In this document: one piece after another, positions 1-38,368 of the stretch
How positions within the stretch are numbered: the stretch's first letter is position 1
Layout: every line of letters starts with the position of its first letter
NCBI GenBank assembly: GCA_003249095.1
Contig: QBMS01000026.1
Coordinates: forward strand, 1 to 38,368
DNA from: Snowella sp.
Lineage (GTDB): Bacteria; Cyanobacteriota; Cyanobacteriia; Cyanobacteriales; Microcystaceae
DNA length: 38,368 nt
Direction of reading: 5' to 3'
Translations under genes and position numbers: made by a program
The notes under the pieces: model-generated
The model's database searches: none
Told to the model about the DNA's origin: nothing
What the model saw: the letters and a program-made list of their open reading frames with translations, nothing else

Positions 1-3
1 GTT

Positions 4-26
4 AAGTCCTTGTCTTGTAAGGATTT
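4..26. repeat. Short dispersed repeat, copy 1
   Basis: The segment AAGTCCTTGTCTTGTAAGG plus ATTT is nearly identical to 6954-6977, which has one extra C and one T-to-C change. Each copy can fold into a small hairpin with TCCTT and AAGGA as arms. Both copies are intergenic. I do not recognise the family. Confidence 0.5.
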
Positions 27-75
27 CATTCTAATAATTAGACTGAACCAGTGCCTACTTGGCACGATGGATTGA

Positions 76-179
76 GATTTTTGCCCCCTAAATCCCCCAA
101 TTCTGGGGGACTTTGAAAACCATAAATAGAGAACGGTTCCCCGCAAAGTTGGGGGGCTAGGGGATCTGAACTAAAAATC
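76..179. repeat. MITE-like imperfect inverted repeat
   Basis: The ends are GATTTTT (76-82) and AAAAATC (173-179). The arms carry C-rich blocks on the left (about 84-98) and complementary G-rich blocks on the right (about 151-163). The left arm also holds a perfect small hairpin, TCCCCCA (93-99), loop ATTC, TGGGGGA (104-110). C-rich/G-rich hairpin repeats of this style are common between genes in cyanobacterial genomes. No coding capacity is present, so a non-autonomous element or structured repeat is inferred. Confidence 0.55.
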
Positions 180-342
180 GCAAATTATCACCATGCGAGG
201 TATAGATCAAATACTTTAAAGAGATTCTTAATGGTTTTTAACGCTACTAGGACGCTTAAAGTTATCTTTGATTTCATTTTGCTAAATTTGTAAAGGGATA
301 ACGTAAACTGAGAATAGATGAACTACAAAAAGATTAACAACA

Positions 343-3216
343 ATGAACCTGCTTTCCACGCAAGTAGAATCCATCGTCGATAAAGTTCCTCTCCAAATTG
401 CGAGAGAGACGAGTTTGCGGGAAGCGATCGCGCTAATGGCCAAAAGTGCTAGTCAGAGTCACTATGTCGTTGTTTTGGAGGAAGGTCGTCTAGCAGGAAT
501 TTTAACAGAACGGGATGTGGTGCAGGCGATCGCAGACGGTATTGATTTGGACACGGCAACCGTCAATGATGTCTTAAAATTTACAGCGATCACACTCTCG
601 CTATCCCAAGCTGAAAATTTACTGAAAAATTCCTCCCAACTGATTCAATTTTTTCACAAATATCAAATCCGTTATTTACCTATTCTGGATCATGAGAATC
701 AATTTTTTGGCATTATTGCTAGGGAAAGTCTTGAGTTAGGGGGCAATTCCAGGAATTTAATCCCAGAACCATCGCCTCAATTTCCCATGATCACCGATTT
801 AATCACTCCCAGCGATCGCGAAACCTTAGGGCGAGAAGAATCAGACTTTCTATTTTGTGGGCTTTCTCTCGATACAATCATGACAAATGTGTCAGAGGGA
901 ATCGTCGTCCTGAGCAAATCAGGAGAAATTATTTTTGCCAATGTCGCCGCAGGTCAGATGTTTAACCTTCCCCCTGATCAATTAATCGGGGTGAGCTTGG
1001 GCATTCCGATTTCCTTGAACAACATATTTGAGATGGAAATTATTCGACGCAACGGAGAAGTCGGAGTGGGGGAAGTACAGGTCTCCCAGTTCATGTGGGA
1101 TTGTCAATCCTGTTATTTTGTTTCTTTCAGAGATATTACGGCACGCAAAAAAGCAGACAACCAACTTTGGCAGAGTCAACAACGTTACCGAACTTTAGCA
1201 GAAACAGTTCCCAATCTCATTTGGCTGACTGATAGTAATGGCACTATTACGGAGGTTAATCAACGTACCCAGCAGTATTTTGGGAAATCTTTAGAAGAGA
1301 TTCAAACCTACGGTTGGTTAGAGTTCATCCATCCTGATGACCGTGCCATCGTTAAACAAAGCATCTTTGCCGCCGACTTACTGTATCAACCCTATTCTTT
1401 GGAATATCGACTAAAACGCTTAGATGGCGTTTATCGTTGGCATTTGGCCCAAGTACTGCCTCTTTGTGATATTTGGGATGAATTCAGAGACTCAACGATG
1501 TGGCTCGGTTCCTGCACCGATATCGATGATTTAAAGCAAACAGAAGTTTTATTACAGCAAAAGGCCAATCAGGAAGATTTAATCAAAAAAATTACCCAAC
1601 GGATTCGGGAATCCTTGGATTTAAAAGAAGTCCTGAAAACCACCGTAGAAGAAGTACGACGATTTTTAGGAGCCGATCGCGTTTTGATTTATCAAGTTTT
1701 TCCAGGGGGAACGGGAGCCGCGATCGCAGAATCCGTAGCGGGAGATTGGATCAAAGTGTTAGATATTGTTTTTCCCCCCGAAGTTTTTCCTGAAGAAAAT
1801 TATGAGCGTTATGCTCAAGGAAGAATTTTTGCCCTCAATGACCGAAAGGATGGCCCTATTTTGGACTGTCTGGCAGAATTTCTGGAAACCATTCAAGTAC
1901 AAGCAAAATTAGTGGTTCCCATTATCCAAAACAATCAACTCTGGGGTTTAATCATTGCCCACCAATGTTCTAGTCCTCGACAATGGCAAGAACGAGAAAT
2001 CAATATTTTTCGACAAATTGCCATTCAATTGGCGATCGCCATTAAACAATCGGAACTCTATGAACAATTGCAATCCGAACTTAAGCAACGGAAAAAAATT
2101 GAAGCAGAGCGACAAAAACTAGATTTAGTCGTTGAAAATAGTTCAGAATTCATGGGAGTTGCCGATCTATTAGGACAAATGATCTTTATTAATCGTGCCG
2201 GCCAAAATTTAGTCGGAATAGAATCCAATACCAATATTCAATTATTGACCATCCTAGATTTTTTTCGACCCGAAGACCGCCCCTTGATTCAAAATGAAAT
2301 GCTGCCCCACGTATTTCAAGAAAATCACTGGGAAGGAGAACTTAATTTGTGGCATTTTGAGACCCAACAGTTAATTCCAGTCCTGTGTAATATTTTTCTC
2401 ATAAAAGATCCCAAAACCGCCGAACCGACCCATATTGCCAGTGTTATTCGAGATATTACCGATATTAAACGGGCAGAACAGGACATTCTCCATGCTCTGG
2501 AAAAAGAAAAAGAACTCGGTGATCTGCGATCGCGGTTTGTCTCAATGGCTTCCCACGAATTTCGTACTCCCTTGGCGATTATTTCTTCCTCTACAGGCAT
2601 TATGGAAAGCTACTACCAACGCCTGAGTGAAGAAAAAAAACAACAACACTTCAAACGCATTCAGTCCAGTATCAAACACATGACCGAATTACTTGATGAT
2701 GTCCTGACCATGAGTAAGGCTGAAGCCGAGAAAATCGCCTTTAATCCCCAATCCTTGGATCTCTTGAATTTTTGTCAAGATTTAATCGCCGAATTACAAC
2801 TTAGTAGTAGTGAACACCCTATTATTTTTACCCTTCCAGAAAACCTCAACTCCCATCAGCCCTTGATCGTAGAATTTGATCCTAAACTTCTGCGACAAAT
2901 TTTAACCAATCTGCTGACGAATGCCATCAAATATTCTCCTCCAGGATCGAATATCAACCTTAATCTTAAAATTGAAGAATTGAAGCTAATTTTTGAAATC
3001 AAAGATAAGGGGATTGGTATTCCCGTTGATGATTTAAATAAACTCTTTACGACTTTTCACCGTGCAACCAATACGGGCAATATTCAAGGTACAGGTCTGG
3101 GTCTGGCGATCGTCAAAAAATGTGTCGATTTGCATCAAGGCGAAATTGAAGTCCATAGTATCCTCAATGAAGGAAGTACTTTTACCCTCCGTCTTCCCAA
3201 ATTTTTTAAACACTAA
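343..3216 (+). CDS. CBS-PAS-PAS-GAF-PAS hybrid sensor histidine kinase
   Basis: This 957-residue protein is a multi-sensor histidine kinase. A CBS-domain pair lies at about residues 8-130 and ends near 'YLPILD...FFGIIARESL'. A PAS domain follows at about 170-270, a second PAS with a PAC segment at about 280-400, a phytochrome-type GAF at about 425-580 and a third PAS at about 595-715. The HisKA phospho-acceptor is His738 in 'SMASHEFRTPLAII'. The ATPase domain shows the N box 'LTNLLTNAIKYS', the G1 box 'DKGIGIP' and the G2 box 'GTGLGLAIVKK'. There is no membrane segment or receiver domain, so it is a cytoplasmic kinase that should signal to a separate response regulator, none of which is adjacent. 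In the GAF, Cys509 aligns with the bilin-binding cysteine of phytochrome-like GAFs, but the next residue is Leu rather than His, so pigment binding is uncertain. The ATG is the first in frame and lacks a strong Shine-Dalgarno. Confidence 0.93.
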   Translation: MNLLSTQVESIVDKVPLQIARETSLREAIALMAKSASQSHYVVVLEEGRLAGILTERDVVQAIADGIDLDTATVNDVLKFTAITLSLSQAENLLKNSSQLIQFFHKYQIRYLPILDHENQFFGIIARESLELGGNSRNLIPEPSPQFPMITDLITPSDRETLGREESDFLFCGLSLDTIMTNVSEGIVVLSKSGEIIFANVAAGQMFNLPPDQLIGVSLGIPISLNNIFEMEIIRRNGEVGVGEVQVSQFMWDCQSCYFVSFRDITARKKADNQLWQSQQRYRTLAETVPNLIWLTDSNGTITEVNQRTQQYFGKSLEEIQTYGWLEFIHPDDRAIVKQSIFAADLLYQPYSLEYRLKRLDGVYRWHLAQVLPLCDIWDEFRDSTMWLGSCTDIDDLKQTEVLLQQKANQEDLIKKITQRIRESLDLKEVLKTTVEEVRRFLGADRVLIYQVFPGGTGAAIAESVAGDWIKVLDIVFPPEVFPEENYERYAQGRIFALNDRKDGPILDCLAEFLETIQVQAKLVVPIIQNNQLWGLIIAHQCSSPRQWQEREINIFRQIAIQLAIAIKQSELYEQLQSELKQRKKIEAERQKLDLVVENSSEFMGVADLLGQMIFINRAGQNLVGIESNTNIQLLTILDFFRPEDRPLIQNEMLPHVFQENHWEGELNLWHFETQQLIPVLCNIFLIKDPKTAEPTHIASVIRDITDIKRAEQDILHALEKEKELGDLRSRFVSMASHEFRTPLAIISSSTGIMESYYQRLSEEKKQQHFKRIQSSIKHMTELLDDVLTMSKAEAEKIAFNPQSLDLLNFCQDLIAELQLSSSEHPIIFTLPENLNSHQPLIVEFDPKLLRQILTNLLTNAIKYSPPGSNINLNLKIEELKLIFEIKDKGIGIPVDDLNKLFTTFHRATNTGNIQGTGLGLAIVKKCVDLHQGEIEVHSILNEGSTFTLRLPKFFKH

Positions 3217-3325
3217 TAACCCAATCTTTCTCTAAAATGCGAAATGCGATCGCCTCTTGTCGAATAGTGATCATCAAATCCTTGTAAAATCTTTAAAATC
3301 GTCACTTTAATCCAATTGGTTTACC

Positions 3326-4726
3326 ATGACTAATTTAGCTCTGACCCCTGCCCTAGAACTAGCTCGACTAATTCAAAAACGTGAAATTTCGCCCCTAGAA
3401 TTGACCCAATTTTTTCTCTTACGTATTGAACGTTTCGATGCCCAGGTCGGAAGTTTTTTTCATGTTGCGGTAGAAAGCGCGATCGCCGATGCCAAAGCGA
3501 AAACTGAACAATTAGTCAAAACCTCAGACCCCCATCAATTACCGCCTTTCTTTGGGGTTCCCACTGCCATTAAAGATCTCAATGCCGTTGCAGGAATGCC
3601 CATTAGTTATGGTGTTGCGGCCTTGAAAGACAATCCTTGCACCTACGATGAGGCCGCCGTCACTCGAATGAAACAGGCGGGCTTTATTGTACTGGGAAAA
3701 ACAGCCACTTCTGAATTAGGTTCCTTTCCCTACACCGAAACCCCAGGATTTGCTCCCACCCGAAACCCTTGGAATTTAGACTATACAGCAGGAGGCTCTA
3801 GTGGTGGCACGGCGGCCGCGATCGCGGCGGGATTTTGCCCAGTCGCCCAGGGGTCAGACGGCGGTGGTTCCGTGCGGGGGCCAGCCAGTTGTTGCGGTTT
3901 AGTCGGCATTAAGCCCAGTCGGGGCCGCATTTCCTTTGCGCCTGTAGGAGATTATCAGAGTGGAATCGCAGTGATTGGCCCCCTAGCGAGAACCGTGAGG
4001 GATGCGGCGGCGTTGTTAGATGTGCTGTCAGGTTATACAACGGGCGACCCGTATTGGTTGCCTGACCCAGAAACCTCCTTTTTAGAAGCCGTTAATCAGT
4101 CTTTGCCCAGCTTACGCATTGCCTTTGCCTATAGCGTGCCGCCTTTTAGTGATGCAGATTTGGTCTGCCAAGAAGGTGTAAATACAACGGTTAAACACCT
4201 AGAATCTTTGGGTCATCGGGTGGAACCTGCTTGTTTTGATGCCCAGGATTTAATTGAACCCTTTACGAAAATTTGGCAATCGGGCGTAATGGCAGCGGGG
4301 ATTCCCTTAGAAATTCTTAGTCCCGTTAATCGTTGGTTAGGCGAACAAAACCTCTCGGCGGGGGATTATCTGCAAGCTGTCCGACAAATGCAAATTATTT
4401 CTCGGCAAATCGTCGGTTTTTTTGAGCAATTTGATGTGTTAGTTTTACCCGTTTATCGTCATCAACCGATCAAAATTGGGCAGTGGGCTGATTTATCCCC
4501 TGCTGAGACGGTGCAAAAAATTATTGACTGGGTAGCAAACTGTCCCCCCTGTAATGCGTCAGGTTTACCCGCGATCGCCTTACCCGTTGGCCAGGATCCA
4601 TTGGGGTTACCCATCGGTGTACAGTTAATTGGAAAACCTGCGGATGAAGCTACCCTAATTACCTTAGCCGCCCAACTAGAGGCGATCAATACCGAATGGC
4701 CTAAACTTCCTGAAAAGTTTAGTTAA
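3326..4726 (+). CDS. Amidase signature family protein (GatA-like)
   Basis: This 466-residue cytoplasmic enzyme belongs to the amidase signature family, which hydrolyses or transfers amide groups. The Ser-cisSer-Lys triad is visible: Lys83 in 'PTAIKDLNA', the cis-Ser in 'AGGSSGG' (Ser158/Ser159) and nucleophile Ser182 in 'GGGSVRGPAS'. The length fits stand-alone amidases and GatA (about 480). Cyanobacteria have a true GatA for tRNA-Gln transamidation; the divergent C-terminal half and the absence of gatB/gatC nearby favour a general amidase, so the substrate is unknown. It starts 109 bp after the kinase on the same strand and converges on the tRNA-Arg gene. Confidence 0.88.
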   Translation: MTNLALTPALELARLIQKREISPLELTQFFLLRIERFDAQVGSFFHVAVESAIADAKAKTEQLVKTSDPHQLPPFFGVPTAIKDLNAVAGMPISYGVAALKDNPCTYDEAAVTRMKQAGFIVLGKTATSELGSFPYTETPGFAPTRNPWNLDYTAGGSSGGTAAAIAAGFCPVAQGSDGGGSVRGPASCCGLVGIKPSRGRISFAPVGDYQSGIAVIGPLARTVRDAAALLDVLSGYTTGDPYWLPDPETSFLEAVNQSLPSLRIAFAYSVPPFSDADLVCQEGVNTTVKHLESLGHRVEPACFDAQDLIEPFTKIWQSGVMAAGIPLEILSPVNRWLGEQNLSAGDYLQAVRQMQIISRQIVGFFEQFDVLVLPVYRHQPIKIGQWADLSPAETVQKIIDWVANCPPCNASGLPAIALPVGQDPLGLPIGVQLIGKPADEATLITLAAQLEAINTEWPKLPEKFS

Positions 4727-4748
4727 AAAACTGATTAAACACTAAAAA

Positions 4749-4822
4749 CGGGATTGGCCGGGGTCGAACCGGCGGCCTAGCGCTTAGGAGGCACTCGCTC
4801 TATCCGACTGAGCTACAACCCC
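4749..4822 (-). tRNA. tRNA-Arg (anticodon CCU)
   Basis: Read on the minus strand from 4822, a complete 74-base cloverleaf forms. The acceptor GGGGUUG pairs with CAAUCCC through one G-U pair. The D stem is GCUC/GAGC and the anticodon stem AGUGC/GCGCU encloses the loop CUCCUAA. The T stem GCCGG/CCGGC encloses UUCGACC, and the discriminator is G. Anticodon CCU reads the arginine codon AGG. The CCA end is not encoded. The gene stands alone, convergent to the amidase. Confidence 0.95.
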
Positions 4823-5004
4823 AAAAACAAATCGCTTTTTATCATAGCATTGGTTTTCGTTAATTTGCAGGCGACTTCATACTTTAGCTAGATGACGATC
4901 GCAAGAGAAAGTTCGTAAGGATTTGTCTAGGCGGCTCTTGAGAGAATCGCTCTCGTAATCCAGATAAATTCCGAGATAGGATAAACTAGATCGGTGGACA
5001 ATGG

Positions 5005-5913
5005 ATGAGAGACAACACAGTGCCTAAACGTAATTGGTTACTTTTTCTTTTGGTTGGTTTGGGAGTTTGGAATATTTCCTTACCAGGTCGAACCCAGGCT
5101 TTGCTTCCCTACAGCCCTAATCTGGATAACGAACAGCTAGAACAACAGGGATTAGCTCTGACGGAAGATGTCATTCAGCTAGTCCGTTTTCAACAATATG
5201 ATTTGGCTCTCTCCCGTGCCAAGTTAGCGACCCAGTTAGCTCCTCAAAAATATCAAACCTGGTTTATTCTTGGTACATTATTTTTGCAACAGGACGACCT
5301 AGATCAGGGACTTCAATCTCTGCTGAAAGCCCAGGGTATGGCCCCTGATGAAGCGGGCATTAAATTTACCCTCGGTAATGCGTATTTCCAAAAAGGGGAT
5401 TACAACGCCGCGATCGCGTCCCTAGAGGCAGGATTAAAAATCAAGCCAGGAATTCCAGCCGCTTTATTTGATTTAGGAAACTCTTTTCTAAAATTACAAA
5501 AATGGGGAGAGGCGATTAATTCCTATGAAGAGGCGGCGGGACGAGACAAAACTTTTTGGCCCGCGATTAATAATATGGGTTTAGTGAAATATGAGCAGGG
5601 GGACGTGGAAGGAGCCTTAAAAAAATGGCAAGCGGCCACCAGTATCGACAAAGAACAAGCTGAACCCCAACTCGCGATCGCCGTTGCGCTCTATGCCCAA
5701 GGTAAACAGGAACAGGCTTTAAAATTAGGAGAAAGTGCTTTAAAAATAGATAGTCGCTACAGGGATTTAAAATTCTTGAAGGAAAATCTCTGGGGAGAGA
5801 AGCTTTTACAAGATACCCAGGTTTTATTTAGCAATCCCTCTATGAAGTCCTTTCTCAGTAGCTTACCCGTTGATCCAGAAACTAAGAAAAAGGATGGAAA
5901 AACCTCAGAATGA
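5005..5913 (+). CDS. Secreted TPR-repeat protein
   Basis: This 302-residue protein has an N-terminal signal sequence (basic 'PKRNW', hydrophobic 'LLFLLVGLGVW', likely cut near 'RTQA'). It is followed by about five tetratricopeptide repeats at residues 45-250, for example 'KFTLGNAYFQKGDYNAAIAS' and 'NNMGLVKYEQGDVEGALKKW'. TPR arrays are protein-binding scaffolds, and the signal sequence places it in the periplasm or at the thylakoid lumen side. Its stop overlaps the start of the creatininase-family gene in an ATGA arrangement, so the two are probably translationally coupled. The specific partner is unknown. An ATG four bases upstream at 5001 is out of frame. Confidence 0.85.
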   Translation: MRDNTVPKRNWLLFLLVGLGVWNISLPGRTQALLPYSPNLDNEQLEQQGLALTEDVIQLVRFQQYDLALSRAKLATQLAPQKYQTWFILGTLFLQQDDLDQGLQSLLKAQGMAPDEAGIKFTLGNAYFQKGDYNAAIASLEAGLKIKPGIPAALFDLGNSFLKLQKWGEAINSYEEAAGRDKTFWPAINNMGLVKYEQGDVEGALKKWQAATSIDKEQAEPQLAIAVALYAQGKQEQALKLGESALKIDSRYRDLKFLKENLWGEKLLQDTQVLFSNPSMKSFLSSLPVDPETKKKDGKTSE

Positions 5914-6719
5914 TGCACGGTTTTATTCCGCCCCATCGTTTTTTTCCCTATCTGACCTGGACAGATATTCAGGATCTACCCGATAAGCAAAATATCGTTA
6001 TTATTCAGCCCATCGGTGCGATCGAACAACATGGCCCCCATTTACCGATCGCAGTGGATTCGGCTATTAGTTTGGGGGTTTTAGGAAAAGCTTTAGAAAG
6101 ACTAGAGCCTGAGATTCCTGCCTACGCTCTGCCCTGTTTATATTACGGAAAATCTAACGAGCATTCTGGCTTTCCAGGAACGATTTCCCTCACTGCGACT
6201 ACCCTGCTCAATTTATTAACGGAAATTGCCGATAGTCTTTATCGCTCAGGATTTCGTAAATTAATTTGGATGAATTCTCACGGTGGCCAGCCCCAGGTTT
6301 TAGAAATTGCCGCGAGAGATATTCATGACAAATATCCTGATTTTTCAATTTTTCCCTTATTTACTTGGCGAGTTCCCCACATTGCGGCTGAATTACTAAC
6401 CCCAGAAGAATTGGAATACGGGATTCATGCAGGGGACGCAGAAACCAGTTTAATGCTGACTTTATTGCCCGAACAGGTCAAATTAGACCGCGCCGTGAAA
6501 GAATATCCCCAAAATTTGCCCCAAAACAGTTTATTAAGTTTAGAAGGTAAGCTTCCCTTTGCCTGGTTAACCAGAGAACTCAGTAAAAGTGGGGTGATCG
6601 GCGATGCAACTGTTGCGACGAAAGAAAAAGGCGATCGTCTGTTGGAGTCTCTAGCTCAGGGTTGGGTACAAGCGATCGCAGATGTTTATCAATTTCGTCA
6701 ACCCCAATCATTGATCTAG
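5910..6719 (+). CDS. Creatininase / mycofactocin MftE-like family amidohydrolase
   Basis: This 269-residue protein belongs to the creatininase family of metal-dependent amidohydrolases. Diagnostic motifs are 'PIGAIEQHGPHLPIAVD' near residues 30-50 (Glu, His and Asp metal ligands), 'MNSHGGQ' near 125, and 'HAGDAETSLML' near 180, where the Glu completes the metal site. No signal sequence is present, so it is cytosolic. The family includes creatinine amidohydrolase, an enzyme of the archaeal riboflavin/F420 route, and MftE; no mycofactocin genes are nearby, so the substrate cannot be assigned. The start overlaps the TPR gene stop by four bases. The second codon is also ATG, so initiation at 5913 is equally possible. 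Confidence 0.87.
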   Translation: MMHGFIPPHRFFPYLTWTDIQDLPDKQNIVIIQPIGAIEQHGPHLPIAVDSAISLGVLGKALERLEPEIPAYALPCLYYGKSNEHSGFPGTISLTATTLLNLLTEIADSLYRSGFRKLIWMNSHGGQPQVLEIAARDIHDKYPDFSIFPLFTWRVPHIAAELLTPEELEYGIHAGDAETSLMLTLLPEQVKLDRAVKEYPQNLPQNSLLSLEGKLPFAWLTRELSKSGVIGDATVATKEKGDRLLESLAQGWVQAIADVYQFRQPQSLI

Positions 6720-7031
6720 TTTTTTTCCCGTAGATTAATTCCTTGATTAGGCAAGACTCTTGAAAAAACGATGTTCCTTATTTGACAAGGCTTTGAAGGC
6801 TTTTGGCGTAAAAATCTTTCGCTATACTGTTAATTTTCTCCTCAAGCAAAAAGAAAATATTGATCATCCATAAAAAGATATTTTCTTGATTTAGTGTAAC
6901 GATAAGCCTTTTTTTCGTTTTAGTACAAGCTCGTGAATAAGACAGTAATTTGCAAGTCCCTTGTCCTGTAAGGATTTTAAAATTGTTTAAAAGTTCTTTG
7001 GAACCTGCGGAACGTGGGATAAAATTGTTTT
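6720..7031. other. Convergent intergenic region with hairpin and repeat
   Basis: No gene is seen between the convergent creatininase and DUF362 genes. AAGAAAATAT (6851-6860) and ATATTTTCTT (6878-6887) form a 10-bp inverted repeat with a 17-base spacer. It is AT-rich and may slow or end transcription from either side. The second copy of the short repeat follows at 6954-6977. Confidence 0.5.
6954..6977. repeat. Short dispersed repeat, copy 2
   Basis: This copy starts AAGTCCCTTGTCCTGTAAGG and continues ATTT. It matches positions 4-26 except for one inserted C and one C/T difference, and keeps the TCCTT-like/AAGGA pairing potential only in part. It lies 55 bp beyond the end of the DUF362 gene. 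Confidence 0.5.
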
Positions 7032-8087
7032 CTAAGTCGTAATAAAAGGACGAATAGTATCCACAATGCGTTGACTAGCCGTATTTGGCACAATCAGTTC
7101 GATTTGTTCAGTGGTTTGCACCCCTAAGCCTAATTTCACAGCCTGTTGAATTTGTTCTAAATCCCACACCGAACCCTGGGCAACGTTTTCAGTGGTTCCC
7201 AGCGATCGCAGTAGTCCAATCGCCACCACATCCACTGCTATGCGGTCAGTCCCCGCAAGGATGACATTTGAGCGAACTTTTTTGCCCGATGCAGGCCCAC
7301 CATTCACAAACGCTTCTACTCCGTCCAACAGAACCAGAGCGGGTTGATAGGCCTGATTGATTTCGGCAATCATTAATCTTTGATGGGCCGAAGAATGCAA
7401 GTCTCCCATGTAGTTAAAGGAATCACCAGGAACATATTTCGCGACCATGCCCACAGAATTTTTGAGAGATAGGGTAAAATGACCGCCAAAACTATGGGTT
7501 TTTAGGCAACAAGTGTTGATGATTGCTCCTGACTCCAAAATAGGACGGGCAAAAGCAAACCCCTTTTTCCAGTGAGTCCCCTCTGCCGCCACATACTGCC
7601 ATTGTTCCGCCGTCATCTCATCAAAAACCAAAGCTTCAATGCCATATTTTTCAGCGATCTCAAAAACTCCTTTTTGTATCATCGCCTGTCGAGTATCCGC
7701 CATTCCAGAGCGATCGCCGATGGTAATTTTAGTGGCTTTTTCCGCTTGTAATTCTTGAATTAAGGTTTCCAGTAATTTCGTGTCGGTCGCGGCGGGGGCA
7801 GGATCTCCCGTATTGTAGTTGGGTTTGAGAAAGACCGTTTTTTCCTTTAAACCAGTGGGTTGGAGTAAATCGAGAGCTTGACGAGTTCCCGCAACTCGAT
7901 CCTCACTGTGGACTAATACAACTCGACTGGTTTGGGGCGGAACAGAGGGTTGGGCGGTCACTGAGTCACTCATACTGGTTGAATTGAGAGTGCGACAGGC
8001 AGAAGGAAACAAGGAAGCCCCCGCCGCGAGGGTCGCTAGACGTAGAATTTGTCGCCGTTGGTAAGATGGTTGAGGAGAGAAAGGCAT
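7032..8087 (-). CDS. Tat-exported DUF362 domain protein
   Basis: This 351-residue protein starts with a twin-arginine signal: 'RRQILRL' followed by a hydrophobic alanine-rich segment and a cysteine at 'FPSAC'. It should be exported folded, possibly with a cofactor. The rest matches DUF362: 'TVFLKPNYNTGDPAP' near residue 95, 'ITIGDRSGM', 'INTCCLKTHSFGGHFTLSLK' and 'ALVLLDGVEAFVNGGPASGK'. The family's biochemistry is poorly known, and some members carry ferredoxin domains, which are absent here. I chose ATG at 8087 over the TTG two codons upstream. It lies 63 bp downstream of the histidine phosphatase on the same strand, so joint transcription is possible. Confidence 0.8.
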   Translation of the reverse strand: MPFSPQPSYQRRQILRLATLAAGASLFPSACRTLNSTSMSDSVTAQPSVPPQTSRVVLVHSEDRVAGTRQALDLLQPTGLKEKTVFLKPNYNTGDPAPAATDTKLLETLIQELQAEKATKITIGDRSGMADTRQAMIQKGVFEIAEKYGIEALVFDEMTAEQWQYVAAEGTHWKKGFAFARPILESGAIINTCCLKTHSFGGHFTLSLKNSVGMVAKYVPGDSFNYMGDLHSSAHQRLMIAEINQAYQPALVLLDGVEAFVNGGPASGKKVRSNVILAGTDRIAVDVVAIGLLRSLGTTENVAQGSVWDLEQIQQAVKLGLGVQTTEQIELIVPNTASQRIVDTIRPFITT

Positions 8088-8150
8088 GATCAATTCAGGG
8101 AAGAAATACTTTTAATTTCTAGGTTAACAAGAATTTTTTCTTTGTAATGT

Positions 8151-8828
8151 TCAAGAAAGATCAGGGGAAAGTCTCCCTAAAACTTTAATATTTTGCTGAT
8201 CTCGATCAATTTCTATTACTATCCCTTCTCCCGACTGGGGAAAAATATCCGTGAGGGCTGTGATATTGACTTGGTGCGTTACTAGGATCGTTACCCCTCT
8301 TTCCTGATGATTGTTTAGAAGAAAAGAAAGAAGTTGGGTCGTTTGTTCATTGGTTCGACTGCGATCACTAAAAAATGAGTTTAGAGGTGGGTAGGCTTGG
8401 ACTTCTCCCAGTTCCATGAGTCGAGCGGTTTCTAAACAACGACACCATTGGCTAGAGAGAACCTTGGCAATGGGAATTTTTCGACGCTTTAGTTCTTGAC
8501 CTATCTTAGCGGCTTGTTTTCGACCTTCTTCGGAGAGATTACGCTGGGTTGAACAATCATTTAATTGAAACTCAGGAGGATCTCCGCCGCCTGGTGCGAT
8601 CGCGTGTCGAAACAAAATAGCGTGACTATTCCCTTTGGATTGCCGAAGAATTGACCACAATTGTTCAGGAGGTTTTTGCGGAGTAGAATCCAAGGCAGAG
8701 GAGTTAGTGTTTTGAGGCTTAGGAGAAGAGTTCTGGCTCAATCCAGCCGTTAAACCTTGACAACTCAAAGTCGCCCAGGAGACGATTAATATGCCTAGAA
8801 ATTTTCGCCGTCGGAGTAATAATTTCAT
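8151..8828 (-). CDS. Exported histidine phosphatase family protein
   Basis: This 225-residue protein belongs to the histidine phosphatase (phosphoglycerate mutase-like/SixA-like) superfamily. The catalytic motif is 'AILFRHAIAPGG', with His as the phospho-acceptor and Ala in place of the usual Gly of RHG. Further family motifs are 'LSSQWCRCLETARLM' and a second catalytic His in 'TILVTHQVNITAL'. An N-terminal segment 'LLRRRKFLGILIVSWATLSC' looks like a signal peptide with a possible but non-ideal lipoprotein cysteine at residue 23. A low-complexity Ser/Pro/Gln linker follows (about residues 30-55). It is likely periplasmic with an unknown phosphate-ester substrate. Confidence 0.82.
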   Translation of the reverse strand: MKLLLRRRKFLGILIVSWATLSCQGLTAGLSQNSSPKPQNTNSSALDSTPQKPPEQLWSILRQSKGNSHAILFRHAIAPGGGDPPEFQLNDCSTQRNLSEEGRKQAAKIGQELKRRKIPIAKVLSSQWCRCLETARLMELGEVQAYPPLNSFFSDRSRTNEQTTQLLSFLLNNHQERGVTILVTHQVNITALTDIFPQSGEGIVIEIDRDQQNIKVLGRLSPDLS

Positions 8829-9054
8829 AACGATTTTTTATCTAGGCTGTTTTAAAATCAGTATTACAAAGAAATTAAAAAAATAGTAATATTAATTTCT
8901 AAATTGATCAGACAAAATAACTTGAATTTTCCTTAACTATTCTAGCAAAATTACAGAAGTGAATATAATAATTTATAGGAATTATTATCAAAAATCCCCC
9001 AACGCAATACAAACTAGAAGGGGGATAAAATTTAGATAAGACAGCACCAAATTG

Positions 9055-9567
9055 TTAGATATCGGGGTTAGGAACAGGGCGATCGCCTTTTTTGTTGCGC
9101 CAATTTTCTCGACGTTGATTCATCAATTGGGCAAATTGTTTGCGTTGGTCTGGATTAAGGACATCCCGACTTTCTAACATACTTTGGAAACGGAGTTTGT
9201 CTAACTGTTGCCGTAGCCCCATGACTTGATTATGTTTAGCCAGGATCTTGTCAGAGGGGACTGTGCCATCCATCATAGTTTTTAATTCCTGTTGATTTTG
9301 ACTTAATTGTTCGCGCAGTTGCTTCATTTGTCCCTGATACTTTTGACGAATAGCCGTTAATTGTTGTTGTTGCTGGCTACTGAGATTGAGTTGTTTCATC
9401 AAAGCTTCAGAGCCTTCTCCTTTTCGGGTTAAGCGACGATTAGATTGGGCGATCAAATTCGGTTCCAAGGATGCAGAAGAAGCGTTAATCGGAACAGCAA
9501 AGGCAATATTACTGCCAACGGTCATGGTAAACAGGATTGTCAACAGAGTAGTAAAACGAATCGACAT
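9055..9567 (-). CDS. Spy/CpxP-like periplasmic LTxxQ protein
   Basis: This 170-residue protein has a signal peptide (residues 1-25, cut near 'AFAVP'). A helical, glutamine-rich core follows with an LTxxQ-type motif near 'LNPDQRKQFAQLM' and a related 'LNLSSQQQQQLTAI' earlier. Spy and CpxP are periplasmic chaperones or stress modulators with this architecture. The gene is the last of a sigma / anti-sigma / Spy-like set, 42 bp below the anti-sigma gene, with AGAGG ahead of its ATG. It is therefore a likely envelope-stress effector or sensor of the sigma factor. The role is inferred from family and context. Confidence 0.8.
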   Translation of the reverse strand: MSIRFTTLLTILFTMTVGSNIAFAVPINASSASLEPNLIAQSNRRLTRKGEGSEALMKQLNLSSQQQQQLTAIRQKYQGQMKQLREQLSQNQQELKTMMDGTVPSDKILAKHNQVMGLRQQLDKLRFQSMLESRDVLNPDQRKQFAQLMNQRRENWRNKKGDRPVPNPDI

Positions 9568-9609
9568 GATATAAACCTCTAAAAAAATTGTGAAAATTAA
9601 AAAGTTGGG

Positions 9610-10011
9610 TTAGTCGGAAGAGGAAGTAATCGCTTCAGAATGAGTTAACGCTTGCCATTGGTTAACCAAGTTTGGATCTGCCTGGAGATTAACTGCGGGA
9701 TCAGCCACATTTTGCCAATTATCCACCAAAAAAGCGGCTAATTCCTCAGATTGAGTCTCTTGGGACGCAAAGTTTGGAGTCGGTTCTAACCAACGAGATC
9801 CCCCCCAAGCCAAACACAACACTGCCGCGATCGCCGAAGGAATCATCCAAAAGTTGCGATTTACAGGTGAAGACCGAGGATGTTTCTGAATCATCGCCAT
9901 CACCCTTGTTTCTAAATCCTGGGGAGGCGAGGGGGCGATCGGTCGGTAATATCTGAGAAATTGAACTAAATTTTCGTCTTTGTCGGGATTATGATTCGGA
10001 AATTGACGCAT
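9610..10011 (-). CDS. Putative membrane anti-sigma factor
   Basis: This 133-residue protein has a short cytoplasmic N-terminus, one transmembrane helix at about residues 54-72 ('WMIPSAIAAVLCLAWGG') and a periplasmic tail. That topology and its place directly after an ECF sigma gene suggest a membrane anti-sigma factor, although no zinc-binding HxxxCxxC motif is present. I chose ATG at 10011 because AAGGAG lies six bases upstream of it. A longer frame reaches back to 10086 but would run deep inside the sigma gene. With this start it overlaps the sigma coding end by 23 bp, which implies translational coupling. Confidence 0.7.
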   Translation of the reverse strand: MRQFPNHNPDKDENLVQFLRYYRPIAPSPPQDLETRVMAMIQKHPRSSPVNRNFWMIPSAIAAVLCLAWGGSRWLEPTPNFASQETQSEELAAFLVDNWQNVADPAVNLQADPNLVNQWQALTHSEAITSSSD

Positions 10012-10579
10012 TATAAACTCCTTGCTGCTGTAAAAAAGTGCGGATAGCTTGTCTTGCATAAAAAAGACGCGATTTAACCGTGCCACTCGGTAAATTCAAA
10101 ATCTCCGCAACTTCTTTTTGGGGCAAATCCTCTAAGTCATGGAGAACTAAAACGGCTCGATGATCTAGACTCAGGGACTGTAAGCCTCGCTGGATAACGT
10201 CTTGATAATGTAACTGCATTAAATTAGGGCTATCCTGGGGACGAGACAAACGAGTTTCAACCTCCGTCAGATCTTCGGCAACAGAAGCACCATATTTGGC
10301 AAATTGTCGTCGCTCATCGGTCGCCACGTTCCAGGTAATTCGGTAAAGCCAGGTGGAAAAATAGGCTGTTTCCCGAAGTTTGGGTAGGCCTTTCCAGACT
10401 CGTAAAAACACTTCTTGAACAAGATCATCCAGTCGATTGTTTCCACACAATTGGTAAAGAGTGGATCTCACTTTGGGTTGATAACGTCGATAAAGATGTT
10501 GAAAAGAGCCAGAATCTCCCCGTTGGCATTGGATTACTAACGTTTTGTCAGTTTTCCCAGTTCGATTTTCCACTAACAC
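9989..10579 (-). CDS. ECF-type RNA polymerase sigma factor
   Basis: This 196-residue sigma-70 family protein contains only regions 2 and 4. Region 2 is at about residues 25-95 ('DDLVQEVFLRVWKGLPKL', 'YFSTWLYRITWNVATDERR'), and region 4 is at about 125-180 ('LSLDHRAVLVLHDLEDLPQK', 'EVAEILNLPSGTVKSRLFYA'). It directs polymerase to stress promoters. Translation begins at GTG (10579), with GAGG eight bases upstream; a second GTG lies two codons on. The gene leads a set with an anti-sigma candidate and a Spy-like protein, suggesting an envelope-stress regulon. A good ECF-type promoter precedes it (see 10612-10639), so autoregulation is likely. Confidence 0.92.
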   Translation of the reverse strand: MLVENRTGKTDKTLVIQCQRGDSGSFQHLYRRYQPKVRSTLYQLCGNNRLDDLVQEVFLRVWKGLPKLRETAYFSTWLYRITWNVATDERRQFAKYGASVAEDLTEVETRLSRPQDSPNLMQLHYQDVIQRGLQSLSLDHRAVLVLHDLEDLPQKEVAEILNLPSGTVKSRLFYARQAIRTFLQQQGVYNASISES

Positions 10580-10611
10580 CTAATTAACCTCACTGGTGTG
10601 GTTACAGGAGT

Positions 10612-10639
10612 TTAGACATCACCCTGATCCAAAAGGTTC
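10612..10639 (-). promoter_or_regulatory. Predicted ECF-type promoter of the sigma operon
   Basis: Read on the minus strand, GAACCTT (10639-10633) is followed by a 16-base spacer and TCTAA (10616-10612). This closely resembles the sigma-E-type consensus of GAACTT, about 16 bases, TCTRA. The -35 overlaps the purD stop codon, and the GTG start lies about 32 bases below the -10. It is inferred to be recognised by the operon's own sigma factor. Confidence 0.5.
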
Positions 10640-11900
10640 AATGCTTTAAAGCACGATGGCCAATATCTCGTCGGTAATACTTTCCTTCAAAGTCAATTTT
10701 TTCGACTGCTTGATACACTTGGGCGATCGCATCAGTAAAGGTTCCGCCCGTAGCGGTAACTCCCAAAACCCTTCCTCCATCGGTTAATAATTGCCCTGAC
10801 TGCATCTTGGTTCCTGCATGGAAAACAACGGCGGGTTGCTGTTCGGCTTGATGGATGCCCGTAATCACTTTTTCTTTTTCATAAGCCCCTGGATAACCTG
10901 CGGATGCCAGGACAACACAGACGGAACTAGCGACTTTCCATTGTAATGGGGGAAATTCACTCAAACGTTGTTCCGCACAGGCCAATAAAACCTCTTCCAA
11001 GGGAGTTTCCAATAGGGGCAAAATTGCCTGGGTTTCAGGATCACCAAAACGGCAGTTATATTCCAAAATCTTGATTTTGCCTTCATTAACCATCAAACCT
11101 GCATACAATACACCCCGATAATCAATCCCCCGTTTACGGAGGGTTTCAACGGTGGGTTGCAAGACTTCTTGGGTGATTTTTTCCATTAATTCGGTCGGCG
11201 CGATCGGGGCGGGGGCATAAACTCCCATGCCGCCTGTATTATTGCCCGTGTCTCCTTCCCCAATGCGTTTATGATCCTGGGCAGGTAATAAAGGACGGAC
11301 GGTAATCCCATCGGTTAGGGCTAAAACAGAAACTTCTTCACCGACTAAAAATTCTTCTACTACTAATTTTTCAAAGCCTAATTCAAATAATTCGGCGATC
11401 GCGTTTTGAGCTTCTTCTACCGTACTCGCCACAATTACGCCTTTTCCTGCCGCTAATCCATCAGCCTTAACCACAATCGGCGCACCCTGTTGGGCAATAT
11501 ATTCCTGGGCAAGTTTTGCATCCGTAAAGGTTTCTCCCAGGGCAGTGGGAACCCCTGCTTCGTCCATTAATGCTTTTGCCCAAGACTTACTGGCTTCAAT
11601 TTGTGCGCCAACTTGATCGGGGCCAAAGACTTTAATATTTTCGGCTTGTAAATAATTGGTAATCCCTAAAGAAAGGGGGACTTCTGGCCCGGCTATGACC
11701 AAATCAACCTGATTATCCTTGCATAACTCACTAATTCCTGCAAAATCCTCGACAGAAAGGGAAATATTTTCGCATTTAGCTAAATTAGCCGTTCCCCCAT
11801 TGCCAGGCACACACAGACACAGACTCACCTGGGGAGATTGCACCAGTTTCCAAGCGATCGCGTGTTCCCGTCCCCCATTCCCGACTACTAAAACTTTCAC
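10638..11900 (-). CDS. purD: Phosphoribosylamine--glycine ligase
   Basis: GAR synthetase joins phosphoribosylamine and glycine using ATP, the second step of purine synthesis in the cytosol. The 420-residue length is normal. Landmarks are the N-terminal 'VLVVGNGGREHAIAWKL', the ATP-grasp segment 'PIVVKADGLAAGKGVIVA' near residues 140-158, 'HKRIGEGDTGNNTGGMG' near 215, and 'LEYNCRFGDPETQ' near 290. The start is GTG at 11900 with a strong GGGGG Shine-Dalgarno about six bases upstream. The sigma gene begins 58 bp downstream on the same strand but has its own predicted promoter. Confidence 0.97.
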   Translation of the reverse strand: MKVLVVGNGGREHAIAWKLVQSPQVSLCLCVPGNGGTANLAKCENISLSVEDFAGISELCKDNQVDLVIAGPEVPLSLGITNYLQAENIKVFGPDQVGAQIEASKSWAKALMDEAGVPTALGETFTDAKLAQEYIAQQGAPIVVKADGLAAGKGVIVASTVEEAQNAIAELFELGFEKLVVEEFLVGEEVSVLALTDGITVRPLLPAQDHKRIGEGDTGNNTGGMGVYAPAPIAPTELMEKITQEVLQPTVETLRKRGIDYRGVLYAGLMVNEGKIKILEYNCRFGDPETQAILPLLETPLEEVLLACAEQRLSEFPPLQWKVASSVCVVLASAGYPGAYEKEKVITGIHQAEQQPAVVFHAGTKMQSGQLLTDGGRVLGVTATGGTFTDAIAQVYQAVEKIDFEGKYYRRDIGHRALKH

Positions 11901-11941
11901 GATTCCCCCTTATTTTTAATAAATCTGCTTTTCTCAGATTA

Positions 11942-12436
11942 TCAGGATGATGCTTGGTTTCTACGTTTAATTTGTTGGGGAAAACTGGAAACTAATTGGG
12001 ATCTTTCTAACCGCTGATCAACGTTATAAAAAGTCATATTCCCTACGCGATCGCATAGCCAAACTTCCTTGGCTCCTGCTTGAAAATAGAGGCCACGCTT
12101 GAAAGTCATTTCTTCCGATGTATTACTATCAGAAATAATTTCAATGCAAATTTCAGGCGCGATCGAAGCGACCACTTCATCTAGAATGAGGTCTGCCCTT
12201 TGCTCAGAAGCCCAAGCCACATCAGCGACTTTTGTGCCATCCTCCGTTTTTATGGCGCATTCTGTAATAATTTCACCTGTAACGGTCAAAGAATCTAATA
12301 GATGGGCAATGCGTCCCTGAAAGAAACCATGTTTCACTTTAGCTGGACTCATGACAATTTGTCCCCAACGGTTCAGTTCAATTTTGTAGGGTAAATCTTG
12401 AAGGAGAGTGTCTTCACAAACGTCTTGCCATTGCAT
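11942..12436 (-). CDS. Uma2 family (DUF820) putative endonuclease
   Basis: This 164-residue protein belongs to the Uma2/DUF820 family, which has a PD-(D/E)XK nuclease fold and is greatly expanded in cyanobacteria. Visible family features are 'KVADVAWASEQ' near residue 70 (Asp), 'PEICIEIISDSNT' near 95 (Glu) and 'YFQAGAKEVWLCD' near 120 (Lys-Glu). The usual N-terminal 'ELxxGxIxMSP' appears as 'ELNRWGQIVMSP'. Biological roles are not established. It lies 41 bp upstream of purD on the same strand, probably a chance neighbour. Another full Uma2 gene (33206) and a remnant (35664) are in this window. Confidence 0.85.
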   Translation of the reverse strand: MQWQDVCEDTLLQDLPYKIELNRWGQIVMSPAKVKHGFFQGRIAHLLDSLTVTGEIITECAIKTEDGTKVADVAWASEQRADLILDEVVASIAPEICIEIISDSNTSEEMTFKRGLYFQAGAKEVWLCDRVGNMTFYNVDQRLERSQLVSSFPQQIKRRNQASS

Positions 12437-12540
12437 AATTATTTCCGTAAATTTAACAATTAATAATATTGTTTGATAAGTAAGTTAACTTAATGAAAGG
12501 ACAAATAAATTCTACTGCTAAAGATATAAAACAGAAATGA

Positions 12541-12555
12541 CATAATAGCATTATG
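12541..12555. repeat. Palindromic repeat family, diverged copy A
   Basis: CATAAT-AGC-ATTATG forms a 6-bp stem, followed by CCCCTAC. It is a diverged relative of the palindromes at 21789 and 33117, which share the CATAAT/ATTATG arms and the C-rich right flank. Confidence 0.5.
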
Positions 12556-12670
12556 CCCCTACATAAAAAATTTTCGTAGAGATTTAAGACTGTTAAATTT
12601 TTTGACGTTTTATTCAGTTAAGCTACTTAAAAAAAATTTCAAGCTCGGATGATAGCTTAATTGTAATCCA

Positions 12671-13837
12671 TTACCCAGCAAGGCTCCCAATGACTAAATT
12701 ATCGCGATGAATCACGGTTTCTGCGTCAATATAGCCTAAAATAGCCGCAATCTCCTCGGAATGATGACCTTTAATTTGAGCAATTTCTCCGCTACTGTAA
12801 TTCACCAAACCCCGTCCCATTTCCTTACCGTCGCGATCGCAAATTCGCACCGCATCAGATGCCAAAAATTCGCCTTCAACTTGGGTAATTCCTGCGGGCA
12901 AAAGAGACTTTCCACCCTTACAAAGAGCCTTAATCGCCCCATTATCTAGGTAAAGCGTTCCCAAAGGCAGTAATCCGTAGGCAATCCAACGTTTTCTCGC
13001 ATTTTCCGTCCGTAATTGCGGTTCAAATTGAGTTCCTAGACTTTCTCCTGCCAGAATTTTGATAATATTCTGAGGATTTTTGCCGTGAGTAATAACGGTT
13101 CGGACTCCCGATCCCGTTGCAATCCGAGCCGCCGTTAATTTGGTCATCATGCCCCCCGTTCCCCATTGGGAGCCGCTACTCCCAGCATCGACTTGTAATT
13201 GATTCAATTCTGTTGCTGTAACCAGAGAAATGGGTTTAGCATCGGGATTAGAGCGGGGATCGGCGGAATATAGTCTATCCACATCGGTTAAAATAAACAA
13301 CCAATCGGCTTCGATTAAACTGGCAACCAGAGCCGAAAGGGTATCATTATCGCCAAATTTTAGTTCTTCGATCGCGACTGTATCATTTTCATTGACGATC
13401 GCAATTACGCCTAATTCAAATAACGCCTGAAAAGTATTATTAATATTGACATAACAACTGCGCTCGATGAGTTCCCGCCGCGTCAGCAAAATTTGGGCAA
13501 TGGGTTGTTCTAAGCTACTAAATAAATCATCATAAATTCGCATCAATCTACCCTGTCCTACCGCCGCGATCGCCTGTTTGGTGGCAATTTTTTTGGGACG
13601 TTCCTGAATACCTAAACGGGCGCATCCCACTCCCACTGCTCCTGAAGAGACTAAAACTACGCGATGTCCTAGATCTTTCAGTTGAGATAATGTTTCTACT
13701 AAAGACGCGATCGTGGAGAGAGCTAATTGGCCCGTTTGTCCTTGGGTTAGGCTAGAAGTCCCAATTTTGATAACAATTGTTTGTGTTTCAAAAGCATTAA
13801 TTGCTTTTTGATGATTAATTCCTGAGAGACTAGGCAT
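12671..13837 (-). CDS. proB: Glutamate 5-kinase with PUA domain
   Basis: ProB phosphorylates L-glutamate to glutamyl-5-phosphate, the first and feedback-regulated step of proline synthesis. The 388-residue length fits the kinase-plus-PUA form. The amino-acid kinase domain runs over about residues 18-270: '[15 protein letters not shown]', '[12 protein letters not shown]', '[20 protein letters not shown]', and '[15 protein letters not shown]'. The PUA domain follows at about 285-370, beginning near '[17 protein letters not shown]'. The start overlaps the stop of the HicB-like gene by 8 bp, so the two may be coupled. The partner proA is about 8 kb away at 21864. Confidence 0.97.
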
Positions 13838-14036
13838 GGCTTAGATTGACTTCCACATAACAAGATTCTATGCCCTGACTGAGTTCTTGAGCGACTTCTA
13901 AATAAGACTGAATAGCGTCTTGAATATTCTCAAGAGCCTCTTCTTTGGTTGTTCCTTGGGAAGCACAACCAGGTAAACTAGGACACCAAACGGTGTAGCC
14001 TTCCTCTGTTTGCTTGAGATTAACTGGATATTGCAT
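13830..14036 (-). CDS. HicB-type antitoxin-like protein (solitary)
   Basis: This 68-residue protein matches the HicB N-terminal fold: '[18 protein letters not shown]' followed by '[19 protein letters not shown]'. HicB proteins normally neutralise the HicA mRNA interferase, often with a DNA-binding C-terminal domain. Here there is no C-terminal DNA-binding domain and no HicA-like frame (a small basic protein with GSH) on either side. Solitary members of this family are frequent in cyanobacteria and may have no toxin. It ends inside the start of proB with an 8-bp overlap. Confidence 0.8.
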
Positions 14037-14209
14037 ATCTTTAAGGCGTTTTGTCGTTTAATACACATTAAAAAACTAAGGCTATTCTAACATTTCTGTC
14101 GTTCTCGTATTTAGAGGTGAGTTCATAAACGAGTACGATAATTGCCATACTACGCTTTTTAGGGGGATTATACAGAAGTTTTTCTTGCAATCGTCCTAGT
14201 TTGGGGCAA

Positions 14210-14272
14210 TATACGGAAATTTCCTGAAAAATATCCATATTTGGGTTAATATATAGACAGTTTCCGTATAAT
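14210..14272 (+). promoter_or_regulatory. Inverted repeat overlapping a -10 box, candidate operator
   Basis: TATACGGAAA (14210-14219) and TTTCCGTATA (14261-14270) are perfect 10-bp inverted arms 41 bp apart. The right arm runs into TATAAT (14267-14272), a consensus -10 about 45 bases upstream of the AlbA/Schlafen-like gene's ATG. No good -35 is seen. Two distant arms around a promoter suggest binding of a dimeric or looping regulator; this is inferred. Confidence 0.45.
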
Positions 14273-14317
14273 AAATCGTTAGACCTACATCGTCAGGGAA
14301 ATTTGGATGTAAAAGTT

Positions 14318-16015
14318 ATGAAAATCAAAGATCAAGATTCAATAAGAGAAATAATAGATCGTTGTAAAGCGACTCCAAGTGAACATATTGAGAGCGAAGA
14401 AGTTGAATTTAAAGAGTATAGAGACATTCAATCCCTGCATAATGCTAAAGATTTAGCTGAGGAAATTTCAGCATTAGCTAATTTACGTGGTGGAATCATC
14501 ATTATTGGAATTAAAGATAGTTCTAATGTTGTTCATGAAAACTGGCTCAGCCAACTTGTTGGCTTTGACAAAGGAGATCTCATTGAAATTGAACAACGTC
14601 TGAAAGGTAAACTCAAACCATCTCTGGAGATTTGTGCTGAGTATTTTGATTTTGAAGATAAATCTTATCTGATCATTCATGTTCCACATCGACGAGATTC
14701 TTTGATAGCTACTTCAAGTGGCAAATTTTGTATTAGGGACGGCAGATCAAGTCGTCCTATGCAGCCTGATGAACTTAGACAAGCAGTAAACAACTTACAA
14801 AATTATGATTGGAGCGCAGATTTATTAGAGTTAAGCGCAATCGATAGTCTAGACCCAATTGCATTAGATCAGGCTTACGCCGATTATTGTAGTAGAAAAC
14901 AGTATTCTGTAGAATCTCAGCCCGATAAATCTGCTTTTCTAGAAGCAATTGGAGCTACAAATAACGGATTTCTTGCAAAAGCTGGTTTATTGTTTTTAGG
15001 TAAATCAAATCTTATTAGACAATGGCTAGCCGCTTACGAGTATAGATTTAGTTGTAAAACCCGATCAGGAAAACTTCTTCTAAATGAGGTATGGGAGGAA
15101 TGTATTTGGACATCCATCAAACTTGCAAAGCACCATTTTACTACCTGCAATCCAACGCAAGAAATACACTTTCAAGGGAAAATCTACAATGTACCAATTC
15201 TTGATGATCTCGCATTCCATGAGGCTTTTATCAATTCTATTGTTCATAGGGATTATTCTATAGATGGAATGATCTCTGTTGATTTTGATTTAACAAAAAT
15301 GACTATTACTAATCCAGGTGGCTTCTATGGAGGAGTTACGTCAGAAAATATTGTGCTACATCAACCGAGACACAGAAATAAAGCCTTAGCTAAGCTTATG
15401 ATGCAGTTTCAGCTTGTTGATAGAGCTGGAATGGGTGTTAAGAGAATGGGTTTAGGTTCTTTAATTTATGGAAGAGAATTTCCAAAATTTGGAGAATCTT
15501 TTAATTGTGTAGAGGTTTCTATGCAAGCTGAATCTGTTCTGCCAGGAATATTTGTGTTGGTACAAGGTAATCCTGACAACTATGATTTAATCGATTTAAT
15601 TTTAATTAATAGCCTGTATCGAAAAGGCGTAATTTCTGTTGGCGAGGGGCAAAAAAGAATTCGTCATCTTTCAACAAATCCTTGGCTTTCTTTAAAAGAC
15701 TCAGTTAGGAGAATAGAACAAATTGAGTTTTGCGGAAGAAACGATGGAGTTTATATAAAAGTAAATTCTCAATGGAATAAGTTTTTTGATATAAAAAAGA
15801 CTTTTCCTGTGACAGCAACTTCAATAAAGCACGTCAAATTATATGACTATCTAATGGAATTTGGAGAAGCATCCAACGACGAAATAACAACCCTTTTGGA
15901 ACACAAAACCAGTAATCATACAAGTAAGTTCCTAAGAGATGCACAGTATGTTTACCGTGTTGGGAGTTCTAGAAGCTCACGTTGGTTAATCAAAAAAGAT
16001 GGAATCGAAAAATAA
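14318..16015 (+). CDS. AlbA_2/Schlafen-like domain putative ATP-binding regulator
   Basis: This protein of about 565 residues has an N-terminal AlbA_2 (Schlafen-type, formerly AAA_4) domain: 'EEVEFKEYRD', then 'EEISALANLRGGIIIIGI' and 'YLIIHVPHRRDS'. The central part carries the GHKL-like ATP-binding segment typical of these proteins: 'FHEAFINSIVHRDYS', 'MTITNPGGFYGG', 'RHRNKALAKLM' and 'DRAGMGVKRM'. The C-terminal 200 residues may hold a winged-helix part. The family is annotated as putative transcriptional regulators or helicases, and related Schlafen-like proteins occur in defence systems. ATG at 14318 is preferred; a TTG at 14303 with GGGA just upstream is an alternative. The gene is AT-rich and has no HIP1 octamer, unlike its flanks, suggesting acquisition. 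Confidence 0.78.
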   Translation: MKIKDQDSIREIIDRCKATPSEHIESEEVEFKEYRDIQSLHNAKDLAEEISALANLRGGIIIIGIKDSSNVVHENWLSQLVGFDKGDLIEIEQRLKGKLKPSLEICAEYFDFEDKSYLIIHVPHRRDSLIATSSGKFCIRDGRSSRPMQPDELRQAVNNLQNYDWSADLLELSAIDSLDPIALDQAYADYCSRKQYSVESQPDKSAFLEAIGATNNGFLAKAGLLFLGKSNLIRQWLAAYEYRFSCKTRSGKLLLNEVWEECIWTSIKLAKHHFTTCNPTQEIHFQGKIYNVPILDDLAFHEAFINSIVHRDYSIDGMISVDFDLTKMTITNPGGFYGGVTSENIVLHQPRHRNKALAKLMMQFQLVDRAGMGVKRMGLGSLIYGREFPKFGESFNCVEVSMQAESVLPGIFVLVQGNPDNYDLIDLILINSLYRKGVISVGEGQKRIRHLSTNPWLSLKDSVRRIEQIEFCGRNDGVYIKVNSQWNKFFDIKKTFPVTATSIKHVKLYDYLMEFGEASNDEITTLLEHKTSNHTSKFLRDAQYVYRVGSSRSSRWLIKKDGIEK

Positions 16016-16062
16016 TTCTGATAAAAGGTTTTGATTCGGTTTTAGCTATCTGTCAACAACAG

Positions 16063-16142
16063 TGCGATCGCCGATCTGTAGTCTGAATTGACAATAGTAA
16101 ACCTAACATCTCACACACAATCAAGTTTATTAAAGCGATCGC
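16063..16142 (+). repeat. Direct repeat flanking HPr gene, upstream copy
   Basis: It shares three blocks in order with 16618-16700: TGCGATCGCCGATCT (16063-16077), TTGACAAT (16088-16095) and AATCAAGTTTATTAAAG (16119-16135, one mismatch), ending with a HIP1 octamer. The first two blocks are exactly 555 bp from their partners. Confidence 0.65.
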
Positions 16143-16228
16143 GCTTCCTACTCTGTTTTTATAAACTGCGATTATCTAAACAAAACAAATATAGTGCGAT
16201 CACTGTTGACCGCTCTGTAAGATCTTGT

Positions 16229-16255
16229 AGGCTGCGTTACTCAACGCGCCTTTTT
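16229..16255 (+). terminator. Intrinsic terminator upstream of HPr gene
   Basis: AGGC (16229-16232), a bulged T and GCGTT pair with AACGC and GCCT (16243-16251) across an ACTC loop, followed by TTTTT. It is a strong plus-strand terminator more than 200 bases past the AlbA-like gene and about 105 bases before the HPr ATG. It either ends read-through from upstream or acts as an attenuator. Confidence 0.65.
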
Positions 16256-16359
16256 GCTCGTCAATAATATGAGTTAACAAGCTCCTCACTGCGTTAGACA
16301 TAAGACAGAGTATCATTATTTTATATTCACTTACTTTTATTTGATTTAGAGGAAAAACT

Positions 16360-16617
16360 ATGTACCAAAAAGATGCTATTATCACCGCTCCCAATGGTTT
16401 GGATACTCGTCCAGTTGCACAATTTGTAAAAGAAGCAAAGAATTTTGTTTCTGATATTACTGTAACCACTAACGGCAAGAGTGTTAGTGCGAAAAGTCTT
16501 TTCAAACTACAGACACTGGGTCTAACTCATGGTACACAGGTAACTATCGCGGCTGAAGGCGAGGATGAACATCAAGCTGTTGAACAACTGGTAGCCTTGC
16601 TAAACGAGTTGGAGTAA
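16360..16617 (+). CDS. ptsH: Gammaproteobacterial-type HPr with His15 replaced by Asp
   Basis: This is an 85-residue HPr, normally the phosphocarrier between enzyme I and the sugar-specific EIIs of the PTS. Length and sequence follow the enteric/Vibrio HPr closely: 'ITAPNGL', 'QFVKEAK', '[17 protein letters not shown]', 'EGEDE' and 'NELE' at the end. From memory of E. coli HPr, about three quarters of residues agree, so the gene is probably transferred from a gammaproteobacterium. The active-site loop reads 'NGLDTRPVA': His15 is Asp (codon GAT), while Arg17 and Ser46 are kept. Cyanobacteria usually lack a PTS, and no enzyme I or EII is in the window. The ATG has AGAGG nine bases upstream. The stop codon abuts the downstream direct repeat. 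The reading frame is intact, so the protein is likely made, but its role must differ from ordinary phosphotransfer. Confidence 0.88.
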
Positions 16618-16700
16618 TGCGATCGCCGATCTTTAGGTTATGTTGACAATCATACAAAATCAAGTTGATTAAAGAAAATATAGAGAAAAAAAGCGATCGC
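16618..16700 (+). repeat. Direct repeat flanking HPr gene, downstream copy
   Basis: It begins with the base right after the HPr stop codon. It repeats TGCGATCGCCGATCT (16618-16632), TTGACAAT (16643-16650) and AATCAAGTTGATTAAAG (16658-16674) from the upstream copy, with a 16-base internal shortening, and ends at a HIP1 octamer (16693-16700). Confidence 0.65.
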
Positions 16701-16886
16701 TGTTAACCCATTGTGACTGTTAAGAAAAAGCGATCAGTGCGATTATTGTATCTGTAAATAATTAGCATCCGACCGCACTACGAAACTTTTAGGTGAAATA
16801 AACTGCCTTCGCTCAACGGGGATAGATCCTGAGTAAAAATCTAATTTCTTGGGGGAATGACAATAATTCACTGAGACTGACTGAAA

Positions 16887-18062
16887 TTAACCCACAGCAG
16901 TTAAACGAAAAGCCGCACCTAAACCTGCCGACATTTCAGCAACCGTAATTTTGCCATCGTGATCGCTGTCCAAAGCATCAAAAACTGCATCCATTCCAGC
17001 CCACTCCTCGCGGGTAATAAAACCATCTCCATCTAAATCGTAGGCATGGAAAATATCCTCGGCGGCATGACTGACAATTTCCGCACCTTCGAGGCGAGTT
17101 AACCGTTCTTGGAGGAGATGTTCTAATGCTTCCAAGGCTTTCGTGAAACCTGCAATACCTTCGGCCAATTTCTCGTTTGCCATTGCATTTTCAGCGTGCA
17201 TTTTTTCAAAGGTTGCTTGATCCATGTCGATTTTCGTAATACTTTGATCAACCTTTGCTGGATCTAGCTTACGGACAAGGGTTTCCTCTGTCGATCGCAA
17301 TTGATCCAATAATTTAGGCGAAATCGTTAAAAGGTCACAACCCGCTAATTCAATAATTTCGCCAATATTACGGAAGCTCGCCCCCATTACCTCGGTTTTG
17401 TAGCCAAATTTTTTGTAATAGTTGTAAATCGTCGTAACAGATTGCACGCCAGGATCTTCTGTTGCTGAATAATCTTTGCCTGTTTCCTTGACGTACCAAT
17501 CTAAAATACGCCCCACAAAAGGAGAAATCAGAGTAACACCCGCCTCAGCACAGGCGATCGCTTGGTGAAGTCCGAATAAGAGAGTGAGATTACAATGAAT
17601 ACCTTCTTTTTCCAAAGATTCTGCCGCCTTGATGCCTTCCCAGGTTGAAGCAATTTTAATCAAAATGCGATCGCGAGAAATGCCTGCCGCTTCGTATTGA
17701 CCAATTAAATAATGGGCTTTTTCAATCGTGGCTTGGGTATCATAGGACAATCTCGCGTCAACTTCCGTTGAAACTCGTCCTGGAATAATTTCTAGAATTT
17801 TAAGACCAAAAGAAACTGCCAAACGGTCAAAGGCAAGGGTCACAACATCGGATAGTGAGGCACTGCTTCCTAATTCTTTTCGCGCTTTTTTGAGGGTATC
17901 ATCAACAATTTCCTGATATTGGGGCATTTGAGCCGCCGCCGTGATCAAAGAAGGATTGGTTGTAGCATCACGGGGCGTAAAAGTTTCGATCGCCTGAATA
18001 TCGCCTGTATCTGCGACAACGACCGTCATCGTCTTGAGTTGATCGAGTAAGTTTTGAGTCAT
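16887..18062 (-). CDS. tal: Transaldolase with C-terminal EF-hand pair
   Basis: Transaldolase moves a dihydroxyacetone unit between sugar phosphates in the non-oxidative pentose phosphate pathway. Residues 1-320 match TalB-type enzymes: '[20 protein letters not shown]', 'DATTNPSLI', the Schiff-base Lys in '[13 protein letters not shown]', and '[19 protein letters not shown]'. Residues about 335-391 add two canonical EF-hands: '[12 protein letters not shown]' and '[12 protein letters not shown]', each with Asp at positions 1, 3 and 5 and Glu at 12. The 391-residue fusion is known in other cyanobacteria and suggests calcium-dependent control or binding. The gene is alone, transcribed away from the NIL-ferredoxin across a 220-bp AT-rich gap. 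Confidence 0.96.
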
Positions 18063-18282
18063 GGTAAATTGGAAATAGGGCTAATAATTTTTACTATAAA
18101 CCGATTTTAAAAATCAGTCAGAAATATTTTCTTTTTTGGTGATTCTTAATAAGAATTTAACTTTCTTTTTCAACGTTGGCCTGCTTATGGGGGATTTCTT
18201 AATTCTTTGTTTTTGAGAAAAATTTTTACTATGGTATAAATACAGACTGCGATCAACTGAAAACAAATTATTCTTATCTATT

Positions 18283-18687
18283 ATGAAAAAACGAGTTACC
18301 CTTTCCTTTCCTCGACGCGCTATTCAAATGCCAATTACCTACCGATTGGCTAAAGATTTTAATGTTGCGGCTAATATTATTCGCGCCCAAATAGCCCCTA
18401 ATCAGATCGGGAAATTGGTTCTAGAATTGTCGGGAGATATTGACCAATTAGAGGCATCGATTGAGTGGATGCGATCGCAGGAAATTAATGTTTCTTTGGC
18501 CAGTCGAGAAATTGTGATCAATGAAAATAGTTGTGTCGATTGTGGACTCTGTACAGGGGTTTGTCCAACGGAAGCTCTGATTCTTGATCCCGAAACTTTT
18601 AAGTTGAACTTTCGGCGATCGCGTTGTGTGGTGTGTGAGCAATGTATTCCTGCTTGTCCCGTACAGGCGATTTCTACGAATTTTTAA
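18283..18687 (+). CDS. NIL domain-4Fe-4S ferredoxin fusion
   Basis: This 134-residue protein has an N-terminal NIL domain at about residues 5-75, a ligand-binding fold found in methionine ABC transporters. A two-cluster ferredoxin domain follows at about 76-134. The cysteine motifs are 'CVDCGLCTGVCP' and 'CVVCEQCIPACP', each of the CxxCxxCxxxCP form, so two 4Fe-4S clusters are expected. Such NIL-ferredoxins occur across cyanobacteria and have been linked to sulfur or methionine metabolism, but the electron partner is not known. The ATG is clear; a PIN-domain remnant abuts its stop codon. Confidence 0.9.
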   Translation: MKKRVTLSFPRRAIQMPITYRLAKDFNVAANIIRAQIAPNQIGKLVLELSGDIDQLEASIEWMRSQEINVSLASREIVINENSCVDCGLCTGVCPTEALILDPETFKLNFRRSRCVVCEQCIPACPVQAISTNF

Positions 18688-18973
18688 TTTGCCTGAAATT
18701 GTAGATTATGAAATTACAAGAGAACTATTACGGGCGAATAAACTAGCAGGTTTGGAAAAATTGGATAAGCTTAAATCTCTAATTTCCTATCTTCCTATTA
18801 CGACTGAAGTTATGTTAAAGGCGGGAGAATTATGGGCTGAAACTAGAAAAAAAGGAAAACCAACGGAGGATAATAGATCTTTAGATGGTGATGTTATCTT
18901 AGCGGCCCAAGCTCTTTCGTTACAAACTACTCTTTTATTGAACAATCATGAAAACGAAATTATTATAGCGTGA
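18688..18973 (+). pseudogene. PIN-domain (VapC-like) gene remnant
   Basis: Just after the ferredoxin stop, a different frame reads 'LPEIVDYEITRELLRANKLA', then 'YLPITTEVMLKAGELWAE' and 'RSLDGDVILAAQALSL'. This is the middle and C-terminal part of a PIN-domain RNase toxin, including the conserved Glu and the paired Asp residues. The first 40-50 residues, with the essential N-terminal Asp ('DTS/DTN'), are missing, and the last 15 residues do not resemble the family end. No start codon of its own is evident except inside the ferredoxin gene. It is judged non-functional. A full PIN gene of the same subfamily lies at 37191. Confidence 0.7.
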
Positions 18974-19025
18974 ATAATTCCCAAGAAAATTAATTATACC
19001 TACCTACTTAACGTAATTTACCGTA

Positions 19026-21590
19026 TTAATAATAGGCTCTAACATCGATCGCCAAAACTTCCCCTAGTTTCAATAAATCAGATAAATGAATGACTGTCCA
19101 AGGGCAACTTTCCGTAGAATAATTATCCAAACAATTAGGCATTAATTGCTCATGTAGAAACTGATAATAAAGTTCCTGGGCAGGAGCAAGAGAAATTCCC
19201 AAATGTAAATGTTCACCCACTTCGATCATTTTAATCAGATGATGAATATCGGTTTCGGCTTGTTGGGGTTCGGGAGTATAAAGCAGTTTTTGTAAACTCT
19301 GAAAAATTAAGCGTTCCAAGGTTTTCTTGGCTTCGGGCATGGTCAACTGACAGTGTAAATAATCTGCTTCCGTCGCGATCGCGGTTAATTCTTCTAAATA
19401 ATGGGCCGTTAGTTTAGAATTATCAATGGATTGCTCCAATTGTCCCATGACCTTCAGACAACGGTGGGCGATCGCAATATCTGCCGCAACCTGTAATTCC
19501 TGGGGAACGGGTAATTCATCTCGTTGAAAAGCGACTAAAATACTATAATTATCCCGATAAATTTGGGTATAAAGTTGATCTAAATGCTTTTTCGTTTTTT
19601 GCGTTAATAACTGCATAATGCGGTGTCTTTCTTCGGCAAAAAGATTTTGTAAATTAAAAGATTGATAACCAAAAACTTCACTCATACTGAGAATGATTTT
19701 GGCTGAACTGGCTAATTTAAGCGAAGCAAAAACTTGTTCTTTTAATTTACTGTAGGCACTCCGACTTTTAAACGGTTGAATACAACAATGAAAATCCCAA
19801 CCGCCTAAATGCAAAACCGCAAAGGTAAAATGATGATTTTCCCAGATAATCATTGAAGTTAATTTTACCTGTCCCACTGCCAACGTTAATGGGCCGAGTT
19901 GTTGCTTTTGATAATCTAATTGCTCGGTTTGATAACAATAAATAGCCTGTTGATGAGCATAATTCGTAAACAGAGAACTAATGGCATAGTGGGCCGCCAC
20001 TTGTTCAAAGCTAATTTGAGCCGTCGTGACTAATTGTTGATAAACCGCTTCTCCATCCTTAAAAACCGCCACATTACTAGGAGCCCAGGCTAATTGAGCC
20101 ACAAAATCCTTTTCTAAATGGATTCCCGTTACCTCCGCCGCTAATTCCATTGCCCGCGACGCGTAGCGCAAAATTTGCACTCCTTCTGGTCGAGATATTT
20201 CTTCAAAAAACCAACCACAACTAGTAAACATCAACAAACTATGACGTTGCATTTCTAATAAACGCAGAGCATCAATTTTTTCTGTTGATGTAAGGGGATG
20301 AATTTGATGTTTTTGTAAAAATAATTCTGTTTTTTCGGGAGAGCGATCAAGAATCACCTGAATATAATCTTCCCTCGCTTGCCAGGGATCATTAAATAAT
20401 TTTCGTCCAGCGGTCACATAAAGCTTGATCAATTCATCACGGAGCCAATTTAAACTATCCCGAAGCGGTCTGCGCCATTTTTGATGCCATTCTCCTCCCC
20501 CACCGCAACCACAATCATCCTGCCAACGATCCACGCCATGCCCACAACTCCAAGCAGTCACAGGTTTAAGTACCACTTCCCATTGGGGCGGGAATAAACT
20601 GAGATAATGGGCAAAATTTGTTACTTTCCAGTTTCTTCTGGGGAATTCCGTCGTAAAAGCATAGGCTAAACATTTTTCCGTTCCACCCTTGTGATGCCCA
20701 AAAGTTTCGCCATCGGTAGCCACACTAATCAATTGGGAAGGACGGTGATCGCCTCTGACTGCTTGCCCTAGCCGTCCTGCCAAGTGGTCTGAGCTACTCA
20801 GGACATCATTAAAGCCCATATCGCGGGAAATGGGGCCATCATAAAAGAAAATATCAATAAAACGACCATCGGCAATAAAGCAGCGATAGGGACGGGTGGG
20901 ATCAATCTGAGTGCCGCCAACTTCATGCCATTCGGGGTGGGGATCATGTTCGGTGGGTAAAGGGCGACAGCGTTCTGCCTGGGAAGGCGCAAGAACAATA
21001 AAGCGGATATTTTCGTCAATGAGGGCTTCTAGGGTGTCATAATCAACCGCCGTTTCTGCTAACCACATTCCCTCGGTTTCCCGTCCAAAGCGATAGCTAA
21101 AATCGGCTTTTCCCCAACGAATTTGGGTATATTTATCTTTTTTATTTGCTAAGGGCAAAATGATGTGGTTATAAACTTGGGCGATCGCGTTTCCGTGGCC
21201 ATTGAGGCGATCGCGGCTTTTACGGTCGGCATCAATGATGCGTTGATAGGCTTCGAGGTCATAGCTTTCTAGCCAGGACATCAGGGTAGGGCCGATATTA
21301 AAACTTAAATATTCAAAATTATTAACAATTTTTAGAATCTCACCGCGATCATTAAGAATACGGGCAAAAGCATTCGGTCGATAACATTCATGATGAATAC
21401 GTTCATTCCAATCATGGAAAGGAGAAGCACTCGGTTGACGCTCAATCGTATCCAAATAGGGATTTTCTCTAGGGGGTTGATAAAAATGTCCATGAATCGT
21501 GACATAAATTCCCGTTTCTGTGGGTTTGAGGGGAGTTTTCGCTTCAGAATTAACAATAAGATCGGATGAATTGGTGAGTATTGCCGTCAT
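19026..21590 (-). CDS. GH57 / DUF3536 glycoside hydrolase-like protein
   Basis: This 854-residue cytosolic protein belongs to glycoside hydrolase family 57 with the DUF3536 C-terminal region, usually annotated as an alpha-amylase/alpha-glucanotransferase relative. Family regions are 'TIHGHFYQPPREN' (residues 31-43), 'EGMWLAETAVDYD', where Glu179 matches the catalytic nucleophile, and 'SVATDGETFGHH', where Asp293 matches the acid/base. The Cys/Gly cluster 'DDCGCGGGGEWHQKW' follows near 370. The remaining 450 residues are helical and of unknown role. Because both catalytic residues are present, activity on glycogen or another alpha-glucan is plausible but unproven. The start has several downstream alternatives; ATG at 21590 is the first in frame. 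Confidence 0.88.
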   Translation of the reverse strand: MTAILTNSSDLIVNSEAKTPLKPTETGIYVTIHGHFYQPPRENPYLDTIERQPSASPFHDWNERIHHECYRPNAFARILNDRGEILKIVNNFEYLSFNIGPTLMSWLESYDLEAYQRIIDADRKSRDRLNGHGNAIAQVYNHIILPLANKKDKYTQIRWGKADFSYRFGRETEGMWLAETAVDYDTLEALIDENIRFIVLAPSQAERCRPLPTEHDPHPEWHEVGGTQIDPTRPYRCFIADGRFIDIFFYDGPISRDMGFNDVLSSSDHLAGRLGQAVRGDHRPSQLISVATDGETFGHHKGGTEKCLAYAFTTEFPRRNWKVTNFAHYLSLFPPQWEVVLKPVTAWSCGHGVDRWQDDCGCGGGGEWHQKWRRPLRDSLNWLRDELIKLYVTAGRKLFNDPWQAREDYIQVILDRSPEKTELFLQKHQIHPLTSTEKIDALRLLEMQRHSLLMFTSCGWFFEEISRPEGVQILRYASRAMELAAEVTGIHLEKDFVAQLAWAPSNVAVFKDGEAVYQQLVTTAQISFEQVAAHYAISSLFTNYAHQQAIYCYQTEQLDYQKQQLGPLTLAVGQVKLTSMIIWENHHFTFAVLHLGGWDFHCCIQPFKSRSAYSKLKEQVFASLKLASSAKIILSMSEVFGYQSFNLQNLFAEERHRIMQLLTQKTKKHLDQLYTQIYRDNYSILVAFQRDELPVPQELQVAADIAIAHRCLKVMGQLEQSIDNSKLTAHYLEELTAIATEADYLHCQLTMPEAKKTLERLIFQSLQKLLYTPEPQQAETDIHHLIKMIEVGEHLHLGISLAPAQELYYQFLHEQLMPNCLDNYSTESCPWTVIHLSDLLKLGEVLAIDVRAYY

Positions 21591-21788
21591 AAAATTTAAT
21601 AAAAATTTAAGGTTTTTTCTGAGAATTTAGAGATAGCTATATTTGAGTTTAAGAAGAGGGGCTGGAAAAGCTTTTTTATTGTAGCGTTATTTTTAAGTAA
21701 TGATAGCCCTTAATAATAGTTATCTGTTAAAAATTGAACACAAATAGGAAATCATAACCTTAAAAAACTAGAAATACCTAAAAATGTA

Positions 21789-21810
21789 GGAACATAATAT
21801 ATTATGTCCC
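21789..21810. repeat. Palindromic repeat family, copy B
   Basis: The 16-bp perfect palindrome ACATAATATATTATGT (21792-21807) is followed by CCC. It is nearly the same as copy C at 33117, which is symmetric over 20 bp. It lies in the 273-bp gap between the proA and GH57 genes, where I see no gene. Confidence 0.6.
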
Positions 21811-21863
21811 CCAAAATCATGACCTCAAAATATTTTCAAAAAAATACGGAAATACAACAAAAC

Positions 21864-23168
21864 TTATAAATCTTGATGAGTAAAGGATTTAGCCTCTACT
21901 CCACTATAGGTTTCTACTAAATGACCATCCCCAATTAATTGATATTTATAGGTGACTAAACCTTCCAAACCCACTGGCCCACGAGGTGGCATTTTTTGGG
22001 TACTAATTCCTACTTCTGCCCCAAAACCGTAGCGAAAACCATCAGCAAAGCGGGTACTACAATTTTGAAAAACGCCTGCCGCATCGACTTGATTACAAAA
22101 CTGTGTTGCGGTTTGTGAATTTTCCGTGACAATGCCCTCCGTATGTTTCGAGCCGTAGGAATGAATGTGGGCGATCGCCTCATCTAGGTTATTCACTATT
22201 TTAATTGACAAAATTAAATCCGAATATTCTGTCTGCCAATCCGCTTCCGTTGCAGGTAGAACCGTAATAATTGATTGAGTTTTTTGATCGCCTTTAAGGA
22301 TCACATTTTTCTCGCTTAAAGCAACCGCTAATTTTGGTAATAATTCGTCCGCAATTTTTTCATGAACTAAAAGTGTTTCAATCGCATTACAAGCCGCAGG
22401 ATATTGGGTTTTGGAATCCACTGTAATCGCGATCGCTTTAGTAAAATCTGCTGCTTCATCTAGATATAAATGACAAACACCATCGGCATGACCCAGGACA
22501 GGAATTTGGGTATTTTGTTGGATGTAACGGACAAATTCATTAGAACCTCTCGGAATAATCAAATCTACATATTTCTCTAGGGTTAATAATTCTTTAATTT
22601 CTTCCCTTGTAGTTAATAATTGAATGGCTTCTGCATTAACTTTTGTTTTTGCTAAACCCTTTTTAATCACATCTACTAATACTTGGCAGGAACGAATCGC
22701 CTCTTTTCCACCCTTTAAAATGACTCCATTGCCTGATTTAATCGCTAAACTGGTAATCTGAATGAGAGCTTCGGGACGGGCTTCAAAAATCACGCCTAAA
22801 ACGCCCAGGGGACAGCTCATTCTTTTTAAAACTAGACCTTGATCTAATTCCCGATGAATGGTAATTTCACCAATAGGATCAGCTAATTTTTGCACATCCC
22901 AAACGCCTGTGATGGTTGATTTGAGTTTGCTTTCACTCAGCTTTAATCGCTCATAAAGGGGTTTAGAAATGCCTTCCGCTTGGGCCACTTGACAGTCCAA
23001 TTCATTAGCCCTCAAGATTTCTGGGATCGCTATTTCCAGGGATTCTGCGATCGCGGCGATCGCCTGATCACGTTCTGCACCAGAGAGAACGCCCAACTCA
23101 CGGGCCGCTTGACGAGTTTTATGAGCCACTTCTAATAAAGATTCTGAGGCAATAGGGGGAGTAAGCAT
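21864..23168 (-). CDS. proA: Gamma-glutamyl phosphate reductase
   Basis: ProA reduces glutamyl-5-phosphate to glutamate semialdehyde with NADPH, the second step of proline synthesis. The 434-residue length is typical. Features include '[20 protein letters not shown]' near residue 117, '[12 protein letters not shown]', '[15 protein letters not shown]' near 205, and the catalytic Cys in '[18 protein letters not shown]' near 255. The C-terminal '[20 protein letters not shown]' and '[14 protein letters not shown]' are also diagnostic. The gene is not clustered with proB (12671), which is usual in cyanobacteria. Confidence 0.97.
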
Positions 23169-23533
23169 AGAAAATATAATTTAATCTAAATATTTATTTT
23201 AGACTATACTGCTGATCCATTACTCTAGGAAAACCCTCGTTATATCTAAGCTCTAGACTCTCATCAGGATAAGGCTTTGAGCAATCAATACCTAACAGAA
23301 ACTTTATTTTGGAGTTTCTATCAAAAATTAGGTCGGTGATCGCCTACTCATCAAGACGTTCAGAGTTTAGGGTTAATTCAGGTAATCCCACTCTAATAGA
23401 ACAGCGTTAAACTCGGTATCAACAATAAACGACTACGCGCTGGTTGGGAGGAAGACTATCTCCTTAAGGTTTTGCTCTCATAAGATGCGTTCGCCCTGGG
23501 TTTGACTCAAAGTTAATTCCTGATCTGCGCCGT
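23169..23533. other. Gap with decayed coding sequence ahead of IS110-like gene
   Basis: No intact gene is seen. Near the right end, frame-shifted fragments fit an IS110-type transposase: 'DAFALGLTQ' in one frame from 23484, directly after a stop, then 'DSKLIPDLRRLYMAH' in the frame of the following gene. This suggests that the 5' half of that transposase has decayed or been deleted. The left part (23169-23400) shows nothing I can name. Confidence 0.45.
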
Positions 23534-23539
23534 TTGTAT

Positions 23540-24211
23540 ATGGCACATAAATTTTTTACTCGTCAAGATACCCAGTTATTGAATCGCATTCAGGAACATT
23601 TAAGTTATGAGTTTCCTGAAATTGACTTATTTAAATCTACTGTTGGTCAAAACGATCATCAGGATAATCGTAGACCTCTAATTTGTACCATCGCGGTTAT
23701 TGATCGGGATTATTCTAGCGCGTCTACCTGGGTTAAGCGTTTAAAACATTCAATTGCTAAGGAATATGGAATTGATATTTCTCAAATTACCAAATTAATT
23801 GCTGGTGATATTGATCGCCTCGACCTACGGTTAATGGATATTGAAGAACAAATAAAATCGATTATCTATGATTTTCCTGTTTATAATCAGTTTTTTGATG
23901 AGTTTAAGATAGGTTTTATCCATCGTGCCATACTTCTCGCTTTAATTTATTCGTTCTCTAGCCGTTTCGATAATCCCGCTTCGTTTAAGCGTCGGTTGGG
24001 CCTTGTGACTGTTGAGGAGCAATCGGGCAAAAAGTCTGACCATAAAAAGGGTTCCAGCTCGGCTCTTTGTCGACGGGAATGGTATTTGTGGGTTTATTCT
24101 GCCATTAATCTTGCTCCTGAATTTCGTACTCATGCCGAGGTTCTTCAACCAATTTTTAAATATCATGATCAGGTGAATGCCTCTTTTTCTAATGACCCTG
24201 ATAAAATTTAA
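23540..24211 (+). CDS. IS110-like transposase, C-terminal part
   Basis: The 223 residues resemble the linker and C-terminal part of IS110/IS116-type transposases. The helical stretch 'FTRQDTQLLNRIQEHL' corresponds to the coiled region after the RuvC-like domain. 'RLDLRLMDIEEQIKSII' matches the pre-IS116 helix. 'RRLGLVTVEEQSGKK' and 'KKGSSSALCRREWYLWV' match the C-terminal catalytic segment with its conserved Ser. The usual first 100-130 residues with the DEDD site are not in this frame, and upstream fragments are frame-shifted. It is probably a dead or domesticated transposase. ATG at 23540 was chosen; a TTG at 23534 is also in frame. The next gene begins three bases after the stop. Confidence 0.55.
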   Translation: MAHKFFTRQDTQLLNRIQEHLSYEFPEIDLFKSTVGQNDHQDNRRPLICTIAVIDRDYSSASTWVKRLKHSIAKEYGIDISQITKLIAGDIDRLDLRLMDIEEQIKSIIYDFPVYNQFFDEFKIGFIHRAILLALIYSFSSRFDNPASFKRRLGLVTVEEQSGKKSDHKKGSSSALCRREWYLWVYSAINLAPEFRTHAEVLQPIFKYHDQVNASFSNDPDKI

Positions 24212-24214
24212 AAA

Positions 24215-24451
24215 ATGTTGGCTGATAAGTACAAACAGAAAATCAAAACTAAGATGATTGCTTCTATCCCTCCTGAATTACCTTTGGCGGCTCGAAAATT
24301 GGTGATCGCTTCTTTGGACTTTGAAAACCTTACTGTGCCTGAGTCTGCTATTTCTAAGGGTTTTGGCGATCTGGTGATTATGAAGACTGCGGGATATGCT
24401 TCTAAAACATTGTACTTTGCTTTGGATGTGGTGCGAGGTGAATTAGATTAA
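24215..24451 (+). CDS. Small hypothetical protein paired with IS110-like gene
   Basis: I do not recognise this 78-residue protein. It is basic at the start ('KYKQKIKTKM') and then mixed, with 'ASIPPELPLAARKLVIASL' and 'DLVIMKTAGYASKTLYFALD', and has no membrane segment or known motif. It begins three bases after the transposase-like gene and is followed by a terminator, so the two are co-transcribed. It could be an accessory protein of the element or a displaced C-terminal piece of the transposase. Confidence 0.5.
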   Translation: MLADKYKQKIKTKMIASIPPELPLAARKLVIASLDFENLTVPESAISKGFGDLVIMKTAGYASKTLYFALDVVRGELD

Positions 24452-24473
24452 ACCATTACTGTATAACGCTTTG

Positions 24474-24502
24474 AGGGGTATTATCTAAATATCCCTTTTT
24501 TT
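24474..24502 (+). terminator. Intrinsic terminator after IS110-like pair
   Basis: AGGGGTATT (24474-24482) pairs with AATATCCCT (24488-24496), with one G-U pair and a short loop, and a run of Ts follows to 24502. It ends the two-gene unit before the PBP gene. Confidence 0.7.
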
Positions 24503-24575
24503 ATGTAATATTTAAGAGCATGTATCAAAATGTCAGCACCTTATATCTTCCTATATTTAAAAATAATAAACGAAC

Positions 24576-27122
24576 GTGTTTAAACAGTTAACTCAAAATC
24601 TTAAGAAAAAAACGAGTCAAGCTCTCCACTCCGTCGCGGAAGCCTTAGAAAAACAAGAGCCTGAGATGGTTCCGACTGTTTCATCCCCAGATCCCTCAAC
24701 TGTTGCGACGGTTTCCTCTGAAGAATCTTCCGCTTCAGAAGAACAGGAATTACAGCCCGCTTCATCCTCTGTATTAACCAAGGTTGCCGAACCCGAACCC
24801 CAGGAAGAACTCACCCCTCAACCAGAGTCACCTGTTAAAAGAAACCGAAAGAGACGACAACCCCGTAAAGCTCTGACCTTTCCCCAACTTGTCCAAACAA
24901 TCCCCCAAACCCTCTCTCCCATCGGCTCTCAATTAAAAAAAGTGAGTCAGCATCCTCGTTTTTGGTTGTTCACAGGCATGGGAATCGGATTCACCAGTAG
25001 CGCGATCGCCCTGGGTTGGGGAATTTCTGTCTTAGAAAAAAATACCCAGGAATCCGTTGAAGAGGTTTTGGTTTATTCGCCTCCTGGGACTCTTAAAATT
25101 ACCTCTAGTGATGGGGCAATTTTGCAGGAAATTGGGCCCGTCAGTCACGATAAACTCAAAGCCAATGCGATTCCACCACTAGTTAAACAAGCTTTTATTG
25201 CCAGTGAAGACCGACGTTTTTATGACCATCGAGGCGTTGATCCCCAGGGCATTTTGCGAGCGGCATTTTCTAATCTACAAGCGGGAGACGTGGTTGAAGG
25301 GGCAAGCACCATTACCCAGCAATTAGCCCGACTGGTTTTTCTGAATCAAGACCGCAATTATGGTCGGAAAATTCGGGAAATGCGCCTGGCTCAAAAGATT
25401 GAGGAAAAGTACACTAAAAATGAAATTTTACAGCAATATTTAAACCTGATTTATTTGGGATCAGGAGCCTACGGTGTGGCAGATGCAGCCCATGCCTATT
25501 TTAGTAAAACACCCGAAAAACTGACCCTAGCAGAAGCGGCAACCCTAGCGGGGATCGTCCCTGCTCCGAGTCGCTATTCCCCTATTGAAAATAAGGAATT
25601 AGCCACGAAACGACGCAATGAGGTTTTAAATAAAATGGCGGATGCGGGTTTTATTACCCCTGAACAGGCCCAAGCCACTATTCTTGAACCCCTGACCTTA
25701 AAAACGAGTCCCCTCAAACGCTTTAATCGACAGGCTCCCTATTTCACAGATTATGTTCTCAAACAATTGCCTGGATATGTTCCCGAAAAAGTCATCCAAG
25801 CGGGGGGATTGACGGTTGAAACTACACTTAATTTAGCCTGGCAAAAACACGCTGATGAAGTGGTTCGTAAGGCAGTGTCCCAGTATGGTCAATGGCAACG
25901 ATTTAGTGAAGCGGCCTTGGTCACGATTGATCCCAGAACGGGTCAAATTAAAACGATGGTGGGGGGTAAGGATTTTAATAACAATCAGTTTAACCGTGTG
26001 ACTCAGGCTAAACGTCAGCCAGGCTCAACTTTTAAACCCATTCTCTATGCTGCGGCGATCGCGGCGGGGCTTTCTCCTGACAAAACCTATCTCAACGCGC
26101 CCTTTACGGTGAATGGTTATACCCCCGAAAACTATGGAGATAAATATACAGGAGCGCCGATGTCCCTGCGTGAGGCTCTCAAAAGTTCAGTCAATGTGGT
26201 GGCGGTGCGTTTATTGCTGGATGTGGGTTGGAATCCTGTGATTAAGTTAGCTCGTAAAATGGGCATTGAATCTCCCCTAGAGCCGACCTATTCCCTGGCT
26301 TTAGGGTCCTGGGTCATGACTCCTTTAGAGATGACTAGTGCCTACGGGACTTTTCCCAATAAAGGAGTTCATGTCAGCTCTTCTGCGATTAAACGGGTTT
26401 TAGACCGTCACGGTCGAGTGATTTATCAATCCCAAGCTAAATTTACACCCGCCCTTGACCCTGAAAGTAATGCTATTTCGATTTCTCTGATGCGGGGGGT
26501 CGTAACGGGGGGAACGGGTCGTCCTGCTCAATTAGGCGATCGCCAGGTAGCGGGTAAAACGGGAACATCGGATAAGGCGCGGGATCTCTGGTTTATTGGT
26601 TATATTCCCCAACTGGTCACAGGAATTTGGCTCGGTAATGACAATAACACACCCACGAAAGGAGCCAGTACCACCGCCGCAATCATGTGGCAACAATTTA
26701 TGGTGGATGCGGTTAAGGGAATGCCCGTCGAATATTTCCCCGCATCACCGAAGAAACTAGAAGGGCGTAAACCGACCATTAAAGCCGAACCTCTCAAGGG
26801 CAGACGCATTAATAATCTCGCGATCGTCAATCCTGCTGGTAATAACGATAATTCTGTCAACAGTTCATCCAATGATGACAGCCGCCGTTCTCGCCGCCGT
26901 CGCCGCCGTAACCGTTCTTCTGAAAGTATTGATAATAATCAACAACCCACCGAAACTCGTCGTTCTCGCCGCAGAAGACGCAGAGTCACGGATGACAATA
27001 CTCAAGCCCAATCCTCTTCTGGACGCTCTTCTTCACGACGCTCCCGTTCTCAAAACAATTCAACTTCCACAACGGGAAATTCTAGCCTTCCTGCTCCTCC
27101 CTCGGCGAAAAAATCAGAATAA
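24576..27122 (+). CDS. Class A penicillin-binding protein (PBP1A-like) with Arg/Ser-rich tail
   Basis: This 848-residue bifunctional peptidoglycan synthase has an acidic, disordered N-terminus (1-85), a basic stretch and one membrane helix near residues 130-152. The GT51 glycosyltransferase follows with Glu211 in 'IASEDRRFYDHRGVDP' and 'EGASTITQQLAR'. The transpeptidase shows nucleophile Ser484 in 'RQPGSTFKPI', the SxN motif 'SSVNVV' and KTG at 661-663 ('VAGKTGTSDKARDLWF'). The last 110 residues are a disordered tail with two clusters such as 'SRRSRRRRRRNRSS' and 'TRRSRRRRRRVTDD'. The tail lies outside the membrane and may bind anionic wall polymers. The start is GTG at 24576 without a strong Shine-Dalgarno. 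Confidence 0.95.
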   Translation: MFKQLTQNLKKKTSQALHSVAEALEKQEPEMVPTVSSPDPSTVATVSSEESSASEEQELQPASSSVLTKVAEPEPQEELTPQPESPVKRNRKRRQPRKALTFPQLVQTIPQTLSPIGSQLKKVSQHPRFWLFTGMGIGFTSSAIALGWGISVLEKNTQESVEEVLVYSPPGTLKITSSDGAILQEIGPVSHDKLKANAIPPLVKQAFIASEDRRFYDHRGVDPQGILRAAFSNLQAGDVVEGASTITQQLARLVFLNQDRNYGRKIREMRLAQKIEEKYTKNEILQQYLNLIYLGSGAYGVADAAHAYFSKTPEKLTLAEAATLAGIVPAPSRYSPIENKELATKRRNEVLNKMADAGFITPEQAQATILEPLTLKTSPLKRFNRQAPYFTDYVLKQLPGYVPEKVIQAGGLTVETTLNLAWQKHADEVVRKAVSQYGQWQRFSEAALVTIDPRTGQIKTMVGGKDFNNNQFNRVTQAKRQPGSTFKPILYAAAIAAGLSPDKTYLNAPFTVNGYTPENYGDKYTGAPMSLREALKSSVNVVAVRLLLDVGWNPVIKLARKMGIESPLEPTYSLALGSWVMTPLEMTSAYGTFPNKGVHVSSSAIKRVLDRHGRVIYQSQAKFTPALDPESNAISISLMRGVVTGGTGRPAQLGDRQVAGKTGTSDKARDLWFIGYIPQLVTGIWLGNDNNTPTKGASTTAAIMWQQFMVDAVKGMPVEYFPASPKKLEGRKPTIKAEPLKGRRINNLAIVNPAGNNDNSVNSSSNDDSRRSRRRRRRNRSSESIDNNQQPTETRRSRRRRRRVTDDNTQAQSSSGRSSSRRSRSQNNSTSTTGNSSLPAPPSAKKSE

Positions 27123-27143
27123 TCCGCAGAAATAGTCATAAAA

Positions 27144-27166
27144 AAGGAGACTAATGATGTCTCCTT
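27144..27166. terminator. Bidirectional intrinsic terminator
   Basis: AAGGAGAC (27144-27151) and GTCTCCTT (27159-27166) form a perfect 8-bp stem with a 7-base loop between the convergent PBP and peroxiredoxin genes. On the minus strand the stem is followed by a T run. On the plus strand CGATTTTT follows. It should serve both genes. Confidence 0.8.
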
Positions 27167-27206
27167 CGATTTTTAGCTGATTATTTTTAGATCGATCAAA
27201 GATAGA

Positions 27207-27641
27207 TTAACCCGCGATCGCCAAAATATCTTGGGCGTGGGTAGCGGTTTTCACTTGCTCATCTACATGGCTAATTTTGCCCGTACTGTCGATGATATAG
27301 GTGACTCGTTTGGAATACGCACCACTGGCGACATCATAGGCATTAGTAATTGCGCCATCTGTATCAACTAAAAGTTGGAACGGCAAACCATATTTTTCTT
27401 TAAAGAGTTTATGGGAAGCCTGGTCATCTCGACTAACGCCTAAAACAACGATTTCTTTACCCTGATATTCCTGATGATTATCACGGAAACCCTGAGCTTC
27501 GATAGTACAACCAGGGGTATCATCCTTGGGATAAAAGTATAAAACAACGGTTTTTCCCGCAAAATCCGATAGTGAGACAGGTTTTCCTGAATCATCAACG
27601 GTGGTAAAACTCGGTGCAACGGTTCCGATTGCTAAGACCAT
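27207..27641 (-). CDS. PrxQ/Bcp-type peroxiredoxin lacking the usual resolving Cys
   Basis: This 144-residue thiol peroxidase of the AhpC/TSA superfamily, PrxQ/Bcp group, reduces hydrogen peroxide and organic peroxides. The active site is 'YPKDDTPGCTIEAQGFRD', with peroxidatic Cys45 and the conserved Pro, Thr and Arg. In classical Bcp/PrxQ the resolving Cys sits five residues later; here that position is Gln50, and no other Cys is present. It must therefore act as a 1-Cys enzyme, with thioredoxin, glutaredoxin or a small thiol resolving it. It has no signal peptide and stands alone, convergent with the PBP gene. Confidence 0.93.
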   Translation of the reverse strand: MVLAIGTVAPSFTTVDDSGKPVSLSDFAGKTVVLYFYPKDDTPGCTIEAQGFRDNHQEYQGKEIVVLGVSRDDQASHKLFKEKYGLPFQLLVDTDGAITNAYDVASGAYSKRVTYIIDSTGKISHVDEQVKTATHAQDILAIAG

Positions 27642-28156
27642 AATTTCTCACTTTTGACAATAGTGGATACTAACAATGATCATAAATCTTTACATCCCCA
27701 AAATCTAGCAATCCATTGAAGATTAATCAGCATTTGATTTTTCCCTGAGTTGGTAACCTCAGCATTCCCTAGTCATTCCTACGGTAGGCGATCGCGGATT
27801 CAACAAAAGCAGTTAAGAATTGATGGAAACCGATCTCGATATACTCGATATAAAGGAAAAAAGCGGAGCTTACTCTCTGGGGTCGGAAAAAATCACGATA
27901 TTCGGTTTTAGTTTATATCTCAAAGGATATCTATCACAAAACTGGGTTATTATACTAGACTATATTAAAATTAAGACCGAAAGAGAATCTTTAATTGTTC
28001 GATCATCGGTTTTAAGGACAAGGCTGTTCTTTGGTATCGTCTAAACAGTTATTCCCAGTTATATCTAATGAATCGATAACAAAGATTTACCCTTTTGGAT
28101 TTACACTAAATTGTCTTGCACGATTGCGTAGTATTTGATTATAGAAAACTAAACTA
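27642..28156. other. 515-bp gap without a supported gene
   Basis: A 74-codon open frame (27823-28044) exists but has no family likeness or good ribosome binding site, so I do not call it. Ahead of the next gene, TTGCAC (28116-28121), a 17-base spacer and TTATAG (28139-28144) form a weak promoter candidate that would give a very short leader. Confidence 0.45.
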
Positions 28157-28825
28157 ATGCCTAAAACCTTTACTCCTAAGCCATTGGGGCTAATTTTGCA
28201 GGAAGCTGGACTTATTACCCCCTCCCAGATAGAAGTTGCATTGCAAGATCAACAATATTATCAATTGCCTTTCGGAGAAATTTTGTCTTTGCATGGTTGG
28301 ATTCATCAGCAAACGGCTGACTTTTTTGCCGAGTCTTGGCCGACTCTTTTTGTCTCTTCCTACCTGCACCCTCTAGGATATTACCTAAAATCCGCCGCAC
28401 TCTTGAGCGATGAACAGATTGAATTGATTTTGGAAGAACAGAAGAAATTAGGGATTCGATTTGGGGCGATCGCGGTGCTAAAAGGATGGGTAAACCAGCA
28501 AACCGTCGATTATTTTCTGGAAAATTTAGTGGCTGATGCTAGGGCTGCCTCCAATTTTCAATCTAAAAATACAAGTCCAAAAAAGAGTTTAACTCTTCCT
28601 AAAAATACAGTACCAAACCACTTGTTATCAAAAACAAGGAAGGAATCGATATCGTCTTCTTGTCCCCCTAAATCGGTCGATTTCCATAATTTAAACCTCT
28701 TTATTAGTGAACCCACTATTTTTATTGATGATGATCTGATTGCTTTTGTTAGCCAAGGCGAAAATCCAGAAGAGTCCTATGATTTGTCTCAATCTTTGGA
28801 TTATCACCTCATCTATTCCGAATAG
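28157..28825 (+). CDS. Tandem MshEN/GspE-N-like repeat protein
   Basis: This 222-residue protein has two copies of a helical unit. The first is at about residues 10-60 ('LGLILQEAGLITPSQIEVAL', then 'FGEILSLHGWIHQQTADFF'). The second is at about 75-125 ('LLSDEQIELILEEQKKLGI', then 'FGAIAVLKGWVNQQTVDYFL'). The pattern matches the N-terminal domain of type II secretion/type IV pilus ATPases (GspE-N/MshEN, which in some proteins binds c-di-GMP). No ATPase domain follows; residues 135-222 are low-complexity. A regulatory or adaptor role is possible. The gene stands alone and its stop lies within a terminator stem. Confidence 0.65.
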   Translation: MPKTFTPKPLGLILQEAGLITPSQIEVALQDQQYYQLPFGEILSLHGWIHQQTADFFAESWPTLFVSSYLHPLGYYLKSAALLSDEQIELILEEQKKLGIRFGAIAVLKGWVNQQTVDYFLENLVADARAASNFQSKNTSPKKSLTLPKNTVPNHLLSKTRKESISSSCPPKSVDFHNLNLFISEPTIFIDDDLIAFVSQGENPEESYDLSQSLDYHLIYSE

Positions 28826-28862
28826 TTAGGGTATCTTTAACCATAACTATTCTGATTTTTTT
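28820..28862 (+). terminator. Intrinsic terminator after MshEN-like gene
   Basis: GAATAGTTA (28820-28828) and TAACTATTC (28844-28852) form a perfect 9-bp stem followed by TGATTTTTTT. The left arm includes the stop codon of the upstream gene. The convergent KDPG aldolase gene ends at its right edge. Confidence 0.75.
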
Positions 28863-29505
28863 AGAAATGGTTTTGAACTAAAGACAGGTTTGTTTGTAAA
28901 ACTTCTACTCGCTTTTTGATGACTGCCCAGTTTTCTGATTCAATAAGATTCGCTGGAAATAATTGTCCCGATAAACCCACCGCGATCGCGCCAGATTGAA
29001 TAAAAGAAAGAGCATTTTCTAGGGTTACGCCACCTGTGGGAATGAGGGGAATCTGTCCCAGGGGGCCTTGCAAAGATTTAATATAGTCCGTGCCACCCAA
29101 GGATTGAACAGGAAAAACCTTAACGGCACTTGCCCCCAGTTGCCAGGCGGTCACGATTTCTGTGGGGGTTAACGCGCCTGGGATAATGGGAATTTTGGCT
29201 TGAATTGCTTTTTTGATAAGATCTGCATTGACGTGGGGCGTAAAACAAAATTGACTGCCACAGGCGATCGCGTTTTCTAGATCCAGCAAGGTTAAAACCG
29301 TACCCGTCCCAATTAAACAGTGAGGAAAAGTTTCTCGTAATTCAGCGATTAATTTTGCGGGTTCGGCACTATTCCAGGTAATTTCAATCAGTCGCATTCC
29401 CCCTGCAATGACAGTCTGGGCCAAGGTACGCCCCAATTCTAAATTAGGCGTTCTTAAAACCGCGATCGCGCGATGGGCTTGTAAGGACGATAACCAAGTT
29501 TGCAT
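28861..29505 (-). CDS. eda: KDPG / KHG aldolase (Entner-Doudoroff)
   Basis: This 214-residue class I aldolase cleaves 2-keto-3-deoxy-6-phosphogluconate to pyruvate and glyceraldehyde 3-phosphate and often also cleaves 4-hydroxy-2-oxoglutarate. The TIM-barrel signature is complete: 'RAIAVLRTPN' near residue 12, Glu in 'MRLIEITWNSAEP', 'LIGTGTVLTLLDLE', 'FCFTPHVNADLI', 'IPIIPGALTPTEI', Schiff-base Lys in 'GASAVKVFPVQSLGG', and 'IPLIPTGGVTLENAL'. The partner edd is not in the window. The enzyme may serve the Entner-Doudoroff branch or proline/glyoxylate turnover. Confidence 0.95.
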   Translation of the reverse strand: MQTWLSSLQAHRAIAVLRTPNLELGRTLAQTVIAGGMRLIEITWNSAEPAKLIAELRETFPHCLIGTGTVLTLLDLENAIACGSQFCFTPHVNADLIKKAIQAKIPIIPGALTPTEIVTAWQLGASAVKVFPVQSLGGTDYIKSLQGPLGQIPLIPTGGVTLENALSFIQSGAIAVGLSGQLFPANLIESENWAVIKKRVEVLQTNLSLVQNHF

Positions 29506-29684
29506 TAATTTAAAATCACCCCAAAATAAACTGATATTAGGGAAAAATTAGGTAAATTTCCTCAAAAAAGCTGATTTCATCAAAATAATTGTCTCCCTTG
29601 GGATAAAAACTCAACTGGGGATAGTGTCTATTTTCTGCTGAAATTGTTAACATTCACTTATCGTTCGCTAGGAAATTTACGCCA

Positions 29685-30092
29685 ATGAATATCGAAGAAA
29701 ACACTCCCGTCGAAGTCATGACCGATAATCCCGCCCTGACAAAGACTGATATCCCCTTGGAGCAAGATTCTGTGACTGACGAAACCCAAGCTCTGATTCA
29801 AGCGATTCAAACCAAGGCTTTTTCCGAAGCTCAGAAAGCAGGTGATTTTGCCCGTGAAAGTTATCTAGAATTTATTCGTGGAGCTAGAGAACAGGTAGAA
29901 AGTCTTAAGGTATTTGATCCCGATAACATTGAAGCGGCAATGAAACAACTCCAAGGAGAAGTTGAAAAGGATTGGACAAATGTAACTCGTCAGTTTAATG
30001 ATTTTGGTTCTCAGTTTACTGATTTTGGCGATCGCCTAAGTGCCGCCGCTAAAGCCGCCTGGGAAGTTTTGACTAAATCCAAAGAAGTCTAA
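29685..30092 (+). CDS. Conserved cyanobacterial hypothetical protein
   Basis: This 135-residue, acidic, soluble protein has no signal or membrane segment. The first 35 residues are disordered. The remainder is helical and amphipathic ('AFSEAQKAGDFARESYLEFI', 'EAAMKQLQGEVEKDWTNVTR', 'FNDFGSQFTDFGDRLSAAAK'), with an apolipophorin-like or coiled-coil look. I believe similar proteins are common in cyanobacteria but know no function. The gene is monocistronic and converges on ccmK4 across a palindrome. Confidence 0.75.
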   Translation: MNIEENTPVEVMTDNPALTKTDIPLEQDSVTDETQALIQAIQTKAFSEAQKAGDFARESYLEFIRGAREQVESLKVFDPDNIEAAMKQLQGEVEKDWTNVTRQFNDFGSQFTDFGDRLSAAAKAAWEVLTKSKEV

Positions 30093-30164
30093 TTTAGTTA
30101 AAAATCGGAAACAATTTCCAACCTTAAAAAAATTAAGCTATTAATCATTCAAAACGCATACAGG

Positions 30165-30184
30165 CAAGGGGCTTAAGCCCCTTG
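30165..30184. terminator. 20-bp perfect palindrome between convergent genes
   Basis: CAAGGGGCTTAAGCCCCTTG is a perfect palindrome sitting between the 135-residue protein gene and ccmK4. It would form a stable hairpin in either transcript, but has no T run. It resembles dispersed CAAGGGG...CCCCTTG repeats seen between cyanobacterial genes, so it may be a repeat that doubles as a terminator. Confidence 0.6.
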
Positions 30185-30240
30185 TTACAGAATTTAGATT
30201 AACCTGCTTCAGTGGGCTTTTTTTGATTAAAATTCAATAA

Positions 30241-30585
30241 TTACCGACGATTGGGAACTAATCCTTCTGCTGCATTGCGAAACACTTCTACTTCATCGCT
30301 GAAATCAATGGGTAATACCGCAGTTACATTTTCGTGGGGACGAGGGATAATTACCCAGGTTTCGACCACAGCCCCTTCCGTCCGATTCACCGCATCAATG
30401 CCCGCCGCCATTGCTGTTTTGACTTCCTGAACATCACCCCGAATATTTAGGGTAAAACGCGCACTTCCTGCCCGAAGATAGCCGACAATGGTGATTCTGC
30501 CTGCTTTAACCATTGCATCAGCCGCCGCTAAAATACCGGGGAAGCCTTTAGTTTCAATAGAACCGACAGCGGATTGGGATGCCAT
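30241..30585 (-). CDS. ccmK4: Carboxysome shell hexamer protein CcmK4
   Basis: This 114-residue BMC-domain protein forms hexameric facets of the beta-carboxysome shell. The sequence 'SAVGSIETKGFPGILAAADA', 'ITIVGYLRAGSARFTLNIRG' and 'VVETWVIIPRPHENVTAVLP' matches the CcmK4 type; the 'RAGSARF' segment near the pore separates it from CcmK1/2. It is second in a ccmK3-ccmK4 pair, 151 bp after ccmK3. This satellite locus is usually apart from the main ccmKLMN operon and tunes shell permeability. The C-terminal tail 'RNAAEGLVPNRR' is typical. Confidence 0.95.
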   Translation of the reverse strand: MASQSAVGSIETKGFPGILAAADAMVKAGRITIVGYLRAGSARFTLNIRGDVQEVKTAMAAGIDAVNRTEGAVVETWVIIPRPHENVTAVLPIDFSDEVEVFRNAAEGLVPNRR

Positions 30586-30736
30586 GATAATTCTCCTAAG
30601 ATACGAAATGATTCAATAAAAATTAGATTAAGCTTAAATAATGGAATATTTAGCTAAAAAGTGGGAAAAAATAAATCGCTTAAATTCCTATCCCAGTGTC
30701 ACTATAGGTTAAGAAGGGGACAGAGTGCCAGAGAGT

Positions 30737-31045
30737 TCAACTGCGAAAACGGGCAACTTTTTCGGTATATTCGATGGGTAATACGGCGAGAACATTTTCG
30801 GGAGGATTGGGAACGATATAGTGACTGACCACTTCTCCTCCATTGGTATTCGTGGCGGCTTTGAGTCCCATTTCAACGGCAAGATTAACTTCTGAAACAG
30901 GGCCTCGGACTGCGACCAAAAATTCTCCCCGTTCAGCTAAATCGTAGTAAACCAGAGTGACACGCCCGCCTTTTACCATTGCGTCGGCTGCGGCTAGGAC
31001 AGCAGGAAATCCTAAAGTTTGAATAACACCAACAGCTTCGGGCAT
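30737..31045 (-). CDS. ccmK3: Carboxysome shell protein CcmK3
   Basis: This 102-residue BMC-domain shell protein is of the CcmK3 type ('MPEAVGVIQTLGFPAVLAAA', 'RVTLVYYDLAERGEFLVAVR', 'VVSHYIVPNPPENVLAVLPI'). CcmK3 does not readily form homohexamers but assembles with CcmK4 into mixed hexamers. The start at 31045 is supported by GGAG 9 bases upstream and by family length; the frame continues 29 codons further upstream (to 31132) without family support. The gene leads the ccmK3-ccmK4 pair and is divergent from the TldD-family gene. Confidence 0.95.
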   Translation of the reverse strand: MPEAVGVIQTLGFPAVLAAADAMVKGGRVTLVYYDLAERGEFLVAVRGPVSEVNLAVEMGLKAATNTNGGEVVSHYIVPNPPENVLAVLPIEYTEKVARFRS

Positions 31046-31238
31046 AGCGATTCTCCAGCAGGGTTCAATGAAAAACGAAAGTATAAAAGGCAACATTCCA
31101 TTATAAGAGAAAAAGGTGTCCTGACCGTTCAAAATAAATCAAACTCTATTAAGTGATTGGGCGATCGCGACTCATCAAACCTGTCTAGGAGAATAAAAGA
31201 TAAGATTAAATCAGCCCTTTACCCGAAAATCCTTGGCT

Positions 31239-32636
31239 ATGACGGACTCCCTTACAGAAATCAAAAATCAATTAAGTGATCTGATGACTCGTTACCGCGA
31301 TCGCGTGGATTATTTAGCGATTCGTTTAGAACAATCGGAAGGAACCAATATTGTCCTGCGGAGTGAGAAAATTGAAACCCTGAGTGAAGGGATTGCGATC
31401 GGCGGTCAAGTGCGGGCCTGTCATCATGGCGGTTGGGGATTTGCGGCGTTTAACCGTCTTTCTACACTGCCTGAACGGATTGAAGAGGCGATCGCGGCGG
31501 CCAAATTAGTGGGAGAAGAAGAAACCATCCTTGCCCCTGTTGATCCTGTGCAAATTATTTGTCAATTGCCCCTAACAGGAACCGATCCCCGCCACATTCC
31601 TCTAGCTCAGAAAAAAGCCCTCTGCGATCGCTACAACGAAATTTTACGCAGTTTCAGTCCCAAAATCACCACGACTTCCGTTCGGTATGGAGACACCACT
31701 CAAAGAATTCTTCTGGCGACTTCTGAAGGTTCCATGATTGAGCAATCCTGGTGTGATATTGAAATGCGCTTTTCTGCCACCGCCAGGGACGGAGAAATGC
31801 TCCAAACAGGACGAGAAACCACTGGATCGCGCAAAGCCTACGAAGATTTAGCCAGTTTAGACCAGCAAGTAATGGATGCCGCCCAAAGAGCCGTTACTGC
31901 TCTCACTCTCCCGACCGTCAAAGGCAATACTTACACCGTCGTGATTGATCCCATTTTAAGCGGATTATTTGTCCATGAAGCCTTTGGCCATCTCTCCGAA
32001 GCCGATATGCTCTACGAAAATCCCGATTTATTGGAAGTCATGAGCATGGGCAAACGGTTTGGCAGTGAGCAATTGCAAATTTTTGATGGAGCCGCCCCCG
32101 CAGGCCATCGCGGGAGTTATTTCTATGATGATGAAGGGGTTCAGGCAACCACGACCCAATTGATTAAAGACGGTGTTTTAGTGGGACGACTCCATTCACG
32201 GGAAACGGCGGGAAAACTTGGCGAAACAGCGACAGGCAACGCCCGTTGTCTGAATTATCACTATCCGCCCATTGTCCGCATGACCAATACCTGGATTGAG
32301 CGCGGTCACACGCCTGTTAAAGAGCTATTTAACGATATTTCCGAAGGCGTTTATGCCCGTAATTGGTTAGGTGGCATGACCAATGGAGAAATGTTTACCT
32401 TTAGTGCGGGGGAAGCCTGGATGATTCGCAATGGTCAACTCGCTGAACCTGTGAGAGATGTCACTTTATCGGGCAATGTGTTTAAGACATTAGCTAATAT
32501 TGAGGCGATCGGCGATGATTTCCATTGGGACGAGTCGGGCGGTTGCGGTAAAGGCGGACAAAGCGGCTTGGCAGTAGGCTGTGGCGGCCCTAGCTTAAGA
32601 ATTAAAGAAGTGGTAATTGGGGGAGATTCAGATTAA
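31239..32636 (+). CDS. TldD/PmbA family metalloprotease (TldD-type)
   Basis: This 465-residue zinc protease of the TldD/PmbA family carries 'VHEAFGHLSEAD' with the HExxxH motif (His246, Glu247, His251), which marks it as the catalytic TldD-type subunit. The C-terminal Cys/Gly segment 'GGCGKGGQSGLAVGCGGPS' is also typical. In enterobacteria TldD and TldE process microcin B17 and the CcdA antitoxin; cyanobacterial pairs may mature ribosomal peptides or have housekeeping roles. The TldE partner is not nearby. ATG at 31239 is preferred over a TTG two codons upstream. Confidence 0.92.
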   Translation: MTDSLTEIKNQLSDLMTRYRDRVDYLAIRLEQSEGTNIVLRSEKIETLSEGIAIGGQVRACHHGGWGFAAFNRLSTLPERIEEAIAAAKLVGEEETILAPVDPVQIICQLPLTGTDPRHIPLAQKKALCDRYNEILRSFSPKITTTSVRYGDTTQRILLATSEGSMIEQSWCDIEMRFSATARDGEMLQTGRETTGSRKAYEDLASLDQQVMDAAQRAVTALTLPTVKGNTYTVVIDPILSGLFVHEAFGHLSEADMLYENPDLLEVMSMGKRFGSEQLQIFDGAAPAGHRGSYFYDDEGVQATTTQLIKDGVLVGRLHSRETAGKLGETATGNARCLNYHYPPIVRMTNTWIERGHTPVKELFNDISEGVYARNWLGGMTNGEMFTFSAGEAWMIRNGQLAEPVRDVTLSGNVFKTLANIEAIGDDFHWDESGGCGKGGQSGLAVGCGGPSLRIKEVVIGGDSD

Positions 32637-32816
32637 GGCAGCAAAAACAAGACACACAGCACAAGAAAATGTAATTTTTGCATCAAGGTCAGTGGATAAT
32701 AGCAAAACAATTAACAAATTGATGGCATTTTATGTTATTAAACTAAGTTATCCCTGACCTAAAATAATAACGGCTCAAACGGGTTTAAAACAATCGATTC
32801 AGCAAGGTTAAACGAT

Positions 32817-33086
32817 ATGTTTAGTTTGTTCTTATTTCTGATTTATCTCGCGTTAATTGGTATTGTCTTTTCTGCTAAAAATCCAAAATGGTGGATTAAG
32901 GTGGATACTCAAATTCCAGTTTGTACCTATTATTTTGGCCCGTTTGAGTCGATGCAAGAGGCAGAATCTAGTCAGGTCGATTATCTTCAAGATTTACAAG
33001 AAGAAGGGGCAGAAGGCATTAGTTATGTTATTCAAAAATGTTCTCCTAAACACTTAACGATCGCCGAAGATGATTTTAATCTTTAA
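32817..33086 (+). CDS. DUF1816 domain protein
   Basis: This 89-residue protein has a hydrophobic N-terminus ('LFLFLIYLALIGIVFSA', one membrane helix or signal). The DUF1816 core follows: 'WWIKVDTQIPVCTYYFGPFE' and 'YLQDLQEEGAEGISY'. The family is small and restricted to cyanobacteria and plastids, and its function is unknown to me. The spacing of 180 bp to the TldD gene suggests its own promoter. Confidence 0.82.
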   Translation: MFSLFLFLIYLALIGIVFSAKNPKWWIKVDTQIPVCTYYFGPFESMQEAESSQVDYLQDLQEEGAEGISYVIQKCSPKHLTIAEDDFNL

Positions 33087-33116
33087 AATTTGTGTAAGAA
33101 ATTGATGGATTAGAAA

Positions 33117-33136
33117 GGACATAATATATTATGTCC
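33117..33136. repeat. Palindromic repeat family, copy C
   Basis: GGACATAATATATTATGTCC is a perfect 20-bp palindrome followed by CTAC. Copies B (21789) and A (12541) share its core. It lies between the DUF1816 and Uma2 genes. Confidence 0.65.
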
Positions 33137-33205
33137 CTACAAATATTTTACCAACCAAATCTGCTGTATCTGTAAATCTCTATCGTTCTGTTTCTAAAAA
33201 AATCC

Positions 33206-33817
33206 ATGTCTGTTCAGCTTGTTGAAAAAATAGCAATCTCTCCAGAGCAAAAATTTAATTTGCCAGGCAGTTATTCCTGGGAAGAGTTTAAGCTCATTCA
33301 AGAAGTGCTTCATGCTTCTTCCCGATTAAAAATAACCTATTTGGATGGATGTATCGAGTTTATGAAATTAGGGGAACGTCACGAAACAATTAAGAGCTTG
33401 ATTACCATTTTATTGGGACTTTATTTTTTTGAAAAACAGATTGAATTTATTCCTGTCGGCAGTGCCACCCGTGAATCTGAAATCAAAGGAGTGTCCTTTG
33501 AACCTGACGAATCCTACTATATTGGTCAACAAAAAGAACATCCCGATCTAGCGATAGAAATTAATATTACCAGTGGTGGTATTGGTAAATTAGAGAGATA
33601 TAAACGATTTCAGATTCGGGAAGTTTGGTTTTGGGAAAATGAAGAAATTGCTATTTATCATTTACGAGATGCTGATAATCCTGAAATAATTCATTATGAG
33701 AAAATTAATCAGAGTGAGATTTTACCTGAATTAGATTTCGCTTTATTAACTCGTTGTTTATTAATGTCTTCTTCTTTGGAAGCGATGACAGCATTTTTGT
33801 CGGCAATGAAAAAATAA
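33206..33817 (+). CDS. Uma2 family (DUF820) putative endonuclease
   Basis: This 203-residue protein is a full-length Uma2/DUF820 member. Features are 'YSWEEFKLIQEVLHASS' and 'KITYLDGCIEFMKLG' at the N-terminus, 'GVSFEPDESYYIG' near residue 95 (Asp), 'HPDLAIEINITSGGIGKLE' near 113 (Glu), and 'YKRFQIREVWFWENEEI' near 133. These are the expected PD-(D/E)XK-like positions. The 'EPDESYYI' form belongs to a cyanobacterial subgroup. The next gene, ComF-like, starts 9 bp after the stop, so the two may share a transcript, though no functional link is known. Confidence 0.88.
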   Translation: MSVQLVEKIAISPEQKFNLPGSYSWEEFKLIQEVLHASSRLKITYLDGCIEFMKLGERHETIKSLITILLGLYFFEKQIEFIPVGSATRESEIKGVSFEPDESYYIGQQKEHPDLAIEINITSGGIGKLERYKRFQIREVWFWENEEIAIYHLRDADNPEIIHYEKINQSEILPELDFALLTRCLLMSSSLEAMTAFLSAMKK

Positions 33818-33826
33818 TATTTTCTC

Positions 33827-34486
33827 ATGTTTAAAGGTTTACTCTCTTTATTCCTAAAATCCAATTGTCCTCTCTGTCAACGTCCTGCTGAATCGACCAT
33901 TTGTCACGATTGTGAACGAAAACTTCAAGCTTCTCAATTAAGGAATCCATTACAATTCTGGCGGCAAGATTTACCCCTTTTTGTTTGGGGTCACTATGAG
34001 GGTCAATTAAAAAGAGCGATCGCGGTTTTTAAATACGAAAATCATCCTGAGTTGGGCGAATTTTTTGGATATAACTTGGGTGAAAATTGGTTAAAGTGTA
34101 ATTTGTTGAAAAAAAATCCTCAATTAACGGTGATTCCCGTTCCCCTCCATGTCGAAAAACAAAAAGAAAGAGGCTTCAATCAAGCTGAAGTAATCGCAAA
34201 AGCATTTTGTCACATTACCCGTTATCCCTTGCACAACGAAGGTTTAGTGAGAATCCGTAACACGGACGCTCTATTTAATCTCAATCCCCAAGAACGCCAA
34301 TTCCAGATCAAACAAGCGTTTCGTCTCGGTCAAGGATTCCCTCAACCACCAAGGAAACAGCCAATTCTGTTAGTCGATGATATTTACACAACGGGGACAA
34401 CTGTACGAGAATGCGTCAACGTTTTAAATGCTCATCAGTTTCCTGTTTTAGGCATTGTTGCGATCGCCTCTGCCCGACGAAGTTAG
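33827..34486 (+). CDS. ComF family phosphoribosyltransferase-like protein
   Basis: This 219-residue ComF-type protein is linked to natural transformation in several bacteria, where it helps handle incoming single-stranded DNA. An N-terminal zinc-binding part has four cysteines ('NCPLCQRP', 'ICHDCERK'). The phosphoribosyltransferase fold then shows 'VIPVPLHVEKQKERGFNQAE' and the PRPP loop 'ILLVDDIYTTGTTVRECV'. Length and order fit the family. It follows the Uma2 gene by 9 bp and is followed by a 176-bp gap with a promoter for the next gene. Confidence 0.93.
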   Translation: MFKGLLSLFLKSNCPLCQRPAESTICHDCERKLQASQLRNPLQFWRQDLPLFVWGHYEGQLKRAIAVFKYENHPELGEFFGYNLGENWLKCNLLKKNPQLTVIPVPLHVEKQKERGFNQAEVIAKAFCHITRYPLHNEGLVRIRNTDALFNLNPQERQFQIKQAFRLGQGFPQPPRKQPILLVDDIYTTGTTVRECVNVLNAHQFPVLGIVAIASARRS

Positions 34487-34607
34487 GGTCGGCTTCAATG
34501 ATTTAGATTGAGTTTAATCGATAGATTGGGTCAATTTTTCGGAGGATTAGGTTCTCATCAGGCATCATTGCGGAAACAATCCGTTAGAATATTACAGTCT
34601 TAGTCTA

Positions 34608-34613
34608 TATAAT
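34608..34613 (+). promoter_or_regulatory. Candidate -10 box of the L,D-transpeptidase gene
   Basis: TATAAT lies about 50 bases upstream of the first ATG. TTAGAA (34584-34589) sits 18 bases before it and is a weak -35. The assignment is by consensus only. Confidence 0.35.
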
Positions 34614-34662
34614 CAATTACCCTCAAATATAGGGCTAATGACCCCTGTTCTATCGTTTTTAG

Positions 34663-35472
34663 ATGACAATGACAATGACAATGAAATCCCTCTTATCAAA
34701 ATGTGCTGTCGTGGGTTGGAGTGCTTCTTTTTCTTTGTTGGCCCTCTCTGCTCAAGCGGCAACTCCCCCGAACGAACGTATTCCTTCTTTGCAAAAAAAA
34801 GCGACGATTGAAACGCCTGCGGTTAAACCAACCGTCACCGCCCCGACAGCCATTCCTACCGAAATCCCTGCGGTTAAACCAACGGTAACGCCCCAAGCTT
34901 CTACAGAAATCCCTGCTAAAGTTCCTGTCGTTGAAGCAACAGTCCCCGCCGCAATTCCGACGACTATCCCAACGGCGGTTCCTGCGCCCAAGACAACGGT
35001 AACGCCCCAAACTCCTACCGTAACTCCAGCCAAAACTCCTGGGGCGAAAACCACCGCCGCGACAACGAATACCAAAACGATGGCGACTAAATTGTTACTC
35101 AATCTTAAAGAGCGTCGCGTTTATGCTTACAACGAAGATAAGGTTTTAATGAGTTTTCCTGTCGCAATCGGTAAAAAAGGTTGGGAAACACCGACGGGGA
35201 ATTTTAAGGTTACTCAGATGATCAAAGACCCCGTTTGGCAAAATCCTTGGAACGGCAAAATTGTTCCCGCTAGCCCCAAAGGCCCCATTGGCGAACGTTG
35301 GATCGGTTTTTGGTCTGATGGAAAAAATACCATCGGCTTTCACGGAACCCCCACCGTAAAGAGCTTGGGAACTGCCGCTTCTCATGGATGTGTGCGGATG
35401 AGAAACGAGGATGTTAAGGTTTTATTTGAAGTGGTTACGCCTGGTCTTCCTGTTATTGTTGTTGCTAAATAA
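34663..35472 (+). CDS. Exported L,D-transpeptidase (YkuD) with Pro/Thr linker
   Basis: This 269-residue protein has a signal peptide (about 1-32, cut near 'LSAQAA'). A low-complexity Pro/Thr/Val/Ala linker at residues 48-142 contains imperfect repeats such as 'AVKPTVTAPTAIPTEIP' and 'KTTVTPQTPTVTP'. A YkuD domain at about 145-269 carries the catalytic motif 'HGTP...SHGCVRMRNEDV', with Cys243. It should make 3-3 cross-links in peptidoglycan or attach proteins to it. The linker may span the wall. The start is ambiguous: ATGACA is repeated three times before ATGAAA, giving in-frame ATGs at 34663, 34669, 34675 and 34681. Confidence 0.92.
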   Translation: MTMTMTMKSLLSKCAVVGWSASFSLLALSAQAATPPNERIPSLQKKATIETPAVKPTVTAPTAIPTEIPAVKPTVTPQASTEIPAKVPVVEATVPAAIPTTIPTAVPAPKTTVTPQTPTVTPAKTPGAKTTAATTNTKTMATKLLLNLKERRVYAYNEDKVLMSFPVAIGKKGWETPTGNFKVTQMIKDPVWQNPWNGKIVPASPKGPIGERWIGFWSDGKNTIGFHGTPTVKSLGTAASHGCVRMRNEDVKVLFEVVTPGLPVIVVAK

Positions 35473-35528
35473 TTTTATGGCAGATGTTTTTGAGTTGTAG
35501 CAGTTGAGCAAGTTTTAATGTTAATTCA

Positions 35529-35572
35529 GCGATCGCCGCTAGAGAGTTTCAAAAAAAGGCGATCGCTTTTTT
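35529..35572 (+). terminator. Intrinsic terminator with HIP1-based stem
   Basis: GCGATCGCC (35529-35537) and GGCGATCGC (35558-35566) form a perfect 9-bp stem with a 20-base loop, followed by TTTTTT. It lies 57 bases after the L,D-transpeptidase stop. Each arm contains a full HIP1 octamer, so each can also self-pair. Confidence 0.65.
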
Positions 35573-35663
35573 GTGGTGACAGATTTTTTAGTTCAAAATT
35601 CTGTCGTCGGTTTCAGACTTAAGGGGAAAAGCTGAGGTTTCCCTAACAGGATGTACACACTAA

Positions 35664-35832
35664 TGGTCAGTAGAAGATCACCATCTGATGATTGCCCAAG
35701 GAATCCTCATCGATCGCTCAGTTGAATTAATTGCTGGGGATATTATTGATAGGAATCCAGAGGGATCAATCCATCGTTTTATTAAGCATTGAGGGATTAA
35801 ATATCTACGTCACCTGTTAGGAGAAATTTAAG
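35664..35832 (+). pseudogene. Uma2 family gene remnant
   Basis: One frame reads 'WSVEDHHLMIAQGILIDRSV', then 'ELIAGDIIDRNPEGSIHR', which is the Uma2/DUF820 N-terminus (compare the usual 'VELIEGEIIxMSPxGxxHA'). An in-frame TGA at 35790 interrupts it, and the frame continues briefly with 'GIKYLRHLLGEI'. The catalytic centre and C-terminus are absent. An ATG at 35688 would allow only a 34-residue peptide. Confidence 0.65.
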
Positions 35833-35845
35833 GAAAGTGTCGAAA

Positions 35846-37081
35846 TTAAACCGTAAATTTATCGGTAATGCGTTGCATCGCTTCTTCTACATTCTTCCGA
35901 CTATTAAAGGCAGAAATGCGGAAATAACCTTCCCCCGCCGCCCCAAAGCCCGAACCTGGAGTCCCGACCACATTAACGGTTTCTAATAATTTATCAAAAA
36001 ATTCCCAACTGGATAAACCATGAGGAGTTTTAACCCAAACGTAGGGCGCATTAATGCCACCATAAACCGCTAAATTGGCCGCCGTTAATTTTTCTCGAAT
36101 AATTTGGGCATTTTCCATGTAGAAACCGACCAAATCTTTCACCTGGGCTTGACCTTCTGGGGAATAAACCGCTTCGGCTCCCCGTTGAACAATATAGGAA
36201 ACCCCATTAAATTTGGTGGATTGGCGACGATTCCAAAGTTTCCAAAGTTCAACTTCCGCTCCGTCGGACGCTTTGCCTTTCAAGGTTTTGGGGACAACGG
36301 TTAAGGCACAACGGGTTCCTGTAAATCCCGCATTTTTAGAAAAAGAACGAAACTCGATCGCGCAATCTCTCGCTCCTTCAATCTCATAGATGGAATGGGG
36401 CAGGGTGGGATCGGTAATAAAGGCTTCGTAGGCGGCATCAAAGAAAATAATGGAACCGTGAGCCTTGGCATAATCCACCCAAGCCTGTAAATGCTCTTTT
36501 GTGGCGGTGGAACCTGTGGGATTATTGGGGAAACAAAGATAGATTAAATCAACTTTTTCGGTGGGAATTTGGGCTGTAAAATTGTTTTCAGCAGAAATGG
36601 GTAAATAAACAAACCCTTCGTATTCACCTTTATCGTTGGCTTCTCCCGTATGCCCCGCCATGACATTGGTATCCACATAAACGGGATAAACAGGGTCTGT
36701 CACCGCAATGATATTATCATCGCCAAAAATATCGAGAATATTGCCTGTATCGCACTTAGAACCATCGGAAATAAAGATTTCTGAGGCATCAATGTCGCAA
36801 CCTCTTGCTTGAAAATCCTGTTGGGCAATTTTTTCCCGTAACCAAGCGTAACCCTGTTCTGGCCCGTAGCCTTTAAATAAGTTGCGATCGCTCATATCCT
36901 GAACTGCTTGAATCATCGCATCGCGACAGGCTTGGGGTAGGGGTTCGGTGACATCACCAATGCCTAAACGAATAATTTTTGCATCAGGATTGGCTGCGGC
37001 GAATACGTTGACCCGACGAGCAATTTCAGGGAAAAGGTAGCCTGCTTTCAGTTTTAGGTAATTATCGTTAATTCTGGCCAT
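35846..37081 (-). CDS. dapL: LL-diaminopimelate aminotransferase
   Basis: DapL converts tetrahydrodipicolinate directly to LL-diaminopimelate with glutamate as amino donor, the lysine/peptidoglycan route used by cyanobacteria and plants. The 411-residue PLP fold-type I enzyme shows '[14 protein letters not shown]' near residue 38, '[12 protein letters not shown]' near 108, '[20 protein letters not shown]' near 182, '[12 protein letters not shown]' near 212, and the PLP Lys in '[18 protein letters not shown]' near 250. The length is normal for the family. It stands alone on the minus strand. Confidence 0.97.
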
Positions 37082-37190
37082 GGTGAATTGAGAGTGTTAT
37101 TAACAGTTTTGAGTGATAAGCGCGGAATGCTGGGATATCAGTTGTCCAATTTTTAAGCCTATCACTATATAGAATCGATCTTTCGGCAAT

Positions 37191-37655
37191 TTACAAATTT
37201 TCCCATAATTCCGCCTGGGCAAATCTTTTCAAATGTCTTATGTTATGGGTGGCGATCGTGATTTCTCTACCTGGACTTTCTGTTTTTAATCTTTGCCATT
37301 GAGAACAAATTATGAGATCAAAATTTATGTCCTGTTGTGGAGCGACTTGAATTCCTGCAATAATGGAATCTGCCCATAATTGACAGGCAATATCAATATC
37401 TTCTTCAGTAATCGCAATAAAATCAATTAATTTCTCTAGCTCGGCTAATTTCTCAAGTCCTTCCGCTTGTAAACTATTTTTCTTCTGGCAAAGTATCAGG
37501 CTTCTTTTGACTTCGTATTTACATATTTGAGAAGTTACAACAGTGCATCCTTTAATGATTTTGTTGTAAAGCCATTCTTCACATTTAGTGTTAACCTCTG
37601 ACTCATTCGGATTAGATAAAATCCCCAAAATTCCTGAATCTATTAAAATTATCAT
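37191..37655 (-). CDS. PIN-domain putative RNase (VapC-like)
   Basis: This 154-residue PIN-domain protein is probably a metal-dependent RNase. Acidic residues of the active site are Asp6 in 'LIDSGIL', Glu48 in 'KYEVKRSL' and Asp109/Asp113 in 'QQDINFDLIICSQ'. The end 'ATHNIRHLKRFAQAELWENL' is typical of the cyanobacterial subgroup. No VapB-like antitoxin lies directly upstream; instead a long helical gene of unknown function ends 11 bp before it. The pair is AT-rich and HIP1-free, suggesting an accessory origin. Confidence 0.85.
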   Translation of the reverse strand: MIILIDSGILGILSNPNESEVNTKCEEWLYNKIIKGCTVVTSQICKYEVKRSLILCQKKNSLQAEGLEKLAELEKLIDFIAITEEDIDIACQLWADSIIAGIQVAPQQDINFDLIICSQWQRLKTESPGREITIATHNIRHLKRFAQAELWENL

Positions 37656-37666
37656 TGAATCTAATT

Positions 37667-38368
37667 TTATTCATTAGTATAGAGTTTCCATCCATTCTGT
37701 CTAAAACTATCCATTGTTTGATAGAAACTTTTTTCAAAGTCAATACTATCTTGCGTTTGCTTGCACCCCTTGATTTTTCTGGAGTCTATCTTACTTTTAA
37801 AGTTTTTTAGGGCAAGTATTTTTTCTTGTTTTTTTTGAGTATAAACAAATTGTTTTTGAATCCAATCAAGTAATTCTAATCCTGATAGTAATGCTCTTCT
37901 GATAGCTACCTGTTCATTCTTGAAGTTTTCTTCTTCCTGATACTGATTCATTTCAGTCTGTAAAACCTTATTAAAAATCGCTTCAATGAAAATTAAAATC
38001 TCTCTCCAATTTTCATGATAGTTTTCAGTCAAATTTTGCAGTTGCTTTAATCTAAATAAGACACCTTCTAAACGGTCAATACACGAATAAAGAACTGACC
38101 AGTAAATTTCTTGAGTTGCTCTTGATTTCTCAAGACTATCAAACCAAAATACTCCTTGATAAAAATCTTCCAATATTGCTAAATTTAATAATAAAAAATC
38201 ATAATCAATATCAATTTCACTAGGTCTGAATTTAAGTATTTCTATAACCTCTGCTTTCAGAGCTTTAATAATATCTATTTTTGTCTCTAGTTGTTCAGTA
38301 CTATTGATTTTATTAATTGCGATACTAATTTTATTATCAATAATATTCTTGGCTTCATTGGAATAATT
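37667..38368 (-). CDS. Hypothetical helical protein, 5' end beyond window
   Basis: I do not recognise this protein. The frame is open from the stop at 37667 to the window edge: the 65 codons from 38173 to 38368 contain no stop and read as helical, charged sequence ('IDIIKALKAEVIEILKF', 'DYDFLLLNLAILEDFYQ'). The gene is therefore partial at its 5' end rather than starting at the TTG at 38173. At least 233 residues are present, predicted largely alpha-helical with coiled-coil character and no signal or membrane segment. It ends 11 bp before the PIN gene, so the two are probably co-transcribed. It is very AT-rich. Confidence 0.65.
   Translation of the reverse strand, partial: NYSNEAKNIIDNKISIAINKINSTEQLETKIDIIKALKAEVIEILKFRPSEIDIDYDFLLLNLAILEDFYQGVFWFDSLEKSRATQEIYWSVLYSCIDRLEGVLFRLKQLQNLTENYHENWREILIFIEAIFNKVLQTEMNQYQEEENFKNEQVAIRRALLSGLELLDWIQKQFVYTQKKQEKILALKNFKSKIDSRKIKGCKQTQDSIDFEKSFYQTMDSFRQNGWKLYTNE

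Follow-up and report, generated by a model that had tools for sequence, protein, structure and literature searches.

The stretch of DNA analysed here, below called the window (38,368 nucleotides of a Snowella sp. contig), carries an intact gene for a stand-alone HPr of the enteric type in which the phosphoaccepting His15 is replaced by Asp. We propose that this HPr was acquired horizontally and has been retained to bind, without any need for phosphorylation, an enzyme of the host central carbon metabolism, a reading that we place somewhat short of an even bet (probability of about 0.47). A ptsH of the gammaproteobacterial type would have entered a cyanobacterium with no detected PTS partner and would have been retained. 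Its phosphate-carrying His would have been lost and the face formed by helix 1 and helix 2, used for docking on other proteins, would have been kept, so that the protein would bind such an enzyme of the host independently of phosphorylation. The loss of His15 would either remove a useless active-site residue or lock the protein in one binding state. The production of the window HPr, its binding and the identity of its partner are inferred here.

An enteric-type HPr gene with Asp15

The open reading frame spans positions 16360-16617 on the forward strand, from an ATG start to a TAA stop, and its 85 codons form an intact frame. A likely ribosome-binding site, AGAGGA, was recognised by eye at 16348-16353 on the same strand. 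Codon 15 (16402-16404, forward strand) is GAT, which places Asp at the phosphoaccepting position, and Thr16, Arg17 and Ser46 are retained. The protein matches the Pfam PTS-HPr profile over its whole length with 90 bits (cut-off 23, E 1e-25) and the general HPr family model of NCBIfam with 89.1 bits (cut-off 47.9). With the NCBIfam model NF008104, 'phosphocarrier protein Hpr', it reached 146.7 bits, slightly below the equivalog cut-off of 153. The docking residues typical of such ptsH products (R17, K27, S46, L47 and F48) are all present, and the phosphoaccepting His15 is missing. The best identity to ptsH products is 79 % over 85 residues, and judging from the sequence this likeness is far beyond chance. 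These results bear out the sequence-only reading of the window, which had described an intact 85-residue HPr of the enteric type with Ser46 and Arg17 kept and His15 changed to Asp.

A scan with one genome per species recovered at least 466 relatives of the window HPr, and the best 80 of these, all gammaproteobacterial, were kept. They share 74-79 % protein identity with the window HPr and all 80 have His15. At the DNA level, the identity of the window gene to any of the 80 ptsH genes is at most 73.3 %, and its third codon positions are 48.8 % identical to those of the best of them, i.e. near saturation. This rules out a laboratory contaminant as well as a very recent copy of one of the sampled ptsH genes, and the same two figures make it very remote that we deal with an assembly chimera or contamination. 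Moreover, the GC content of the gene (0.415) matches that of the whole window (0.4155) and the gene sits well inside a contig of 39,215 bases. A sequencing error at codon 15 is just as remote, since copies with Glu15 and Tyr15 occur in two other assemblies (see below) and support the loss of His15 independently.

The gene is best read as a ptsH of the gammaproteobacterial type that was probably acquired by horizontal transfer. Its codon fit to the other genes of the window is 0.631, the lowest of the 22 genes tabulated; the fit of enteric ptsH genes to the window genes has a mean of 0.601 and a maximum of 0.695. DNA similarity to ptsH starts at position 16351, 9 nt before the ATG, for five of the seven enteric loci compared, and 3 nt and 40 nt before the ATG for the remaining two. 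Apart from the gene and a stretch of no more than 40 nt before it, these seven loci gave no match to the window in their flanks. The window also contains HIP1-type GCGATCGC sites, which we take to be a cyanobacterial hallmark. Phage and plasmid origins were considered and dropped: two viral contig scans returned no relative, phage records gave 11 matches, all below 60 % identity, and no cyanobacterial plasmid was among the protein matches listed (30 of 84 records and 60 of 96). At the DNA level, the window HPr segment hits 13 plasmid records; all of them are enteric, and the match is confined to ptsH and a few bases ahead of it.

Orphan PTS carriers in cyanobacteria

Profile searches of the window's genome returned one PTS-HPr match only. 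No Enzyme I N-domain (PF05524) was found there over the cut-off (best E 0.24), the single match to the PEP-utilizer C domain (PF02896) is PEP synthase, and no IIA-Glc exceeded the cut-off. In comparison with the enteric ptsH product, the window protein shares its length, fold, docking face and Ser46, but differs by Asp in place of His15 and by the host genome, in which the expected Enzyme I partner and IIA-Glc were not detected over the cut-off. The earlier remark that cyanobacteria generally have no PTS thus agrees with the searches of this genome. Without Enzyme I, an ordinary phosphorelay would not be possible for the window HPr, and we judged as supported the claim that a kept frame with a changed active site points to a use other than phosphotransfer.

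We looked for HPr in draws of genomes from the phylum, family, order and class, which overlap and for which the queries and thresholds differed among searches. In the phylum draw (386 genomes), PTS-HPr was present in 31 genomes with 32 matches in total. Thirty of these lie in frames of 820-875 aa and the other two in short frames of 90 and 110 aa, which belong to the window's genome (G000) and to G205, a genome of the same order. G205 encodes a stand-alone enteric-type HPr of 83 aa that has Glu15 and a gap of two residues. A third stand-alone enteric-type copy, 85 aa long and with Tyr15, was recovered from G630 of the same order in an order draw of 388 genomes. The Tyr15 copy scores 174.3 bits with NF008104 and passes its cut-off, and the Glu15 copy fails with 114.2 bits.

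No close cyanobacterial orthologue of the window HPr was found in the family (50 genomes), order or class draws. The family, including the window's own genome, gave nine matches, of which the other eight are only 38-43 % identical and lie in frames of 464-867 aa. This sample thus contained no close His15-bearing homologue accompanied by a full PTS in a sister cyanobacterium, the finding that had been named beforehand as evidence against the sequence-only reading. Similarly, the HPr copy of G205 was missing from six other genomes of its genus, and no further stand-alone enteric-type HPr was present in 14 genomes of G205's family, in 217 of G630's or in the class draw of 387 genomes, whose two weak matches (41 %) lie in frames 821 and 263 aa long.

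The long-frame cyanobacterial proteins (mostly 820-875 aa) likewise contain HPr domains, but they are fusions of PTS domains, and some of the frames also hold an IIA-Glc-like domain, whereas the window HPr stands alone. Identity to their HPr domains is about 34-43 %. As a control we read the active site of 38 such domains from the phylum, family and class draws, and all 38 keep the His, with a GLHxRP-like motif in 37 and GLHARL in the last one (L028). The long-frame proteins are not the source of the window gene. Each of the three stand-alone copies is closer to enterics than to the other two. A tree calculated with 24 of the 80 enteric loci placed them in three separate, weakly supported positions inside the gammaproteobacterial set. 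We considered a single origin of the three but did not adopt it; the tree separates them without strong support, yet their single clade was not rejected (AU p 0.152).

Orphan copies are not limited to HPr. In an order draw of 387 genomes, 17 had an IIA-Glc match, and stand-alone enteric-type copies were present in five of them (G630, G374, G155, G501 and G477; loci L144-L148). G374, G155 and G501 have His at both phospho-site positions, G630 has His75 and Tyr90, and G477 has Glu75 and Gln90; we take His90 by E. coli numbering to be the phospho-His. As three of the five keep both His, the loss of the phospho-His is not universal in orphan IIA-Glc. The control set, i.e. the 84 IIA-Glc matches of loci L001-L111, has both His without exception; it draws on each of the 80 gammaproteobacterial loci and on four long-frame loci of cyanobacteria. 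In G630, the enteric-type IIA-Glc with Tyr at the phospho-His adjoins the HPr gene on the same strand, and the DNA of this locus matches 15 Nostoc plasmids in the flanks only and not over HPr-crr. These flank matches in a genome of the same order, besides the HIP1-type sites of the window, are evidence that the window's host is a cyanobacterium. The IIA-Glc genes of G630 and G374 differ with dN of 0.091 and dS of 0.159, and the resulting dN/dS of about 0.57 is a sign of weak constraint in this sister case. A tree with 22 of the 80 enteric loci paired G501 with G477 (89/86). A single origin of all five was also considered without being adopted, and one clade was not rejected (AU p 0.209).

The eight orphan genes (HPr and IIA-Glc) have 36.5-41.5 % GC, even where the host locus has 47-53 % (G205, G477 and G501). 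The low GC of these last three (36-40 %; L121 8054-8305, L147 1489-1998 and L148 1450-1959) is hinting at a common AT-rich route. We also noticed a tandem 30-nt duplication, 93 % alike, within the IIA-Glc gene of G630 (L128 8864-8923).

The pattern is larger than first noted, as a residue other than His15 recurs in the form of Glu15 and Tyr15 and as the phospho-His is lost in part of the orphan IIA-Glc. This variety bears on the first of three uses that had been suggested for the altered protein from its sequence, namely a constitutively phospho-like regulator, an acyl-phosphate carrier or a protein-binding module. A constitutive phospho-mimic would have Asp15 imitate phospho-His15 and hold its target permanently on or off. 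The Asp of the window copy and the Glu of G205 are both acidic, and mimicry is possible for these two, but Tyr15 in the HPr of G630 and the Tyr and Gln of two orphan IIA-Glc are not acidic, and the whole set is left unexplained. All that Asp, Glu and Tyr have in common is that they are not His, so phospho-mimicry does not unite the three. In addition, MtlR and Rsd bind unphosphorylated HPr, according to excerpts of PMC5320558. We regard the mimic as improbable.

Constraint, structure and possible partners

We scored changes against the 57 positions that are invariant among the 80 enteric HPr. With gaps counted, the window copy has 6 changes, G630 has 3 and G205 has 17. Position 15 is the only one of the 57 altered in all three, and if changes were random, the chance of a triple change at a named position would be about 0.0017. 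The docking face is conserved across the three copies. In the window, its helix-1 part (residues 16-27; 16405-16440, forward strand) agrees with the enteric consensus at 11 of 12 residues and its helix-2 part (residues 44-51, AKSLFKLQ; 16489-16512, forward strand) at 8 of 8, with Ser46 kept. According to passages of PMC6763467 and PMC5320558, HPr meets MtlR and Rsd with a patch made of R17, K27, S46, L47 and F48, and residues T16 and A20 also contact MtlR. These seven residues are kept in all three copies (21/21 cells, compared with 171/231 elsewhere; Fisher p 0.005). For the segments 16-27 and 44-51, which were picked post hoc with the alignment already seen, 1 of 60 cells at enteric-invariant positions is changed in the pooled copies versus 22 of 108 (p 0.0003). 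Most of the pooled signal is contributed by the Glu15 copy of G205 (p 0.0002), in which two residues beside the active site are lost and Gly13 is changed. Taken singly, the window (1/20 vs 4/36, p 0.64) and G630 (p 0.53) are not significant.

The main rival to a binding role is that the gene is a relic of transfer, functionless and decaying slowly, and that His15 was lost first since it was unused. The other 49 genomes drawn from the family yielded no enteric-type copy and the distribution is rare and scattered, related hosts have IIA-Glc with and without His, one IIA-Glc pair shows the high dN/dS given above, and the repeats flanking the gene (see below) may mark an insertion. Against a relic, the frames are intact in all three HPr copies, all 21 cells of the patch are conserved whereas none of the copies has His15, and third codon positions are near saturation against the nearest ptsH. 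Furthermore, novel amino acids are far fewer than in a neutral simulation with matched numbers of novel synonymous codons, which gave a median of 77 compared with 10 in the window gene; runs as low as observed were 0 of 300 for the Asp copy, 0 of 300 for the Tyr copy and 2 of 300 for the Glu copy. Between the window HPr and six enteric genes, dN is 0.15-0.18 and dS is 1.8-3.0 or saturated. Both dS and the simulation presuppose that the donor resembled the 80 enterics sampled, but it may belong to an unsampled lineage, and synonymous sites saturate. We consider the relic unlikely.

The AlphaFold model of the window HPr, based on an alignment of 15 sequences, has a mean pLDDT of 89.2 and adopts the HPr fold (TM 0.98 to 1poh). 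By fold, it lies closest to E. coli HPr and the H15D mutants (1cm2, 1cm3 and 3ccd; TM 0.97-0.98). HPr taken from complexes with GlgP (9s8b and 9s8k, E. coli structures released in April 2026) and with Rsd (4xwj) fits the model with TM of 0.92-0.95. The engineered E. coli H15D protein carries the same substitution, and its solved structures are among the top matches by sequence and fold. It is, however, a laboratory mutant from a species with a full PTS, whereas the window copy is natural and its host has no detected PTS. E. coli HPr H15D, by Napper, Delbaere and Waygood in 1999, is reportedly an engineered precedent for the second suggested use, an acyl-phosphate carrier in which Asp15 would take up and hand on phosphate. 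This precedent and the H15D structures among the best matches speak for such a carrier, but neither an Enzyme I N-domain nor an IIA-Glc acceptor was found in the genome over the cut-off, and Tyr15 of the relative in G630 is unable to carry an acyl phosphate. We leave the carrier a slim chance.

A natural HPr homologue without the catalytic His15 is Crh, with Gln in P. thermoglucosidasius, which works via binding and acts through Ser46-P, made by HPr kinase, together with CcpA (as described in part of PMC9631020). The window HPr likewise combines the lack of His15 with a kept Ser46. Crh is nevertheless a Firmicute family (Bacillus relatives), is 43 % identical to the window protein (1zvv) and is not its nearest relative by sequence, as Crh chains score at most 66.3 bits compared with 124-127 bits for E. 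coli HPr and H15D.

Among the three suggested uses, the protein-binding module fits best, with the docking residues kept throughout while His15 is lost from every copy. We favour a phosphate-free binding module because the surface used for regulatory binding in E. coli HPr is kept and because HPr is reported to bind carbon enzymes. It binds and regulates glycogen phosphorylase in E. coli (PMC6763467 and PMC11046441) and is described as a partner of PykF, PfkB, NagB and Adk (Rodionova et al. 2017, via a passage of PMC8167557). By analogy, the likeliest single partner of the window HPr would be glycogen phosphorylase (GlgP), with perhaps one chance in four. The similar altered copies with an intact docking face in two other cyanobacteria also suggest that HPr may be a phosphate-free binding protein. 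Points against a binding module are the patchy distribution, the non-significant bias of the face in the window and G630 copies taken singly, the changes near the active site of the Glu15 copy, the three of five orphan IIA-Glc that keep both His and the dN/dS of the IIA-Glc pair of G630 and G374.

With three HPr copies and two of the five IIA-Glc affected, a pattern seems likelier than a single odd gene. We tentatively put forward a broader idea, which is somewhat unlikely as a whole, that cyanobacteria lacking a functional enteric PTS have time and again taken up individual enteric PTS carriers (HPr, IIA-Glc) and turned them into phosphate-free allosteric regulators of carbon metabolism, with the loss of the phospho-His favoured each time in HPr. 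If true, the loss in HPr would prevent the protein from being driven by stray phosphorylation or would hold it in one binding state. In any case, the HPr copies are natural counterparts of the H15 mutants made in the laboratory and persist where there is no enteric PTS. They separate the binding roles of HPr from phosphotransfer; the question becomes which host protein binds phosphate-free HPr. We found no title on orphan or His-lacking HPr in cyanobacteria among the open-access titles listed.

Neighbourhood of the HPr genes

A repeat search showed that the window HPr lies between members of an imperfect direct repeat on the forward strand, the upstream one at 16063-16135 (blocks 16063-16095 and 16111-16135) and the downstream one at 16618-16674 (16618-16650 at 82 % and 16650-16674 at 88 %). 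The HPr of G205 is also placed between imperfect direct repeats (L121 7854-7910 and 8329-8386). The downstream copy begins 0 nt after the HPr stop codon in the window and 23 nt after it in G205. The repeats of the window and G205 have no significant similarity to each other, and no convincing attC-type core of an integron-like cassette was seen by eye. A gene of the aldehyde dehydrogenase family, presumably proA, follows HPr at a distance of 5.2 kb in the window and precedes it by 3.2 kb in G205. We considered a shared neighbourhood, but as the gene lies on opposite sides, this was treated as a coincidence.

The neighbourhood also bears on the possibility that the protein is a decoy, i.e. a dominant-negative protein directed against the PTS of gammaproteobacteria living nearby. 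The enteric-type docking surface is kept in hosts without a PTS, and orphan IIA-Glc was captured too, in G630 beside HPr. On the other hand, the 19 neighbouring frames contain no toxin or delivery family (Pfam), a stoichiometric inhibitor would require heavy delivery, and PADLOC gave no match for the HPr of the window or G205. We find a decoy hardly probable. A defence system was dropped as well, the IIA-Glc of G630 also being without a PADLOC match.

Several other genes near the HPr copies are worth mentioning. Upstream of the window HPr, 14303-16015 encodes a 570-aa protein with Schlafen AlbA_2 and HATPase_c_4 domains and weak PADLOC matches to the pAgo and Aga models; its GC3 of 0.24 is the lowest of the 22 window genes tabulated. 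A transaldolase-family protein with C-terminal EF-hand matches is encoded at 16887-18062, and a 225-aa frame at 23534-24211 matches transposases of the IS116/IS110/IS902 family. Just upstream of the G205 HPr, the short frame L121 7427-7732 resembles by eye an N-terminal remnant of a tyrosine recombinase.
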